Shown here piece by piece: positions 1 to 64,000 of a DNA stretch of 64,000 nucleotides. The translations under genes and the position numbers were made by a program. The notes beneath the pieces are model-generated. The model saw only the letters and a program-made list of their open reading frames with translations. It had not been told where the DNA came from and searched no databases. How positions within the stretch are numbered: the first letter of the stretch is position 1; each line of letters starts with the position of its first letter. This stretch comes from Granulosicoccus sp. (GTDB taxonomy: Bacteria > Pseudomonadota > Gammaproteobacteria > Granulosicoccales > Granulosicoccaceae): the NCBI GenBank assembly GCA_023301725.1, contig JALZUD010000050.1:1-64000 (forward strand), written 5' to 3'.

Positions 1-178
1 CGCGCGCCGGTGTACACAAAGGGCTAGGGGAATAGGTATTACAGAAATTGACGCTACGCGCATGCAATGCCTTCAAATTAGGTGCATGCAAAAACGAGGC
101 TGGCCCATCATCCCAAAAAGTGCCTGTGAGCTGATCCACCATCAGGATCAGAAAATTAGGTCGTTTATTTTGTGCCAA
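1..178 (-). CDS. betC: choline-sulfatase, N-terminal part (cut by window edge)
   Basis: This reading frame is absent from the ORF track because it runs off the left edge. Translated from the minus strand it gives about 59 residues containing [14 protein letters not shown], then [14 protein letters not shown], then SPLCTPAR. The last piece is the sulfatase C-x-P-x-R signature, whose Cys is converted to formylglycine, and the MVDQL and DGPA pieces match the choline-sulfatase (BetC) subfamily from memory. The enzyme hydrolyses choline-O-sulfate to choline and sulfate, feeding glycine betaine synthesis. The start could be TTG at 178, preceded by AGGGG at a usable distance, or the in-frame ATG at 196. 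Either way the gene overlaps the 3' end of upp by 14 to 32 bases. BetC is a confident subfamily guess; sulfatase family membership is very likely. Confidence 0.85.
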
Positions 179-824
179 AGATGCGATCCCCTGCATCACC
201 CAGACCGGGAACGATATACCCGTGATCGTTGAGTTCTTGATCCACAGATGCCGTCACAATAGGCACATCGGGATGCGCCTTGTTAAAGGCGGCGATACCT
301 TCAGGGGCTGCTAGTAAACACACAAATCGCATATCTTTTGCACCGCCCTGCTTCAAACGAGTTACAGCAGAGATAGCCGAGTTGGCAGTAGCCAGCATGG
401 GATCTACGACAATAATTAAACGGCTCTCCATTTGACTGGGAACCTTGTAGTAATACTCAATTGCTTCGAGCGTGTCGGGATCTCGATACAAACCAACATG
501 CCCCACTCGCGCCGAAGGAATAACATCAAGCATGCCATCCAGCATGCCGTTGCCAGCACGCAAGATGGAAATAAACGCAAGCTTCTGCCCTTCTAGAACT
601 GGTGCGTTCATAGCACACACCGGTGTTTCAATAGACTCCATAGTGAGTGGCAAATCCTTGGTGACCTCATAGCAGAGCAACCAGGATATCTCTCGAAGCA
701 GAGCACGAAATGCGCATGAGGATTGCTCCTTACGTCGCATCAGCGTGAGCTTGTGCTGCACTAGCGGGTGAGCAATTAACGTGGCTTTCAAACCTTTATT
801 TATCAAATCATGTTCAGTCAACAT
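165..824 (-). CDS. upp: uracil phosphoribosyltransferase
   Basis: Upp makes UMP from uracil and PRPP in pyrimidine salvage in the cytoplasm. The C-terminal half carries the PRPP-binding loop [11 protein letters not shown], and the protein ends in the family-typical glycine-rich segment [18 protein letters not shown]. The track start (1001) lies inside ettA and adds 59 unrelated residues. The ATG at 824 is preceded by AGGAG (in ctaggagatattcacacg) and gives 219 aa, close to the usual 208 to 210. The gene lies 19 bases downstream of ettA on the same strand, so co-transcription is likely. Its 3' end overlaps the start of the choline-sulfatase gene. With the nucleoside importer and nucleoside hydrolase at 34-44 kb it would complete uracil recovery. 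Confidence 0.96.
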
Positions 825-843
825 CGTGTGAATATCTCCTAGG

Positions 844-2511
844 TTAACTCGCCAATTTTTTGTAGCGCACGCGCTTCGGCTGAGCTGCAGCATCGCCAAG
901 TCGCTCTCGTCGATCAGCTTCATATTCTGTGTAGTTGCCAGCGAAAAAATTAATCTCACTAGGATCCTCGTACGACAGAATATGAGTAGCCACCCGATCA
1001 AGAAACCAACGATCGTGCGAAATCACTATGGCACTACCCGCAAAATCCAGTAATGCCTCTTCCAGTGCTCGCAACGTCTCCACATCCAAATCGTTCGACG
1101 GCTCATCCAGTAGCAACACGTTAGCGCCCTGCTTTAGCGTTAGCGCTAAATGCAATCGACCACGCTCACCGCCTGACAGATCTTTGACGAATTTTTGCTG
1201 ATCACTCCCCTTGAAGTTAAAGCGCCCTACGTACTGCCGTGCTGGCATCTCATAATTATTGATGCTAATGATGTCACTGCCTTCAGCGAGCACATCAAAC
1301 ACCGTCTTATCCCCATCAAGATCATCACGACTTTGATCCACATACGCTAATTTGACAGTCTCACCTATATCGATAGTGCCGCCATCCGGCGCTTCACGCC
1401 CCATCAGCATCCGGAACAACGTGGACTTACCTGCACCGTTTCCACCAATCACTCCAACAATAGCGCCCTTGGGCATACTGAAAGACAGATCCTCAATAAG
1501 CACCCGATCCCCATAGCTCTTAGTCACATTCACAAAATCAATGACCTTATCCCCAAGACGCTCGCCTGGCGGAATATAGATTTCATTAGTCTCCGAGCGC
1601 TTTTGAAATTCCTGCGACTGCATCTCTTCAAAGCGCTGCAAACGCGCCTTGGACTTCGACTGACGCCCCTTGGCACCCTGCCGTACCCACTCAAGCTCAG
1701 CCTTCATTGCCTTGGCGTGTGAAGACTCCTGCTTGGATTCCTGATCCAGACGCGCTGACTTCTGATCCAGCCACCCAGAGTAGTTACCTTCATAAGGAAT
1801 ACCCGAGCCGCGATCCAGTTCCAGAATCCATCCAGCGACGTTATCCAGAAAATACCTATCGTGCGTAATGGCTACAACTGTGCCTTTAAAATCGTGCAAA
1901 AAATGCTCTAGCCAAGCCACTGAATCAGCGTCTAGATGGTTAGTAGGCTCATCTAGCAACAACATGTCAGGGCCAGATAGCAGCAAGCGACATAATGCTA
2001 CCCGACGTTTCTCACCACCTGATAAATGTGCAACGTTCTCATCCCAGGGTGGTAGCCTCAAAGCATCAGCCGCAATATCCATCTGCATCTGTAAGTTATG
2101 TGCATCAGAGGCCTCAATAACCGCCTCTAGCCTCGCCTGCTCAGCCGCCAGTGCATCAAAATCAGCATCAGGCTCGGCATATGCAGCATAAACCTCATCA
2201 AGCCGCGTCTGAGCTTCCTTAATCTCGTTCACAGCCTCCTCAACCACTTCCTTCACCGTTTTGGCGTCATCTAGCTGCGGCTCCTGTTCAAGGTAACCCA
2301 CCTTGATACCCGCCATAGGCCGTGCTTCACCTTCAATTTCCTCATCCAACCCCGCCATTATTTTAAGCAGAGTCGATTTACCCGACCCATTGAGTCCTAA
2401 AACGCCAATCTTAGCGCCCGGAAAAAAGGACAGAGAAATGTTTTTGAGAATCTGTCGCTTGGGCGGCACGATCTTGCCAACCCGATTCATGGTATAGACG
2501 TACTGAGCCAT
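844..2511 (-). CDS. ettA: energy-dependent translational throttle protein EttA (ABC-F ATPase)
   Basis: EttA is a soluble ABC-F protein with two ATPase cassettes that binds the ribosomal E site and gates the first elongation step according to ATP/ADP ratio. The 555 aa length equals E. coli EttA. Walker A motifs are [12 protein letters not shown] near residue 40 and [12 protein letters not shown] near residue 355. Both signature motifs ([16 protein letters not shown] and [16 protein letters not shown]) are present, each followed by [11 protein letters not shown] or [11 protein letters not shown]. The N-terminal [19 protein letters not shown] is diagnostic of EttA rather than Uup or YheS. Between the cassettes lies the charged linker containing [17 protein letters not shown]. 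The gene is divergent from sbmA and upstream of upp. Confidence 0.97.
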
Positions 2512-2663
2512 TACTTATCCGCTTAGCCAAAAACCGTTAGTGTATACGGTTGCGCCACAAAACGAGACACCTTCGCACTGGCCCGAATGCTGCTGCATAG
2601 CGAACTTGCGGCTTCAGCACTACACTAAGAATCTATTAAGTATCAACCAAAGCGAACTTCACT

Positions 2664-3896
2664 ATGTTTCAGTCCTTCTTTCCACGACCAAAGGTATTCT
2701 TCCTCTCGGCGGTCGCATGGTTCTTTGTCACCTTAGGCATCTGGTACGGCTTTGCTGATGGACTCGCCGCACAATTAAGCTTCATGCGTGAAGCCTTGCC
2801 AACTATCGAAGGGCAGCGCCCGCCCTTTCTAACTCCAGACAAAGTTTGGATTTATCAATATATCGTCTTCGTGACCGCGATGTTTTGTGTTTTCTGGTTC
2901 TTCATTGATCGTAACCGTTGGTATGCTTGGGCTGTCTGCGGTTCGGCGATCATTCTGTTGGTCACCTACTTTCAGGTGCAGGTGGGTGTTTGGTTTAACC
3001 AAATTTACGGTGAACTTTTTGACCTTGTACAGGTGTCGTTAACCGAACCGGGAACCGTGGAAGCCTCACAGTTCTACTCCAAGATGACGACTATTGTTGT
3101 GGTTCTGATTCCGAACATCCTCACACTGGTCTTTTTCAGCTTTTATGTCTCTCACTATGTCTTCAGGTGGCGCACGGCGATGAACGACTACTACATGTCG
3201 CATTGGTCCAAATTACGCACTATCGAGGGCGCTGCACAGCGAGTGCAGGAAGACACTATGCGCTTTGCCAGTATCGTTGAGGGTTTGGGCTCTGCATTCG
3301 TCAGCTCAATTATGACGCTGATTGCTTTCTTGCCACTGTTGTGGACTTTATCTGCACAAGTTACCGAACTACCCATCATCGGCGCCGTGAACGGCTCGCT
3401 TGTATTCCTAGCGCTTGTCTCATCCATATTTGGCACCGTGCTTCTGGCCGCTGTGGGGTATCGCTTGCCCGGGCTGGAGTTCAACAACCAGAAAGTAGAG
3501 GCGGCCTATCGAAAAGAACTTGTCTATGGCGAAGATAGTGAAGAACATTGCTCACCACCTACAATCAAAGAGCTATTTGGTGGCGTACGCAAAAACTATT
3601 TCAAGCTGTATTTCAATTACCTGTATTTCAATATTTTTCGCTATGCCTACCTTCAAGGTGCGAGCCTCATACCTTTAATCGCGCTGGTACCCACATTCGT
3701 GGCGGGCACTATCACGTTCGGGGTTTATCAGCAAATTCGTATGGCGTTTGATCGGGTAGAAAACTCATTTCAATTCTTGGTAAATTCATGGACTACCATC
3801 GTCGAATTGATATCGATCTTTAAACGTTTACAGGCGTTTGAAGCACGCATTGATGTTAAAACGCTCGACGCAGCGCAGCCGGCGCTGGAAATTTAA
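2664..3896 (+). CDS. sbmA: SbmA/BacA-family inner-membrane peptide transporter
   Basis: SbmA/BacA proteins are inner-membrane transporters that use the proton gradient to take up proline-rich antimicrobial peptides, microcins and bleomycin-like compounds. The 410 aa protein matches SbmA length (about 406). It opens with FFPRPKVFFLSAVAWFFVTL and has about seven hydrophobic segments and no ATPase domain, which separates it from the fused ABC exporter-like relatives. The ATG at 2664 has only a weak purine stretch (AAAGCGAA) upstream. It is divergent from ettA across 152 bases and convergent with the HNH gene. Identification rests on whole-sequence resemblance to SbmA; the natural substrate is unknown. 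Confidence 0.9.
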   Translation: MFQSFFPRPKVFFLSAVAWFFVTLGIWYGFADGLAAQLSFMREALPTIEGQRPPFLTPDKVWIYQYIVFVTAMFCVFWFFIDRNRWYAWAVCGSAIILLVTYFQVQVGVWFNQIYGELFDLVQVSLTEPGTVEASQFYSKMTTIVVVLIPNILTLVFFSFYVSHYVFRWRTAMNDYYMSHWSKLRTIEGAAQRVQEDTMRFASIVEGLGSAFVSSIMTLIAFLPLLWTLSAQVTELPIIGAVNGSLVFLALVSSIFGTVLLAAVGYRLPGLEFNNQKVEAAYRKELVYGEDSEEHCSPPTIKELFGGVRKNYFKLYFNYLYFNIFRYAYLQGASLIPLIALVPTFVAGTITFGVYQQIRMAFDRVENSFQFLVNSWTTIVELISIFKRLQAFEARIDVKTLDAAQPALEI

Positions 3897-3910
3897 AAAG
3901 GCAATATTAG

Positions 3911-3956
3911 CTGTCACAGTGACAGGGTGTTTGATCCTCTCCCACCACCGTGACAG
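3911..3956. repeat. inverted repeat between convergent genes, possible bidirectional terminator
   Basis: Three copies of one 7-base half-site lie in 46 bases between sbmA and the HNH gene. CTGTCAC (3911-3917) and GTGACAG (3919-3925) form a 15-base palindrome with a one-base centre. A further GTGACAG (3950-3956) can pair with the first copy across a longer loop. No T-tract follows either alternative stem, so a terminator role is only possible; a protein-binding site is the alternative. Confidence 0.45.
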
Positions 3957-3971
3957 TTAACTTAGTATTTG

Positions 3972-5489
3972 TCACCCCACCACCCCAGAATTCCTAACTG
4001 ACTCACGCGTCTGACTAGCCAGTGCAAACAACGCCAGATCGTAGTCCATGGAATCACCGCCCCATGCCCAAGGCTCACTCGGCGTGGCAGGCAGTTTTTT
4101 ACCAACGCCTGCCTTCAAATATTCAATCACGCTGCCATCAGGGCGTTTGAACAACAACTCACCATCGGCCAAACGCTCCACCGAGTACTGCCCTTCATGC
4201 AGCAGTGTGTGATGGTGATGACACACCTTGACGAGATTCCATAACGAGGTATCTCCATCGTTTGCCCAATGCTGAATATGGTGGGCATCCAGATGCTTGT
4301 GACAATCACAACCTGGGAAAACGCAGCAACTATCTCTGATATCCAGAGCACGCTTAATTGCGGTGGGAATAGCACGGCTGCTACGACCAATACTCAACGG
4401 CTCGCCTTTATTGGTAAGGGCGGTAACCACCTTGCAACTACAACTTAGTCTGCGCGCCGTTTCTACTGGAATGCCCACCTGATGATCAATATAACAATCA
4501 GGGCTTCCATCGTTCTTTTCAAATACCTGCTTTGCCAATACATTGCTATCCACATGCACGACGACTTGATAGCGATCATCTGTGCATGACGCCACCTTAG
4601 AGTCTTTTAGCAATGCTTCGGCCATTAACACCAAGGCGTCTGCTCGGCGTCTTGTTTGCTGTTTATTGTTAAGCCTGCATTTTTCGTCTTTGCTTAATTG
4701 ATCACTGGCATTGTGCAATGAATCAGGAACATAAGCCTCTGCTGACTGCTCAGCCGACTGCTCTGGCACACTAGCGTCAGTACGCTCTAAGGCATGGCTA
4801 ACACTGTCTATTGACGGCTCGGCCTGCTTAATAGAATCCACTGCCGCGTCCATGGCCTTGATCACCAATGCACCTTGCTCAGCACTCAGGCGAGCGCGAA
4901 TAATCAGACACCCGTGCTCATCCCAGAAATGCGAAAGCTGCCGGTAGTCCTTGTTGTGCATAGCGCCTTGGCTCTCGGCGTCGAATCGCTCTTCATCTGA
5001 TAAATCAGCTTGATTGATGTTCTCATCCAAACCGAACATCGGTTGCTGATATTCAACCATTGGTTGTCCAGCACCATCAAACTGCTGGCGATAGAGCCGT
5101 ACCGTCTTGTCCAGTTGGCTCGCGGTTCCGTGCCTTGCGTAATATAATAGGCAATCCTCATTGTGCACACTACCCACCCTGGTGATGGCTCGCGCTTTAG
5201 AATAGCTAAGCTCACCACTGGCAAATGCCTTACTGACATTAGGCAAGTGCGCTAACGCATGACCCACCCTAACCTTCTCGCGGGCAGCCACTAGAGAAAT
5301 ACCGCACTTCCAGTTTAACCAGTGAGCACATGAGCGTACGCCCTCATCTCCCCAACCCCGTCGCCTATCGAACTCGGCAACCATGACTAACTGTTTGTAG
5401 GTTGCTGCATTAAGATCCGCACACAAGCCGGTGATAGAGGCTTCTAACTCAGGAGTGGGAATATCGGTAAAATCAGACAAGGCTTCCAT
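3972..5489 (-). CDS. DUF222 / HNH endonuclease domain protein (13E12-like)
   Basis: The N-terminal ~200 residues match the DUF222 (13E12 repeat) pattern: DRRRGWGDEGVRSCAHWLNW followed by VGHALAHLPNVSKAFASGEL. The C-terminal part is an HNH nuclease fold with two Cys for metal binding (CVFPGCDCHKHLDAHHIQHW) and the HNH histidine-rich part CHHHHTLLHEG. Between them lies a low-complexity acidic insert with EQSAEQSAEAY. Such proteins occur in multiple genomic copies, and their function is unsettled; selfish-element and DNA-processing roles have been proposed. The ATG at 5489 is followed upstream by an AT-rich 150-base spacer. The gene stands alone between two convergent or unrelated genes. Confidence 0.85.
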   Translation of the reverse strand: MEALSDFTDIPTPELEASITGLCADLNAATYKQLVMVAEFDRRRGWGDEGVRSCAHWLNWKCGISLVAAREKVRVGHALAHLPNVSKAFASGELSYSKARAITRVGSVHNEDCLLYYARHGTASQLDKTVRLYRQQFDGAGQPMVEYQQPMFGLDENINQADLSDEERFDAESQGAMHNKDYRQLSHFWDEHGCLIIRARLSAEQGALVIKAMDAAVDSIKQAEPSIDSVSHALERTDASVPEQSAEQSAEAYVPDSLHNASDQLSKDEKCRLNNKQQTRRRADALVLMAEALLKDSKVASCTDDRYQVVVHVDSNVLAKQVFEKNDGSPDCYIDHQVGIPVETARRLSCSCKVVTALTNKGEPLSIGRSSRAIPTAIKRALDIRDSCCVFPGCDCHKHLDAHHIQHWANDGDTSLWNLVKVCHHHHTLLHEGQYSVERLADGELLFKRPDGSVIEYLKAGVGKKLPATPSEPWAWGGDSMDYDLALFALASQTRESVRNSGVVG

Positions 5490-5638
5490 GCTGCGCGCTC
5501 ATTTACTGGTTACTACATAATGCTTGAGGCGGATTTAATAGTCAAGAAAGAATAGGTTTACTACTGTTTTTCTTTACAGCTTTTTATATACAGTTAAATT
5601 ATATTTGTAGATTGTAAAAAACTAACAGGCGCAGTTCA

Positions 5639-6030
5639 TCACAAAATAGAGCCGCAATACACTCCTGCGGGAGCGTCTATCAGTGTTAGTAAGCTCAATG
5701 CGTTAGAGAGCGTACGCTCGAAGGGCAGAACCAAATCAGGCAATACAGTACTGACATTGAATTTGGCTCTCTTACGTGACACCATTGTCCGAAATTTCAG
5801 CAGATTACTATCGCCGTAAAGTACCTCTTCGCAGAAAGAATCGTACTCTTCCATATCCCGCACCGTCACAATAAGAACGAAATCACATTCCCCGGTAACG
5901 CGGTAGCATTGTTTCACCGCCAGCCTGAGAGTCGTCTTTAGTCATGGTGACTTCAATGACGATGTGCAGACACGGGCCAAGCATTGCAGGGTCGAGCAGC
6001 GCGTTGATGACATCAGCCGTAGTTGGCATT
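5639..6030 (-). pseudogene. decayed Lrp/AsnC-family regulator (C-terminal remnant with frameshift)
   Basis: Two overlapping minus-strand frames carry the two halves of an AsnC/RAM effector domain. The first has LLDPAMLGPCLHIVIEVTM then KDDSQAGGETM. The second, one frame away, continues with QCYRVTGECDFVLIVTVRDM and FRTMVSRKRAKFNVSTVLP. In intact Lrp/AsnC proteins about 20 residues separate the IEVT strand from the C-x-x-V-T-G segment; here they are missing and the frame changes near 5900-5917. The N-terminal helix-turn-helix is also gone: the sequence runs straight into the 3' end of the LysR gene. I read this as a pseudogene formed by an internal deletion plus loss of the 5' part. Confidence 0.8.
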
Positions 6031-6057
6031 ACGGCACTCGCTACGCTGAATTTCTGG

Positions 6058-7005
6058 TCAAGTCGTATCAGCCGCGATCTCTTTAAATATCCAATCACGA
6101 AAAGCCATCACCTTGGGCGTTGAACGATGTCGCTCCGGATACACTAGAAAGTAGCGGAAGGCTGTTTCTTCAAATACGGCCGGCGGAAATAGACGAACCA
6201 GTTGACCGTTTTCCAGTTCTCTTGCAACCACAGCTTGACTGACGAGAGCCACGCCCTGTCCAGCCATTGCAGCCTGCACAAGCATGCTGTCATTACCCAG
6301 CCGAGGGCCAGGTTCGGGATCAACATCAGTTGCACCAGCCGCTTGCAGCCACATGCGCCAGTTTGGTGCTGAACCAGATTCGTCAGTCCAAGTGGAATGC
6401 AATAAGGTGTACTCCGCTAAGTCATTTGGGCAGCTTAACGAAGTCCCTTTATTGAGTAGTGAGGGACTGCAAACTGGAAACGCATTGGCGGCTAACATGC
6501 CCTCTACGATGTGTGGGTGATAGCCACCCAGACCATAACGAATAGCGACATCAATGCCGTCGTTGGTAAAGTTTGCCAAGCTCTCTTTTGCGTCAATTCG
6601 GATATCAAATTCCGGATGAGCTAGGCGCAATCGCTCAAGTCTTGGCACCAACCAGCTTGCACCAATCGAAGGTGCCACGCTGACAGTTAAATAGTCCAGC
6701 TCTTGGGCCAAGTGCATGGCGTCTACGCCAGCTTGTATTCGATCAAATCCATCTGAAAGATGTGGCAAGGCCGCTCTACCCGCCTCGGTCAACTCAAGTG
6801 CGCGTACACGACGATGAAATAAGGCTATCTCCAGTTGCTGCTCAAGCGAGCGAACCTGCTGGCTGATGGCAGCGGGTGTCACATGAAGTTCTTCAGCCGC
6901 TTTGCTGAAGCTGAGGTGCCGTGCAGACACTTCAAAGGCGCGTAAGCCATTTAGCGCAGGTACATTGCTCAACAAGCGATGGCTCGTCGAGGGCTGCATG
7001 AGCAT
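6058..7005 (-). CDS. LysR-family transcriptional regulator, GcvA-like
   Basis: The N-terminus has the winged HTH of LysR regulators (LNGLRAFEVSARHLSFSKAA then LHVTPAAISQQVRSLE), here in the GcvA-type wording. The C-terminal ~220 residues are the periplasmic-binding-like co-inducer domain with SVAPSIGASWLVPRLERL and GIDVAIRYGLGG. The track start is a TTG at 7038 that overlaps the carbonic anhydrase homologue stop. I prefer the ATG at 7005, with AAGG nine bases upstream, giving 315 aa. ATG at 6999 is also possible. The target genes are not evident; the adjacent gamma-carbonic anhydrase homologue and the broken Lrp gene are candidates only by position. Confidence 0.9.
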   Translation of the reverse strand: MLMQPSTSHRLLSNVPALNGLRAFEVSARHLSFSKAAEELHVTPAAISQQVRSLEQQLEIALFHRRVRALELTEAGRAALPHLSDGFDRIQAGVDAMHLAQELDYLTVSVAPSIGASWLVPRLERLRLAHPEFDIRIDAKESLANFTNDGIDVAIRYGLGGYHPHIVEGMLAANAFPVCSPSLLNKGTSLSCPNDLAEYTLLHSTWTDESGSAPNWRMWLQAAGATDVDPEPGPRLGNDSMLVQAAMAGQGVALVSQAVVARELENGQLVRLFPPAVFEETAFRYFLVYPERHRSTPKVMAFRDWIFKEIAADTT

Positions 7006-7034
7006 AGAGATCGCCTTAACAAGTGGCCTCCCCT

Positions 7035-7553
7035 TCAAACAGCCTTCAACCCATCAACATACACATCAATTTTATTGACATAACTTTTTACGCCACCAGC
7101 CATCACCGCTAGGGCTGCTTCGCCTAAAGGCTTAATCACTTTTGCAGGTGAGCCAAGCACCAATGAGCCATCAGGAATCTGCATGTTTTCTGTCACTAAT
7201 GCATTGGCACCTATCAGGCAGTTTTTACCAATCACGGCATTGTTGAGGATAACGGCGTTCATGCCGATCAGGCTGCCATCGCCGATGGTGCAACCATGTA
7301 ACATCACCTTGTGGCCGATGGTGACATTTTTGCCGATATTCAAAGGCACTCCCGGATCTACATGCAATACGGCGCCATCCTGAATATTGCTGGCGTCACC
7401 AATGACAATGGCTTCGTTGTCTGCACGCAGCACTGCGTTGAACCAGATACTAACATCACGACCCGTTACTACTTGTCCAATAACGGATGCGTCAGGAGCA
7501 ACAAAACAGTGCTCGCCTATCTGCGGCGTGTGTATACCTAATGCGTAAATCAT
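7035..7553 (-). CDS. gamma-carbonic anhydrase family hexapeptide protein
   Basis: A 172 aa left-handed beta-helix protein built from hexapeptide repeats (for example VIGQVVTGRDVSIW, IGKNVTIGHKVMLHGCTIGD, LIGMNAVILNNAVIGKN). The histidines expected to bind zinc in the YrdA/CaiE/gamma-carbonic anhydrase family are visible in VLHVDPG, GHKVMLHGC. Members are trimers; some have carbonic anhydrase activity and others have none shown, so the reaction is uncertain. The ATG at 7553 sets the usual length. The gene is divergent from the HAMP protein and directly upstream of the LysR gene, with 29 bases between its stop and the preferred LysR start. Confidence 0.9.
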   Translation of the reverse strand: MIYALGIHTPQIGEHCFVAPDASVIGQVVTGRDVSIWFNAVLRADNEAIVIGDASNIQDGAVLHVDPGVPLNIGKNVTIGHKVMLHGCTIGDGSLIGMNAVILNNAVIGKNCLIGANALVTENMQIPDGSLVLGSPAKVIKPLGEAALAVMAGGVKSYVNKIDVYVDGLKAV

Positions 7554-7684
7554 TTATAGCTCCCTAGAGTGTTTTCACTTCGAGCCCAATGCTAATCTAA
7601 ATGTGAGCGGCCACGCAAATTGCAGCATCTCCCTTCAGCTCAAACGTCAATGCCCGATAGGGTCTTTAAGTTCGGCTATAGAAG

Positions 7685-8203
7685 ATGAGAATGAGCCATT
7701 CCGACACAATAGATTTAAACACCGCCCAGAACAGCCCTGCGCAACCAGAGCGAAAACGCCGAGCTGCAAATGCCGTCTGGCAGCCGTTTCTCCAATTCAA
7801 GCTTCTTATGTATATGCTGGGATCAACTGCGTTTATCGCGGCGTTGCTAGCTGGCTTCTTGTACTTCGCCTTCAGCGATCTGTTGAGTGTGGTGATCGAC
7901 AAAACTGACTCCACTAGCTACTACGGCGAGATGATCAACATACAATTAGTACATATGTTTCGCTACTGCGGTGCGCTAGTGGTGCTCTACATCCTATTGC
8001 TGGCCTCGGTGTGCGTGGCCTATACCCATCGCTTGATCGGGCCCTTACGTCCATTTGTAAAACACGTGGAACAGCTCACTGCAGGAAACTATTCAAGCCG
8101 AGTAGCACTGCGTAAAGGTGATCTGGAAATGTACAACGAGTACGCCGAAAAGCTTAACGATTTGGCCAGGAAACTCAATGCTGAAGAGGCTTTGAAGTTA
8201 TAA
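7685..8203 (+). CDS. two-TM HAMP-domain membrane protein without output domain
   Basis: This 172 aa protein has a short cytoplasmic N-terminus rich in Arg and Ala, a first membrane helix at about residues 40-63, a short periplasmic loop, a second helix at about 93-114, and a HAMP linker from about 115 to 165 (RLIGPLRPFVKHVEQLTAGN, then EYAEKLNDLARKL). It ends right after HAMP: no kinase, GGDEF or methyl-accepting domain follows, and the next gene is on the other strand with one base between stops. It may be a stand-alone signalling adaptor or a membrane protein of unknown role. ATG at 7691 is an alternative start. Confidence 0.75.
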   Translation: MRMSHSDTIDLNTAQNSPAQPERKRRAANAVWQPFLQFKLLMYMLGSTAFIAALLAGFLYFAFSDLLSVVIDKTDSTSYYGEMINIQLVHMFRYCGALVVLYILLLASVCVAYTHRLIGPLRPFVKHVEQLTAGNYSSRVALRKGDLEMYNEYAEKLNDLARKLNAEEALKL

Positions 8204-8204
8204 G

Positions 8205-8579
8205 CTAGTTCAACAAGATGTTGAGAGACATTTCTGTGTGCTCTGCATTGCCTTGATCAATCCAGAACGACACCATCCGTACCTGTAGCTCTTCGTTGGC
8301 ATTGAACACTGCACGCAACCTCACCAGATACGCCTCCACGTCGACGGAATTGTCTACAGCCTCTTCCATAGAGGCTATCGCTACCAGCGCCATGGCTGAG
8401 CTGTCTTCAATATTGAGCTGGCCACTTTCAAGATGCTGGCACATAGCGTCAAGTTTACTGGAGTCGGCCAGCTCGAATTCCCAACTGTATTCATCACCTG
8501 AGGCTGGCAGAGCAAGCAATTCATTGACCTTGAGTTGCGCTTCAGGCGTAGCTGTATAGAACGGTGTCTCCTTATTCAT
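8205..8579 (-). CDS. hypothetical protein, 124 aa
   Basis: I do not recognise this protein. It is soluble, acidic and mostly helical in appearance, with no signal peptide or membrane segment. A central stretch IEDSSAMALVAIASMEEAVD and a C-terminal EMSLNILLN stand out but match no family I know. The ATG at 8579 is plausible. It is the last gene of a minus-strand run beginning at the amidohydrolase, 37 bases after the EamA transporter stop, so it may be co-transcribed. Confidence 0.6.
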   Translation of the reverse strand: MNKETPFYTATPEAQLKVNELLALPASGDEYSWEFELADSSKLDAMCQHLESGQLNIEDSSAMALVAIASMEEAVDNSVDVEAYLVRLRAVFNANEELQVRMVSFWIDQGNAEHTEMSLNILLN

Positions 8580-8616
8580 TCAGTCTGTCTCGATGAGCAT
8601 TTCTCAGATACCCTTT

Positions 8617-9531
8617 TCAATGGTTTAACTGCCCACGACCCACCGGGTCGCTAGCTAGCCTTTGTTTTTGTCGCCGCTCACGGTATACCGTATACACCGC
8701 TGCCATTATGATAATTCCCGCCCCTATCCATGTGCTGGTAGAAGGCATTTCGTTGAACAAGAACCAGCCAAACAGGGTGGCGTAAAGTAGTCGTACGTAA
8801 TCCAATGAAGCTAGTAGTGAGGCCTCACCATAGCTGAAAGCCAGAATGTTCGCCTTCTGTGCAAAATACGACACAACGCCAATGGCAACCAGCAATGCCC
8901 ATTGCGCAGGCGTAGGAGGTATCCACTGCAGGTACGCCGGAATTGCCATAACAATACCAACCCCAACAGCTTGATAAGCAAGAATAGTGCTAGGTGAATC
9001 AATTCGAGTCAGTTTACGGATAACCACCATCACCATTCCAGCGCTAGCGGCACCCACAATAGCCATTAGCCCATAAATGGAAAATCCGTCTGTGCCAGGA
9101 CGCACCATAACCATTACACCGACAAAACCGAGGAATACGGCAGACCAGCGATAAATTCCTACTTGCTCTTTGAGTAACAGAACAGCAAATACGGTGACAA
9201 AGAAGCTCTTGGCAAAGGCAATGGCGGTGGCATCGGCCAATGGCATGTTGATGACGGCTGTGAATCCAGTCGTCATCGCAACAAGCGCAAGAGCTATTCG
9301 GACGAATTGCAAACCGAGACTGCCAGTTTTAAAAGCATCCGGGGAATGTGTGAGGAAAAACGGCAATAGCATGATGGTCATGCCCAGCTGACGGACAAAT
9401 AGAATCTGGGAAACAGGTAGATCTTTCCCGATCAATTTGATCATCGCTACCATAGTGGCAAAACCAAAAGCTGCCAACATCAGGATAGAGGCACCTTTTA
9501 CATTATCAACGGCTCTTTCTTGGGCTTGCAA
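8617..9531 (-). CDS. EamA/DMT-superfamily transporter
   Basis: About ten hydrophobic helices arranged as two five-helix EamA repeats identify this as a drug/metabolite transporter (RhaT/YdcZ-like superfamily). Typical phrases are FVRQLGMTIMLLPFF, PLADATAIAFAKSFFVTVFA and FLGFVGVMVMVRPG in the first half, and SLDYVRLLYATLFGWFLFNE in the second. The track start is TTG at 9531 without a clear ribosome-binding site, so the first ~17 residues are uncertain. The substrate cannot be read from sequence. A second EamA protein of similar type is at 61066-61947. It sits between alkB and a small unknown in a same-strand run. Confidence 0.88.
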   Translation of the reverse strand: MQAQERAVDNVKGASILMLAAFGFATMVAMIKLIGKDLPVSQILFVRQLGMTIMLLPFFLTHSPDAFKTGSLGLQFVRIALALVAMTTGFTAVINMPLADATAIAFAKSFFVTVFAVLLLKEQVGIYRWSAVFLGFVGVMVMVRPGTDGFSIYGLMAIVGAASAGMVMVVIRKLTRIDSPSTILAYQAVGVGIVMAIPAYLQWIPPTPAQWALLVAIGVVSYFAQKANILAFSYGEASLLASLDYVRLLYATLFGWFLFNEMPSTSTWIGAGIIIMAAVYTVYRERRQKQRLASDPVGRGQLNH

Positions 9532-9584
9532 AACACTTTACGTCGGGTGTAAGGGTAGGTAAAGCTTACAGGATCGGCAGTCAG

Positions 9585-10208
9585 TTAACCCGCTTTACGA
9601 AAGGTCAAGTTCCAGCGAAATGCACCAAAACGTGGGTGCGTTGCCGCCTTGAGTTTGCGTACGCCGTGATAATGTCGGCGCGCGGGACCGCCAAACACAA
9701 CAACATCGCCATCAGATAAATCAACCGGTATTGATTTGCCGCGCTTCTCCGGGCCGATCACATAGAAACGCGCATCAATGCCCAGCGATACCGACACGAT
9801 AGGTTGCGAAAAATCAGATTCATCTTTGTCTTGATGCGCGCCCATTTGTGTGCCTGGCCGATACTGGTTGATCAAGCAGGCATCAGGTTGAAAATGGCCA
9901 AATCCGGCCTGTTCAGCGGCATCAGTTGCTAGTTGTAAAAAAGCATCAGGGATTGCTGGCCATGGCGCTCCGTTGAGCGGGTCGCAGGTCTCGTATCGAT
10001 AGCCTGATCGATCTGACACCCAACCCAGATTTCCACAGTTGCTGGTGTGTACTGACATCATGAATCCGCGGCTGGTTTGCATTTGCCGCAGCGGTGAGGA
10101 TTCTAGTACTTGCTGTAATGGTTTTTGGAGCGTCTCGCTGTCTGCAAACTCTGGCAAGAGGACCATACCGGCGCAAATGTTGATTGCTTGCTCTGGGAAT
10201 AAATCCAT
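9585..10208 (-). CDS. alkB: alpha-ketoglutarate-dependent DNA/RNA repair dioxygenase AlkB
   Basis: AlkB oxidatively removes 1-methyladenine and 3-methylcytosine from DNA or RNA using Fe(II), O2 and 2-oxoglutarate. The iron ligands are visible as H-x-D in GAHQDKDESDF and a distal His in RRHYHGVRK. The 2-oxoglutarate-binding arginines are in RWNLTFR near the C-terminus, and NQYRPGTQMGAHQD is the family core. The length, 207 aa, is normal. I prefer ATG at 10208 over TTG at 10214. The gene starts only nine bases after the stop of the acyl-CoA synthetase, so transcription is probably shared with it; no Ada box was recognised. Confidence 0.95.
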   Translation of the reverse strand: MDLFPEQAINICAGMVLLPEFADSETLQKPLQQVLESSPLRQMQTSRGFMMSVHTSNCGNLGWVSDRSGYRYETCDPLNGAPWPAIPDAFLQLATDAAEQAGFGHFQPDACLINQYRPGTQMGAHQDKDESDFSQPIVSVSLGIDARFYVIGPEKRGKSIPVDLSDGDVVVFGGPARRHYHGVRKLKAATHPRFGAFRWNLTFRKAG

Positions 10209-10216
10209 GGGCAACG

Positions 10217-12472
10217 CTAACTATCTCGAACAGAAACCAAAGCGTCAACTGCGACACATTCATCAGCGGTGCAGATCAAGGGATTAACTTCCAGTTCAAC
10301 CAAGCGATCGCCTAACTGTAGGGCGGCTAGCTGGAATGATTCCAGGACGTCTAGAAGGTGCTCCAGGTTGACTTTGTCTCGTCCACGAAAACCTTCTAGC
10401 AATGGTGCGCAACGTAGTCGTTTTACTCGCCGGAGCATCTCATCTCGGCTGGCAGGAATCAGACAATACTGAGAATCTTGAAGTACCTCTGTGTGCATTC
10501 CTCCAGCACTTATTGTCATTAGCAATCCGTGTACGGGGTCGTGTATGACACTGACCAGTAGCTCGGCTATGCCACCTTGCAGTTGCTCTTCAACCAGACA
10601 TCCACCATCGCAGTTGATTCGCCTTATTGCGCGCTCAAGTTCACGGCGATTGTTTATGTTCAGTTCGATACCATTGGCTTCGCTCTTGTGCGCCAACCCT
10701 AAGCCTTTGGCAACGACGGGATAGTTTAACGTCGGCGATGCTTTGTCCAGCGCCTTACTGAATTTCAAAGATGAACGAAGATCGGCGAAGGAGAGTCTGA
10801 TACCAAACGGTACTTGTATTCCAAAACGTTGCAACCAACGTTTTGCCGTGCCTTCGTCTAGCATGCGTGGCGCTTGCGGATCGTCTTGAGCACAGTGAAC
10901 CAAACCCCATGCTTGTTGACTGGCTCGCCTTGCACTGGGTTTGTCGCTACTGGTGCCTTTACCCTGCCCTTCCAACAGCGACAATACTGCAGCTTTTGCT
11001 GTAACTGTGTGCTTATCGGGCAGCCAGACGGGGGGTGACAGAGGTGTTTGTGCAGCCCAGCCGAGCCAGGCGGCGTGCTGCAAGGCAAGTAAGCCATCAC
11101 GTATGCCGGCCAGTGGCACCACTCCAGCCGCAAAGAGTTCTTTGGCGACAATTTCTGGCATATTTTCTGGCAACGTGGCAAGCACCGCAGTAACTCCCTG
11201 CCAGTTTTTCGTAGCCTCGACAAACGTATCAGCAACCGCCTTCCATGATTCGGAATCGCAACGATCTTGCCGCGGAAAATCAAGGACAAGCATGGCAATG
11301 TCGGCGATTGATTCAAACTGATCATTGGCCGAAATTCGATCCCCATCGGGAGGGGTTTGGATTTGCAGCATAGCGTTGATCATTGATCGGACCGCAGCGG
11401 CATCATCCCAGATGTCGGTGTGATAATCCAACGGGTTGGATACTCGAAGCTCGGCGCCCAGCACCGCGTTGAGATCGGTTTTCTGCTTAGCGTTTAATGC
11501 AGGAAACTCCAACCCTGCTGCCATTGCCGCATCCCCAATAATGGCAGCCTCACCACCCGAGCAACTCATTGAAAGCAATCGATACCCACCAACCGGGCGC
11601 CGAATACTCAGCACCTTGAGTGTTTCAATAAATTCTCCCAAGCCGTGTACACGCACCATATTCAGTCGCTCAATAAACTGACTAGCCGCAGCATCGTTTC
11701 CTGACAAGGAACGAGTGTGCGACAGCAATGCTGCACGTGACACAGGGCTGACGCCCGTTTTTAGAATAACAATGTGCTTGCCCAGTTCTCGCGCACGCAA
11801 CGACAATGCCTCAAATGCCCGAATATCTGAAAAGCCTTCGATATGGAGGCCCAAGGCGGTGACTCGATCATCCTCGATGACAGCCGTGGCTAGCTCAGCG
11901 TGTGTAGTTTGCGCCTGATTGCCCACGGTCATCACATAGGCGATAGGCAGCCCACGCTGCTGCATGGTGAGGTTAATGGCAATGTTCGATGATTGCGTGA
12001 CAATCGCTACACCGTGTTTTTGTCGACCTCCGCCATGCTGATCCGGCCACAACGCAACCCCGTCCAAGTAATTGATGAAGCCATAACAATTAGGGCCCAC
12101 CAATGGCATTGAACCAGCAGCCTCCAGCAGGCGCTGCTGTCTAGGTTCACCACTTGAATCACGGCTTGCAATTTCACTGAATCCGGCAGCAAAACAGATG
12201 GCGCCGCCTGCACCTCGAGCACTGAGTGCACGCGCTATCTCGATGGTGGTTTCATTGTTGACACCAATGAAACTGGCATCAGGCGCTCCCGGCAGCTCAT
12301 CCACGCTGTTGAAGCAATCGAATCCCTCAATGGAGTTCTTACTAGGATGAACCGGCCAGATATCACCGGTGTAACCCAGCTTACGGCACTGTTTGATAAC
12401 CGCCTCAGCCCAATGACCACCAAAAACAGCAATGCTTTTCGGCGCAAGCAGCCGTTCGAATCGATTTTTCAC
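10217..12472 (-). CDS. ADP-forming acyl/acetyl-CoA synthetase family protein
   Basis: This 751 aa protein has the domain order of ADP-forming acetate-CoA ligases: an N-terminal Rossmann CoA-binding domain (PKSIAVFGG), a succinyl-CoA-synthetase-like domain with the phosphohistidine loop (LLSHTRSLSGND), then a C-terminal ATP-grasp domain (VVAKGLGLAHKSEANGI, then GGCLVEEQLQGGIAELLV). The family interconverts acyl-CoA and acid with ATP formation; related proteins that carry an extra GNAT domain are protein acetyltransferases, but no GNAT domain is present here. The start is GTG at 12472, without a strong ribosome-binding site. The preferred substrate is not readable. The gene sits between an amidohydrolase and alkB. 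Confidence 0.85.
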   Translation of the reverse strand: MKNRFERLLAPKSIAVFGGHWAEAVIKQCRKLGYTGDIWPVHPSKNSIEGFDCFNSVDELPGAPDASFIGVNNETTIEIARALSARGAGGAICFAAGFSEIASRDSSGEPRQQRLLEAAGSMPLVGPNCYGFINYLDGVALWPDQHGGGRQKHGVAIVTQSSNIAINLTMQQRGLPIAYVMTVGNQAQTTHAELATAVIEDDRVTALGLHIEGFSDIRAFEALSLRARELGKHIVILKTGVSPVSRAALLSHTRSLSGNDAAASQFIERLNMVRVHGLGEFIETLKVLSIRRPVGGYRLLSMSCSGGEAAIIGDAAMAAGLEFPALNAKQKTDLNAVLGAELRVSNPLDYHTDIWDDAAAVRSMINAMLQIQTPPDGDRISANDQFESIADIAMLVLDFPRQDRCDSESWKAVADTFVEATKNWQGVTAVLATLPENMPEIVAKELFAAGVVPLAGIRDGLLALQHAAWLGWAAQTPLSPPVWLPDKHTVTAKAAVLSLLEGQGKGTSSDKPSARRASQQAWGLVHCAQDDPQAPRMLDEGTAKRWLQRFGIQVPFGIRLSFADLRSSLKFSKALDKASPTLNYPVVAKGLGLAHKSEANGIELNINNRRELERAIRRINCDGGCLVEEQLQGGIAELLVSVIHDPVHGLLMTISAGGMHTEVLQDSQYCLIPASRDEMLRRVKRLRCAPLLEGFRGRDKVNLEHLLDVLESFQLAALQLGDRLVELEVNPLICTADECVAVDALVSVRDS

Positions 12473-12544
12473 ATTGCGCGTTAGCTTTAGATGGGCGATG
12501 TTTTACCAGATAAGCCCCAGCATAACGCAAGCTAGCCTTCACGG

Positions 12545-14188
12545 TTAAGGAAGATACTGCCTGCCATCAATCCACACTTGATCTACTGTGATTGCACGCA
12601 CATTCTGGCTGGCGAGCGGGCTATCCGAAAGTACGACGATGTCAGCCAGTTTGCCGATCTCGAGCGAACCACGATCACTTTCCAAGTGATTTTGCCAGGC
12701 AGCATCTATGGTCATCGCCCGAAGTGCCCGAAGGCGACTCACTCGTTCCTCTGCGCCTAGCAGATAGCCGCTGGAGGTCATTCGTTCGCTGGCGCTCCAC
12801 AGCATTTGCATGGGGTCTATCGGGGTCACCGGCGCATCGGCGTGAATACTGTAGCGCACGCCTAGCTGGTCTGCACTGGCCAAGGGACTGATTTTCGATG
12901 CTCGCTCCTCACCCAAAACCACTGATCGGTACCAATCTCCCCAGTAAAATGTGTGGGTTGGGAAAAAAGACACGCTGATCTCCATAGACGCTGCGGCCTC
13001 CAACTGGGAGCGGCCGATGGTTTGCGCATGCACGATGATATGTCGTGCATCTGATCTGGGGGAAACAGCTTGAGCGTCGGATATGCCGTCAATAATGTGC
13101 TGGATAGCAGCGTCACCATTGCCATGGATCGCCAGTTGCATTCCCGCAACATGGTAGTCAAGAATGAGTTTGTGCAGCTCATCTTGGGGTAGATAGTCAA
13201 GCCCTTGATAACCCGCTTCGAGCTTGTCGTCAGGCAGATAAGGGCTGGATAGCGATGCGGTACGTCCTTGTGGACTGCCATCTGCTATTAATTTTACAGC
13301 GCCAATGGCGATGCGACTCCGATCGCTTGCTGGCCAATCGATAACCTTAGCCACACCTTCGTTATCGAGTTTGTCGTGTGCTGGCCATACCAATACTCGC
13401 TGCGGCAGCAGGGCTGTTCTTGCCGCCAGCCTCAACAAGCGATACATGCTTTTGCCCGCATAGCCATCTTGTACAGTTGTTACGCCGGCGTTGAGGTAAT
13501 CATTGCGCGCGTTCCATAAGCTACGCGGTTGTTGCCAGAAAGGGACCTCTTGTAGCAACCGATCAACACTTGCAGCGTGTTGTTCCTGAAGTAGACCACT
13601 ATTCGGGGCATCTCCCTTGTAGTCCAGTGCCAGTAAAGCTTTGCTGTTAGCAACCCCCATATGCCCTGATCGATGCCGGAGGTAGACAGCATGCTCAGGT
13701 GCGGCCCTGTCAAGTTCAAGCCGTGTTGGGTGGCGCTGTTCTTGTAATCCGGCATCATCATAATTGAATGCGATTATCCATCGAGCGGAGGATTGTTGTA
13801 ATGCCTGAAGCGACACTACCTCGAGCAATTCGTCAATAGTGGCGATAGTGCCAAAGGGTGGTGAGGCAACATCAATTCCCAGCGATGAAAGTCCTTGGGC
13901 GGCGAAATGACCGTGAGCATCTATGAAACCTGGCAGTGCCGTTTTGCCTTCTAGATTGTGGTGGCGAGCGCCTAGAGCTTGCATCCTGGCTTTCACATGC
14001 TCGTACGAGCCTATAGCCTGAATGACACCTTTATGAATGCCGAGCGAGTCAGCGACAGTGTCGTTGCCATCCATAGTGAGAAATTCACCATTAAATAGGA
14101 TAACTGGTCGATGTTTGTAGTTCTGATAGCCCGCCATCAACAGTGAAGACAGAATCAGTAACACTAAAATGTAAAAAATTATCCGCAC
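12545..14188 (-). CDS. membrane-anchored YtcJ-like amidohydrolase
   Basis: A metal-dependent amidohydrolase of the YtcJ/imidazolonepropionase-like type, 547 aa. The first ~20 residues (IIFYILVLLILSSLLMAGY) form an uncleaved membrane anchor or signal sequence, so the enzyme is probably periplasmic. Metal-site pieces include PGFIDAHGHFAAQG near residue 95, LAIHGNGDAAIQHII and IIVHAQTIGR in the middle, and YSIHADAPVTPIDPMQ toward the end. The start is GTG at 14188. Substrates of this family are diverse amides, ureas and cyclic amides and cannot be specified here. It is divergent from the envelope protein at 14266 and begins the minus-strand run that includes the acyl-CoA synthetase. Confidence 0.85.
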   Translation of the reverse strand: MRIIFYILVLLILSSLLMAGYQNYKHRPVILFNGEFLTMDGNDTVADSLGIHKGVIQAIGSYEHVKARMQALGARHHNLEGKTALPGFIDAHGHFAAQGLSSLGIDVASPPFGTIATIDELLEVVSLQALQQSSARWIIAFNYDDAGLQEQRHPTRLELDRAAPEHAVYLRHRSGHMGVANSKALLALDYKGDAPNSGLLQEQHAASVDRLLQEVPFWQQPRSLWNARNDYLNAGVTTVQDGYAGKSMYRLLRLAARTALLPQRVLVWPAHDKLDNEGVAKVIDWPASDRSRIAIGAVKLIADGSPQGRTASLSSPYLPDDKLEAGYQGLDYLPQDELHKLILDYHVAGMQLAIHGNGDAAIQHIIDGISDAQAVSPRSDARHIIVHAQTIGRSQLEAAASMEISVSFFPTHTFYWGDWYRSVVLGEERASKISPLASADQLGVRYSIHADAPVTPIDPMQMLWSASERMTSSGYLLGAEERVSRLRALRAMTIDAAWQNHLESDRGSLEIGKLADIVVLSDSPLASQNVRAITVDQVWIDGRQYLP

Positions 14189-14265
14189 AGTCTGTATTCA
14201 GGTTCTATTGTAGTGGCATGACGAGGAAGCTCTCGTATACTGGGTCATTGCTTGTTGAGGAATAC

Positions 14266-14901
14266 ATGATGAGAGCCAAAAGTCAGAAGCGCCGTAAATT
14301 CTATGCGCTGATTGCCTGCCTAACTGCCTGTTTGGTGATGAGTCTATCTGCCTGGGGCCAGGGAGACAACACAGCGCTGGACACTTCGCCGCCTGTCATA
14401 GAACTGGAAACGCTTGATAACGTGGTTGCCGACCAATCACAGGTTTTCACCGTTCAAATTGCAGAAGATGTTGAACTTCAAGATGCCACTTTTTACTTTC
14501 GCCGAGCTGGCCAGCAGCCTTTCACAGCAACGCCGATGAGAGCGATAGGTGCTAGCGGATTTTATAGTGCGACGCTGCGTACAGACCCCAATGATCTGCG
14601 TGCCATCGAATACTATATTCAAGCTCGAGACACCTCCGGAAATCGTACCGTGAGTGGCTTCGCTTTTGACCCGTACGTGCGTAAGCTATCGGCGACAAGT
14701 GTAGCGCAAGAACAAGCGACAGCGGAACAGGGTCCGCAATCTACTGCTGAACAATCTTTGCAAGCCACATCGACGCCTTTCTATAAAAAACGTTGGGTAC
14801 AGATTGCCTTTGGGATTGTTGCCGCTGGGGTAATTGCCAGCTCGCTGAACAGCGATGGCAGTGACACACGTATTGCCCCCGTTAACTTTACATTGGAGTA
14901 A
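14266..14901 (+). CDS. exported protein with Ig-like domain and C-terminal membrane segment
   Basis: The track start is over-extended into the divergent gene; ATG at 14266 follows GAGG and gives 211 aa with a clear signal peptide (RRKFYALIACLTACLVMSLS). The mature part has one beta-sandwich-like domain, suggested by FTVQIAEDVELQDATFYFRR and IEYYIQARDTSGNRTVSGF, wording common in extracellular Ig/FN3-like modules. A Gln/Thr/Ala-rich linker follows, and then a C-terminal hydrophobic helix (WVQIAFGIVAAGVIASSL). I recognise no named family. The lipoprotein gene starts three bases after this stop, so the two are surely translated from one message and may form an envelope pair. Confidence 0.75.
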   Translation: MMRAKSQKRRKFYALIACLTACLVMSLSAWGQGDNTALDTSPPVIELETLDNVVADQSQVFTVQIAEDVELQDATFYFRRAGQQPFTATPMRAIGASGFYSATLRTDPNDLRAIEYYIQARDTSGNRTVSGFAFDPYVRKLSATSVAQEQATAEQGPQSTAEQSLQATSTPFYKKRWVQIAFGIVAAGVIASSLNSDGSDTRIAPVNFTLE

Positions 14902-14904
14902 AGC

Positions 14905-15396
14905 ATGAAACCCTTACTGTCTTTAAGTGTGGTCTTGGCAGGAGCTCTGCTGGGCGCCTGCTCCAGTGACGATACCACCACTTTTCTGGACGTCCAGAAC
15001 GATGCCATTAATCTGACATTGCCCGAACTGCTGATTGATGCCAGCGATGATGGCCTGTTTGACGATTCGCTCAGGCCTGTAGTCACACTCTCAAACGGCG
15101 TGACAGTTAGCATCAATCAAGGTGTTGGAAACCAATTTTCTGGCAGTGTCAATTTGCCAGCCAATGCCTCGTATGAAGTCACCGTCACATGGGTTGAAAC
15201 CTTCCAGCAACTCACCTTCCCGCTGGCCAGTCGCATCGCAACGATAGAGGTGGCAGCAGACGGCACCGCTGTAGAGGTGCAGAATGGTTTGGATACGTCC
15301 TACCTGTTCGACTTCGATTTTGATGGAGACGGACTTTCCAATTTTGATGAACGCACTGACAACGACCCTGACACAGACCCCCTAAGGTTTGATTGA
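14905..15396 (+). CDS. putative lipoprotein with C-terminal DxDxDG calcium-type motif
   Basis: A lipoprotein signal peptide with lipobox LLGAC near residue 19 is followed by an acidic 140-residue domain. The C-terminus has FDFDFDGDGLSNFDERTDND, a calcium-binding loop of the thrombospondin type 3/EF-hand-like class found in secreted and surface proteins. The ribosome-binding site GGAGTAAAGC precedes the ATG and overlaps the end of the previous gene. With the 14266 protein it forms a two-gene envelope unit. The function is unknown. Confidence 0.75.
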   Translation: MKPLLSLSVVLAGALLGACSSDDTTTFLDVQNDAINLTLPELLIDASDDGLFDDSLRPVVTLSNGVTVSINQGVGNQFSGSVNLPANASYEVTVTWVETFQQLTFPLASRIATIEVAADGTAVEVQNGLDTSYLFDFDFDGDGLSNFDERTDNDPDTDPLRFD

Positions 15397-15406
15397 AGCC
15401 GAATAC

Positions 15407-17164
15407 CTAATCAGAACTTGCTATCAGCATGGATTTGATCGATCGCAGATTTTGACTCTCGGCTAGCAACACTGGATTTATTCCGTTACTGTCAGTGATC
15501 CGCGTGTTAGCTCCCGCTCTAATTAACGATCGAACCAGGCGTTGTTGTCCACGTTGTACAGCTGCAAATAATGCAGTTCGGCCCAACAAGTCCTGAGCGT
15601 TCAAATCTGCGCCCTTGGCGACCATCTGTAACGCCAAATGTTCGTAGCCTTTTTTCGTTGCCTCGATAACAGGGTATGAACCATTATTGGATTGATGATT
15701 AACATCCGCACCGGCATCAACAAGATATTTTGCCACTACAGGCTGCTCCATTGCGATTGCCATAGCCAGAGGACTACGACGCTCCTCATCGACAAAGTTA
15801 ATATCGGCATCGGCGGCTATCAGCTGCCCAACAAGCTTCAACAATGATTCTTGCGGTGCTTCCAAAATAGCGTTAAGTATGATGCTTTTATCTAATTTAC
15901 CCTCGAGATTCTGGTGACGCACCAATTCTCTTAGCACCGCGTAACAGCCAGAACTCACTGCGACATCGATGGGGATTTTTCCTGCGTAAGGCAAGGTTAC
16001 GTCAAGGTCGCTGTGCTCTTCCAGAATTTTAGTCACAGCCTTTGTATCGCATTCTTGTATCTGAGCTGCAAAATGCGCTTGAGTGGCAATCTGGAAACTT
16101 GGCTTGCTTTCTAGGTGCTCTCTTAGTGCCAAAGCACACGCAGGCGGGCGTATGAATTCAACCAACCGTTTTTCGTCAATCATTTCCGGAGAGCCTAATT
16201 CACCCTCATTGGACAGCATGGAACTGAGCCGCTGCACATGACAGCTTTCGATGGCTCCCATATATTCAACATATAGACGCTGCAAACGAGTGTTCTCAGC
16301 TTCTTCATCAACAGCCGCTTCTAATGCAATTGAAGTAACACCTGAAAAGTGTGGATTGAAGCGCGCTGACACCATTAGGACAAACTGCTGACCACCGAGT
16401 CGTTGGTCAGTTATCACGGCATGATCGACAGCACTAAGACCACGATAATCTGTTTGGGTCACCGATGCTCCCTCACTGAGTAACAGCGAGACTATCTCGG
16501 GATGATTGCTGGTAATGGCGACCATCAATGGGGTACGGCGCTCGGAACTGATAGCTGAATTATCAACATCAGCACCACCTGCTATCAGTTGGCCAACGAT
16601 CTCCGTGTTACCCATTTTGGCAGCTAGCATCAAAGGGGTATTGCCTTGAACAATCGTGTTGGGGCTAACACTGCCAGCCAACAGCGATTGCACCTGTGCC
16701 ACATCTTTATTGGCAATCGCATTCATCAACTTGCTTGCGTCAGTCGCAGGTTGATGCGCGCAAGAGGGTTGCAGTTTTGCAAGCACCAAGGGATTAATGG
16801 AGTCACTGGTACAGGTCCAGTTGAGAAGCCCGCTCACCCGACTCACCGATGGCGTGTACGTCATCGCTTGCTCGCCCCGTCTGTCGTTAAAATCTACCTG
16901 CAGCACGCCCCCTCTGTTAACCGTTATTCGCTTGACGCTGACGCCAAAAAGGCTCTTTGGCGGTGGTAGTCCCACGCTTTTGTTATCGCTTGGCATGATG
17001 CCTTCACGAACGAAGTGGTCGGCCACACGCAGTTTCACGTGTGTAGACAAGGTGAAGCCCTCTGACAGCATCGCAGCCTTGACCAATAGCCCGCGCGTAT
17101 GCCAGCTGTTATAGCCACCTATCGCAGCACCTATCATGGCAAGTAATATGATCAGCAGTTTCAC
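15407..17164 (-). CDS. type IV pilin-like domain fused to ankyrin repeats
   Basis: The track start (TTG 17260) is probably too long; GTG at 17164 follows GAGAG and gives 585 aa beginning KLLIILLAMIGAAIGGYNSW, a membrane helix. Residues ~1-137 resemble a type IV major pilin: a hydrophobic N-terminal helix with a pilin-like IG and GGY pattern, a beta region (ITVNRGGVLQVDFND), and a C-terminal disulfide-type loop with Cys118 (NWTCTS) and Cys135 (LQPSC). The prepilin leader and G-F-T-x-x-E cleavage site are missing. Residues ~145-585 are ankyrin repeats, for example GNTPLMLAAKMGNTEIVGQL and RTPLMVAITSNHPEIVSLL. The ankyrin part is very likely; the pilin assignment is an inference from pattern. 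It is divergent from the M16C protease. Confidence 0.8.
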   Translation of the reverse strand: MKLLIILLAMIGAAIGGYNSWHTRGLLVKAAMLSEGFTLSTHVKLRVADHFVREGIMPSDNKSVGLPPPKSLFGVSVKRITVNRGGVLQVDFNDRRGEQAMTYTPSVSRVSGLLNWTCTSDSINPLVLAKLQPSCAHQPATDASKLMNAIANKDVAQVQSLLAGSVSPNTIVQGNTPLMLAAKMGNTEIVGQLIAGGADVDNSAISSERRTPLMVAITSNHPEIVSLLLSEGASVTQTDYRGLSAVDHAVITDQRLGGQQFVLMVSARFNPHFSGVTSIALEAAVDEEAENTRLQRLYVEYMGAIESCHVQRLSSMLSNEGELGSPEMIDEKRLVEFIRPPACALALREHLESKPSFQIATQAHFAAQIQECDTKAVTKILEEHSDLDVTLPYAGKIPIDVAVSSGCYAVLRELVRHQNLEGKLDKSIILNAILEAPQESLLKLVGQLIAADADINFVDEERRSPLAMAIAMEQPVVAKYLVDAGADVNHQSNNGSYPVIEATKKGYEHLALQMVAKGADLNAQDLLGRTALFAAVQRGQQRLVRSLIRAGANTRITDSNGINPVLLAESQNLRSIKSMLIASSD

Positions 17165-17294
17165 GCAACTCTCGACAAAATCATGACACGGGCACAAACC
17201 CTCAGGGTATCTATTGCGTATCGACAGAAGAAGCCCCACCCTTAGGACTATGGTCAACAAATTGCAGAATTTTCAGGAGCGAATTTAAACAATC

Positions 17295-20222
17295 ATGAAT
17301 ATGCCCGTCAGCCACCCAGCATTCGTTCACGTCCGCAGCGAACATATTCAATCATTGGACATTGAGCTTCACGAGTACCGCCATAGTGTCACCGGCACCT
17401 CTCATATTCACTTAGCCGCTAATAACCCAGAGAACGTATTCCTCGTCGGTTTACGCACAGTGCCCACGGATTCCACCGGAGTGGCTCATATCCTCGAACA
17501 CACCGTTCTGTGTGGTAGTGAGAAGTACCCGGTCCGTGACCCATTTTTCATGATGATCAGACGCTCACTGAATACATTCATGAACGCATTTACCTCAAGC
17601 GACTGGACCGCCTACCCTTTCGCCAGCCAGAACGAAAAAGATTTTTTCAACTTGCTGGATGTCTACCTAGACGCTGTATTTTTCTCCAGGCTGCACGAAC
17701 TTGATTTTGCTCAGGAAGGCCATCGTGTCGAGTTTGAGACGGCAGACGATCCGTCTAGCGATTTGGTTTTCAAGGGAGTGGTGTTTAATGAAATGAAGGG
17801 GGCCATGAGCGCACCAACCAGTGCTCTTTGGCAAACCCTAAGCAAGCATCTGTTTCAAAACAGCACGTATCACTTTAATAGCGGTGGTGATCCTGAAGAT
17901 ATCCCTGATCTGAGCTACCAGCAGCTAAAGGACTTCTACGACACTCATTATCACCCATCCAATGCCGTTTTCATGACCTACGGCAATCTTGCGCCAGATG
18001 TGTTGCAAGCGCGCTTTGAAGATCAGGTACTAAATCGATTCACGAAGCTTGACCGATCAATAAGTGTCGAGCCTGCAAAGCGCTACCATTCACCGGTTCG
18101 CGTGCAGGAGCATTATTCAACACGAGAGGCTGACACCACAAACAAAACGCATATTGTCACAGGCTGGCTACTTGGCGAAAGCATCAATCTGGACGAACGT
18201 TTGCGAGCAAACCTGCTCTCCAGTGTTTTGCTCTCCAACAGTGCGTCCCCACTCATGAAAGCACTCGAGCAAAGTGACCTCGGAAATTCTCCTTCTCCTA
18301 TGTGTGGTGTTGAAGATAGCAACAGAGAAATGGTTTTCGTTTGTGGCTTGGATGGCTCTAATCCCGAACACACAGTGGCTGGAGAGAAACTCATTCTCGA
18401 CACTCTTGAAGCTGTTGCCAGCAATGGTGTTCCACAGGAGGAAGTTGACGCGATGCTTCATCAGCTTGAAATGAGCCAACGCGAAATCAGAGGCGACGGC
18501 ATGCCATTTGGTCTGCAACTTGTACTCAGTGGTTTATCTACAGCGATGCATCGAGGTGACACACTGGCCTCTATTGATCTGGACCCTGCCCTACAGAGAC
18601 TGCGTGAAGATGCGCAAGACCGTGATTTCATTCCTAATCTGATACGCACTCTGCTGCTTGATAATCCACATCGCGTCACGCTGACTCTTGCACCGGATAC
18701 GCAGATTAGCGAGCGACGAGATATTGCCGAGAAAGCACGACTGGCAATGATGAAATCAACCCTCAATGAATCACAGGCAAAAGAAATTGTTGATCACGCT
18801 CAGGCTCTTGCGATGCGACAAACACAGGAAGACGATCCAGAAATTCTTCCCAAAGTGACGCTTGCCGATGTGCCCGCTGATATGCATATTCCCGAAAGCA
18901 CATCGGGCTTGATTAACGACGCGCCGGCCACTTTGTATGCACAAGGCACTAACGGTCTGGTGTACCAACATGTCATTGTTGAGCTACCTGACATGGAGAA
19001 AGAGTTGCAGCAGTTGCTGCCGATGTACACCAATTTTATTGGCGAGTTAGGTTCTGGTGGGCGTGACTACCTGGAGACACAGTCGCTGCAAGCAGCGGCG
19101 ACTGGAGGCGTAGGTGCGTACACGTTGCAACGTGGAGCTATTGACGATGTGCAATCTGTATCAGGATTTCTTGTTGTTTCTGGAAAAGCCTTACTACGCA
19201 ACACGGATACTTTGTCCCAGTTGATGCTCGATACGCTATCCGACGTCCGCTTTGACGAGGTGTCCCGTATCCGCGAGCTTATCGCACAGGTGCGCGCTAG
19301 TCGTGAACAGCGTATTACTGGGAGCGGCCATGTGTTGGCTATGCTCGCCGCTTGTAGTGGTATGAGCCCGACCGCTCGCTTATCGCACGAACTGAACGGA
19401 CTCGCTGGCATAAAGTCGCTTAAGGCGCTGGACGACTCATTAGATGACAAGCAAGTGCTGAAAGAACTTGCTGAAAAGTTTTCTGCCATTCACGACATCC
19501 TGAAAACTGCGCCTAGACAATTTATGGTGGTGGCGGAGCAAGATAATCTGGAGCAGTGTAAGAGTAGTCTGTCGGTCAAGTTTGGCGCCGCACCTGTTGT
19601 GCAATCGATGAAGGCGTTCTCTCCAGAGCCTGTACGCGAGCAGGCTCGACAAATCTGGACAACCAGCACCGATGTTAACTTCAGTGCTCGGGCGTATCCG
19701 ACAGTGCCAAGTTCTCATGACGATACGGCTGCTTTGACCGTCCTAGGTTCGTTTTTGAGAAACGGCTTCCTGCATCGGGCGATTCGAGAAACCGGGGGTG
19801 CCTACGGAGGCGGAGCCTCGCATGATTCAGACACAGCTTCATTCCGTTTTTATAGCTATCGTGATCCGCGCTTGAGTGAGACGTTGTCAGACTTCGACGC
19901 TTCAATTGAGTGGCTGAAAGAGACAAAGCACAATGAACGCGAGCTTGAGGAAGCTGTTTTGAGCGTCGTAAGCTCAATCGATAAGCCTGGCTCACCAGCG
20001 GGTGAAGCTCGTAGCTCCTTTCAAGCTGAGCTGTTTGACAGGACTCGGGAAAAACGACGTGCGTTCCGTCAAAGAATATTGAATGTCAGTCTTGAAGACT
20101 TGAAACGGGTGGGAAACACATACTTTGATCCGGATCATGCAAGCACCGGAGTTGTTACCAATGAAACAACTGCCAACGAGCAAAGTATCAAATCGTTGGG
20201 CTTGAATCTACACAGTTTGTAA
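17295..20222 (+). CDS. M16C zinc metallopeptidase (presequence protease/Cym1-like)
   Basis: A 975 aa insulinase-superfamily peptidase. The inverted zinc motif H-x-x-E-H is HILEHTVLCGS near residue 58, with the downstream glutamate expected in the FNEMKGAMSAP region near residue 165. The length and the phrases DPFFMMIRRSLNTFMNAFT and FASQNEKDFFNLLDVYLDAV match the M16C (PreP/Cym1) subfamily, which forms a closed clamshell from two halves in one chain and degrades short unstructured peptides. No signal peptide is seen, so it should be cytoplasmic. CAGGAGCG precedes the ATG. The second half includes GAYGGGASHDSDTASFRFYS. A terminator-like hairpin follows the stop. Confidence 0.92.
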   Translation: MNMPVSHPAFVHVRSEHIQSLDIELHEYRHSVTGTSHIHLAANNPENVFLVGLRTVPTDSTGVAHILEHTVLCGSEKYPVRDPFFMMIRRSLNTFMNAFTSSDWTAYPFASQNEKDFFNLLDVYLDAVFFSRLHELDFAQEGHRVEFETADDPSSDLVFKGVVFNEMKGAMSAPTSALWQTLSKHLFQNSTYHFNSGGDPEDIPDLSYQQLKDFYDTHYHPSNAVFMTYGNLAPDVLQARFEDQVLNRFTKLDRSISVEPAKRYHSPVRVQEHYSTREADTTNKTHIVTGWLLGESINLDERLRANLLSSVLLSNSASPLMKALEQSDLGNSPSPMCGVEDSNREMVFVCGLDGSNPEHTVAGEKLILDTLEAVASNGVPQEEVDAMLHQLEMSQREIRGDGMPFGLQLVLSGLSTAMHRGDTLASIDLDPALQRLREDAQDRDFIPNLIRTLLLDNPHRVTLTLAPDTQISERRDIAEKARLAMMKSTLNESQAKEIVDHAQALAMRQTQEDDPEILPKVTLADVPADMHIPESTSGLINDAPATLYAQGTNGLVYQHVIVELPDMEKELQQLLPMYTNFIGELGSGGRDYLETQSLQAAATGGVGAYTLQRGAIDDVQSVSGFLVVSGKALLRNTDTLSQLMLDTLSDVRFDEVSRIRELIAQVRASREQRITGSGHVLAMLAACSGMSPTARLSHELNGLAGIKSLKALDDSLDDKQVLKELAEKFSAIHDILKTAPRQFMVVAEQDNLEQCKSSLSVKFGAAPVVQSMKAFSPEPVREQARQIWTTSTDVNFSARAYPTVPSSHDDTAALTVLGSFLRNGFLHRAIRETGGAYGGGASHDSDTASFRFYSYRDPRLSETLSDFDASIEWLKETKHNERELEEAVLSVVSSIDKPGSPAGEARSSFQAELFDRTREKRRAFRQRILNVSLEDLKRVGNTYFDPDHASTGVVTNETTANEQSIKSLGLNLHSL

Positions 20223-20229
20223 CCGAGAA

Positions 20230-20251
20230 GCCCTGGCCCAAAGGTCAGGGC
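20230..20251. terminator. terminator-like hairpin between convergent M16C and csrA genes
   Basis: GCCCTGGCC and GGTCAGGGC form a nine-base stem with one G-T wobble pair and a four-base loop (CAAA). It lies eight bases after the M16C stop and nine bases past the csrA stop read from the other strand, so it could serve both genes. The T-tract is weak on either side. Confidence 0.65.
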
Positions 20252-20259
20252 ATTTCGTC

Positions 20260-20478
20260 TTATGAATCTACTTCAGTTTTTTCATCAACGGCAGCCTCGG
20301 CCTCAGCCTCTGGTTCACCGTCTTGAATACGTTGGTAGATCTCTTCTCTGTGAACACTAACATCAGGCGGCGCGTTTATTCCGATGCGCACCTGCTTACC
20401 CTTGACACTGAGAATGGTGATGGTTACCTCATCTCCTATCACAATTGATTCGTCAGTCCTTCTGCTCAGAATCAACAT
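20260..20478 (-). CDS. csrA: carbon storage regulator CsrA/RsmA
   Basis: CsrA is a small dimeric RNA-binding protein that binds GGA-containing hairpins and controls translation of metabolic, motility and biofilm genes. The core [20 protein letters not shown] and [20 protein letters not shown] is canonical, with the RNA-contacting Leu4 and Arg44 positions present. The protein is 72 aa because of an acidic tail after the helix ([18 protein letters not shown]), longer than the 61 aa E. coli protein. AGGGGGT precedes the ATG. The leader contains a near-consensus CsrA hairpin (separate entry), suggesting autoregulation. The window's GGDEF/EAL protein is the kind of target CsrA often controls, but no link is shown. 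Confidence 0.97.
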
Positions 20479-20519
20479 TTAAATACCCCCTAGTAAAACT
20501 TACGACGTTGAAAAGCGAG

Positions 20520-20535
20520 AGCACTTCCTAGTGCT
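20520..20535 (-). promoter_or_regulatory. candidate CsrA-binding hairpin in the csrA leader
   Basis: On the csrA message this reads AGCACUAGGAAGUGCU: a perfect six-base stem with AGGA as loop, placing GGA in the loop as CsrA prefers. The ten-base core ACUAGGAAGU differs from the published high-affinity consensus ACANGGANGU at one position. It lies 42 bases upstream of the csrA ATG. The csrA ribosome-binding region (ACTAGGGGGT) resembles this core but lacks GGA. Function as an autoregulatory site is inferred from position and sequence only. Confidence 0.55.
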
Positions 20536-20861
20536 AACACTTGGTATTTCGGCGATCTAAAAATGAGTACAAACACCATCGTGGTGCGTGTGTTCATTCA
20601 GATGATCACCTATAACCTGAATAGTATGCAGCAAAAAACACTGCGGATCACCCAGTAGTTTTGTCAGTTGCGACAACAAGCTAACTTTTGATTCATTTTT
20701 TTTCGTCAACAAAAACAACGCATTACGATAACAATGTGAGCTGGTTAACGAATAATAAGAAAACAATGGTACACATCCACGATATTGCTACAGTTTTCAA
20801 CGCGACGAACGCTATTTGCTGAAGTTAAACCCACTTTAGTTAAATTATTCAGTCACATATC
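20536..20861. other. intergenic region between csrA and the H1-like gene
   Basis: This stretch holds no convincing gene; the 69-codon minus-strand frame at 20557-20766 resembles nothing and has no ribosome-binding site. It must contain the csrA promoter and the promoter of the H1-like gene on the plus strand. A short perfect hairpin CACCATCGTGGTG (around 20576-20588) and an AT-rich run near 20690-20760 are visible. I could not identify convincing -35/-10 pairs. Confidence 0.5.
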
Positions 20862-21314
20862 ATGAAAACTACTGCAACAAAAAAATCAGTTACACGTAAA
20901 AAACCCACTAGTGCAACTGTTAGCACTACTGGAAAAAAGTCATCTGCTGGAAAGGCCAGCGTTAAGACTAAGCGCGCAACCTCTCCAGCAAAAACATCCA
21001 AATCTGCTACAGCTAAAAAAGCCGCTCCTGCCAAACCGGCTCGTAAAGCACCTGCAGCTAAAAAAGCCGCTCCTGCCAAACCGGCTCGTAAAGCACCTGC
21101 AGCTAAAAAAGCCGCTCCTGCCAAACCAGCTCGTAAAGCACCTGCAGCTAAAAAAGCCGCTCCTGCTAAGCCGGCCCGAAAAGCACCTGCTGCTAAAAAA
21201 GCCGCTCCTGCTAAGCCTGCTCGTAAAGCGTCTACAGCTAAGAAACCTGCAGTTGCGAAAAAGAAATCTGTTACAAAAAAACCTGCGATTAAACGCACTC
21301 GCAAGGCTAGCTAA
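20862..21314 (+). CDS. histone H1-like Lys/Ala/Pro-rich repeat protein
   Basis: A 150 aa, highly basic, low-complexity protein made of Lys, Ala, Pro, Ser and Thr, with five 15-residue repeats of the type AKKAAPAKPARKAPA in the middle and SVTKKPAIKRTRKAS at the end. It resembles bacterial histone H1-like nucleoid proteins and AlgP/AlgR3 of Pseudomonas, which bind DNA nonspecifically through Lys-rich tails. No folded domain is expected. The ATG at 20862 has no Shine-Dalgarno sequence nearby (cagtcacatatc). A strong hairpin follows the stop. The antisense and shifted frames over the repeats in the track are shadows. Confidence 0.85.
   Translation: MKTTATKKSVTRKKPTSATVSTTGKKSSAGKASVKTKRATSPAKTSKSATAKKAAPAKPARKAPAAKKAAPAKPARKAPAAKKAAPAKPARKAPAAKKAAPAKPARKAPAAKKAAPAKPARKASTAKKPAVAKKKSVTKKPAIKRTRKAS
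21012..21236 (+). repeat. five tandem 45-bp coding repeats
   Basis: Five head-to-tail units of 45 bases starting gctaaaaaagccgctcctgc encode AKKAAPAKPARKAPA. The first three differ by only one or two bases; the last two have drifted at synonymous positions and at the end (KASTA). Because each unit is a multiple of three, unit gain or loss keeps the frame, so the protein's length could vary between strains. Confidence 0.92.
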
Positions 21315-21325
21315 ACCGGACGTGA

Positions 21326-21362
21326 GAATCGGCAAGGTGAAATACTGAATCCTTGCCGATTC
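21326..21362. terminator. strong hairpin between convergent H1-like and helicase genes
   Basis: GAATCGGCAAGG and CCTTGCCGATTC are perfect 12-base arms around a 13-base loop. The structure lies 11 bases after the H1-like stop and reaches into the stop codon of the helicase gene. It probably acts as a bidirectional terminator, although a long T-tract is missing on both sides. Confidence 0.7.
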
Positions 21363-23739
21363 ATGTCCAAAACTTTGTTAAACATCCTACAAGATCCGGC
21401 AAATTCTTCGGCCTTCTCAGGTTCCACGTATCTGGGAACAATCGTGTGTATCGAGATTCACTAAAACGCGAATCGACTAGCAACACAAATCCTTTATCGT
21501 CATCATCGCGAATGACTCGACCAGCCGTTTGCAATACTCGTGTAAATGCTGGGTAGACGTATGCCATGTCAAAACCGTCACGCCCCAAGCGGCGATGCTC
21601 CTCCGAGATGAGTTCTGTTTGATCTGTCTTTGCGGGCAATCCAGTACCCACAATGATGACACCAATCAGAAGATCCCCTTTGTAATCTATTCCTTCTCCA
21701 AACACTCCTCCTGCTATTGCAAAACCAACTCTATGACCGCTCTGCTCCATAGACTTAAGTAACCCCTGTTGCTCAAACTTGCTCTGCTCGCGTGTCTGGC
21801 TCCATGTATCGCAATCAGGATAGGTGGCCACGTATAGCTGGTGCACCTTTTCGAGGTAACTGTAGGAGGGTAAAAAAACTAAATAGTTCCCAACTTTGAG
21901 TTCTGTACTTTTTTTAATCAGTAGGATGAGGTCGAGTACAGATGCGTCTCGCCGGCGATATCGGGTATCTACCCAATTAACTAGACAATGCACGCAGTTT
22001 TCGACAGCGAAAGGTGATGCCAGTTGCTGGCAAGCTACCTTTTCATCAAAGCCTAGCGAATCACGGTAAAACCAGGTCGGTCGCAACGTTGCTGAAAATG
22101 CAACAGATGCCTTGAACTGAGCATAAGCACTGGCCAGTTCATCCGAGGCATCGAGGCAAAACAGACAAATTTCTATTTGCATCGTTGCCTTGACAATGCA
22201 ACGGTGCTTGTCAGAAAACAGATCACTGACTACTGCATAGCGAAGTAAATCACGCCATAGCTTTTGCGAGCAATCACCCAGAAGCTCAGGGCTAGGTTGC
22301 GACATGGTGACGCTAAATTGTTCGAGAACCGCAACAACAGTTTTTGCAAGTCCTTTCGGCTGCTCAAGTGATACATGCGAGCCTGATTCACAAGTTTTAG
22401 AGACTATTAGCAACTTGCGCGACAGCTTGGAGATTTCACGCTCTAGCAACGTATGGTTCTGTTTGCACTCCTTGGCAGCTCTAATGCATTGGTCACGCGT
22501 CAACGTTGCAGAATACATACTCCGAGCTCGTTCAACCAGATTATGCGCCTCGTCAATCAGTACCACTGTATTTTTCCCTGTGTTGGCAAAATGCGCCAGT
22601 CGGACAAGGGGGTCGAACACATAATTGAAATCTGCTATTACAACATGCACCCATGGCAATAACTGACGACTTAGCTCATAGGGACACAGTTGATGAGCCC
22701 ACGCAATATCATCCAAAACAACGTTGTCAATAACACCCAGTTGTATGAGTTCATTACGTGCCGCTGGAAGACGATCATAAAAACCTAAAGTCATTGGACA
22801 CCTGCCAGCCTCATCTAGCTCACAGCGGCCATTACGGCAAAAACAGGCGGTGTCCTTGGCACGTAGCTGCAAGACTGTGGAATCGAGACCACAATCACGC
22901 ATTGTAAGCATGGCTTTTTCAGCACTAAGCCGTCCCGCAACCTTTGCGGTGAGATAGACAATTTGCCAAACGTCGCTATTGCCATCGTTATTGCCTGCGG
23001 CAGCGCCCATTGCCATTGACTTTATAGCCGGATACAACGAACTCATGGTTTTACCTACACCCGTCGGCGCCTCACACAGTAGCGCCCTGGCGTCGCGGCT
23101 AGCACGATACACCGCAGCAGCCATATCATGTTGGCCATCACGAAAGCTTTGGAACGGAAAATTCAGAGTGCCAGCAGTCTCAACCAAGCTACCGCGCAAA
23201 CGTTGTATTTGCTTCATCCACAATGCGTAGCTGGCCAATGATTGCAGTGCATGCTGCTCTAGCTCGGATATAGAGACACGGCGAATTTCACTGTATTCAG
23301 AGTTATCGCGAATGTTAAAATGGATAAGTTCCAACACAAGTTCATGCATCCTTTCAGGCATATCGTCTAGCTGTTGCCAGTAGAGATAACCATAGAAATA
23401 CAACTGGGCCCATTGCACTGTTTTTTTTGATGTCGGCACCTTATCTGCGGGTACTAGTGTTGTCTTAATTTCTGCCAACAACTGCGCGGCTTCGTTAACA
23501 AGATCGATACGACCAGACAATAGAAATTGGCAATCCTCTATAACGTACGTATTGCTTACCGTGAGTTCAGAGATCCAGCAATCATGGCGTGTCGATGTGT
23601 CTTTGCGGCTCTTTTGAACTCGCTTATGCGCTCTTATTCCATCCTTGGCTGTTGGCCCTGCGGTACCTTCCGGGAGTAGATCGCCCGCCCTGCAAACAAA
23701 CTCCGCAAGCTGGGTAACTGACAGCTTTATGTTCAGCAT
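21361..23739 (-). CDS. RecB/Cas4-like nuclease fused to XPD/DinG-type DNA helicase
   Basis: The start was moved to ATG 23739, which overlaps the stop of the upstream FAN1-like gene by seven bases; this gives 792 aa. Residues ~30-125 look like a PD-(D/E)XK nuclease of the RecB/Cas4 type: GIRAHKRVQ (His38), LSGRIDLV (Asp79), LAEIKTT (Glu90, Lys92) and WAQLYFYGYLY (Gln112). The rest is an SF2 iron-sulfur helicase of the XPD/DinG family: Walker A CEAPTGVGKTMSSLYP, four Cys for a 4Fe-4S cluster in ACFCRNGRCELDEAGRCP, LIDEAHNLVERA, and motif VI QTAGRVIRDDDDKGF. Such enzymes unwind 5'-3' at flaps, crosslinks or D-loops. Translation is probably coupled to the FAN1-like nuclease. Confidence 0.9.
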   Translation of the reverse strand: MLNIKLSVTQLAEFVCRAGDLLPEGTAGPTAKDGIRAHKRVQKSRKDTSTRHDCWISELTVSNTYVIEDCQFLLSGRIDLVNEAAQLLAEIKTTLVPADKVPTSKKTVQWAQLYFYGYLYWQQLDDMPERMHELVLELIHFNIRDNSEYSEIRRVSISELEQHALQSLASYALWMKQIQRLRGSLVETAGTLNFPFQSFRDGQHDMAAAVYRASRDARALLCEAPTGVGKTMSSLYPAIKSMAMGAAAGNNDGNSDVWQIVYLTAKVAGRLSAEKAMLTMRDCGLDSTVLQLRAKDTACFCRNGRCELDEAGRCPMTLGFYDRLPAARNELIQLGVIDNVVLDDIAWAHQLCPYELSRQLLPWVHVVIADFNYVFDPLVRLAHFANTGKNTVVLIDEAHNLVERARSMYSATLTRDQCIRAAKECKQNHTLLEREISKLSRKLLIVSKTCESGSHVSLEQPKGLAKTVVAVLEQFSVTMSQPSPELLGDCSQKLWRDLLRYAVVSDLFSDKHRCIVKATMQIEICLFCLDASDELASAYAQFKASVAFSATLRPTWFYRDSLGFDEKVACQQLASPFAVENCVHCLVNWVDTRYRRRDASVLDLILLIKKSTELKVGNYLVFLPSYSYLEKVHQLYVATYPDCDTWSQTREQSKFEQQGLLKSMEQSGHRVGFAIAGGVFGEGIDYKGDLLIGVIIVGTGLPAKTDQTELISEEHRRLGRDGFDMAYVYPAFTRVLQTAGRVIRDDDDKGFVLLVDSRFSESRYTRLFPDTWNLRRPKNLPDLVGCLTKFWT

Positions 23740-25400
23740 GTAGCTGCTATTGCACGATAACTGATATGCACCACGCGACACGCTATTGCGTGTTGAGCGA
23801 AGTATTTCATCCACCGACGCTGGTTTTCTTGCAGAGTATCGCCCGGCCCTTTAATTTCGATAAATTCATAACCTCCTGAATTGGGAAAATACACAAGATC
23901 AGGAAAGCCGTTTGTATTGTCTCGAGTACTCAGCAAAATTCGATCGAACATGGCCTGCCAGTGTGATAGGGGAATCCGCTCTAAAGCTAGCTCCAACAGC
24001 TCAACTGTTAAACCCTGCCAGCGTACCAAGGGATTCTGCTTTCCATAATGCTGATTGAACGAACACTCAATACGTGATCGAAATTTTTGTAGACAACTAA
24101 GCTCCTTGAACCGCTCCTCGAAAAGCGCTTGGCGTTGTTCGTAAAATTCAGGCTGATAAAAATCAGCAGGTGCGCGCTGAAATGGATTGAAAAAAGCTCC
24201 TGGCACTGGATGGAACACGATATCCCAGATGAACAACCCGAGAACACCGTTGACCAGAGTATTTTCAGTATTGAAGCACTCTCCATTTACCGCAAAAAAC
24301 AGCCGTGCTTGCTCCTCAACACGAATGCCTTGATGTGCCAGCACAAGCTTGGTGGTAACCGGCTTGAAAACGGTCGGCTTTTTGAAGGGTATCCCCAGCG
24401 TTTTTTTACACTGTATGCTTAAACGTTGTCCTACCAGCAACTCAGCTTCATTGTAAGCGTTGGTCACGATAGACTGCGCAATTTTATGAGCTTGATCCCA
24501 GGACGACTCTTTTATTAACCTACGGATTCGTCGTTCACGGGCGGGCGGTGTTGTACAAGCCTCGTACAACAACATAGCGTTCTCATAGTGCCCTAGTCGT
24601 TCTAACTGACGAGCAATAGTAATACGTAGTCTGTCTGTACGACGTAGCAGAGTTCTATCACCACTGATGGGATCGGGCACGGTAAGGCTGAAATTGTAAA
24701 GCTCATTTGCACACTGCTGGCTTACGGTTTCATAAACGGCTTGGCATTCAAAATATCGCCAATGCGCATCAATTTGCGCACGTGAGGTAAAGGCTCTAGC
24801 CGAGGGTTCAATGGAGTAGTCCGCGTAAGTTAAAGTGCCTAGTTGGCTGACAATAAATTCGCTACTATCTTGATAAAGATTGCCGAAAAAACACAACTGC
24901 ATCAGCATCCAGTGAGCATGGCCATCTACACAGATCCAGTGATCCTGGCTCTGCAGCAACTGAGTAAAGCGAGCCTTTATGCTCTCATCACTGTCTTCAA
25001 TATATTGCACCAACTTTGGTCGCGATAATGAGCGTAGCTCATTCAGATCCAACAGTTTTAACAGCTCAGGTTTGGTAAATGCAGCGAGTAGTGGTGCCAA
25101 ACTGATCGGTGGCTCACAACAGACCAAACCATGTTTACTTAGCTCAGCCGCTGCCAGTTGCAGATCCTCAATATCAGAGTAATCTAGGCGGCTTACACGG
25201 AATATTGATCCCTTGCGGCCTAGAAGTCGAATATATAAGCGTTGGGCCGGTTCTTGTGACGAACCGATGGCTCGGTACCACAGCTTTTCCTCGTTTGTTA
25301 GTAAGTCACTGTAAAGGCTGGTAACGTGACTGACGAGGGTGTGAAAATTGTTCACGTAGTAGTCGTCTTGCAACGTTGATTTGTCAGACTCTGCACTCAT
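23733..25400 (-). CDS. FAN1-like VRR-NUC domain nuclease
   Basis: A 555 aa bacterial homologue of Fanconi-associated nuclease 1, a structure-specific 5' flap nuclease that acts in interstrand crosslink repair. The C-terminal VRR-NUC domain shows the PD-(D/E)XK core: NGFPDLVYF followed by YEFIEIKGPGDTLQENQRRW, with Asp, Glu and Lys in place. The N-terminal half has a SAP-like helical part (LLDLNELRSLSRPKLVQYIE), and the middle has helical repeats (LERLGHYENAMLLYEACT). Length matches the Pseudomonas FAN1 size class. The ATG at 25400 is 35 bases from the divergent peroxidase gene. The next gene is the helicase, which overlaps it by seven bases. Confidence 0.9.
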   Translation of the reverse strand: MSAESDKSTLQDDYYVNNFHTLVSHVTSLYSDLLTNEEKLWYRAIGSSQEPAQRLYIRLLGRKGSIFRVSRLDYSDIEDLQLAAAELSKHGLVCCEPPISLAPLLAAFTKPELLKLLDLNELRSLSRPKLVQYIEDSDESIKARFTQLLQSQDHWICVDGHAHWMLMQLCFFGNLYQDSSEFIVSQLGTLTYADYSIEPSARAFTSRAQIDAHWRYFECQAVYETVSQQCANELYNFSLTVPDPISGDRTLLRRTDRLRITIARQLERLGHYENAMLLYEACTTPPARERRIRRLIKESSWDQAHKIAQSIVTNAYNEAELLVGQRLSIQCKKTLGIPFKKPTVFKPVTTKLVLAHQGIRVEEQARLFFAVNGECFNTENTLVNGVLGLFIWDIVFHPVPGAFFNPFQRAPADFYQPEFYEQRQALFEERFKELSCLQKFRSRIECSFNQHYGKQNPLVRWQGLTVELLELALERIPLSHWQAMFDRILLSTRDNTNGFPDLVYFPNSGGYEFIEIKGPGDTLQENQRRWMKYFAQHAIACRVVHISYRAIAATC

Positions 25401-25435
25401 CAGGTTAACCGGCTATAAACTCGAGACCACACTGC

Positions 25436-26014
25436 ATGATTAATTCACGTCGCCAACTTGTAAAACTTGCCTTGGCAGGCACTGTAGTGGGTGTAACCGC
25501 AGCTACAGCATCGCGTAAAATCCTAGCTGATAATGATGCCTGTAATAGCTTGCTGAGTCACGCATTTCGTCCACTCATGGGATCTCAGCACGCAGCTTTA
25601 TGCGACAAATACGCGAACAAAGTGCTGCTGATAGTCAATACAGCCAGCAAATGCGGATTCACTCCCCAGTTTGAGCAACTAGAAACTCTAAATCAACGCT
25701 ACTCCGAGAAGGGTTTTCAAGTTCTGGGATTCCCGTCTGGTGATTTTCGGCAAGAACTGGAAACAGAGGAGCAAGTTGCTCACTTCTGCGAACTAAACTA
25801 TGGCGTGACGTTTCCGATGTTCGAAAAAATCCATGTAACCGGCGACCGGGCTCACCCGTTTTATCAACAACTCGCGCAAGCAACTGGCAGCTACCCGAAT
25901 TGGAACTTTAACAAATATCTGATTAGCAGGAACGGCGATGCAATCAAGTACTACGGTTCTGGTACCGAGCCCTTGAGCCGTGAGCTTGTTAGTGACATAG
26001 AAGCTATACTTTAG
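25436..26014 (+). CDS. glutathione peroxidase family protein with Tat signal
   Basis: A thiol peroxidase of the glutathione peroxidase fold, 192 aa. An N-terminal SRRQLVK followed by a hydrophobic stretch looks like a twin-arginine signal, so the protein is probably periplasmic. The peroxidatic residue is cysteine, not selenocysteine (NTASKCGFTPQFEQLE). The usual F-P-C-N-Q-F loop reads GFPSGDFRQEL here, with Asp in place of Gln as in a known bacterial subgroup. The Trp of the active site is in NWNFNKYLI. Reduction in the periplasm would need a thioredoxin-like donor. It is divergent from FAN1 with only 35 bases between the starts, so promoters must overlap coding sequence. Confidence 0.9.
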   Translation: MINSRRQLVKLALAGTVVGVTAATASRKILADNDACNSLLSHAFRPLMGSQHAALCDKYANKVLLIVNTASKCGFTPQFEQLETLNQRYSEKGFQVLGFPSGDFRQELETEEQVAHFCELNYGVTFPMFEKIHVTGDRAHPFYQQLAQATGSYPNWNFNKYLISRNGDAIKYYGSGTEPLSRELVSDIEAIL

Positions 26015-26027
26015 AAAAAGGTTGCCT

Positions 26028-26519
26028 ATGTCTGCAGATTCTCATTCGATTCCTACCCCAGCACTATTTCTTGGCTTAGGTGGCCTATTACCGTTCATCA
26101 GCACGGCCGTTCTCCTCTGGGTTTCAGTGCCGCTTGATGTTCTCCCACCATGGTTAGTTAGAGAACGCAGCGTGCAGGAGCTCGCAACGGCGGCTTTGAG
26201 TGCTTATGGAGCCGTTATTCTCAGTTTTTTAGGCGGTGTTCGCTGGGGTAACATCCTATTCGACCAAGAGAGACTGACTCGCTGGACGCCTCTTGCACTG
26301 AGCGTTATACCGAGCTTGATTGCTTGGGTATCTTTGCTGCTTGATGCAATTGCGATGCTCATATTGCTAGCCGTGGCGTTTTGCCTGCAACTCATCGTAG
26401 ACACGTTGGCAACTTATCGGGGGGAATTACCGCATTGGTTTCTGCGATTGCGAAGAATACTTACGGCAGGTGCTGTCATTAGTCTGCAAGTTGGGCTGCT
26501 AGGGCTTAGCGTAACCTAA
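26028..26519 (+). CDS. DUF3429 inner-membrane protein
   Basis: A 163 aa membrane protein with about four hydrophobic helices. GLGGLLPFISTAVLLW near the start and YGAVILSFLGGVRWG in the middle match DUF3429, a family of unknown function common in Proteobacteria. The track start is TTG at 26022; the ATG at 26028 fits the AAGG upstream. It follows the peroxidase by 13 bases and is likely co-transcribed. Its 3' end overlaps the convergent flavin reductase gene by 21 bases. Confidence 0.85.
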   Translation: MSADSHSIPTPALFLGLGGLLPFISTAVLLWVSVPLDVLPPWLVRERSVQELATAALSAYGAVILSFLGGVRWGNILFDQERLTRWTPLALSVIPSLIAWVSLLLDAIAMLILLAVAFCLQLIVDTLATYRGELPHWFLRLRRILTAGAVISLQVGLLGLSVT

Positions 26520-27113
26520 TCGCGCTAATGATCTTGCCGAGTGGTATTCGTCCAAACCACTAATAGCAACCGCATTGGCAGCATTCAGATCGAGTTGCCC
26601 ATCGTCACCTATGAGTGCATCCTCGATGTGCAACTCCACGATTTCGCCAACCACAAGTACAGTATCGTTGACAGCCAATGTTTGTGTTTCAACCAACTTC
26701 AATCCGGTTTTTACAGGACTTTGCGCCACATACGGCGCCTTACATGTGTCCGAATATTCTTCGTCTAGCCCTATCGCTGTGAACTCTGACTGCTCTCGAG
26801 GGTAGCGCGCTGAGCTCTGATGAGCTTGTTGATAGATATCACGAGTCACCATATTCAACGTGTATTCGCCTTGTTCAATAATATTTTCGAGAGAATGTCT
26901 GGGCACCGAATGGGGGCGGAACAATACGCCAACCAGCGGGGGGTTTGCACCGATGTGGAATACCGAAGTCATCAGTGCCAGATTGGACTGCCCTTGGGCA
27001 TTAACAGTACCTAAAAGGTTGGCACTTTTGTAACCCGCTAGACTATTAATCAGATTAGCCCGATTGCGCTTCTCTATTTGATCAATGGCAGCTCGGTCGA
27101 AACATGTGCTCAT
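26499..27113 (-). CDS. flavin reductase family protein
   Basis: A 204 aa FMN-binding split-barrel protein. The segment ANLLGTVNAQGQSNLALMTS followed by GANPPLVGVLFRPHS is typical of flavin reductase-like proteins that bind FMN and reduce flavin for partner monooxygenases, or act as oxidoreductases themselves. The C-terminal half contains LVVGEIVELHIED, also family-typical. ATG at 27113. It is 21 bases downstream of the saccharopine dehydrogenase gene and on the same strand. The partner enzyme is not apparent in the window. Confidence 0.88.
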   Translation of the reverse strand: MSTCFDRAAIDQIEKRNRANLINSLAGYKSANLLGTVNAQGQSNLALMTSVFHIGANPPLVGVLFRPHSVPRHSLENIIEQGEYTLNMVTRDIYQQAHQSSARYPREQSEFTAIGLDEEYSDTCKAPYVAQSPVKTGLKLVETQTLAVNDTVLVVGEIVELHIEDALIGDDGQLDLNAANAVAISGLDEYHSARSLARLGYAKP

Positions 27114-27134
27114 GAACTCATTTACTCGCAGGCG

Positions 27135-28214
27135 TTAGAGATAAGCGATATGCTTTTCATATTCATCATACGCGCGTTTCCATGCGCCTTGATCCAGATG
27201 CTTTATGTTTAACAACGTAGGCAGCAGTTGCTGTGAAAAATCTTCACTGCTCTCTCGAGGCAACAGAGAAGGTAGATGATCTATTGCGATCAAATCAAGC
27301 GATGGATTTTCCGAGCTGGACTGCATGATGGTGTGAGATGGCTTATCCATCGACGTGCATTGCGAATAGATGGGCAATGGGTTGTGCTTGCCAAAAGGAT
27401 CACAGCTGACATCACTAATAACTTGTAATTTACGTTGTGGCTGCTGCAAATGCTCGATGGAAGTGAACGATGGCAACGCGCTATTGATAAAAACACAATT
27501 GACCAAAATATCGTGCTCTCTCACCGCATCGAACGGCCCTCCTTCAGCAGTTTCCGTTTGGTCCCAACGAGTTACTGACAGCTCACAACGTTCAAATAAT
27601 TCAACAGCGCCAGAGCCGCATCGGCCCAGTGCGCCAATGACCAAGTTGTCAGGCTTGTGCGCAACAGTTGCCAACGATGTTTTTACGGTACTCAGGAGCG
27701 CCTCTTTAGTGGGCCACGACGACAATTCGGGCAGAGTCAGTTTGTTTTGCTTGTCGCACCACGCGATAACAGCGACTGCGGCTCCGACAAAACCTGCCCA
27801 GTAGCCAAAGGCGGCAACACGTTTTTGTTGATCGTCGGTCAGGTATTCAAGGTCATAGAGCGCGCCGCCAGCTTGAACAAACTGCGAGAGCACTTCTCGC
27901 CAACCTTGTTGCTCTTTAAACACATGCGCAAAGTGCACATGGCGGCGATTAAACGGGCCGTCATGAGGCTCAAGCTCTTTGAGTCCAAGAATAATGGCGT
28001 CACTTGGCGCAGTGTGCCAAGCACCCGCATCAACCAATTGGCAGCCAATGGTGCCGTATTCGTTGTTATTAAAGATACGCTGCTCACAACGTTCAACAAC
28101 CACCTCGTAACCGCAAGCCAGAAGCTGGGCTGCCGAGTGAGGTGTAAGCAGGGTACGTCGCTCAAATGCTTTGGTTTCTGCACGCAACCACAGCAGTGGC
28201 AATTTAGTGTTCAA
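27135..28214 (-). CDS. saccharopine dehydrogenase, LYS1 type (L-lysine-forming)
   Basis: This 359 aa protein resembles fungal LYS1 more than the bacterial LYS9-like group. GLKELE (active-site Lys), HFAHVFKEQQGW (active-site His) and LYDLEYLTDDQQKRVAAFGY all match the yeast enzyme closely from memory. The C-terminal half is the NAD-binding alanine-dehydrogenase-like fold (VIGALGRCGSGAVELFE). The reaction is saccharopine + NAD+ to lysine + 2-oxoglutarate, or its reverse in lysine breakdown. The start is TTG at 28214 without a clear ribosome-binding site; no early ATG exists. No saccharopine reductase (LYS9-type) partner is seen here. Confidence 0.87.
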   Translation of the reverse strand: MNTKLPLLWLRAETKAFERRTLLTPHSAAQLLACGYEVVVERCEQRIFNNNEYGTIGCQLVDAGAWHTAPSDAIILGLKELEPHDGPFNRRHVHFAHVFKEQQGWREVLSQFVQAGGALYDLEYLTDDQQKRVAAFGYWAGFVGAAVAVIAWCDKQNKLTLPELSSWPTKEALLSTVKTSLATVAHKPDNLVIGALGRCGSGAVELFERCELSVTRWDQTETAEGGPFDAVREHDILVNCVFINSALPSFTSIEHLQQPQRKLQVISDVSCDPFGKHNPLPIYSQCTSMDKPSHTIMQSSSENPSLDLIAIDHLPSLLPRESSEDFSQQLLPTLLNIKHLDQGAWKRAYDEYEKHIAYL

Positions 28215-28229
28215 AGACCAGCAGTAGGG

Positions 28230-29330
28230 TTATTGAAACGGATAAGTAATACTGAGCGCACCAAAGGTATCTCGGCTTGAGGAGATTGTCGTTCTGGGGC
28301 TTGCTGAGGTAAGTTGAAAAACATACGACAAATTCTTTCCTTTCCAGACTACACCTGTGGATACCTGGTCTTGAACGTGATCCAAGGGGACAGAATGGCT
28401 ATCAGTAAATGTGTTGCCATCGATCAAAACATCATTGGCCACGTAGCCGATACGCGCGCCAAGATAAACATAGAAGTCGCGCCTATTAGCCGTTGCCAGA
28501 GAGTTTACCTGCCGATCAGATTGCAATGAGAACGTGGAGTGCGAGTATTCCATATTGGATCCCCAGCGGATCGCCATGCCCAAATTGAGATCAGACATGA
28601 TGGTACCAGCACCCGCCAAACCCAAGCCCAGCACATCAAAACCACGCCGCTCACCGTAATTTGTAAACAGTTTTTTTACACGCAATGCTTCTACCCGAAA
28701 GACTAGCTCGTTTTCCAGTTGGTTGTCCCAACCTCTAGGCTCATCAGCACCGATAATTTTATGCACCGTTTTTTGTGATTGTTCACCGAGCGTTACTGGC
28801 CCGATGGCCCCAATCCACACTGACAACTGATCCGATGTGTTTTTGTCCCATGAGGACAGCGTGCTTTGCAAAGCTAGAAATCCCGCATAAGGAACGTCGT
28901 CTTCCTGCAGCTCTGAAACGGTTATCTCCTCTGGTGTTTGCATTCGCTGAAAAAACATATGTGCCACATTGCGCACCTTGCCAGGAGTAGTTTGAATGTA
29001 CGTGTTCTTTGTGAGAAAGTTGAGATAACCAAACAGATTTTCATCGTTAAACTCAAGGAACGGCCCTTTGGTATAGGTCAGGCCAACGCCGTTGGTATAG
29101 CCCGCATCATCACCGACGAACAGGTCATTCTGTAAGGTGAATGTGAGAAAACTCTGGGGCTTAACGTTAGCAATATTCCACTCTAACGAACTTGGATCTG
29201 CTGATGGGCTGGATTGTGCCCATGCACCGTGGATGCCAGCAAGCATTGTCAAACTCAGACAGGCACAGGCGATGAATCGCCGCCTATAGCGATAGTCACA
29301 ACGGTTGCACAGAGGTGCTTGACTTGTCAT
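28230..29330 (-). CDS. lpxR: LpxR-family outer-membrane lipid A deacylase
   Basis: LpxR proteins are outer-membrane beta-barrels that remove the 3'-acyloxyacyl group from lipid A, using a catalytic His and a calcium-like ion. The signal peptide (CACLSLTMLAGIHGAWAQSS) is followed by FLTFTLQNDLFVGDDAGYTN, the family hallmark with the conserved Asn-Asp and Tyr-Thr-Asn. The barrel ends in a C-terminal aromatic (FGALSITYPFQ) as expected for outer-membrane insertion. GAGAGTAAT precedes the ATG. It is 15 bases upstream of the saccharopine dehydrogenase gene. Activity on this organism's lipid A is inferred from family only. Confidence 0.87.
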   Translation of the reverse strand: MTSQAPLCNRCDYRYRRRFIACACLSLTMLAGIHGAWAQSSPSADPSSLEWNIANVKPQSFLTFTLQNDLFVGDDAGYTNGVGLTYTKGPFLEFNDENLFGYLNFLTKNTYIQTTPGKVRNVAHMFFQRMQTPEEITVSELQEDDVPYAGFLALQSTLSSWDKNTSDQLSVWIGAIGPVTLGEQSQKTVHKIIGADEPRGWDNQLENELVFRVEALRVKKLFTNYGERRGFDVLGLGLAGAGTIMSDLNLGMAIRWGSNMEYSHSTFSLQSDRQVNSLATANRRDFYVYLGARIGYVANDVLIDGNTFTDSHSVPLDHVQDQVSTGVVWKGKNLSYVFQLTSASPRTTISSSRDTFGALSITYPFQ

Positions 29331-29424
29331 ATTACTCTCAAAAACTCTATCGCCACACGCTGCTGCGACACACTTCGGCGAGTATAGCTCAGCCCTTTGT
29401 CAAGGCAAGCTTAACTAACAGTTT

Positions 29425-29447
29425 CGCTAGGGTACTATGACCTAGCG
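29425..29447. repeat. short hairpin overlapping the selD stop codon
   Basis: CGCTAGG and CCTAGCG form a perfect seven-base stem around a nine-base loop that contains the selD stop codon. No T-tract follows on the minus strand, so a factor-independent terminator is doubtful. Confidence 0.4.
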
Positions 29448-31702
29448 TTGCTGGTATGAATGCGAATGCACGAATCATTCAGTTGCTCAGCATGTGCTTT
29501 TGATTCAACACGACCCACAAGAGCGGCGCTGATATACCCAGCCTCTGACAAGGCCTCAAGACAGACCTTAGAAGCATCCAAAGGAACCACAGCGACCAAG
29601 CCACCACTGGTTTGCGGATCAAACAATAAATCTAGAGTGGCCGCTGTCAATCCATCATCAGCCGTGTCTGCAACATCTAGCTGTGGCAACGCAGACCTGT
29701 TTGGCTCCCAAAGAGAGCTACGAATACCCAGCAGAGACAATGCAAGTGCGCCGTCGAACATGGGTATTTGAGTAAGATCAAGCTGTGCCTCTAGCTCAAT
29801 TGCATCGAGAATTTTTTGCAAATGTCCTAGCAATCCAAAGCCTGTAACGTCTGTCATAACGGTACACCCATGCTGTCGTAGGATGTTGGCAGCTGACCGA
29901 TTGCTCTGCAACATGCTATTGATTACTGCATTAACATTGACGCCGTGAGCAAAGCCTTGCATCAAACCCGCGAAAACCGTGCCAACCCCAATAGCCTTAG
30001 TTAGTATGATGGCATCACCTGCAGCAACGCTATGTCCAGTCTCTACAACAGAACTGTCTGTATCCATAGTTGCATTAATGCACAACCCTACCGCCATATC
30101 TGCCCCTTGTGTCGTATGCCCTCCAATCAATGCACACGATTCTTCATCAAGAGCACTCAACACACCCTGCATTGTCAGGCGTAAATCGCGTTCGACAATG
30201 GCATCTGCAGATTCTGGCAAGGTTATGAGGACTTGCGCTGAATGTACAGTGGCATCGAGTGTGAATACATCGCTCATAGCATGCAACGCAGCAATCCGGC
30301 CCAATATATAGGGATCATCAACAATAGCGTTTATTTGATCCACTGATTGCACCAGTCGCGATGTAGGTAAATCAACAATGGCGGTATCACCGGCAGCCGA
30401 ATATGAAGAACGATTATCAGGTAGTGCCTCTGGCAGCAGCTCCTCCAGCACTTGTTCCAAAATATTACCCCCTACTTTTGCACCACAACCTCTACACCTG
30501 ACAGACGTTGTACTGCTTGCCAAGGCGTTGGGCAATTTGTTCAAGGATTCGTTCATGGCAAGCTTTGGAAGGTCAACAAACTGGTTCATGAATTTCTGAT
30601 CAATATGATTCTTCCATCGCCAAACCCAATTACCCTGCACGACAGCTGGCCCACGATTAGCTATGCCATGCTGAGGCCCTGTTGCCATCAAGCTTAAAAA
30701 ATCAGACTGTGGGACGTAGGGCTTTAAAGGAGTATCGAGCAAATAGCGTCGCAAGTTTTCAAACAACACTGGTGCCTGGCGAACAGCAAAAACACCTGCT
30801 TTAGCATTCGGCGTTTTCACTTGGGTGCCGATATCGCCAGTCGCAAAAACAAAGTCGTGAGAGGTGCTTTGCAGATGAGCGTTGGTCGCAACAAAGCCCC
30901 TCTTATCGACATCCAGACCAGCGGCGTTTGGCCAATCTGGACCAGTAGCCGCGGTACACCAGATAATTTCATCTAAGACAGCTTCACGGCCATCGGCAGC
31001 AATCAGTCTTCCTTGATCTACCTTGACCACATCGAAACCACGAACAATTTCAATGTTTGCATCGCGAGCCGCTTGTTCAGCCAGCTCGCCAACGTTGGCT
31101 GGTCGCCCGCCTATACTGTCGTTTCCTCGAATAAACCAATAACAACGGGCAGTGGTAGATTGCAAACGATGGCGTATGGCGGTAATCAATTCAAAACCTC
31201 CCGCGCCTGATCCTACTACTCCAATTGACACAGGCTTAGCCGATGAATGATCTTCGGCCCTTTGTAGGCGAAGTTGTAGTTGTTCCCAACGCGCATTGAA
31301 GCCGCTCACAGGTTTCACGGGCGTCACATGCTCTGCACAGCCTGGCACGGACAAATCAGGTGTTGAACCTGTATCAAGCGACAGCACATCAAAGCCCAAA
31401 GGTGGCCTGTCGTCGAACTGCACCTCTTTAGCGTTTAAGTCAATTCCAACAATAGTGTTTTCAATGAAACGAATACCCGCCCATTGGCACAGTTTTAATA
31501 AGTCGATATGAATTTGATCGAAACTATAATGCCCGGCAATTAATCCAGGCAGCATACCTGAGTAAGGTGTTTGCCGCGAAGTGGACACTAATGTGAGCCG
31601 CACGCCAGGCAATGGGCGCATAGCCCAGCGTCTCAGTACTAGAGCGTGGCTATGGCCACCACCGACAAAGCAGATATCTCTAACAATAGGCGTACTGTTC
31701 AA
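29435..31702 (-). CDS. selD: FAD-dependent oxidoreductase fused to selenide, water dikinase
   Basis: The C-terminal ~365 residues are SelD, which makes selenophosphate from selenide and ATP. The active-site Cys and Lys are in RCRGCGAKVGG, a Cys rather than a selenocysteine form, and GQHSGG-like kinase parts appear as ALIGGHTTQGADM and TDVTGFGLLGHL. The N-terminal ~375 residues form an NDH-2-like pyridine nucleotide-disulfide oxidoreductase (FVGGGHSHALVLRRW and GVVGSGAGGFELITAI with FATGDIG). This fusion is a known SelD architecture. The start is TTG at 31702, which overlaps the mnmH stop as TTGA and is preceded by GGAAAAG. With MnmH it forms the selenouridine tRNA pathway; no selA, selB or tRNA-Sec is seen in the window. 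Confidence 0.94.
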   Translation of the reverse strand: MNSTPIVRDICFVGGGHSHALVLRRWAMRPLPGVRLTLVSTSRQTPYSGMLPGLIAGHYSFDQIHIDLLKLCQWAGIRFIENTIVGIDLNAKEVQFDDRPPLGFDVLSLDTGSTPDLSVPGCAEHVTPVKPVSGFNARWEQLQLRLQRAEDHSSAKPVSIGVVGSGAGGFELITAIRHRLQSTTARCYWFIRGNDSIGGRPANVGELAEQAARDANIEIVRGFDVVKVDQGRLIAADGREAVLDEIIWCTAATGPDWPNAAGLDVDKRGFVATNAHLQSTSHDFVFATGDIGTQVKTPNAKAGVFAVRQAPVLFENLRRYLLDTPLKPYVPQSDFLSLMATGPQHGIANRGPAVVQGNWVWRWKNHIDQKFMNQFVDLPKLAMNESLNKLPNALASSTTSVRCRGCGAKVGGNILEQVLEELLPEALPDNRSSYSAAGDTAIVDLPTSRLVQSVDQINAIVDDPYILGRIAALHAMSDVFTLDATVHSAQVLITLPESADAIVERDLRLTMQGVLSALDEESCALIGGHTTQGADMAVGLCINATMDTDSSVVETGHSVAAGDAIILTKAIGVGTVFAGLMQGFAHGVNVNAVINSMLQSNRSAANILRQHGCTVMTDVTGFGLLGHLQKILDAIELEAQLDLTQIPMFDGALALSLLGIRSSLWEPNRSALPQLDVADTADDGLTAATLDLLFDPQTSGGLVAVVPLDASKVCLEALSEAGYISAALVGRVESKAHAEQLNDSCIRIHTSNARS

Positions 31703-32823
31703 TGATGCTTTTCCAATATTTGTTCAGCGGTACCTGTAAAAACCACACGATCCAGCTTTTGGTTCAATTGATAATCGTACATGGGGTCGTAGTAGTCGCT
31801 AAGCAGCTTTTCAATGAACCCACTGTAGCCTTCGGTATTGTTGTTCAAACGGTGTTCTTTGAGGGCGTCGTCTAGTAGCCCAAGTGCTTGATGATAATTT
31901 TCACCACCAAAACGTCTTTGAATACGCGCTAGACTGCCTCGGTGATGCTCAGCATAAGCTTCAAAACCTTCATCAGGCCCTAATTGAACCTGATATTGCT
32001 CTAGTAGATCGGTGACATAGTCACCAAAGCAATTGTTTACACGCTGCGACATATCGCATTCAAGACTGTAGATGGGTGCAGTGGCCATAGCGTTTCGCAA
32101 TGTATCTGGCAAGCACACTCGGCCTATTAAACGAGCTTCATCTTCTAGAAAAACACGCGTATTACCTTGCTCTTCCAAGCGCATAAGCTCTATAGCTGCG
32201 GCATTTTCAAAATCTATATTGCTGGGTTGCTCAACAGGCAGTGAACCAAAACTTGATCCCCTATGTCTAGCTAGACCTTCTAGATCTACAGTGGAAGCTA
32301 GTTGATTGAGGAGCAATGTCTTTCCATTACCAGTACGGCCACCAATTAACACAAACGACATGGCAGAACAAAGGCGTTCCATTTCATGAATAAGGTACGT
32401 GCGCATGGCTTTGTAGCCACCTTCAATCAGAGTAATTTCCACCCCAACCTCTTTCAGCCAGTGTTGCACAATGCGCGAACGTAAACCACCACGAAAACAA
32501 TACAAGTGCGCACCCGCATTAGTATGAATAAAACGTTGCCATTGCTCAACACGCGCAGCTTGAATGTGCTCTGGTACGAGTTCAGCACCTAAGGCGATGG
32601 CATTGTCTTGACCCTGCTCTTTGTAGCGAAGACCAACGAGATGTCGCTCTTCATCACTCATTAACGGCAAATTCACTGCATGCGGAAAGGCACCTTTGGC
32701 AAATTCGACCGGAGCGCGCACATCAAGTAACGGGATGCCCGACAAAAACAAGGCTCGAAAATCATTGAGCACCTTGTTAGGTTTTTGCGGTATTCCAGCT
32801 ATGCGTTCGTCAAGTTTTGACAC
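31699..32823 (-). CDS. mnmH: tRNA 2-selenouridine synthase MnmH (SelU)
   Basis: MnmH replaces sulfur by selenium in 2-thiouridine at the wobble position of certain tRNAs, using selenophosphate and a geranyl intermediate. The N-terminal rhodanese domain includes LLDVRAPVEFAKGAFPHAV and the active Cys in LYCFRGGLRSRIVQHWL. The C-terminal part has a P-loop, IGGRTGNGKTLLLNQL. At 374 aa it matches the family (about 364). The start is GTG at 32823, 15 bases after the argG stop, and its stop overlaps the selD start. Gene order argG-mnmH-selD suggests one message. Confidence 0.96.
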   Translation of the reverse strand: MSKLDERIAGIPQKPNKVLNDFRALFLSGIPLLDVRAPVEFAKGAFPHAVNLPLMSDEERHLVGLRYKEQGQDNAIALGAELVPEHIQAARVEQWQRFIHTNAGAHLYCFRGGLRSRIVQHWLKEVGVEITLIEGGYKAMRTYLIHEMERLCSAMSFVLIGGRTGNGKTLLLNQLASTVDLEGLARHRGSSFGSLPVEQPSNIDFENAAAIELMRLEEQGNTRVFLEDEARLIGRVCLPDTLRNAMATAPIYSLECDMSQRVNNCFGDYVTDLLEQYQVQLGPDEGFEAYAEHHRGSLARIQRRFGGENYHQALGLLDDALKEHRLNNNTEGYSGFIEKLLSDYYDPMYDYQLNQKLDRVVFTGTAEQILEKHH

Positions 32824-32838
32824 AGGAACTGGGCCTAC

Positions 32839-34179
<1,341 letters not shown>

Positions 34180-34224
34180 CTATAGGCTTTTGTAAGCCCA
34201 CTAGTTTACCCTAGCGCACAGGTT

Positions 34225-35196
34225 TTATCGCTCTTTGACGAAAGGAGTACCTACGGCTTTAGGTGCGGTAGCCAGCCCGATAAAGCCTGCCAGCAGAACA
34301 ACAGTTAAGACGTAAGGTAATGCCTGAATCGCCTGTACCGGCACTTCTCCGATCACTGGCAGCTCAACGCCCTGTAACCGGATGGCGACAGCATCCAGAA
34401 AACCGAACATTAAACACGCGAGCATGGCAGGTACAGGGCGCCATTTACCAAAAATCAGAGCCGCCAATGCAATATAGCCTTGTCCAGCGGTCATTTCACG
34501 CACAAACGAGGCATTTTGAGCCGTTGACAGGTAGGCTCCGGCGATACCTGACAGCGCACCGCAGATGGCGACTGCACTGTAGCGTAAACCGCTAACAGAC
34601 AAGCCACCGGTATCTACAGCAAGTGGATTTTCACCCACGGCCCTTAACCGCAAACCGAACCGCGTGCGATAAACCACCAGCCATGTCAGTAGAACCACCA
34701 ACCAGGCCATGTAGACAAGGATGTTGTGGCCACTGATCACATCCGCATAGAGCTGCCCTAGGAAAGGCACATCAGCTAGCGTTTTGGTGAAAGGTAGTTC
34801 AATCGGTGAAAACCGAGCGTCGCCGCTTAATGAAGGCGTTTGCCCACCTTGCCTGAACCAGGCTATGCCCAACACCACGGTTAGCCCTGAGGCCAAAATA
34901 TTAATGGCCAAACCACTAACCACCTGATTACCACGATGTGTAATGCAGGCAAAGCCATGAACCATTGCTAGCACAACACCAACGGCCATTGCACACAGCA
35001 GCGCCAGCCACGCACTGCCCGTTACTGCCGCGACAGATCCTGCGGCAAAAGCTGCCGCCAGCATCTTGCCTTCAAGGCTGATATCGACAATACCCGAGCG
35101 TTCAGAAAACAAGCCCGCCATGGCAGCCAGAATTAACGGCGTGGAAACTCTCAGTGTGGCGTCCAGTATGCCGAACAAGCTTGTCAGCATTTCCAT
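34225..35196 (-). CDS. BMP-type nucleoside ABC importer, permease 2
   Basis: A 323 aa inner-membrane permease with about eight to ten helices, of the type paired with BMP lipoproteins (YufQ/NupQ-like). The segment LILAAMAGLFSERSGIVDIS near the start is a hallmark, and VDTGGLSVSGLRYSAVAICG follows. Its ATG at 35196 overlaps the upstream permease stop as ATGA, implying coupled translation. Related systems import purine nucleosides such as guanosine and inosine. It is the last gene of the importer run. Confidence 0.92.
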   Translation of the reverse strand: MEMLTSLFGILDATLRVSTPLILAAMAGLFSERSGIVDISLEGKMLAAAFAAGSVAAVTGSAWLALLCAMAVGVVLAMVHGFACITHRGNQVVSGLAINILASGLTVVLGIAWFRQGGQTPSLSGDARFSPIELPFTKTLADVPFLGQLYADVISGHNILVYMAWLVVLLTWLVVYRTRFGLRLRAVGENPLAVDTGGLSVSGLRYSAVAICGALSGIAGAYLSTAQNASFVREMTAGQGYIALAALIFGKWRPVPAMLACLMFGFLDAVAIRLQGVELPVIGEVPVQAIQALPYVLTVVLLAGFIGLATAPKAVGTPFVKER

Positions 35197-36323
35197 CAGA
35201 CAGGCTCCACATCGTCGACAGATGTAAACTTAAGATAAACGTGAACCACCCATGGGCGAAGCATTAGCGCAAGAGCTCCAGAAAACAGAATAATCAGGCC
35301 TTGAATTGCCACTACCATCTCGCGCGTGATTTTCGGAATCTCAAACGCAAGCTCGGCTCCTCCCTGATAGAGAATCCCGAACAACAAGCTGGCCACGATA
35401 ATACCCACAGGATGGTTACGCCCCATGAGAGACACGGCGATTCCGGTGAATCCATACCCTGCGGTAAAGTTAAGCAGTAGGCGGTGATGAACACCCATGA
35501 TCTCGTTCACAGCAACAAAACCTGCAAGCGCACCGGACAAGCACATGGCGCTTATAATGATGGTTTTGGGTTGAATGCCTGCGTAGCGAGCAGCAGACTT
35601 ACTGTAACCGGATGTGCGTAACTCATAACCCCATCGTGTGCGCCAGATGTAGATCCAGACGAACAAGCAACAGACTAACGCAAAAAATAATGAAACATTC
35701 AAAGGCGAGCGCGATACTTCAAAGCCGAACCTTGCCAGAAATTCGTGCATAAAAGGCAACCAGGCAGCTTCGTCAAACAAACGTGATTCTGGCGACATCT
35801 GGCCAGGTTTAATGAGTACATTCACTAACAGGTACACCATAATGGAGGCTGCTATGAAGTTGAACATGATGGTCGTAATAACGATGTGGCTGCCTCTGTG
35901 GGCTTGCAGCCACGCTGGTATAAAAGCCCACGCAGCACCAAACACACCGGCTGCAGCTATGCCCAGAGGGATAAGTAGCAGCGTTGGCAAATAGCTATCT
36001 AATGTCAGAAAGACAACGCCTACTCCCAAGCCCCCCATGTACGCCTGCCCCTCACCGCCAATATTAAAAAGATTGGCATGAAAGGCGACCGCAACCGCCA
36101 GGCCTGTGAAAATAAAGTTGGTGGTGTAATACAAGGTGTAGCCAATGGCTTCATCGTAGCCAAAAGCACCATTAATCATAATGCCTACAGCTTCAATCGG
36201 ATTTACGCCGATCGCCAGCATGATAAACCCCGCACAAACCAGCGCCAACAGAATATTCAATATCGGGATAACGCCAATTTCAAGCCAGCCCGGCAGCGCA
36301 ATATTGCTGGTGTTTATACTCAC
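35196..36323 (-). CDS. BMP-type nucleoside ABC importer, permease 1
   Basis: A 375 aa permease of the YufP/NupP type with about ten membrane helices. FTGLAVAVAFHANLFNIGGE is the family signature, and GFTGIAVSLMGRNHPVGIIV lies in the second half. The start is GTG at 36323, overlapping the ATPase stop as GTGA. Together with permease 2 it should form the heterodimeric channel of a nucleoside importer. Confidence 0.92.
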   Translation of the reverse strand: MSINTSNIALPGWLEIGVIPILNILLALVCAGFIMLAIGVNPIEAVGIMINGAFGYDEAIGYTLYYTTNFIFTGLAVAVAFHANLFNIGGEGQAYMGGLGVGVVFLTLDSYLPTLLLIPLGIAAAGVFGAAWAFIPAWLQAHRGSHIVITTIMFNFIAASIMVYLLVNVLIKPGQMSPESRLFDEAAWLPFMHEFLARFGFEVSRSPLNVSLFFALVCCLFVWIYIWRTRWGYELRTSGYSKSAARYAGIQPKTIIISAMCLSGALAGFVAVNEIMGVHHRLLLNFTAGYGFTGIAVSLMGRNHPVGIIVASLLFGILYQGGAELAFEIPKITREMVVAIQGLIILFSGALALMLRPWVVHVYLKFTSVDDVEPV

Positions 36324-37915
36324 GCCGCTGCGTCCTTGTGGGCGTTGGCCATCATTAAACCCAATTGCGTTTTGTTGGCATCGGTGCCTGCCACTTCCGC
36401 CACGATAGCGCCTTCAAACATAACGATAATACGATCTGCCAACGCCATGATTTCGTCTAACTCGACTGACACGAGCAATACAGCACAGCCAATATCACGC
36501 ATGTCGGCAATTTTTTCGTGAATGAGCTCAATGGCGCCAATATCGACACCTCGCGTGGGCTGCCCTACTAACAATACTTCAGGTGACTTATCCAGCTCAC
36601 GCGCCAAGATCAGTTTTTGCTGATTGCCACCTGAAAAAGATGCCGACTTCAGATGTGGATTGCCAGGGCGAACATCCAGGCCATGCATCAATTGCACGCA
36701 GACATTTTTGATGATATCCAAGCGCAAGAGGCCACGCAGATTAAATTTGGCAGATCGCTGGTAGCCAAGTACTGAAGATTCCGCAGCGGTGAAGGCTTTA
36801 ACAATACCTAGCTTCAACCGGTCTTCAGGTACATGTTGAACGCCTAGCTCTCGCATCTGTGATGGGTTGACTGGATGATCAGCACTCACATTCTGCCCGT
36901 TGATAACAAAGGAGCCGCTTGTGAGTTCAGTGATTCCTGACAATACTTCAAGCAACATGCTTTGCCCATTGCCCGCCACACCGGCCACACCCACGATCTC
37001 GCCTCGCCTGACATTGAACGACAATCCGTTGATTCGTTTTTTTCCCTGCTTGTCGACAACGCCCAGATTACTAACCTCGATGCCTAAGGGTGTGTCCTTT
37101 GGCAACGGGCTTGTACGATGGTAATTGCGAGTTTCCAACTTGCGGCCAACCATGAGTTCTGCCAGCTCCGACATGCTGGTATCCCGCGTGTTTAGATGGT
37201 CGATCATTTCGCCCTGTCGCAACACCGACACCGTATCAGTGATATCCATGATCTCACGCAGCTTATGCGTAATCAGGATGATAGTGACACCTTGCCCGCG
37301 AAGCGCGTCGAGCACACGAAATAACTGGTCGGCCTCTTGTGGCGTTAAAACACCCGTTGGCTCATCAAGAATCAGAATTTGTGCACGCCGATATAGGGCC
37401 TTGAGAATTTCAGTACGCTGTTGCTCACCCACAGGTAGCGAAGATACCAGCGCATCCAGATTAACCGAGAGTTGGTAATCATCGGCCAGTTGTTGTAATT
37501 TGTCGCGCGCATCATTAGCGCTGCGCGAGAGTAGTGCATGAGTTTCAGCACCTAGCATGATGTTTTCCAGCACGCTGAAGGTCTCTACCAACATGAAATG
37601 CTGATGCACCATGCCAATACCTGCGGCAATGGCGTCTCGCGAACTGTTGATGTCAACGGGCTCGCCGTTGATGTGAATAGTGCCACTGTCGGCTTGGTAG
37701 AAGCCGTACAGAATGCTCATGAGTGTGGACTTACCTGCGCCGTTTTCGCCCACAATGCCGTGGATCGTGCCTCGCGCCACCCGCAGATCTATGTTGTGAT
37801 TAGCTTTTACGGCACCAAAGCGTTTAGAGATACCTTTGAGCTCGATGGCGTAGTCTGCAACGTCAGACGGGGCCAACTGTGCGGCCCCGTCTTGATCACT
37901 ATCGTTATGCGTCAT
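36320..37915 (-). CDS. BMP-type nucleoside ABC importer, double ATPase
   Basis: A double-cassette ABC ATPase of the sugar/nucleoside (RbsA-like) class. The track start (38014) is inside the previous gene; ATG at 37915 gives 531 aa. The first cassette has Walker [20 protein letters not shown] and LILDEPTGVLTPQEADQL; the second has GVAGVAGNGQSMLLEVLSG, a degenerate Walker A typical of this family, and ASFSGGNQQKLILARELD. LVGQPTRGVDIGAIELIHEK is the second Walker B region. It powers import by the two permeases. Genes run substrate-binding protein, ATPase, permease, permease. Confidence 0.94.
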   Translation of the reverse strand: MTHNDSDQDGAAQLAPSDVADYAIELKGISKRFGAVKANHNIDLRVARGTIHGIVGENGAGKSTLMSILYGFYQADSGTIHINGEPVDINSSRDAIAAGIGMVHQHFMLVETFSVLENIMLGAETHALLSRSANDARDKLQQLADDYQLSVNLDALVSSLPVGEQQRTEILKALYRRAQILILDEPTGVLTPQEADQLFRVLDALRGQGVTIILITHKLREIMDITDTVSVLRQGEMIDHLNTRDTSMSELAELMVGRKLETRNYHRTSPLPKDTPLGIEVSNLGVVDKQGKKRINGLSFNVRRGEIVGVAGVAGNGQSMLLEVLSGITELTSGSFVINGQNVSADHPVNPSQMRELGVQHVPEDRLKLGIVKAFTAAESSVLGYQRSAKFNLRGLLRLDIIKNVCVQLMHGLDVRPGNPHLKSASFSGGNQQKLILARELDKSPEVLLVGQPTRGVDIGAIELIHEKIADMRDIGCAVLLVSVELDEIMALADRIIVMFEGAIVAEVAGTDANKTQLGLMMANAHKDAAA

Positions 37916-37934
37916 AGTCGCCGATAGAGCTATG

Positions 37935-38951
37935 CTAGTAAGTGCAGCTGTTATCCGACATGTAGTCGTGTACAACGATGTCACCGGAAATAATTTCAGC
38001 AGAAGCAACTTCAACAGCTGCCTTCATAACTTCGTCAATCAACGCTTCGTTGTGCTCATCTAGCGCCCAACCTACACCATCTTCGGCTAGACCGAGTACC
38101 TTGAGGCCTGGCTCCCATGTACCTTTCTGGGCATCTTGAAACGCGTTGTACGCTGCAACATCAACTCGCTTGAGCATGGATGTGAGCATGGAACCCGGAT
38201 GCAGGTAGTTCTGGTTTGAGTCAACACCGATAGCCAGATTTCCAGCGTCTACAGCAGCCTGATAAACCCCAACACCTGTCCCGCCAGCAGCGGCATAGAT
38301 CACATCAACATCTCGATCGAATTGACCTTTGGCAAGCTCACTGCCACGACCCGGATCGTTCCAGGCTGAAGGTGTTGTGCCTGTCATGTTTTGAATGACG
38401 TTAACCTCAACATTTGCATGCTTGGCACCCTGCTCATATCCGCACGCAAAACGGCGAATGAGTGGAATATCCATACCACCAACGAACCCGACTGCACCCG
38501 TTTCTGACGCCATAGCGGCCAAAACACCTACTAGAAATGAACCTTCCTGCTCTTTAAATACAACAGACTGCACGTTGGGAAGATCAACAACGCCATCGAT
38601 GAGCGTGAAGCTGACATCAGGAAACTCTTTTGCCACTGTTTCCATAGGTCCGGCCTGGGCGAAGCCCACCCCAAGGATAGGGTTTGCACCACGCTGCGCC
38701 ATCCGGCGAAGGGCTTGCTCACGCTGCGTTTCGTTGGTGACTTCGAATTCACGATACTCAATACCAGTTTCGGCTTTGAAGCGTTCGACACCCTCAGCTA
38801 CCCCTTGGTTGAATGATTTGTCGAACTTGCCACCCATGTCGAAAACGACCGCAGGTGATACATCCGCAGCCATTGCCGCAGAACTTAACAGCATGCCGGC
38901 GAGACCCGCCAGGCATCCGCCTACACTGGAATTTGTACGCGAGATTGTCAT
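37935..38951 (-). CDS. BMP-family substrate-binding protein of nucleoside ABC importer
   Basis: A periplasmic binding protein of the BMP/PnrA family, which binds purine nucleosides in characterised members. ATG at 38951 follows AGGG eight bases upstream and gives 338 aa with a signal peptide (GGCLAGLAGMLLSSAAMAAD), cut after AMA. ATG at 38966 is also possible; the track start at 39029 is too long. Family phrases are VFDMGGKFDKSFNQGVAEG, VGVLAAMASETGAVGFVGGM and VIYAAAGGTGVGVYQAA. No lipobox is seen, so it is soluble rather than lipid-anchored as in Firmicutes. It heads the importer run, and a nucleoside hydrolase is encoded 4 kb upstream on the same strand. Confidence 0.93.
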   Translation of the reverse strand: MTISRTNSSVGGCLAGLAGMLLSSAAMAADVSPAVVFDMGGKFDKSFNQGVAEGVERFKAETGIEYREFEVTNETQREQALRRMAQRGANPILGVGFAQAGPMETVAKEFPDVSFTLIDGVVDLPNVQSVVFKEQEGSFLVGVLAAMASETGAVGFVGGMDIPLIRRFACGYEQGAKHANVEVNVIQNMTGTTPSAWNDPGRGSELAKGQFDRDVDVIYAAAGGTGVGVYQAAVDAGNLAIGVDSNQNYLHPGSMLTSMLKRVDVAAYNAFQDAQKGTWEPGLKVLGLAEDGVGWALDEHNEALIDEVMKAAVEVASAEIISGDIVVHDYMSDNSCTY

Positions 38952-39050
38952 TTTCAATGCCCTCATAGAGTGGTTAAACGTCTTGCGCGTGGGCACAAGA
39001 GATATCGTTTTCGAGTGTATCACGAACATTTTTGCGATCCAATTGAGAAA

Positions 39051-39359
39051 CTACTCAGCTTCGGTCGCAGCATCAGCAGCCAGCAACAATTTACCTAGCT
39101 CCACAAAGCTGTCTTTGTAGTAGTACGGCGAGGTTTGATCGGGACTTTGCGTATTTTCTTCGTTGACACCGTAGTCAAGTCCTTTTTCGCTGAGTACTTT
39201 GTATTTTTTTATAACACCCGGCCGAGTAGAGCTTTCTCGAGTAGCCTCTTCCAGCAAACCGATCTTGAGCATCAGCTTGTTAGCTTTGACTGCCGATAAT
39301 TCAACACCATGCTCTTTCAGCAATTTGGTTAAAGATTCAACATCATTGCCTTTCATCAT
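39051..39359 (-). CDS. small protein resembling phage KilA-C/antirepressor-type domains
   Basis: A 102 aa soluble protein beginning with an HTH-like helical stretch (LTKLLKEHGVELSAVKANKL then LMLKIGLLEEATRES). The pattern resembles the C-terminal helical domain of phage antirepressors, where a short DNA-binding-like part is followed by a beta hairpin and KYKVLSEKGLDYGVN. I am not sure of the family. Start ATG at 39359 follows GAGGTGTG (the track used GTG at 39362). It stands alone between the importer and the CPA2 antiporter gene and shows no other phage gene nearby, so it may be a domesticated remnant. Confidence 0.6.
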   Translation of the reverse strand: MMKGNDVESLTKLLKEHGVELSAVKANKLMLKIGLLEEATRESSTRPGVIKKYKVLSEKGLDYGVNEENTQSPDQTSPYYYKDSFVELGKLLLAADAATEAE

Positions 39360-39433
39360 CACACCTCAATTTGCTACTGGTAACTCCTGCCCCACAGTGT
39401 AGCGCCAAACAGACGGGCAACACCTTGTTGTGA

Positions 39434-41137
39434 TTATCGACGTGCCAGTTTTGCCAACCTCGCCTGCTCTTCCAGTGCCTGATCACGGTATTGCTCAGCC
39501 ACCGCCTGCGCGTCGAGCGGGTTCATTCCCACAAGTTCTAGCACATCCTCTCCCATGAGCAAAGCTGTCTCAAAGGTTTCACCATAGGCCCGATCTGCAC
39601 CGCCGCGAAGCAGCCGGTGCTCGCCGTCAGTATCAACAGCTCGCGACAACACCTTTAAATGTGCGTATTCTCGGTGCGCCTCTCGTACCATAGCAACAGC
39701 TGCCTCTGAGTCGTCAATAGCAACTACAAGCACTGAAGCCCGTTTTGCACCAGCTGCAACTAGTAAATCAGGCCTCAGAGCGTTGCCGTAAAAGCCTACG
39801 AATCCAGCCTGGCGCAACTGGGTAAAACGATCAGGGTTATGGTCAATAACAACGACGCGGAAGCCGTTGTCCTTTAGTAGCTGAGCGACCACTTTGCCCA
39901 CTCGACCAAAACCCGCAACAATGACTTGCGAATCCGCCACATCTGCAGTGCCAAGCCCAGTATCACTTTGCAAACGCGCCGGCAGACTATCGCGCCTGGC
40001 CGCATTAAAAAGCAGCAGCGGTGTGGTCAGCATCGACAGGGCGATGACCAAGACTAATTGTGCAGCCAGCTTCTCTGGAAGAGCCTGATAACTCACTGCC
40101 AAAGCAATAACGACGAAGGCAAGCTCTCCACTTTGCGCCAGCACTGTCGCTAGCCAGATGCGCTGCTGGCGTGGCACTGATGCATAGCGAACAATATTGC
40201 GAATGATCCAGGCCTTGGCGAACACTAACAATGCAACCAGAGCGAAAGTCTCAAGTGGCTTCCTGATGAACGTTGCAAAATCGATTTGCATGCCGGTTGA
40301 GATAAAAAACATGCCCACCAGCAAACCCGTAAATGGAGACGTGGCAATACGTATGGCCGAACCATATTCGGAACGTGCAAGCAGTAAACCACTAAGCATG
40401 GCACCTAGCTCTAGTGGTAGAGACAATGCATCAACAATCAGCAGCAAACCAATAACCAGAAGCACAGCGAAAGCAGCAAACACTTCATCCAGACCGATAC
40501 TCACCACATAACGAAAGGCTTGCTGCAACAGCAAGTGAGCAGCGACACCAAGCACAATAGTGAACACAGCTCCTTTAAAAACGGTCAGCAAACCATCGCC
40601 TTGGCTCGCTTGTGTATCAAAGCCGAATAATGGCAAGAAGACTATTATGGGTAGCAGCAGCATTGACTGAGCCAGCAGCAACTGAAGCCCGCTTTCGGTC
40701 ACTGCAGAGCCGGTTGGGTAACGCTCATCAAAGGTATGCCTGGCCACTGCATCAGAAGATATTGACAGTGCAAGTCCGGCCACTAGCGCGTGGTACCAGG
40801 GGTGACCTATTAGTACAGCAACCAGCGTTATCACAAGAGCAGTCAAACCAAATTGCAATAAACCAAGAGGGAGGAGCTCCCCTGCAAGTCGCTTTAATCG
40901 ATCTGGTGTTGCCTGCAAACCCACTAAAAACAGCAACAATACGGTGGACACGCGAGCAAACAATTCTATTGTGGTTACGTCGCGTATTAACGCTAAACCC
41001 CAAGGACCTATCAAGATACCCGCTAGCAAGTAACCAAACACAGGCCCAAGGCCCAGTCGCCGAGCACTGGGAACAACCAACAGGCCTGCTAGCAAATAGA
41101 TAAATATATTGAGTAGCAGGCCATTCGTGTCAGCCAT
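39434..41137 (-). CDS. CPA2-family monovalent cation:proton antiporter with TrkA-N domain (KefB/C-like)
   Basis: The start was moved to ATG 41137, giving 567 aa and a start that overlaps the amidotransferase stop by eight bases. About twelve helices occupy residues ~5-385 (GLGPVFGYLLAGILIGPWG and STVLLLFLVGLQATPDRLKR are CPA2 hallmarks). A cytoplasmic Rossmann RCK/TrkA-N domain follows (VIVAGFGRVGKVVAQLLKDN, then VVVIDHNPDRFTQLRQAGF). KefB/KefC homologues release K+ in exchange for H+ under control by glutathione adducts; YbaL-type relatives have the same layout. The ion and trigger here are not known. Confidence 0.92.
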   Translation of the reverse strand: MADTNGLLLNIFIYLLAGLLVVPSARRLGLGPVFGYLLAGILIGPWGLALIRDVTTIELFARVSTVLLLFLVGLQATPDRLKRLAGELLPLGLLQFGLTALVITLVAVLIGHPWYHALVAGLALSISSDAVARHTFDERYPTGSAVTESGLQLLLAQSMLLLPIIVFLPLFGFDTQASQGDGLLTVFKGAVFTIVLGVAAHLLLQQAFRYVVSIGLDEVFAAFAVLLVIGLLLIVDALSLPLELGAMLSGLLLARSEYGSAIRIATSPFTGLLVGMFFISTGMQIDFATFIRKPLETFALVALLVFAKAWIIRNIVRYASVPRQQRIWLATVLAQSGELAFVVIALAVSYQALPEKLAAQLVLVIALSMLTTPLLLFNAARRDSLPARLQSDTGLGTADVADSQVIVAGFGRVGKVVAQLLKDNGFRVVVIDHNPDRFTQLRQAGFVGFYGNALRPDLLVAAGAKRASVLVVAIDDSEAAVAMVREAHREYAHLKVLSRAVDTDGEHRLLRGGADRAYGETFETALLMGEDVLELVGMNPLDAQAVAEQYRDQALEEQARLAKLARR

Positions 41138-41867
41138 TTTTGCTCGTTTTTTCGCTGACTCTGTTCTCGCAGCGTTGCGTCCAACCACGCATAAAACCAT
41201 CGAGCCACGCGGTGATCTCTGGTTCGTAGCGATGTGCATCAGCCATCATCTTCACACGTTCAGGCTCCGTAAGGACACCGGTGCTACGTGTCTTGTTTCG
41301 CTCATGCCAAATGGCTAATACTTCGCTATTAACCTCAGGGTGAAACTGCAAGCCGATCACCTTTTCGTTGAGTTCATAAGCCTGGTTAGGGAAGTGATCG
41401 CTGGTGGCTATACGGCGTGTGCCTGACGGCAACTCAAACCCTTCGGAGTGCCATTGCATTACAGTGAGTGGTTCACTCAAAAATTCACTAGCCTCGGCTA
41501 CCGGATCAACCCGACAAAAACCGACTTCACGTATGTCGTGATCATGGGGACGCACTGTGGCACCTAAGGCGCGAGCAAGAATTTGCGCACCAAGACAAAT
41601 GCCTAGAAACGCTGTGTCATGTTCAAGACACTGTTCGACGAAGCAGAGTTCTCGTCGTATCCAGTCTTGCTCACCACAATCATTGGCACTGTTGGCACCG
41701 CCAAATATAACAACCCCTGCATATGAACGAGGATCGGGAAATTGATCCTCATCGGCTGGATAGCACCAATCCACCACTTTATCGTTGCTGTGCATCCACC
41801 GCGTGCAGCGATCAACATTCCAGTTGGGTGAATGTTTTACAAACAGATAGCGCTTCTGTGCTGGCAT
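41130..41867 (-). CDS. class I glutamine amidotransferase (GMP synthase-like)
   Basis: A 245 aa triad-type glutamine amidotransferase. The nucleophile is in FLGICLGAQILARALGA, and the His and Glu are in GLQFHPEVNSEVLA. VIFGGANSANDCGEQDWIRR lies before the nucleophile. The family includes stand-alone homologues of the GuaA amidotransferase domain and gamma-glutamyl hydrolases; no synthetase partner is encoded here. Its ATG at 41867 overlaps the lipoprotein stop as ATGA. Position in a run with nucleoside hydrolase might suggest a role in nucleotide or polyamine metabolism, but this is only inference. Confidence 0.88.
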   Translation of the reverse strand: MPAQKRYLFVKHSPNWNVDRCTRWMHSNDKVVDWCYPADEDQFPDPRSYAGVVIFGGANSANDCGEQDWIRRELCFVEQCLEHDTAFLGICLGAQILARALGATVRPHDHDIREVGFCRVDPVAEASEFLSEPLTVMQWHSEGFELPSGTRRIATSDHFPNQAYELNEKVIGLQFHPEVNSEVLAIWHERNKTRSTGVLTEPERVKMMADAHRYEPEITAWLDGFMRGWTQRCENRVSEKTSKNG

Positions 41868-43315
41868 CAGAATAAGGTCACCGTTAAGGTAAATGCTGAT
41901 GACAGGGCAAAGGCGCCGGATGGGTCAGTGGCTCTGACACGCAGGCCACTAAACACACCTCTCTCACGCGCCACACCGCTAATAACACCGGTGGCAGCGT
42001 TTATAGTCACACCTATCGGCAACACGGACGAACCATTGATGCTGTAACTAAGCGTTTGAGTATCGTTAAACAACGGCCTTATTGGCACCATGGACTGGTT
42101 CAGGCTGATGCTTTGACTAGCTACCGATCCTAGGACAAATTCCGGTGTTGCATTGGTTGGAGGCACCAGTGGCGCAGGTGCAACTTCAAGGCTAAGCGTG
42201 ACTTGGGTGGTCAGCAAACCATCACTGGCGAGGATCACAAGCACGTAACTTCCCACATCTGCAGCAGTGGGCGTACCCGACAACACACCCGCCGTACTCA
42301 ATGACAAACCAGTGCCTACAGCAAGTGGCGATGTGGCCGACAACGAAAATGTCACAGGGCCGGCTTCAGGATCCACAAAGTTTGGTGCAAGATCGCTTCT
42401 GAACGCTACACCTTCTGTCGCCATTAGAGGCGCGAGTGGAGCATCCAGTGAAGGGGGGCGATTGACCGCAACTATTCGAATGGTGGCCGTGGCCGTAACT
42501 TCGAACGCCCCATCAGTTAACACATAATCAAACGAATCAGAGCGATCAACTGGCTCCGGGTTGGGACTTGAATGGTAAGTGAAACCTCCATCGCTAGCTA
42601 GTATGAAATTCTCGTCGAACTGTGGAGCTCTTGCCGGCTCGGTGTTAATGGTCAGGGGCTGGTTTGTTACGTCAGTATCATCTTCATCGTTGGTCAGAAG
42701 GTTATCAATGGATGAGGCATCAATAATGAGAGTATCTCCCTCTACGACGGTGAACGTATCGTCCAGAGCCGTTGGTGCTTCATTAATAGCGATCAGGCAA
42801 AAATCATACGCAGTTACCGTGCTACCGCCATTAGCGTCTGTCACGCTCAGTTCGTAAACTACACCAACGTCCGCATCCAGCGCCGGCACGGCAAACAAAA
42901 ATTCCACAAGATCAGAACCATCAGGGGATACGGCTTCAAAATTGAATCCACAGTCGTCGGCAGTTTTACACGACTGCTCCAGCGTGTCTGCTGCAAAATC
43001 GGAGTTGAACCCTTCAAGACCTTCACACGCAGCAAGATTGCCCTGCTCAATTGGCTCTTCAGACCACTCGAAGCTAAGATCGGCACCAAGCGTCTGTCTG
43101 GCCACCGTAATGTTGGCCTCACTTTGCTCATTGATAGAGCTTGCTCCAACTACGGGCTGATCTTCAACAAAGATCTCTGTAGTGGTGGTGGACCCAATTG
43201 AGGCTGTGGCCGATGAAGAGCCACCTGCCGAATCAACCCAATCGCAGGAGGCTAGCAGCAACAACGGTGCAAGCAGTAGAAGGTTTGAGAACAACGATTG
43301 AAGTTTAGCGCGCAT
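41867..43315 (-). CDS. lipoprotein with cadherin/Ig-like (He_PIG) domains
   Basis: A 482 aa surface or periplasmic lipoprotein with lipobox LLASC after a hydrophobic N-terminus. At least two putative Ig-type modules are visible: FVDPEAGPVTFSLSATSPL with GLSLSTAGVLSGTPTAADVG (He_PIG type), and a second with GVTINAATGVISGVARERG. In the middle, NEAPTALDDTFTVVEGDTL is the bacterial cadherin-like (VCBS) phrase. The N-terminal region has Cys pairs. The ATG at 43315 is better than TTG 43324. It overlaps the nucleoside hydrolase 3' end by 11 bases and the amidotransferase start by one codon. Why a surface lipoprotein is embedded among cytoplasmic enzymes is unclear. Confidence 0.8.
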   Translation of the reverse strand: MRAKLQSLFSNLLLLAPLLLLASCDWVDSAGGSSSATASIGSTTTTEIFVEDQPVVGASSINEQSEANITVARQTLGADLSFEWSEEPIEQGNLAACEGLEGFNSDFAADTLEQSCKTADDCGFNFEAVSPDGSDLVEFLFAVPALDADVGVVYELSVTDANGGSTVTAYDFCLIAINEAPTALDDTFTVVEGDTLIIDASSIDNLLTNDEDDTDVTNQPLTINTEPARAPQFDENFILASDGGFTYHSSPNPEPVDRSDSFDYVLTDGAFEVTATATIRIVAVNRPPSLDAPLAPLMATEGVAFRSDLAPNFVDPEAGPVTFSLSATSPLAVGTGLSLSTAGVLSGTPTAADVGSYVLVILASDGLLTTQVTLSLEVAPAPLVPPTNATPEFVLGSVASQSISLNQSMVPIRPLFNDTQTLSYSINGSSVLPIGVTINAATGVISGVARERGVFSGLRVRATDPSGAFALSSAFTLTVTLF

Positions 43316-44336
43316 GATGATCAATTATGGTCGACAGAAAATGTTCTCTTACTCGCGGTGCATCCACCCCCATGCAAGCATGAGTGACGGGCCTGTTACG
43401 CCAATGCGGCGAAGGATAGGCATAGCCTTTACGATCAAGAGCAAATTGGCCAGCCCCGATGCCATCAGGCACTACACGAGCTGGCCCTGAAACTGTTTCG
43501 AAAGCATCCGGAATTAAGACATAGGCAACGGCGGCAGCATCGTGCATCGCGCATTGAGGCTCAGCGCCTGAATCTGAGGCCGCTTTTGCAGCACCACTAC
43601 GAGTATAAAAATCTACATAGAAACGACTGGACTCCCAGATCAATTTGCCTGTTAGCCCGGCACTTTCTCCCAAACGCGCTAAGTGGCTGTCTCCGAGCAT
43701 GATTTGATGAGTGACATCAAGCCCCACGACAGTGAGCGGCCAATCGGCAGCCATCAGAGCATCGGCAGCGTGCGGATCATTGTAAAAATTCGCCTCGGCC
43801 AATGGCGATACATTGCCAGGCTCGTCCACCGCACCACCCATGACGACCAATGCGGCAACCAGCTCCGGGAGCTTAGGCTCACGCCTGTAAGCTTCAGCAA
43901 TGTTGGCTAGCGGCCCGATAGCGACCAGCGTAATTTCGCCAGGATTAGCGCGCACGCTGGCTATAATAAAATCAGGGGCATCAAGCGATTCAACTGTTGT
44001 GTGCTTGGCACGGGCATTTAAGCTAATGGCACCGATTGCAGGCGCACCAGGGCGGCTGCCCGGGTAGACATTGCCGATACCGTCATCACCGTGTACAAAT
44101 TCGGCATGCGGCAACGGTGTTTGCACACTCGGCGTGGCTTCACCTTGCGCAACCGCTACATCGGTAGCACCAAGGGTTTCGAGAATAAACTGGGCATTGC
44201 GTGTTGCTAAATCGACGTTGACATTGCCGTATACCGTGGTCAATGCTAGCAATTCAATCTCCGGGTGGGCGAACGCATAGGCTATGGCCATTGCATCATC
44301 CACTCCGGGATCGGTATCAATAATCATTTTGTGCAT
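43305..44336 (-). CDS. inosine/uridine-preferring nucleoside hydrolase
   Basis: Nucleoside hydrolases split N-glycosidic bonds of ribonucleosides to base and ribose using a calcium ion. The N-terminal DTDPGVDDAMAIAYA is the calcium-binding signature, and VALGPLANI-like wording appears as LVAIGPLANIAEAYRREP. NFYNDPHAADAL in the middle and MHDAAAVAYVL near the end complete the active site. 343 aa; ATG at 44336. It heads the run with lipoprotein, amidotransferase and CPA2 antiporter, and together with the BMP importer supports nucleoside salvage. Specificity (purine or pyrimidine) is not readable. Confidence 0.93.
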   Translation of the reverse strand: MHKMIIDTDPGVDDAMAIAYAFAHPEIELLALTTVYGNVNVDLATRNAQFILETLGATDVAVAQGEATPSVQTPLPHAEFVHGDDGIGNVYPGSRPGAPAIGAISLNARAKHTTVESLDAPDFIIASVRANPGEITLVAIGPLANIAEAYRREPKLPELVAALVVMGGAVDEPGNVSPLAEANFYNDPHAADALMAADWPLTVVGLDVTHQIMLGDSHLARLGESAGLTGKLIWESSRFYVDFYTRSGAAKAASDSGAEPQCAMHDAAAVAYVLIPDAFETVSGPARVVPDGIGAGQFALDRKGYAYPSPHWRNRPVTHACMGVDAPRVREHFLSTIIDHHAR

Positions 44337-44436
44337 AATATTTTTGGTGTCGGGGAGTTGAAAACCTGCATTCGAACCCCCGTAGCACGGTTGAGGGCCG
44401 CATACAGAGTGTAGCAGCGAGTGCGATGTAAGCCTG

Positions 44437-44442
44437 TATAAT
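44437..44442 (+). promoter_or_regulatory. perfect -10 box just ahead of the DUF1289 start
   Basis: TATAAT lies so that transcription would begin about two bases before the ATG at 44451. No -35 hexamer at the right distance was found (GCAGCG at 17-bp spacing). There is no Shine-Dalgarno sequence between this box and the ATG. The arrangement suggests a leaderless message for DUF1289. Confidence 0.45.
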
Positions 44443-44450
44443 CTGGCATT

Positions 44451-44729
44451 ATGAATACCGATCCTAGACTGAATATAGCCTCCCCCTGCCGCGGAATTTG
44501 CAAGATCGATGAAGACTCGCAGCTGTGCCTGGGCTGTCAGCGCAATATTGACGAGATTTCGCGCTGGCGAAAAATGGACGACGACCAGAAACTTGCAGTG
44601 CTAAGCGACTGCCTTACCCGCTCCCTTAACTCAGAGGCTCAGCAGATACCCAGCAGCGCAGGCAACTCTGCCAAGGACGACAGCATGGCTGCCGGACTGC
44701 CCGGCAACGCCTCTGAAGGTTGCGAATAG
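44451..44729 (+). CDS. DUF1289 protein
   Basis: A 92 aa protein with the DUF1289 core: SPCRGICKIDEDSQLCLGCQ, which has four conserved Cys that may bind zinc or an iron-sulfur cluster, followed by RNIDEISRWRKMDDDQKLAV. The function is unknown in all members known to me. The last ~30 codons overlap the convergent haloacid dehalogenase gene by 91 bases, and that tail looks unlike other DUF1289 proteins, which often end soon after the core. The start lacks a ribosome-binding site (see the -10 box entry). It is the only plus-strand gene between 27 and 56 kb. Confidence 0.85.
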   Translation: MNTDPRLNIASPCRGICKIDEDSQLCLGCQRNIDEISRWRKMDDDQKLAVLSDCLTRSLNSEAQQIPSSAGNSAKDDSMAAGLPGNASEGCE

Positions 44730-45340
44730 CGGTTCACCCAAGCCACGTTGAAGCCAAAATGTGCAGCGCCCGCAGCATCCCACGCATTTGATGACATAAA
44801 GGCAATTTCTGCGGCCGCCACATCTAGCTCATCTACCGCCAACTGATACACGGTAGAGTCGGGCTTATAGATGCCGACACTCTCCACCGACAATTGCTTG
44901 TCAATGTACTTTGCAATGTCAGCATTACTTACCGCAGCGTCGATCATTTTTGGCGTGCCGTTGCTGAGAATGGCAGTTTTCATACCTGCACTTTTTAGTA
45001 CCTTCAGTACGGAGGCAACTTCAGCGAACGCATCAAGCTTCAGATAGGCGTCCATCAAAGGTTGGTGCAAGGATGCGGAATCCAGTTTTAACTCACGCAA
45101 GCTCACATGCAAGGCATTAGAGGTGAGTGTCCAGAAGTCCTGATGATCACTCATCAAACTATGCAACCACGTGTATTCGAGTTGTCGTGTGCGCCAGGTA
45201 GAAGATAATTGGGCGTGTTGTGGCCCTACGGCTTTAGCCAGTGCACCCACAGCAGAGTGAACATCGAATAGCGTACCGTATGCGTCAAACACACACGCAC
45301 CGATATTTTCAAACGCTGCCGTATCTGTTGACTTGCTCAT
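44639..45340 (-). CDS. haloacid dehalogenase type II
   Basis: A 233 aa HAD-superfamily hydrolase of the L-2-haloacid dehalogenase group. The nucleophile Asp is in CVFDAYGTLFDVHSAV, motif II is AILSNGTPKMI, the catalytic Lys is in GIYKPDSTVYQLA, and motif III is MSSNAWDAAGAAHFGFNVAW. These enzymes convert (S)-2-haloacids to (R)-2-hydroxyacids; many homologues act on other substrates. ATG at 45340 overlaps the thioesterase stop as ATGA, so the two are translationally coupled. The 3' end runs 91 bases into DUF1289. Confidence 0.92.
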   Translation of the reverse strand: MSKSTDTAAFENIGACVFDAYGTLFDVHSAVGALAKAVGPQHAQLSSTWRTRQLEYTWLHSLMSDHQDFWTLTSNALHVSLRELKLDSASLHQPLMDAYLKLDAFAEVASVLKVLKSAGMKTAILSNGTPKMIDAAVSNADIAKYIDKQLSVESVGIYKPDSTVYQLAVDELDVAAAEIAFMSSNAWDAAGAAHFGFNVAWVNRYSQPSEALPGSPAAMLSSLAELPALLGIC

Positions 45341-45831
45341 GATCGATGGGTTCCGTGGTCTGGTGGCGGAATGGAATATGTGGCAGTGGCGTGGGCAACA
45401 GGCTGCAACTCATTGGATAGCTCGCTGTACAAAACAACTTCACCCACTGCCAGGCGCTTACCTAATTTTAGCAAGCTAGCTTTCGCGAGAATATCGCAAG
45501 GTTCGGGCTTGCGCAGAAAGTTAATAGACAACTGCGTGGTCACAGCCAGCTCAACTGCACCTATACGCGACAGAACCACAGCGTACACTGCCGCATCGGC
45601 AAGCCCCATCATAATAGGGCCTGCAATCGTGCCACCAGGCCGAAGAAAGCGTTCGCTGTAAACGGCACGCAACACAACATGATCAGATTCGAAGGCATCC
45701 ACCTGAATCCCCATTAGCTGTGCGAACGGCAAACGTTCTTCTAAAAGGGAAGTAAACCCAGCCGCATCAAGCAGTAGAGAACTTTGCGCAGCTTGCGTGT
45801 TTTCGGTAGAACTCTTTTCAGTGGAATTCAT
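45337..45831 (-). CDS. PaaI-like hotdog thioesterase
   Basis: A 164 aa single hotdog-fold protein. RPGGTIAGPIMMGLADAAVY is the PaaI/acyl-CoA thioesterase core, and LAVTTQLSINFLRKPEPCDI is the strand pair typical of the family. Such enzymes hydrolyse acyl- or aryl-CoA thioesters. The N-terminal ~25 residues (Ser/Thr/Gln-rich) are outside the fold. ATG at 45831. It is directly upstream of the haloacid dehalogenase with a four-base overlap, suggesting a shared catabolic step. Confidence 0.88.
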   Translation of the reverse strand: MNSTEKSSTENTQAAQSSLLLDAAGFTSLLEERLPFAQLMGIQVDAFESDHVVLRAVYSERFLRPGGTIAGPIMMGLADAAVYAVVLSRIGAVELAVTTQLSINFLRKPEPCDILAKASLLKLGKRLAVGEVVLYSELSNELQPVAHATATYSIPPPDHGTHRS

Positions 45832-45907
45832 TGAAGCTTCCGGGAACTGGTGTATTCCAATTGTCCGGATCAGTATAACGCTCTATGTGGCGCCATGCCT
45901 CCTGGTA

Positions 45908-48100
45908 CTAGCCATCTGATGCGTATTTCAAGTCGGGGATACGGAATTCTGCAATCCATTCCCGAAATACATTGGCCTCCATCGGCTTACCAAATAAATA
46001 GCCCTGGCCTTCATTACACTTTAAGTTTCTCAACACCGCGAACTGCTCTTCAGTTTCAACACCCTCTGCTACCACCGACAAATTCATATGATGACTCAGC
46101 GTGATGATGGCAGATACGATCGCTACATCTCCAGCATCAGTGTGCAGGTTTTCTACAAAACTTTTGTCGATTTTGAGTTTATCAACAGGTAGATTTTTCA
46201 GATAACTCAGCGAAGAAAAGCCTGTCCCGAAATCGTCTATAGACACTTGCACACCAAGCTCTTTCATATCTTGCAACAATCGACAGCTTTCCTCAAACTC
46301 GTGCATCAAAAGGCTTTCTGTAATTTCGATCTCCAGATACCTGGGATCAAGCTCGCTAACCGTCAATGCGTCTTGAATATCTTTTGTCATATCACCACGC
46401 TTGAACTGAACTGACGAGCAATTTACCGCAATGGTAAGCGGCGTCATACCTTCATCAACCCACCCCTTCATTTGTTTCGCAGCGGTACACATAACCCAAC
46501 GTCCTAACGGAAGTATGAGCCCAGTCTCTTCTGCCAGTGGAATAAAGTCGTCCGGTTTAATCCAGCCACTTTGTGCATGCTTCCATCGAACCAAGGCCTC
46601 TACGCCAATAACAGAGCCCGTTGCAAAACAGATTTTTGGCTGATACACAATAGTTAAATCTTCATCTTCTATTGCCTGCCTAAGCTCCTTTTCTATGGAA
46701 AATCGTGCAAGTGCTTTTTCGTGAATATCACGAGAATAGAATTGATATCCATTGCGACCAGACTCTTTTGCGTGATACATGGCAACGTCAGCGCTTTTCA
46801 TCAACGACTCACTGTTATCTCCATCACTGGGGTACACGCTAATACCAATGGTTGTTGTAACCGACACATCATGGCCGTTGATATCGTACATTTCACTAAT
46901 CTTATGTCCGATTCTTTCTGCCACTCTTGCGGCATCCTCCGGACGAGCAATTTGACCAAGTAGTACAACAAATTCATCACCACCCAGACGGGCAACCGTA
47001 TGCTGAGATCCTAGTTCCTCGGCGCGTAGCGCACTGGCGCTTATGATGTCAGCCTCTCGTATAACACTGGTTAGCCTTGTTGACACTTGCTTGAGCAGTT
47101 CATCACCCGCATCGTGGCCCAGTGTATCGTTGACTTGTTTAAAGTGATCAAGATCAAGAAACAGCAACGCAAATTTTGTGTCGTTACGCGAGGCAAGTTG
47201 AAGTGTGTAATGCAGCTGCTGATTAAGTTGTGCGCGGTTTGGCAGCCCGGTTACCAGATCATAATAAGCAAGATCATGTATTTGCTTTTCGGATTTAGTG
47301 CGCTCAGTGATATCCTGAATAGTACCTAAAACAAAGGTTTTTCCACCAGTATTCATCGTATTGGGCTCAGCTTCAAGCCTTATTCTTCTAAGACTATCAT
47401 CAACCTCTGCACGCACTGAAAATTCTATATTGAAGGGATCTTGCAGCTCAATAGCGTCTTCAGCCAAGAGGCGTAAATTATGCCTATCACTCTCTTCAAT
47501 ACACTCAAGAAATTGCTGCCAACTCTGTATACGACCACTATCTTGCAAGCCTAAAACGCTACAAAATTCTACAGAGCACGTCATAAGATGGGTCTTCAAA
47601 TCCCATTCCCAGTTGCCCACTCTGGCAATACGTTGCGCATTGCCAAGCTTCGCCTCACTTGAACGCAGTACATCGGCACTAAATTTTGCTCGCATCAAGT
47701 ATCGAATGCGGTGCGGCAGAGCAATAAAATTGACTGGCTTAGTTAAGAAATCAGTTGCACCTAGGTCATAGGCTCGAGAAATAGACGTCAGGTCATCAAG
47801 CTCCGTGATGACCAGAATGGGCACATGCTCGTTCAGCGATCTGATGGCTTCAATGGAATCAAAACCATCCATATCGAGAGTAGTTGTATTGGTGATTAAG
47901 AGATCAGGCTCTTGCGATTTGAAAACTTCCACAGCTTCCAATACATTTGTCGCGAATAGCATACGAAATCCTGCACGCACCAGTACCTCTTCAGCCATCG
48001 CCGGGCTAAGAGCATCATCGTCCACATATAAAACTGTCAAACAACCAGCATGTGTACTTGGCAAATCCATCTCCATTTCCTGTGATGTGGCTTTAGACAT
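45908..48100 (-). CDS. REC-PAS-GGDEF-EAL protein with degenerate receiver
   Basis: A 730 aa cyclic-di-GMP signalling protein. Residues ~22-135 are a receiver with the acidic pair (YVDDDA), Thr99 and Lys121 (FLTKPVNF), but the phospho-acceptor Asp is Asn71 (LLITNTTTLDMDGF); the codon is AAT. A PAS domain with PAC tail follows (~150-275), then GGDEF with an intact RLGGDEFVVLL motif. The inhibitory-site-like RxxD (VIREADII) is separated from GGDEF by about 16 inserted residues (SASALRAEELGSQH). The EAL domain has VEALVRW, EITESLL, DDFGTGFSSL and EGVETEEQ, so phosphodiesterase activity is likely. ATG at 48100 lies one base after the Hpt stop. It is the output of the small cluster with Hpt and a membrane protein. 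Confidence 0.93.
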   Translation of the reverse strand: MSKATSQEMEMDLPSTHAGCLTVLYVDDDALSPAMAEEVLVRAGFRMLFATNVLEAVEVFKSQEPDLLITNTTTLDMDGFDSIEAIRSLNEHVPILVITELDDLTSISRAYDLGATDFLTKPVNFIALPHRIRYLMRAKFSADVLRSSEAKLGNAQRIARVGNWEWDLKTHLMTCSVEFCSVLGLQDSGRIQSWQQFLECIEESDRHNLRLLAEDAIELQDPFNIEFSVRAEVDDSLRRIRLEAEPNTMNTGGKTFVLGTIQDITERTKSEKQIHDLAYYDLVTGLPNRAQLNQQLHYTLQLASRNDTKFALLFLDLDHFKQVNDTLGHDAGDELLKQVSTRLTSVIREADIISASALRAEELGSQHTVARLGGDEFVVLLGQIARPEDAARVAERIGHKISEMYDINGHDVSVTTTIGISVYPSDGDNSESLMKSADVAMYHAKESGRNGYQFYSRDIHEKALARFSIEKELRQAIEDEDLTIVYQPKICFATGSVIGVEALVRWKHAQSGWIKPDDFIPLAEETGLILPLGRWVMCTAAKQMKGWVDEGMTPLTIAVNCSSVQFKRGDMTKDIQDALTVSELDPRYLEIEITESLLMHEFEESCRLLQDMKELGVQVSIDDFGTGFSSLSYLKNLPVDKLKIDKSFVENLHTDAGDVAIVSAIITLSHHMNLSVVAEGVETEEQFAVLRNLKCNEGQGYLFGKPMEANVFREWIAEFRIPDLKYASDG

Positions 48101-48101
48101 C

Positions 48102-48458
48102 TCAGGCGGCCTTTTCCATGTGTCTGTCTAGATCAATACAGTAGTTGCTAAACAAGTCATTCAGTTTTGTAGCCAGATTCGCGCAAAAATCAGCGTTTTC
48201 ATCACGAGCTGCATACTCAATTTCAGCGCAAAGATCTACCAATAGTGTGGCACCTACATGAGCACTGTTTGACTTCAATGTGTGCGCTGCAAACCGCACA
48301 GTTTTCAAATCATTTTCATTCAATGCCTGTTCAATAGTGAACACTGAATTGGGCCAATCAGTTTTGAATATGCCAATGGCTCGTGCCACAAGATCAGGCA
48401 TACCTGCACGCTGAAGATCAGCCAAGGCTTGCAATGCTTGTGGATCAAGGTTGCGCAT
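48102..48458 (-). CDS. histidine phosphotransfer (Hpt) domain protein
   Basis: A stand-alone 118 aa Hpt protein. The phosphorylatable His is in RFAAHTLKSNSAHVGAT, the Hpt consensus. It should carry phosphate between a hybrid kinase and a receiver. AGGGAGG sits before two adjacent ATGs; ATG 48458 has the better spacing than 48461, and the track start at 48482 is too long. It overlaps the upstream membrane protein by 14 bases and lies one base from the GGDEF/EAL gene. The neighbouring receiver lacks the phospho-acceptor Asp, so its partner may be encoded elsewhere. Confidence 0.9.
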   Translation of the reverse strand: MRNLDPQALQALADLQRAGMPDLVARAIGIFKTDWPNSVFTIEQALNENDLKTVRFAAHTLKSNSAHVGATLLVDLCAEIEYAARDENADFCANLATKLNDLFSNYCIDLDRHMEKAA

Positions 48459-48900
48459 CATTGCCTCCCTTGCTGATACCACCTTGCCCCTTATACGTGG
48501 AAATGTGATGCCAAGTGCCTAGTCCACTACTATTGAGCCGTACCTGATCACGTCCAAACTGCGCGTATTGCTCGGTCAGCTCCTCCTTCAACGAATTGAG
48601 CTTCAGAGTTGCCACGACACTGCTTTGCACAACGCAGGCTTTAACGACTGGGCTGGCTTGCTCAGCAGTGTGAAAGGCTTGTATCGCTGTCGTTTCATGA
48701 ACCCACAGATACAGAGCGGCACTCATGATGAGTGCCGTAAAGGCTGCGAATAGCTGTGCGGATGGCAGGGCAAGGTAACCCCACATCAGGAGCAAATATA
48801 TGCCTGCAGCCATCAACAATCGCAATAGGGGCGAACTGCTCAAAGTCAACAATCTCGAACGAAGTGGTCTCAGAGATATTATCGACGCCGCGCCCCACAA
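48445..48900 (-). CDS. two-helix membrane protein of unknown function
   Basis: A 151 aa protein with two adjacent hydrophobic segments (LLMAAGIYLLLMWGYLALPS and LFAAFTALIMSAALYLWVHE), then a soluble C-terminal ~80 residues with a short helical part (TLKLNSLKEELTEQYAQFG). I recognise no family. The track start is TTG at 48900; an internal ATG (48813) would remove half of the first helix's flank, so the start is unsure. It overlaps the Hpt gene by 14 bases, which implies joint expression and perhaps a role as membrane partner in the same signalling path. Confidence 0.6.
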   Translation of the reverse strand: MWGAASIISLRPLRSRLLTLSSSPLLRLLMAAGIYLLLMWGYLALPSAQLFAAFTALIMSAALYLWVHETTAIQAFHTAEQASPVVKACVVQSSVVATLKLNSLKEELTEQYAQFGRDQVRLNSSGLGTWHHISTYKGQGGISKGGNDAQP

Positions 48901-48939
48901 CTTGACCCAACAGGTATTCCTCCAGCCTGCAATATAGTG

Positions 48940-50166
48940 TCAAATTAGATGCTGTTCTCGCCATTGCTGAATCTGCGTTGATTCGGCATCTAGCCAGCTT
49001 TGTAATATCTGCTCTGTATGCTCACCCAATTCTGGTCCCGGCGTTTCATCGCGCACAGGGCTGTTCTCGAACTTTGGATGCATAGCAGGCACCACACGCG
49101 TCTCATCAGCTACCTTGACTTGTTCAAAAACTCCGCGAGCCTGAAACTGCGGATCGCTGGCTATATCAGCAATGGAGTTAACTGGACCCGCAGGCACATC
49201 TGCACCATCAAGTAATTCAAGAGCCTCTGCCAGATCAATACTGTTACACCAACGCTCCAGAGCATCGTCAATTAATGATTCATGTTGCACACGCCCTGGG
49301 TTGCTCGCCAGTCGCACATCGTTTTCAAGATCACTGCGACCTACAACGTTCATCAGTCGCTTGAAGATCGAATCGCCGTTGCCTCCGATAACAATAAATC
49401 TACCATCTCGACAACGATAGGTATTGGTGGGCACGATTCCGGTCACAGTGGACCCGGACGGCTCACGCACTACACCTGAACCTGAGTACTCCGGTAGCAC
49501 ACCTTCCATCATGTTGAAAACCGACTCCATGATAGAAACATCGATGCATTGGCCCTTCATCGCGCCTTGAGTGTCGCGTAACCGTCCAACTAGGGAGAGC
49601 AAGACTCCCATGGCTGCATGCATCCCTGCCAGAGAATCGCCTAAGCTTAGATTCATTCGTACCGGCTTTTCGTCAGGATGGCCATTGAGGTGACGTAAGC
49701 CAGCCATGGCCTCGCAGGCTGATGCGAAGCCCGGTTTGCCAGCGTATGGCCCACTTTGACCATAACCAGAAACACGAGCGTAGATTAGTTGAGGATGCTC
49801 ATGCTTAAATTGCTCAGGGCCTAAATCCCAGCTTTCCATTCTGCCGGGCCGGAAATTCTCGAGCACAACGTCGCATTTAAGTATGAGCTTTTTAGCAATC
49901 TCACAGCCCTTGGGCTTTGAGAGATTAAGCGTGACTGATTTCTTCCCCCGTGCAATGCTCTGCCACCAGAACGATGTACCTTGCTCATCGAGTAGTCGCC
50001 AAGTCCGAAGGGGGTCTCCGCGCCCCGGAGCTTCGATCTTTACCACTTCAGCCCCGTAAGCCGCTAGTATCTGCCCCGCGAAAGGACCCGCGATAAGCTG
50101 CCCCATTTCCAACACGCGAATCCCTGCCAGAGGCAGGGGATTCACGGTTGACGACGGGATTTGCAA
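48940..50166 (-). CDS. class III (CaiB/BaiF) acyl-CoA transferase
   Basis: A 408 aa CoA-transferase that moves CoA between carboxylic acids through an aspartyl-CoA intermediate. LEMGQLIAGPFAGQILAAYG followed by AEVVKIEAPGRGDPLRTW is the family N-terminus; the catalytic Asp is in NLSLGDSLAGMHAAMG. The start is TTG at 50166, or the GTG seven codons later. It lies 10 bases after the GH16 stop, on the same strand, but the functions look unrelated. The acids used are unknown; such enzymes are often in carnitine, oxalate, mesaconate or steroid pathways. Confidence 0.92.
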   Translation of the reverse strand: MQIPSSTVNPLPLAGIRVLEMGQLIAGPFAGQILAAYGAEVVKIEAPGRGDPLRTWRLLDEQGTSFWWQSIARGKKSVTLNLSKPKGCEIAKKLILKCDVVLENFRPGRMESWDLGPEQFKHEHPQLIYARVSGYGQSGPYAGKPGFASACEAMAGLRHLNGHPDEKPVRMNLSLGDSLAGMHAAMGVLLSLVGRLRDTQGAMKGQCIDVSIMESVFNMMEGVLPEYSGSGVVREPSGSTVTGIVPTNTYRCRDGRFIVIGGNGDSIFKRLMNVVGRSDLENDVRLASNPGRVQHESLIDDALERWCNSIDLAEALELLDGADVPAGPVNSIADIASDPQFQARGVFEQVKVADETRVVPAMHPKFENSPVRDETPGPELGEHTEQILQSWLDAESTQIQQWREQHLI

Positions 50167-50176
50167 ACTACCCGTA

Positions 50177-52882
50177 CTATGGACCGAAGCTAGCGGTGCC
50201 CTGATAGGCTTCCCGCTGATACACCCTTAGATAATCAATATCGAATTCAAGCGGAAAATTATCAGGATTGGTTACATCCGGAGTGGGCGCCCAAGCACTG
50301 CCCGCAACCAGATAGGTAACAACACTCATGGGTTGTCTGGACACCATAGGGCCAGTTAAACGTTGTATCTCTTTACCATCAATGTACCAAATCACAAGCT
50401 GAGGCTCCCACAACACACCAAATGTGTGAAAGTCATCGCTGTACAATTCGCCAGTCGGATTTTCAAATGACATGGTGGGGGCAGATCGTGTTAGCCCTGT
50501 ACTGACATCATCAAAATGATAAGTCTGGAAAGCGTCTTCGTCGCCGAATGGATTTTCACCGAGATATTCGAGAATATCGATTTCAGGAGCATGTAGATTT
50601 ACGCCACTGCCCGGAAACCTATGGAACAGGAAGAAACTCGATAACGCCCCGAAAGAAGCACTGGGTTTCATTCTTCCTTCTACGTATCCGTACAGAAAAC
50701 CAAACCTATCTTGCGTAGACAACGCACCAGAGAGAAACAGGCATCGCTCGTTACCTGTCGGATCGATGGCATCACATACCGGCGGCAAGTTCTCTTCCAA
50801 TTCGGGAGGCGTCGGAATTGCGTTTATTGTCAGGTTGTCGCCATCAAAGGAGAAAGGATCGTAGCCGAACTCAGGGTCTCTCTGTGTGTTCACAAAGTAC
50901 TGTTGCTCGCCATTGATGATGAATGAGTCACCAAATGTTAGCTCGGTTTGCCACTTAGTGGGATCGATAGACGTGCCCTCAAACTCATCATTGAATATCA
51001 AGTCGAATTCATCAAGGAAGAATCGTGTTTCGGACAGATCATTGTTCTGTGCAAAACGATCGTCAGGCATTTTGAAAAAATCATCGAAGATCGGCACTGG
51101 AGCGTTCTCAAGCAGATGGTAGGTAATGCTCAGCGGTGCGGATCTTGGCGACTCCTGCCCTTCGCCGTCGAATGCTGATACCTGATAAGTGTACGTTTCG
51201 CCAGGCACAGGTTGATTGTCCCGACAGTTGTGCACTCGTGTATCGAAGCGAGTGAAGTTACAGTCAATAAACGACGTAGTGCTCCAGTATTTGTCTAACT
51301 CTGCCTGGGCGCCGCCATTGATGTCGGTTAGATCAGGCGACACAACATAGACAACCCCGTCGCTGCGGTAGATGTTGTATGACGCTACGGCTACATCATC
51401 GTTTGCAGGTGCCCAGCTGAATTCTGCCCAGTTATTAGCAACAAGGTCGAATCGTAGATTCTTTGGTGTTGTGGGTGGACCACCAGGTGTCGGCACCTCG
51501 GGATCGATTTCCAACAGTGAGCCAAATGGATCATTCGCGTTGGGGCTGGGGAAACGATTAGAGGGATCAAGCACAGGCACCATTTCGCCTGAGTCGTCGA
51601 GGGGCGGGAGCTCTGTTGGAGCTTGCGGCTCTTCCGGTGCAACTGGTGTTTGCGGCTCCTCTGGTGCATCCGGGGTTTGCGGCTCTTCCGGTGCATCCGG
51701 GGTTTGCGGCTCTTCCGGTGTAGCTGGGGTTTCAGGTTCGGCAGGTGCTTCAGGTTCTGTAGGTGCCACCGGCGTGCCGGTCCGCCGTTGCGACACAGTC
51801 TCGGAACGCACACTGAAGTTTCGAGCCTCGTCGAAGGCAACGACCGAGTATGAATGATTCGAGTCCGGATCTACACCAATATCGACAAAGGAAGTTCTAC
51901 TTGTGGTGAGCAGATACTCGCCGTCTCTATCAACATTGTAACCAACCACACCCACGTTATCGGCGGACGCCTGCCAAGTGAAAATATTAGCAGTGCCAGA
52001 AACCGCGAGAGCCAAACCTGTTGGAGCGTCAGGCCTAGTGGTGTCTGGCTGATCGTCGTCAGAATCGGGAATCGCTGGAGTGTCTGGAGCGACAGGCTCG
52101 ATTTCCACAGGATTTGGCACAGTTGAACCTGTATCAGGTTGATCGCCAACACGAACGCTAAGCACTTCGGCCTCAGATTGTGAACTGTAGTTGCGGGCTT
52201 CGTCAAAAGCTACTAACGAGTAGTTGTTTACACGTGTGGATGAAGGATTGGCATCTGTATATCGGGTAGTGAAGACGGTATCGAGGTAGTTTCCATCTCT
52301 GTAGACGTTGTAGCCAATGGTACCAACGTTGTCTGAAGCCACGTTCCAGCTGAACGACAAAGCATTACTTTGAGCAGAGATCAGAGCTAGGCCATTCGGA
52401 TTTGAAGGGCGCTGCGTATCGGGTCCAGTGTTGCTACCGCCGCCGCTATTGCCTGAATCAGTATCGTCTGATTCATCTGGCACGACGTCTACCGATGCCG
52501 CCAGTACCAGCACCTCAGAACGTTCTGAATAGCTGCGCGATTCACCATCATTAGGCACATCAAACGCTGTGATGTAAAATTCATTGTTAATTTGTGTGTC
52601 AACTGCACCAGAAAAGCGTGTGTCGAAGACAGTCCTTAAGTACTGGTCGTTGACATATACATTGTACCCAGCAACCTCGTTGTCGTCGGTTGAGGCCGCC
52701 CACTGCAAACTAACTTGGTTGTTGCTAGCAGAACCAGAGGGTGTGCCCGGCATGCTAGGGCGATCTGCTAGTGCGGCTGAGCTCAATGCAAGCAATCCGA
52801 AAAGAGTTGTGCTGGCTAGCACGGTTTGCCTGAAACGCTTGCTCTGCAAGGTTGTGGATCGAACGAAAAATGGCCTATCCAT
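50177..52882 (-). CDS. secreted multi-FN3 glycoside hydrolase family 16 protein
   Basis: A 901 aa secreted enzyme. After a signal peptide (ending AALADRP), at least three fibronectin type III modules are seen, each with wording like VSLQWAASTDDNEVAGYNVY. A Pro/Glu-rich linker made of nine-residue repeats (PEEPQTPDA) precedes a further FN3 domain. The C-terminal ~270 residues are a GH16 catalytic domain with the nucleophile/acid motif HAPEIDILEYLGENPF and IWYIDGKEIQRLTGP. GH16 members cleave beta-1,3-glucans (laminarin), agars, carrageenans or porphyrans; the E-x-D-x-x-E form is laminarinase-like, but specificity is not certain. AGGTG precedes the ATG; palindromes lie upstream. Confidence 0.9.
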   Translation of the reverse strand: MDRPFFVRSTTLQSKRFRQTVLASTTLFGLLALSSAALADRPSMPGTPSGSASNNQVSLQWAASTDDNEVAGYNVYVNDQYLRTVFDTRFSGAVDTQINNEFYITAFDVPNDGESRSYSERSEVLVLAASVDVVPDESDDTDSGNSGGGSNTGPDTQRPSNPNGLALISAQSNALSFSWNVASDNVGTIGYNVYRDGNYLDTVFTTRYTDANPSSTRVNNYSLVAFDEARNYSSQSEAEVLSVRVGDQPDTGSTVPNPVEIEPVAPDTPAIPDSDDDQPDTTRPDAPTGLALAVSGTANIFTWQASADNVGVVGYNVDRDGEYLLTTSRTSFVDIGVDPDSNHSYSVVAFDEARNFSVRSETVSQRRTGTPVAPTEPEAPAEPETPATPEEPQTPDAPEEPQTPDAPEEPQTPVAPEEPQAPTELPPLDDSGEMVPVLDPSNRFPSPNANDPFGSLLEIDPEVPTPGGPPTTPKNLRFDLVANNWAEFSWAPANDDVAVASYNIYRSDGVVYVVSPDLTDINGGAQAELDKYWSTTSFIDCNFTRFDTRVHNCRDNQPVPGETYTYQVSAFDGEGQESPRSAPLSITYHLLENAPVPIFDDFFKMPDDRFAQNNDLSETRFFLDEFDLIFNDEFEGTSIDPTKWQTELTFGDSFIINGEQQYFVNTQRDPEFGYDPFSFDGDNLTINAIPTPPELEENLPPVCDAIDPTGNERCLFLSGALSTQDRFGFLYGYVEGRMKPSASFGALSSFFLFHRFPGSGVNLHAPEIDILEYLGENPFGDEDAFQTYHFDDVSTGLTRSAPTMSFENPTGELYSDDFHTFGVLWEPQLVIWYIDGKEIQRLTGPMVSRQPMSVVTYLVAGSAWAPTPDVTNPDNFPLEFDIDYLRVYQREAYQGTASFGP
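51636..51743 (-). repeat. 27-bp tandem repeats in the GH16 linker
   Basis: Three units of 27 bases (51636-51716), two of them identical (starting ggtgcatccggggtttgcgg on the plus strand), plus a degenerate fourth to 51743. They encode the nine-residue PEEPQTPDA linker. Length variation would change linker length without a frameshift. Confidence 0.88.
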
Positions 52883-52925
52883 AGGATTTAAGCACCTAAT
52901 TAAAGTTAGTCAGTGAATTGTTGTG

Positions 52926-52988
52926 ACGAGCTTCAAAATACAAACATGGTGCCCATGACGTTTCGGCAATTGTATACAACAAGCTCGT
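52926..52988. promoter_or_regulatory. nested inverted repeats upstream of the GH16 gene
   Basis: ACGAGCTT (52926-52933) and AAGCTCGT (52981-52988) are perfect inverted eight-base arms. Between them lie an inverted CATGG/CCATG pair and, next to the distal arm, the perfect palindrome TTGTATACAA (52970-52979). The set begins 44 bases from the GH16 start codon and is a plausible operator region; no regulator is identified and no -35/-10 pair was called. Confidence 0.4.
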
Positions 52989-53134
52989 TAAGGTCTGTTA
53001 CCAAGGCAAAAATCTACCGTCTAAATTACCTGTGAAAACATGCGTTTTTGTGCTTGTATTGTTCTAAATCCTTGATTCCTAGCACCACTTTGAGCAGTCT
53101 ACATTCTTAATCAATAGAGCTTTCTTGTCAGTTT

Positions 53135-54238
53135 CTAGCTTAATGTGTAACGACTTTTCACCAGACGGTCTAGCCACTTCACCAGAACACCATCAATGGT
53201 TTGTTGAACGCCAATTGAAAATCTGTCCATAAAGCTTCTCTTCTCTTCATAAGAGAGCAGCAGAACCTCTCGAAGTTCACACGCACCTACTAAATATTGA
53301 TCACTGGTTGATAGCTCATCGGCTAAGTACAGGTCGAGTGCATCCTGTCCGGACCATATTTCCCCGGTGGCAACTTGCTCTATATCCAGCTTTGGGCGAC
53401 GTTCACTAACATAGCGCTTGAACTGCCCGTGGATCTTCTCAATATCTTCAATGAACTTTGAGCGTCCCTCATCGGTGTTCTCTCCAAATACCGTTAGCGT
53501 GCGTTTGTACTTACCCGCCGTCAACATTTCGAAATCAATATTTAGCTCTTTTAGCAAGCGATGTACGTTTGGTATTTGCGCAACCACACCAATCGAACCA
53601 AGCACAGCGAAAGGTGCAACCACAAGCTTGTCTGCAACACAGGCCATCATATAACCGCCGCTTGCAGCTACCTTGTCAACACACACAGTAAGAGGTATTT
53701 TTTTATCGCGAATACGATCCAGTTGAGAGGCTGCCAAACCATAAGAGGTGACCATGCCACCACCACTTTCCAAGCGTATTAACACCTCATCATCAGGTGT
53801 CGCGGTAGTCAGCAGAGCGGTGATTTCACGTCTTAGTTTTTCAACTTCAGAAGCACGGATATCGCCATCGAAGTCGAGCACATACAGTCGAGATTTTTTA
53901 TTCTCATCTGCAATGGTTTCACCACTACCACGTTGTTTTTTTGCCTTTTTAGCTGCAACCTTCGCCGCCTTCTTCTCTTCTTTGCGTTTCGCTTTTTGTA
54001 CTTTTTCTTCTGCCGCTTGTTCTACCTCATCGAGCAAGGAAAACGATAGTGCTTCTTTCAGATCTTCAAGCTGCTCGTTGTATTTCTTGATCCGAATGCT
54101 GCCTTGCTTGTCACCGCCTGGATCTGCCTTGGAGCGAGACGCAGCTGCAAAAACAAAAAATGCTATCAGAGCCACGGTTATGATTACCGTTAGCGCCTTA
54201 AGAAAAAACAGGCCATAGTCGAGAAAAAATTCAGTCAC
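53135..54238 (-). CDS. sohB: SohB-like inner-membrane S49 peptidase
   Basis: A 367 aa signal-peptide-peptidase-like serine protease anchored by an N-terminal helix (FFLKALTVIITVALIAFFVF), with the catalytic domain in the periplasm. A Lys-rich coiled-coil-like stretch (KAKRKEEKKAAKVAAKKAKK) occupies residues ~80-105. The nucleophile Ser is in KVAASGGYMMACVADKL and the catalytic Lys in MLTAGKYKRTLTVFG; GSIGVVAQ is also typical. The length is near E. coli SohB (349). ATG at 54238. It is on the same strand as RlmKL, 69 bases downstream. Confidence 0.93.
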   Translation of the reverse strand: MTEFFLDYGLFFLKALTVIITVALIAFFVFAAASRSKADPGGDKQGSIRIKKYNEQLEDLKEALSFSLLDEVEQAAEEKVQKAKRKEEKKAAKVAAKKAKKQRGSGETIADENKKSRLYVLDFDGDIRASEVEKLRREITALLTTATPDDEVLIRLESGGGMVTSYGLAASQLDRIRDKKIPLTVCVDKVAASGGYMMACVADKLVVAPFAVLGSIGVVAQIPNVHRLLKELNIDFEMLTAGKYKRTLTVFGENTDEGRSKFIEDIEKIHGQFKRYVSERRPKLDIEQVATGEIWSGQDALDLYLADELSTSDQYLVGACELREVLLLSYEEKRSFMDRFSIGVQQTIDGVLVKWLDRLVKSRYTLS

Positions 54239-54307
54239 AAGTAAACCTCTATCTATTATCGGATACGCAATTAAACGTTTATAAGACCAATCAATGTATG
54301 AAGCCAG

Positions 54308-56710
54308 CTATTGTTTATAAATAAACCAACATTGGTGAATACGTGGGTTACGCGTAAAGTCACGATCGATTGACCAACGACTTCGATCTTCCACACGAAT
54401 ACCGCGCACTGTGTCGTTAACCAACTCCTCATCAATTTTGAAACGACGGTAGTTGTTTGAAAATATCAGCAAAGCACCCGGAGCCATAACAGCCAAGCAG
54501 GCATCAACGGCCTTCACATGATCGCGCTGCACATTCCAGTCTTCCTCGTGATCAGTCGAGTTTGAAAACGTCGGTGGATCAAGCAATACCAGATCAAAAA
54601 GCGCGTTAGCAGATAAGCCTACACTTGCACCTGCAAGCCAGGTAAAGACATCTTGCCTGACCACTTCGTGCAATTGAGCGGCCGCATTATTGCTATCCAG
54701 ATTGCGTTTTGCCCACTGACAATAGCGATTAGATGAATCAACGGATACGCTGCTATGCGCTCCACCACAAGCGGCAGCAACTGTCGCTGTAGCAGTGTAG
54801 GCAAAAAGATTAAGAAAACGCTTGCCCGAAGCTTGTTGATGTATATAACGACGCACTGGGCGATGATCCAGAAACAGGCCAATGTCCAGATAATCCGTCA
54901 GATTCAGCTCAAGCTTGGCATCATGCTCAGTTACGTACACGACACTGGATGAAGCGGCTGCTAACCTGCGGTACTGGTCATCACCCGATTTCACTGAACG
55001 CACTTTAAGATGAATATTTTCTGCAGGGATATTTAATGCTTCAGGTAATGCTGCGACCAATGCATCTAATCGCGCTTCTGCCATCGCAAGGTTCACTGTG
55101 GCAGGCGCTTGGTATTCCTGCACAACGCAATGCGTGGCGTCTGTGTTGATGATATCCACCGCTACCGCAAATTCAGGCAAATCAGCATCGTACAAACGAT
55201 AGGCACTAATTTTATTTTGCTTCAACCAGCCTTTGAGGTTGCGCTGATTTTTGCGGATGCGGTTGATAAACGGAAGTACATCAACATCGAGCTCATTCGC
55301 ATCAGGAGCGCGAATTGGCAAACTCTCGCTAGGTTCGTGTTTTGCCCGGTACAACACCGCTTGCGGGTGCTCGCTGCTATCTTCGCTGTCGCCTGAAACT
55401 AACGCTGCTGGAGCGGCTTCAACGGGCTCTTCTTTTGACGCATCTATTGAAGATTCTGATGAAGCCTCTGACACCACGTCTTTGGACTTCACGCGAGCAG
55501 CCGGTATCTGACCCTGCAAAAGTACACAATCTATCCCACCGTTACGAGTGGACAACAAAGTTGATAGCGGCAATCTTGCACGCGCATAAGGGGCCGCACT
55601 TGCGGTAAATAAGGAGCACATCCAGCCACCAAAGTACCGACTTAAATCGCCACCAAGTGTCTTGTAGAAATGTGCATCAGCAGCAAGTCGCTCACCATAG
55701 GGCGGATTAGTTATCACATGCCCTTCACCTGCAGCGTATGCTGATGCAGGTGGTGGGTTGTCAAGTGGCTGACAGTACACCTCTACGCAATCGTCGACTC
55801 CCGCAGCCGTCAGATTTGCCCGGCAGGCGTCAATTGCTTCTCCGTCCTGATCACTGCCTGCCATGTGGATCTGCGACAGCGTAATGGCGTCATTAGCATC
55901 CGCCAGTAGTTGCTGCCATGCAATGTCATCGTGCTGCTTCCAGCCAAGAAATCCAAAGTACTCGCGCGTGAGCCCGGGCGCTCTGTTCGTGGCGATTAAG
56001 GCCGCCTCTATCAGCAAAGTGCCTGAGCCACACAAAGGATCGTAAAGAGAGCTACCTTCTTCGACCGCCTCTGGCCAACCACTAGCCAACAGAATGGCAG
56101 CAGCCAGATTTTCTTTCAGCGGCGCCAACCCACCAGAGCCTCTGTAGCCTCGACGATGCAAGCTGCTGCCCGACAAATCTATAGCAATGCGGGCTTGATC
56201 TCTGAACAGATACACGTTGATTCTCACATCAGGCGTGTTGCGCTCCACATCGGGTCGCCGGTCGTACTTGTCCCGAAATTGGTCAACGACAGCATCTTTG
56301 ACTTTCAGCGCACCGTACTGTGAATGCGTAATGACAGAGTTGGCTGTAAAAAAGTCCACGGCCAGTGAGCCGTCAACTGACATATGCTCGGACCAGTCGA
56401 TCTCCTGCACTCGTTCGTAGAGAGCCTCAGGCGAGGCGGCAGGTCCTTTGTGGATGGGCAGCAATACGCGATTGGCAAGGCGAGACCAGAGACAGGCTCT
56501 GTAGCCTTCTGCCAGAGTTCCGAAGAAGCGAACCCCCGCCCCGGCTGTTTGCACTTGAGAGAAGTCCAAGGCCTTGAATTCGCTCGCCAGTAGGTCAGCG
56601 AGACCGCCACCACAGGTGGCATAAAACTCAAGGTGCTCTTGGGCACTATCTTTGGCACTATCTTTGGCACTATCTTTGGCACCAAAGGCCTGGGTGTTGG
56701 AGCTTGACAA
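54308..56710 (-). CDS. rlmL: bifunctional 23S rRNA methyltransferase RlmKL
   Basis: RlmL makes m2G2445 and RlmK makes m7G2069 in 23S rRNA; here both are one 800 aa chain. The N-terminal THUMP domain (HLEFYATCGGGLADLLASEF) leads to the RlmL methyltransferase with GSGTLLIEAALIA and ITNPPYGERLA. The C-terminal RlmK part contains FLNLFAYTATATVAAACGGA and DLVLLDPPTFSNS. The protein is about 100 residues longer than E. coli RlmKL because of an acidic Ser/Glu-rich insert between the halves (SEASSESSIDASKEEPVEAA) and an N-terminal AKDSAKDSAKDSA. The start is TTG at 56710, with GAGG eight bases upstream. Confidence 0.95.
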   Translation of the reverse strand: MSSSNTQAFGAKDSAKDSAKDSAQEHLEFYATCGGGLADLLASEFKALDFSQVQTAGAGVRFFGTLAEGYRACLWSRLANRVLLPIHKGPAASPEALYERVQEIDWSEHMSVDGSLAVDFFTANSVITHSQYGALKVKDAVVDQFRDKYDRRPDVERNTPDVRINVYLFRDQARIAIDLSGSSLHRRGYRGSGGLAPLKENLAAAILLASGWPEAVEEGSSLYDPLCGSGTLLIEAALIATNRAPGLTREYFGFLGWKQHDDIAWQQLLADANDAITLSQIHMAGSDQDGEAIDACRANLTAAGVDDCVEVYCQPLDNPPPASAYAAGEGHVITNPPYGERLAADAHFYKTLGGDLSRYFGGWMCSLFTASAAPYARARLPLSTLLSTRNGGIDCVLLQGQIPAARVKSKDVVSEASSESSIDASKEEPVEAAPAALVSGDSEDSSEHPQAVLYRAKHEPSESLPIRAPDANELDVDVLPFINRIRKNQRNLKGWLKQNKISAYRLYDADLPEFAVAVDIINTDATHCVVQEYQAPATVNLAMAEARLDALVAALPEALNIPAENIHLKVRSVKSGDDQYRRLAAASSSVVYVTEHDAKLELNLTDYLDIGLFLDHRPVRRYIHQQASGKRFLNLFAYTATATVAAACGGAHSSVSVDSSNRYCQWAKRNLDSNNAAAQLHEVVRQDVFTWLAGASVGLSANALFDLVLLDPPTFSNSTDHEEDWNVQRDHVKAVDACLAVMAPGALLIFSNNYRRFKIDEELVNDTVRGIRVEDRSRWSIDRDFTRNPRIHQCWFIYKQ
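56642..56677 (-). repeat. three 12-bp repeats near the rlmKL start
   Basis: Three identical head-to-tail copies of ggcactatcttt (plus strand) encode the repeated AKDS near residues 11-23. The unit is a multiple of three, so copy change keeps the frame. Confidence 0.9.
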
Positions 56711-56848
56711 AAATGTGCCTCAAAGCGCGGCCAATAAACTGTTTGGCAACGACCGGTGGTTTGCGATCAAATCCTGAATAGGGATAGTATACGGGCAAGA
56801 AGGTTCGTCGCTTTCACAATCGACACGTTTACTGAGCAAGTTATAGAT

Positions 56849-58261
56849 ATGAAACTGACAAGTTTTGGTGCGGCCGAGGAAGTGACAGGCTCCTGTCACC
56901 TCATCGAGCTTGATGGCTCAAAAGTGTTGTTCGACTGCGGACTAATTCAAGGCCGCCGGAAAGAAGCACTGCGAAATCACGATCCGTTCCCATTCAATCC
57001 TGCCGAGCTGGACGCGGTTGTTTTGAGTCATGCCCACATTGACCACTGCGGGCGATTGCCTGTTTTGATCAAACAGGGCTTCAAAGGAAAGATTTTCACT
57101 CATGCTGCCACCTGCGATCTAGTGATGATCCTGCTCAAGGATTCAGCGTACCTGAACGCCCGCGATGTGGAATACCGCAACAAGAAGCGTAAACGGGCAG
57201 GCAAGAAGCTACTAGAGCCTCTGTACGATCAAACAGATGTGGAAACCACGCTGGACAGACTAGAGCCCATCCCGTATGAGAAACCCACTAGGGTAGCTCC
57301 AGGATTCTCAATAAGGCTGTGCGACGCTGGCCACATTATGGGATCGTCGATGGTTGAAATCACGCTTACAGAGCGGGACGAGACACGAGTTGTGGTTTTC
57401 AGTGGCGATCTGGGCCACCGTGGCTCCCCGATCTTGCGAGATTTTACGTACCTGAAAAAAGCGGACCTGCTGCTCATGGAGAGCACTTACGGAAACAGGC
57501 TACACCGCGACTGGTCTGAAACCCTGCAGGAAGTCAGCGAAATTGCTAGCGCCTTAAGTAGTGCGCGCGGCAATATTCTCATTCCTGCATTTTCAGTGGG
57601 TCGCAGCCAAATGATTCTCTACACCATGGCGCGCTATTTTAAGGAGTGGGATTTAGGCCGCTGGAAAATTTTTCTCGACAGCCCAATGGCCATTCGCGCA
57701 AGCGAGGTGTACCTCAACCACGTCGCCTTGTATGATGAGGAAGCTGCAGATTTTTACCGACAAAATGGTCCGTTGCTGTCCATGCCTAATCTGTCGTTCT
57801 CCCAGACCGTGGACGAGTCACGCGCCATCAATCAGATGCCCTCTGGCGCTATCGTCATCGCGGGCAGTGGCATGTGCACAGGTGGTAGAATAATGCATCA
57901 TTTAAAACACAACCTTTGGCGTCCAGACGCCCACGTCATTATTGCCGGCTATCAATCTCCCGGCTCTCTGGGCCGAAGACTAGTGGATGGCAAAGACACA
58001 GTGCGCGTCTGGGGCGAAACGATAAAAGTGAGAGCGAAAATCCACACAATTGGCGGCTTATCGGCACATGCTGACCAACAAGGATTGGTCGACTGGTATG
58101 GACATTTCGACAACGCACCCCCAGCACTGCTTGTGCACAGAGAAAAACCCGCCATGGACGCCCTCGCTGGCAGACTGAGTGATGAATTTGGCGCACGAGT
58201 GCATAGCGCCAAGCCAGGCAAATCAACCGATTTACTGGCGCTTGAGAAATTTGGACATTAG
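56849..58261 (+). CDS. beta-CASP metallo-beta-lactamase-fold hydrolase (RNA-processing type)
   Basis: The start was moved to ATG 56849 (470 aa); the track start is inside the region divergent from rlmKL. The metal site is H-x-H-x-D-H in LSHAHIDHCGRLPVLIKQG, with DAGHIMGSSMVEI and VFSGDLGHRGSPIL. The beta-CASP insert includes ILIPAFSVGRSQMILYTM and the motif IVIAGSGMCTGGRIMHHLKH, and the His motif GGLSAHADQQGL follows. Homologues are cleavage/polyadenylation-specificity-factor-like RNases of bacteria; RNase activity is likely but the target RNA is unknown. The gene is divergent from rlmKL, which may be meaningful for rRNA processing. Confidence 0.9.
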   Translation: MKLTSFGAAEEVTGSCHLIELDGSKVLFDCGLIQGRRKEALRNHDPFPFNPAELDAVVLSHAHIDHCGRLPVLIKQGFKGKIFTHAATCDLVMILLKDSAYLNARDVEYRNKKRKRAGKKLLEPLYDQTDVETTLDRLEPIPYEKPTRVAPGFSIRLCDAGHIMGSSMVEITLTERDETRVVVFSGDLGHRGSPILRDFTYLKKADLLLMESTYGNRLHRDWSETLQEVSEIASALSSARGNILIPAFSVGRSQMILYTMARYFKEWDLGRWKIFLDSPMAIRASEVYLNHVALYDEEAADFYRQNGPLLSMPNLSFSQTVDESRAINQMPSGAIVIAGSGMCTGGRIMHHLKHNLWRPDAHVIIAGYQSPGSLGRRLVDGKDTVRVWGETIKVRAKIHTIGGLSAHADQQGLVDWYGHFDNAPPALLVHREKPAMDALAGRLSDEFGARVHSAKPGKSTDLLALEKFGH

Positions 58262-58317
58262 CAGAAAATCAGTTTCAGCACCTAATGCAGATCACTACGA
58301 ATAATGAGTAAAACACA

Positions 58318-59979
58318 ATGAGTACAGAAGAAGCACGAGAGTCGATGGAGTTTGATGTTGTCATTGTTGGTGCTGGACCCGCTGGTCTTGCAACAGCCTG
58401 CAAGCTCATGCAAATCGCTCAAGAATTGGAACAAGAGATCAGTGTTGTGGTTCTGGAGAAGGGCTCAGAGGTTGGTGCGCACATTCTCTCCGGTGCTGTT
58501 ATTGAGCCTCGCGCTCTGGACGAGCTGTTTCCTGACTGGAAAGAGGACGGTGCGCCATTAACAACGGCCGTGACGCGCGACGACATCATGTTTTTTACAA
58601 GCGCGACCAAGTCCGTGAAAATACCCGCTTTTCTATCACCTAAAACCATGCACAACCACGGTAACTACGTGGCCAGTTTAGGTAACCTGACGCGCTGGCT
58701 GGGCGAGAAAGCGGAAAGCTTAGGTGTTGAAATTTTTCCAGGGTTTGCAGCTGCCGAAATTTTGTTCCATGAGGATGGCCGTGTACGCGGTGTCGCAACG
58801 GGTGATATGGGACTGGACATCAACGGTGAGCCAAAAGATAGCCATGAACGTGGCATGGAGTTGCACGCCAAGTACACTATTTTTTCTGAAGGTTGTCGTG
58901 GGCATCTTGGCAAACAGCTTATTTCGCAATTCAAGCTCGATGCAGGCAAGTCACCGCAACACTACGGCATTGGTATCAAAGAGTTGTGGCAGATAGATCC
59001 TAGCAAGCACGAGCCCGGCGTTGTAGTTCACGGCGCAGGTTGGCCTTTGTCAGAGACAAAAACCACCGGTGGCGCCTTCATGTACCACCTAGAAAACAAC
59101 CAGGTGGTTGTTGGCCTTATCATTGACCTCAATTACTCCAACCCTCATTTGAGTACCTTTGATGAGTTTCAGCGATTCAAGCAGCATCCTGTTATCAAGG
59201 ATGTTTTAACAGGCGGAGAGCGAGTGAGCTACGGCGCTCGCGCCATTGTTAAGGGCGGCTTAAATTCCCTGCCCAAGATGAGCATGCCGGGCGCTTTGCT
59301 CGTGGGCTGCGATGCAGGCACACTGAATTTCGCCAAAATAAAAGGTACGCACACTGCTATGAAGTCTGGCATGGTGGCCGCTGAAACTATTGCTGCCGCT
59401 TTAGCTAAGGGCGATGAAGGACGCGAGCTTACCGAATACAACGATGCATTTCTGCAAAGCTGGGCAGGAGCAGAACTAACAAGTTCAAAAAATTGGGGGC
59501 CAGCCTTGCATAAATTTGGTATGTACCTTGGTGGTGCATATAACTACATTGATCAGAATTTTTTCAACGGCAAGTTGCCATTTAACTTTAAAGATGACAT
59601 AGCAGATCACGACACCCTGTTGCCTGCCAAAGATTGCACAAAGCCCGACTACCCCAGACCTGATGGCAAAATTAGTTTTGACAAACCTACCTCTGTATTT
59701 TTGTCGAACACAAATCATGAAGACAACCAACCAGTACATCTGCAGTTAATAGATACTGAAGTTCCCATGCAGATCAATTTGCCAAAATACGATGAACCTG
59801 CTCAACGCTATTGCCCGGTTGGTGTGTATGAGGTTGTGATTGAAGCTGACGTGCCGCACTTGCAAATCAATTCACAAAACTGCATTCATTGTAAAACCTG
59901 CGACATAAAAGATCCAAGCCAGAATATTAACTGGGTGGTGCCTGAAGGTGGCGGTGGCCCTAACTACCCGAACATGTAG
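58318..59979 (+). CDS. electron transfer flavoprotein-ubiquinone oxidoreductase
   Basis: ETF-QO accepts electrons from ETF, reduced by acyl-CoA and amino-acid dehydrogenases, and passes them to ubiquinone at the inner membrane. The 553 aa protein has an FAD-binding N-terminus (VVIVGAGPAGLATACKL) and a C-terminal 4Fe-4S site with CIHCKTCDIKDPSQNINWVV and upstream RYCPVGVYEV (Cys ligands). VASLGNLTRWLGEKAESLGV is the family phrase. ATG at 58318; upstream GAGTAAAA is a weak ribosome-binding site. Neighbouring genes do not encode ETF subunits. Confidence 0.96.
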   Translation: MSTEEARESMEFDVVIVGAGPAGLATACKLMQIAQELEQEISVVVLEKGSEVGAHILSGAVIEPRALDELFPDWKEDGAPLTTAVTRDDIMFFTSATKSVKIPAFLSPKTMHNHGNYVASLGNLTRWLGEKAESLGVEIFPGFAAAEILFHEDGRVRGVATGDMGLDINGEPKDSHERGMELHAKYTIFSEGCRGHLGKQLISQFKLDAGKSPQHYGIGIKELWQIDPSKHEPGVVVHGAGWPLSETKTTGGAFMYHLENNQVVVGLIIDLNYSNPHLSTFDEFQRFKQHPVIKDVLTGGERVSYGARAIVKGGLNSLPKMSMPGALLVGCDAGTLNFAKIKGTHTAMKSGMVAAETIAAALAKGDEGRELTEYNDAFLQSWAGAELTSSKNWGPALHKFGMYLGGAYNYIDQNFFNGKLPFNFKDDIADHDTLLPAKDCTKPDYPRPDGKISFDKPTSVFLSNTNHEDNQPVHLQLIDTEVPMQINLPKYDEPAQRYCPVGVYEVVIEADVPHLQINSQNCIHCKTCDIKDPSQNINWVVPEGGGGPNYPNM

Positions 59980-59989
59980 ACCGTACTCT

Positions 59990-61069
59990 ATGAATATTCT
60001 CAACAATCCTCATCGTGGTGTTGGCCTAATATCGCTGGGCGTGCAAAAGGCATCTAAAGTATCAGGGAATGTAAACGCCGTGCGCAGCTTGTTACAAGCC
60101 TGCCCAGTGGCTTTTGCCTCTCCCTTGGTAGATTGCTACTCCTTGGCAAAGAGCTTAAACATAAATTCACTGCACATCAAAGATGAGCGTGAACGCATGG
60201 GCTTAGGTAGCTTTAAATCACTAGGGGCGACCTACGCTATTGCCAAGGCGGCTGTTGCTGCCAACGGCGGCCAGATAGGTGAACCTGAGCAAATGGCTGA
60301 TGCTCTTTCAGGCAAGGTGTATGTCACCGCTAGCGCTGGAAATCACGGAATATCAACAGCCGCTGGTGCTCGAATATTCGGCGCCAAAGCCATTATCTAT
60401 CTTGCTGAGACGGTGCCTTCAGGGTTTGCAGAAAAACTGACACGCTTCGGTGCTGAAGTTGTCATTGAAGGCAACAACTACGAAGCTAGTCATGAAGCTG
60501 CGGTAGCACTGTGCGAGACGCAGGGACACACGCTCATTGCAGACTCAACCTGGGAGGGCTATTCAGGTGGTCGTGACATCATGGAAGGCTACTTGGCGAT
60601 GCCTGAAGAAGCCTCAGTGCAAATTCCACAAGCACCCACACATATTTTTCTTCAAGCGGGCGTGGGTGGTTTGGCAGCTGCTGCAGCTAGACACGCAAGA
60701 GATCACTGGGGTGATGATCCCGTCATTTGCGTTGTCGAACCTAGTGCAGCCCCTGCCCTATTTGCTGGTATTGAAGCGGGCGGCGTTGTCCATGCAGCAG
60801 GCCCTGTATCCAACATGGGCCGACTAGATTGTAAAGAGGCCTCTTTGCTAGCGCTGGATTGTCTGGCCAAAGAAGCTGATGCGTTCATGACGATAGATGA
60901 CGAGTTTGTTGCACAAGCTATTACTCAGTTAGAAGCAGAGTCGCTGGAAACATCGCCATCAGGGGGTGCTGGATTTGCGGGACTTGTAGCGGCCGTGCAG
61001 GATGGGGTGCTGGGCATCAATGATCAGAGTCGTGTGCTTATTTACTTGTCTGAGGGGCCGTCTGACTAA
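59990..61069 (+). CDS. PLP-dependent lyase, diaminopropionate ammonia-lyase-like
   Basis: A 359 aa fold-type II PLP enzyme. The PLP lysine is in GSFKSLGATYAIAKAA, the phosphate-binding loop is ASAGNHGISTAAGARIFG, and IADSTWEGYSGG and LQAGVGGLAAAAARHARD continue the fold. These parts match 2,3-diaminopropionate ammonia-lyase (YgeX/DpaL), which converts diaminopropionate to pyruvate and ammonia. The usual protein is ~400 aa, so this one is ~40 residues shorter. ATG 59990 is the better start; the track start lies in the ETF-QO gene, whose stop is 10 bases upstream. Threonine dehydratase-like activity is an alternative. Confidence 0.82.
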   Translation: MNILNNPHRGVGLISLGVQKASKVSGNVNAVRSLLQACPVAFASPLVDCYSLAKSLNINSLHIKDERERMGLGSFKSLGATYAIAKAAVAANGGQIGEPEQMADALSGKVYVTASAGNHGISTAAGARIFGAKAIIYLAETVPSGFAEKLTRFGAEVVIEGNNYEASHEAAVALCETQGHTLIADSTWEGYSGGRDIMEGYLAMPEEASVQIPQAPTHIFLQAGVGGLAAAAARHARDHWGDDPVICVVEPSAAPALFAGIEAGGVVHAAGPVSNMGRLDCKEASLLALDCLAKEADAFMTIDDEFVAQAITQLEAESLETSPSGGAGFAGLVAAVQDGVLGINDQSRVLIYLSEGPSD

Positions 61070-61947
61070 TTTTCGGCTTGCGTTGCTATCGAATTTTGCT
61101 GTTCACGGTAGAGAAAATACAAACCACTGATCACCACTACAGCGCCGCCCCATAAGGTATGGCTGCTGGGTGCGTGAGACCAAAGCATGTAGTCAAAAAA
61201 TATAGCCCAAAGCAGCGCTGTATATTCAATGGGCGCCAACACCGATGCTTCACGACTGCCAAAGGCTTGGGTAATAGCTAGGTGCCCTAGTAGTGCCAAC
61301 ATCGCCACACCAAAAATTAGAACCCATAATTTAAGCGTGAGCGGTTGCCATACAAGGGGCAAAGCACAGAGTGCAACTATGCCAAGTCCGGCATTAAAAT
61401 AGAAAACCAGACTAGTTGTTGATTCAGTTTTCGCCATGATTTTGCCAGAGACAAACAAAACGGCGTAACTGAGGCTGCCAACAAGTGCCAGTACATACCC
61501 TACGGAAAACTCGTCCAAGCCTGGGTTAATCGCAATAGCCACGCCCACGTAACCCGCCAAAATCGCAAACCAACGATGCATGCCAAAGCGTTCCTTAAGT
61601 ACTAGCACTGATGCAATCGCAATAAACAGTGTTCCAGTAAAAAAGACCACGGTGGCATCCGCCAGCGGTAGATACGCAAGCGATCCAAAAAAACCACCAA
61701 CAGCTGTCAACCCCACCATGCCACGCAAGATATGCGCACCAAGACGTTTGGTGCGCAGCTTGCTCAATTTCTTTTGAAACCCAAGAGTACCTAGCAATAC
61801 AGTCGTGATAATGAAGCTACGAATCGCAAGAATGGTTACTGTGTGAACCTTATTCTCAATCAGTATCTTGGCCAATACATCCATACAGGATAGAGCAAAG
61901 ATAGCCAGCGCCATCAACCACATGCCACGTACAGTTGATGGGGTCAA
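61066..61947 (-). CDS. EamA/DMT-superfamily transporter
   Basis: A 293 aa membrane protein with ten helices and two EamA repeats: MDVLAKILIENKVHTVTILA, LADATVVFFTGTLFIAIASV and LKERFGMHRWFAILAGYVGV in the first half, and PIEYTALLWAIFFDYMLW in the second. It resembles the 8617-9531 protein in plan. Substrate unknown. The start is TTG at 61947, or ATG at 61923. Its stop overlaps that of the ammonia-lyase-like gene by four bases, convergently. The disordered-protein gene ends 15 bases upstream on the same strand, so the two may share a message. Confidence 0.88.
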   Translation of the reverse strand: MTPSTVRGMWLMALAIFALSCMDVLAKILIENKVHTVTILAIRSFIITTVLLGTLGFQKKLSKLRTKRLGAHILRGMVGLTAVGGFFGSLAYLPLADATVVFFTGTLFIAIASVLVLKERFGMHRWFAILAGYVGVAIAINPGLDEFSVGYVLALVGSLSYAVLFVSGKIMAKTESTTSLVFYFNAGLGIVALCALPLVWQPLTLKLWVLIFGVAMLALLGHLAITQAFGSREASVLAPIEYTALLWAIFFDYMLWSHAPSSHTLWGGAVVVISGLYFLYREQQNSIATQAEN

Positions 61948-61962
61948 TTAGTGCTAAACCGT

Positions 61963-63291
61963 TTAGTCAGCACCAGAAGAATCAGTAGCTGGTGGCTTCT
62001 TCGGGCTGGCCGCACGACGCGGCTTCGGCTTGTCTGCAGCATCAGCTTTTGGCTTAGGTGATTCCGTTTTCTCAGCTTTCGGCTTAGCCGCAACTTTGGA
62101 TGCCGTTTTCTTGGCTACCTTTTTCTTGGCTTTAGGCTTGGCATCTGCGGATGAATTTTCGCTAGCAGCAGCCTGCGTTGCAACTTTAGGTACAGCCTCA
62201 CTCGCTTCAGGTCGCTTTCTCGGCGCACGTGGTTTTCTTGCTACAGGCTCTTTTACTCGATCTGCAGATGCAGGAGCTGTATTGGCAGCAGGTGCAGGTG
62301 CTGAATTTACGACTGGAGCCGCAGCCTGCTGCACCAGTCTCTCAGGCGCTCGTTGCGACTGATCCACAGACGTTGAAGTTTGCGTTGCAGGAGCTTGTGA
62401 TTGGTCTGGGTTGGTGCTTGGATTAGCACCCTGGTTGTTATTCGGGTTGTTATTCGGGTTGTCTGAATCGGGCCGGTTCTGATTCCTGTTTCGGTTATTT
62501 CTGTTGTTTCGGTTCTGACCGCGATTTTGATTGCGGTTGTTTCTGTTCTGCTTGTTGCCCTCGCCTTGACCCTGACCTTGATTGCGACGCTGATTAGGGT
62601 TTTGATTGGGATTCTGGTTAGGGTTTTGGGCGTTGGCTTGCGCACCGCCTTGCTGACGGTTGTTGCGCTGTTGGTTGTTGCCAGCGTTTCGACCCTGCCG
62701 AGGTTGAGCATTACCCGATCTGGATCGACCTTGAGCATTGCCACCGCGCTCGTTTCTCTGGTTGGTTCGACCTCTGCCTCGCGGGTTATTAGTACGTGCA
62801 CCCATCACCAAGCTACCCACTTGATAGGGATCTTCCATGCCAATCAGGTTACTGTCGGAGGGAAAGCGATTATTGACGTTACAACGATCACGATTACCAA
62901 AGTTGTCGTCCTCGTTCTCAACAAAGGCTGGCTGTTCGGGTAAAGCGCGATTACCGATGTTGTCCATTGCCTCGGTGATTTCGCGAGGCGGACGCAATGC
63001 TCGGTTGCCTTTCTCTATACGGTTGCCGGCGTTATCATCATCACGGCCGCGGCCGCGGTTATTACTATTGCGGCCACCTTTACGTTTGTTATTCCGGTTG
63101 CGATTGTTTGTTCCGCCTCCGGCAGCACCTTGCGCGCCAGATCTTTGGCTGTTGTTGGGATTGTTCCGACCCCGACCGCGTCTGGGGGCAGTACGTGACC
63201 CGCCTTCGCTGTTGTTGTCATTGCGACCGCCACCTGCATCAGCCGAACCACCGGAGCTTGCTCCAGAATCTTGAGAATCGCTGCTTGTCAT
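61963..63291 (-). CDS. large intrinsically disordered N/R/G-rich protein with Lys/Ala-rich tail
   Basis: A 442 aa protein with almost no hydrophobic residues. Residues ~1-90 are Ser/Gly then Arg/Asn-rich with RGRGR blocks. Residues ~95-165 are the only stretch that looks foldable (PREITEAMDNIGNRALPEQP, RFPSDSNLIGMEDPYQVGSL). Residues ~165-320 are Asn/Arg/Gln/Gly-rich with NPNQNPNQNPNQRR and NRNNRNNRNRNQNR. The tail is histone-H1-like (AKKKVAKKTASKVAAKPKAE). I recognise no family; the make-up suggests nucleic-acid binding, perhaps RNA, or condensate formation. ATG 63291 has no Shine-Dalgarno of its own but overlaps the stop of a five-codon leader. The antisense frames are shadows. Confidence 0.75.
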   Translation of the reverse strand: MTSSDSQDSGASSGGSADAGGGRNDNNSEGGSRTAPRRGRGRNNPNNSQRSGAQGAAGGGTNNRNRNNKRKGGRNSNNRGRGRDDDNAGNRIEKGNRALRPPREITEAMDNIGNRALPEQPAFVENEDDNFGNRDRCNVNNRFPSDSNLIGMEDPYQVGSLVMGARTNNPRGRGRTNQRNERGGNAQGRSRSGNAQPRQGRNAGNNQQRNNRQQGGAQANAQNPNQNPNQNPNQRRNQGQGQGEGNKQNRNNRNQNRGQNRNNRNNRNRNQNRPDSDNPNNNPNNNQGANPSTNPDQSQAPATQTSTSVDQSQRAPERLVQQAAAPVVNSAPAPAANTAPASADRVKEPVARKPRAPRKRPEASEAVPKVATQAAASENSSADAKPKAKKKVAKKTASKVAAKPKAEKTESPKPKADAADKPKPRRAASPKKPPATDSSGAD

Positions 63292-63305
63292 ACTACTAAC
63301 ATCAT
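63288..63305 (-). promoter_or_regulatory. five-codon leader ORF overlapping the disordered-protein start
   Basis: AAGG eight bases upstream precedes ATG ATG TTA GTA GTA TGA (MMLVV). The TGA overlaps the ATG of the main gene as ATGA. The main ATG has no ribosome-binding site, so translation could depend on termination-reinitiation from this leader. A chance arrangement cannot be excluded. Confidence 0.4.
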
Positions 63306-63508
63306 AATGGTTACCTTACTGTCGTAACGATCGGTCGTCATACAGATTCGAGCCTCACAGCCTGTCAAGGGCTGCATACTAATGAGATCATCGTTTTGAT
63401 GACCGGACCCACGAGGCACACAGATCAATGGGCCAATCTTGCTATCGACTCCAGTTAGTGCTTTCGGATAGTGCTTTGGAATCGTACCCAAGAATACCAC
63501 TTGAGAAT

Positions 63509-63537
63509 AGTATCTAAAAAAGGCCGTATTTGGGCAA
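63509..63537 (-). promoter_or_regulatory. candidate sigma70 promoter for the disordered-protein gene
   Basis: On the minus strand TTGCCC (63532-63537) and GATACT (63509-63514) lie 17 bases apart; each matches the consensus at four of six positions. It would give a leader of about 210 bases. A 14-base palindrome (63561-63574) lies about 65 bases upstream of the predicted start point. Confidence 0.3.
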
Positions 63538-63560
63538 GCAGTTAGGGTTGTGCTCATGAA

Positions 63561-63574
63561 CCCGACTAGTCGGG
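63561..63574. repeat. perfect 14-base palindrome CCCGACTAGTCGGG
   Basis: The sequence equals its reverse complement. It lies upstream of the candidate minus-strand promoter and shares its GACTAGTC core with the palindrome at 63848. It may be an operator or a hairpin; no T-tract follows. Confidence 0.55.
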
Positions 63575-63847
63575 TGCTGAATTTGGGAACGATACGTAGT
63601 GTTACCACCAAATCCGAGCGCTGCCCCTTATTATGCACTACATTACTCGACTGTGCCTTTTGCTCAGATCTGTGCCAAACGTTCTGGATCTTTTACCACA
63701 TCGACAACACAGCTACGACATCGGTTGCAACACAAGATAGTGTAAATTGTATGTCTATATACTTGCGTAAACTTTGTTGCCCCTAGTGCCACGTTTCTTC
63801 AGTCTGGCATCTCAAAGCATCAGGTTTCTCAGCCGTCCTTTTTAAGG

Positions 63848-63861
63848 CTTGACTAGTCAAG
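63848..63861. repeat. perfect 14-base palindrome CTTGACTAGTCAAG
   Basis: A perfect palindrome 25 bases upstream of the probable TTG start of the SulP gene, with the same GACTAGTC core as the palindrome at 63561. The position suits an operator for the SulP gene. Confidence 0.55.
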
Positions 63862-63885
63862 TCGATAATCTCTCGTGATATACCA

Positions 63886-64000
63886 TTGAAAACTGAATCT
63901 CTAAGCGGCTGGCAGCACGAATGGCTGGGTAACATACGAGCCGATATTCTGGCAGGCCTAGTAGTAGCGCTGGCACTCATACCAGAAGCCATCGCATTCT
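63886..64000 (+). CDS. SulP-family anion transporter, N-terminal part (cut by window edge)
   Basis: The plus-strand frame running off the right edge encodes [20 protein letters not shown] followed by PEAIAF, the start of the first membrane helices in SulP/SLC26 sulfate or bicarbonate permeases. The track lacks it. The frame is open from 63853; the likeliest start is TTG at 63886 ([12 protein letters not shown] follows), because no ATG is in frame before it. No strong ribosome-binding site precedes it. The ion and any C-terminal STAS domain lie outside the window. Confidence 0.85.

Follow-up and report, generated by a model that had tools for sequence, protein, structure and literature searches.

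In bacteria, disordered tails with short motifs hold the assemblies of RNA decay together, and such motifs are known mainly from RNase E. This enzyme scaffolds its partners through short motifs, which in the C-terminal scaffolding domain of P. aeruginosa RNase E include NDPR, AR1, AR4 and REER (PMC11964227), and in Caulobacter it serves as the scaffold of BR-bodies (PMC10412687). The poly(A) polymerase PAP I of E. coli has regions that bind RNase E and RhlB, both of them proteins of the degradosome (PMC9764084), and the degradosome can recruit RhlE and SrmB as alternative helicases (PMC3997798).

The window, i.e. the whole stretch of 64,000 nucleotides of Granulosicoccus DNA that was analysed, contains a gene for a low-complexity protein of 442 amino acids, which can be divided as follows:

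61963..63291, minus strand: gene of the N/R-rich, predicted disordered protein, 442 aa, stop codon included (open reading frame, codon pattern, AlphaFold2)
63031..63291, minus strand: N-terminal arm, residues 1-87, G/N/R/S-rich with RGRGR blocks (composition)
62794..63030, minus strand: conserved core, residues 88-166 (orthologue identity, pN/pS, invariant alignment columns)
62392..62793, minus strand: N/Q/R-rich arm, residues 167-300, free of aromatic residues (composition)
61966..62391, minus strand: K/A/P-rich H1-like tail, residues 301-442 (composition, orthologue alignment)

The open reading frame runs from 63291 to 61963 and has a single in-frame start downstream of an upstream in-frame stop. 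A comparison with the copy in the nearest relative (G019) revealed 53/38/151 substitutions at codon positions 1/2/3, a dS of 0.770 and a dN of 0.108, and because of this substitution pattern and dN/dS ratio the frame is a real, coding gene. The composition (N 16, A 13, R 12, G 10, P 9, S 8 and Q 8%), with four aromatic residues, 6.3% order-promoting residues and a pI of 11.4, agrees with a preliminary description of this DNA, which had reported RGRGR blocks, N/R/Q repeats and an H1-like tail, and the protein frame is conserved in relatives. The disorder supposed there was borne out by AlphaFold2, which was run on a shallow alignment of 10 orthologue sequences and returned a mean pLDDT of 43.5, a pTM of 0.14 and no secondary structure; the lack of any stable predicted fold supports an intrinsically disordered protein. 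Within the H1-like tail the sequence KPRAPRK is invariant across 10 aligned orthologues.

Conservation is concentrated in the core, which is 81-97% identical to six orthologues, compared with 28-84% for the arms. With a pN of 0.016-0.135 versus a pS of 0.45-0.96 the core is under strong purifying selection and is flanked by freely diverging arms. It contains GNR motifs at residues 89, 95, 113 and 132, followed by NNRFPSDSNLIGMEDPYQVGSLV from residue 140 onwards, and the nearly unchanging stretch amounts to about 75 residues. This region coincides with residues ~95-165, through which homologues had been suggested to be recognizable. The divergent proteins of G003 and G017 retain GNVVNINNRFPSDSNL and one GNR; the H1-like tail is missing in both.

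Searches with the protein against Pfam, NCBIfam (up to E 1), PHROGs and PDB gave no match. Profile searches detected the stand-alone gene in 13/27 Granulosicoccus genomes, which form one clade, and in none outside the genus, and matches of the core profile in 369 genomes of the class were confined to Granulosicoccus, as were matches of core patterns in GTDB genome contigs. In the genome of the window itself the DN-x-GNR motif occurs only in this gene. Like the C-terminal domain of RNase E, the predicted protein is disordered, Arg-rich and equipped with conserved short motifs, and the RNase E C-terminal domain of the same genome has similar N/R/G-rich stretches; however, the 442-aa protein is stand-alone, and nuclease domain and NDPR motif are absent. 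With the BR-body scaffold it shares, as an analogy only, the low-complexity character of a disordered scaffold linked to RNA decay, but it is not an enzyme. Of the features of an RNase E-type scaffold, the RNase E/G catalytic domain is missing according to Pfam, and the genome encodes RNase E at another locus; an array of conserved motifs, which may bind a partner, is present. None of 18 family RNase E genes, of which three are truncated by contig ends, showed the DxxGNR block, and RNase E would therefore be at most a partner and not another carrier. It is not PcnB either: the catalytic head and RNA-binding domains (TIGR01942 / PF01743, PF12627, PF12626) are lacking, and the genome has a separate PcnB.

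The genomic surroundings are shared by most carriers, in which the locus lies between two landmark genes:

58318..59979, plus strand: ETF-ubiquinone oxidoreductase (ETF-QO) gene, syntenic landmark on the 3' side
63886..64000, plus strand: start of the divergent SulP-type transporter gene (taken from the copy in G019), a conserved neighbour that runs off the window

The window and G001 have additional genes in between, and G019 has its ETF-QO gene on a different contig. In the window (59948-61947) an ammonia-lyase-like gene and an EamA-type transporter gene separate the 442-aa gene from ETF-QO; in several relatives, G023 and G011 among them, the orthologue directly adjoins ETF-QO. In the divergent members G003 and G017 the gene follows 67 and 27 bases after a gene for an RhlE-type DEAD-box helicase, for which the best NCBIfam model in G003 is RhlE, with a score below the equivalog cut-off. 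The helicase and pcnB genes of the window genome are on other contigs. An RhlE-type helicase gene also adjoins a SulP gene in G028, a member of another genus of the family (L065 1-2613), as in G003 and G017, which suggests that the helicase-SulP neighbourhood is old.

PcnB sequences were gathered family-wide, and for G002 and the window genome TIGR01942 together with three poly(A)-polymerase domains of Pfam established PcnB identity. The best match of the core profile beyond the orthologues is the C-terminal tail of PcnB from G028 (E 0.0026), and the PcnB C-terminal extensions of G002, G008, G021 and G025, which are devoid of the stand-alone gene, contain an N-W-D-D/E-D-N-x-GNR-A-x-P block. 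Hence, motif-tailed PcnB is carried by four Granulosicoccus species and by G028 in one other genus. The 442-aa protein has a D-N-x-GNR-A-x-P block within its N/R-rich, predicted disordered sequence as well, although the match is short, with 14 columns in hhalign (probability 75.7%, E 2.4e-5) and up to ~50 in Smith-Waterman alignments of compositionally biased sequence. Scores of the five tails against the window core were reached by 0-12 of 1000 composition-preserving shuffles, and against the core of G011 by 0 of 1000, while eight control PcnB tails were mostly within chance; the control tail of G023 reached 9/1000 against the G011 core via a KPPR stretch. In the reverse direction, a profile of the PcnB tails matched the stand-alone protein weakly (E 0.007-0.57) in 10/13 carriers, and the protein of the window was not recovered at E <= 1; E-values for single genomes are weak. 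The PcnB tails lack the most invariant part of the core, NNRFPSDSN...GSLV. A scan for DDN-x-GNRA in the 369 class genomes returned two matches (C109 of the window genome, and G342), both discarded as neither is within an open frame encoding the motif; the reversed-pattern control gave one match.

The occurrence of both forms is complementary. The GNR block was not found in the PcnB tails of carriers of the stand-alone gene, and the stand-alone gene and a motif-tailed PcnB are never in the same genome among those examined. In trees of ETF-QO (without the window genome, G013 and G019) and of PcnB (including all three), the carriers group in one clade, the four motif-tailed PcnBs form a second clade of Granulosicoccus, and G028 falls outside the genus. 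G007, which groups with the carriers in the PcnB tree, is 68% complete, and the gene was not detected there. Eight Granulosicoccus members have neither form, and therefore they either can do without the function or fulfil it by other means. PcnB of G016 and G005 (L097, L098) has a different C-terminal extension, which is N/G/H/Q-rich and lacks the GNR block. Taken together, the motif blocks of the core and of the PcnB tails are similar and occur in a complementary manner, and their resemblance is consistent with common descent. The two forms also share the disordered, N/R-rich context, and differ in that the 442-aa protein is encoded by a separate gene, has no catalytic domain and contains NNRFPSDSNLIGMEDPYQVGSLV and the H1-like tail.

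An RNA-related role of the protein is supported indirectly by the motif block common to the PcnB tails and by the adjacency to the RhlE-type helicase gene. The reading that we favour, with about even confidence, is that of a stand-alone, disordered, motif-bearing accessory of RNA decay or polyadenylation in one Granulosicoccus clade. Here, the Arg/Lys-rich low-complexity arms would provide a loose hold on RNA, and the core would act as a cassette of short linear motifs that docks onto a conserved partner, for which PcnB, an RhlE-type helicase and the RNase E complex are the most plausible candidates. As PcnB of sister species has a similar GNR block in its C-terminal tail, the stand-alone gene could be read as the PcnB tail cassette acting in trans, a disordered scaffold that would link an enzyme of RNA decay with RNA or with a partner. 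The formation of condensates by such a protein is conceivable.

It is possible, although in our estimation unlikely, that the protein is a stand-alone RNA chaperone or a ribosome-associated disordered protein unlinked to PcnB, and that the GNR likeness reflects convergence in N/R/D-rich sequence. An N/R/G-rich composition is indeed common to the arms, the RNase E C-terminal domain and the RhlE tails, the shared block is short, and the other weak matches of the PcnB-tail profile are unrelated proteins, some with D-rich repeats of the calcium-binding type. However, the shuffles, which preserve composition, rarely or never reach the match, the PcnB tails of the carriers lack the block, and no genome examined has both forms. 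The GNR blocks may be of common descent or may have converged on the same binding motif, and either would support a shared partner. Considerably less probable is a DNA-binding, histone H1-like nucleoid protein whose working part would be the K/A/P tail. Histone H1-like or AlgP-like tails are lysine-rich with K/A/P-rich C-terminal repeats, and the 442-aa protein resembles them in this respect: lysine-rich AKKTASK-like repeats together with KPRAPRK are conserved in the tail of 11 close orthologues. Nevertheless, the tail diverges fast and is not the conserved part of the protein, the divergent homologues of G003 and G017 lack it and still keep the NNRFPSDSN core motif, and neither Pfam nor NCBIfam connects the protein to such a family.

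The preliminary description had also suggested that the gene could be controlled by translational coupling to a short upstream frame, with a candidate promoter and a leader of ~210 bases. The elements concerned are:

63288..63305, minus strand: five-codon leader MMLVV, its TGA overlapping the main ATG (ATGA); the same leader in the window genome (G000) and G019 only
63313..63317, minus strand: SD-like AAGGT ahead of the leader ATG, identical in G019
63398..63544, minus strand: 147-bp stretch with the single reconstructed promoter candidate, absent from G019 and without another copy in the fetched loci

The leader itself (ATGATGTTAGTAGTATGA, 63305-63288) is present as described: AAGGT is positioned 8 nt before its ATG, which is normal SD spacing, and for the main ATG no SD is present at such a distance, the nearest SD-like site being 21-22 nt away. 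After shuffling, 1.8% of upstream sequences contained an in-frame mini-ORF of <=20 codons with an SD-like 4-mer. Immediately ahead of the main ATG, 29 bases that include leader, SD and ATGA overlap are identical in G000 and G019, within a region otherwise of ~80% identity. Ribosomes in these two species may initiate at the five-codon leader and a second time at the overlapping ATGA, and translational coupling is thus possible there. It is not a conserved control, because the leader is restricted to this pair and most other relatives have AAGGTGA ~10 nt before the main ATG. In detail, an AGGTGA ends 10 nt ahead of the main ATG in six of the other nine close relatives (G006, G011, G013, G015, G018 and G024, upstream sequence CAAGGTGATAG), and a weaker GTGA or GGTGA is found at that place in another two. 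The SD in the upstream sequence of G023 (CAGAGTGATAG) likewise ends 10 nt before the ATG, G026 has GGTGA at 10 nt and a mini-ORF of its own (MVTLDV), and the sequence of G001 (CAGGTAAG) ends 9 nt before the ATG. The apparent mini-ORFs of the relatives with CAAGGTGATAG or CAGAGTGATAG (VIVQT and others of the form VIxxx) begin at the GTG within the SD, and the divergent homologues of G003 and G017 have no mini-ORF of the MMLVV type. Leader coupling would accordingly operate in two species at most, or perhaps in three.

The promoter was not upheld: a search of 61900-64000 yielded no consensus sigma-70-type site (shuffle mean 1.4), and the reconstructed candidate (TTGCCC/TACTAT at -246/-221) falls into the 147-bp stretch missing from G019. 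The ~210-base leader is not common even to the nearest relative. We thus regard it as very improbable, and as the least probable of the readings weighed here, that a condensate protein has its output set mainly by translational coupling to MMLVV, despite the identity of the leader in G019.

A riboswitch in the leader was considered and set aside, since no Rfam element is found near the 442-aa gene. In seven relatives a nearly invariant 29-nt element, GTGAGACCTGAGAGAGATTnACCTTTGCC, is located ~200 nt upstream of the orthologous gene, with a conserved GTATACT farther upstream:

L037:7563-7960, minus strand: region of GTGAGACCTGAGAGAGATTnACCTTTGCC, with equivalents in G024, G018, G013, G023, G015 and G006

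The element has no Rfam match and does not occur in the window with 3 mismatches allowed. It is possibly a regulatory element in the 5' leader of the 442-aa gene or of the divergent SulP gene.

Returning to the accessory of RNA decay that we favour, a tentative and somewhat doubtful extension is that the cassette has moved between a covalent PcnB tail and a free scaffold encoded by its own gene, so that an RNA-decay assembly would be built in cis or in trans within one genus. If true, the 442-aa protein and the PcnB tails would be a natural cis/trans experiment on the evolution of RNA-decay assemblies, the core would offer a concrete motif for binding-partner tests, and a likely pathway would be assigned to an otherwise unannotated protein.
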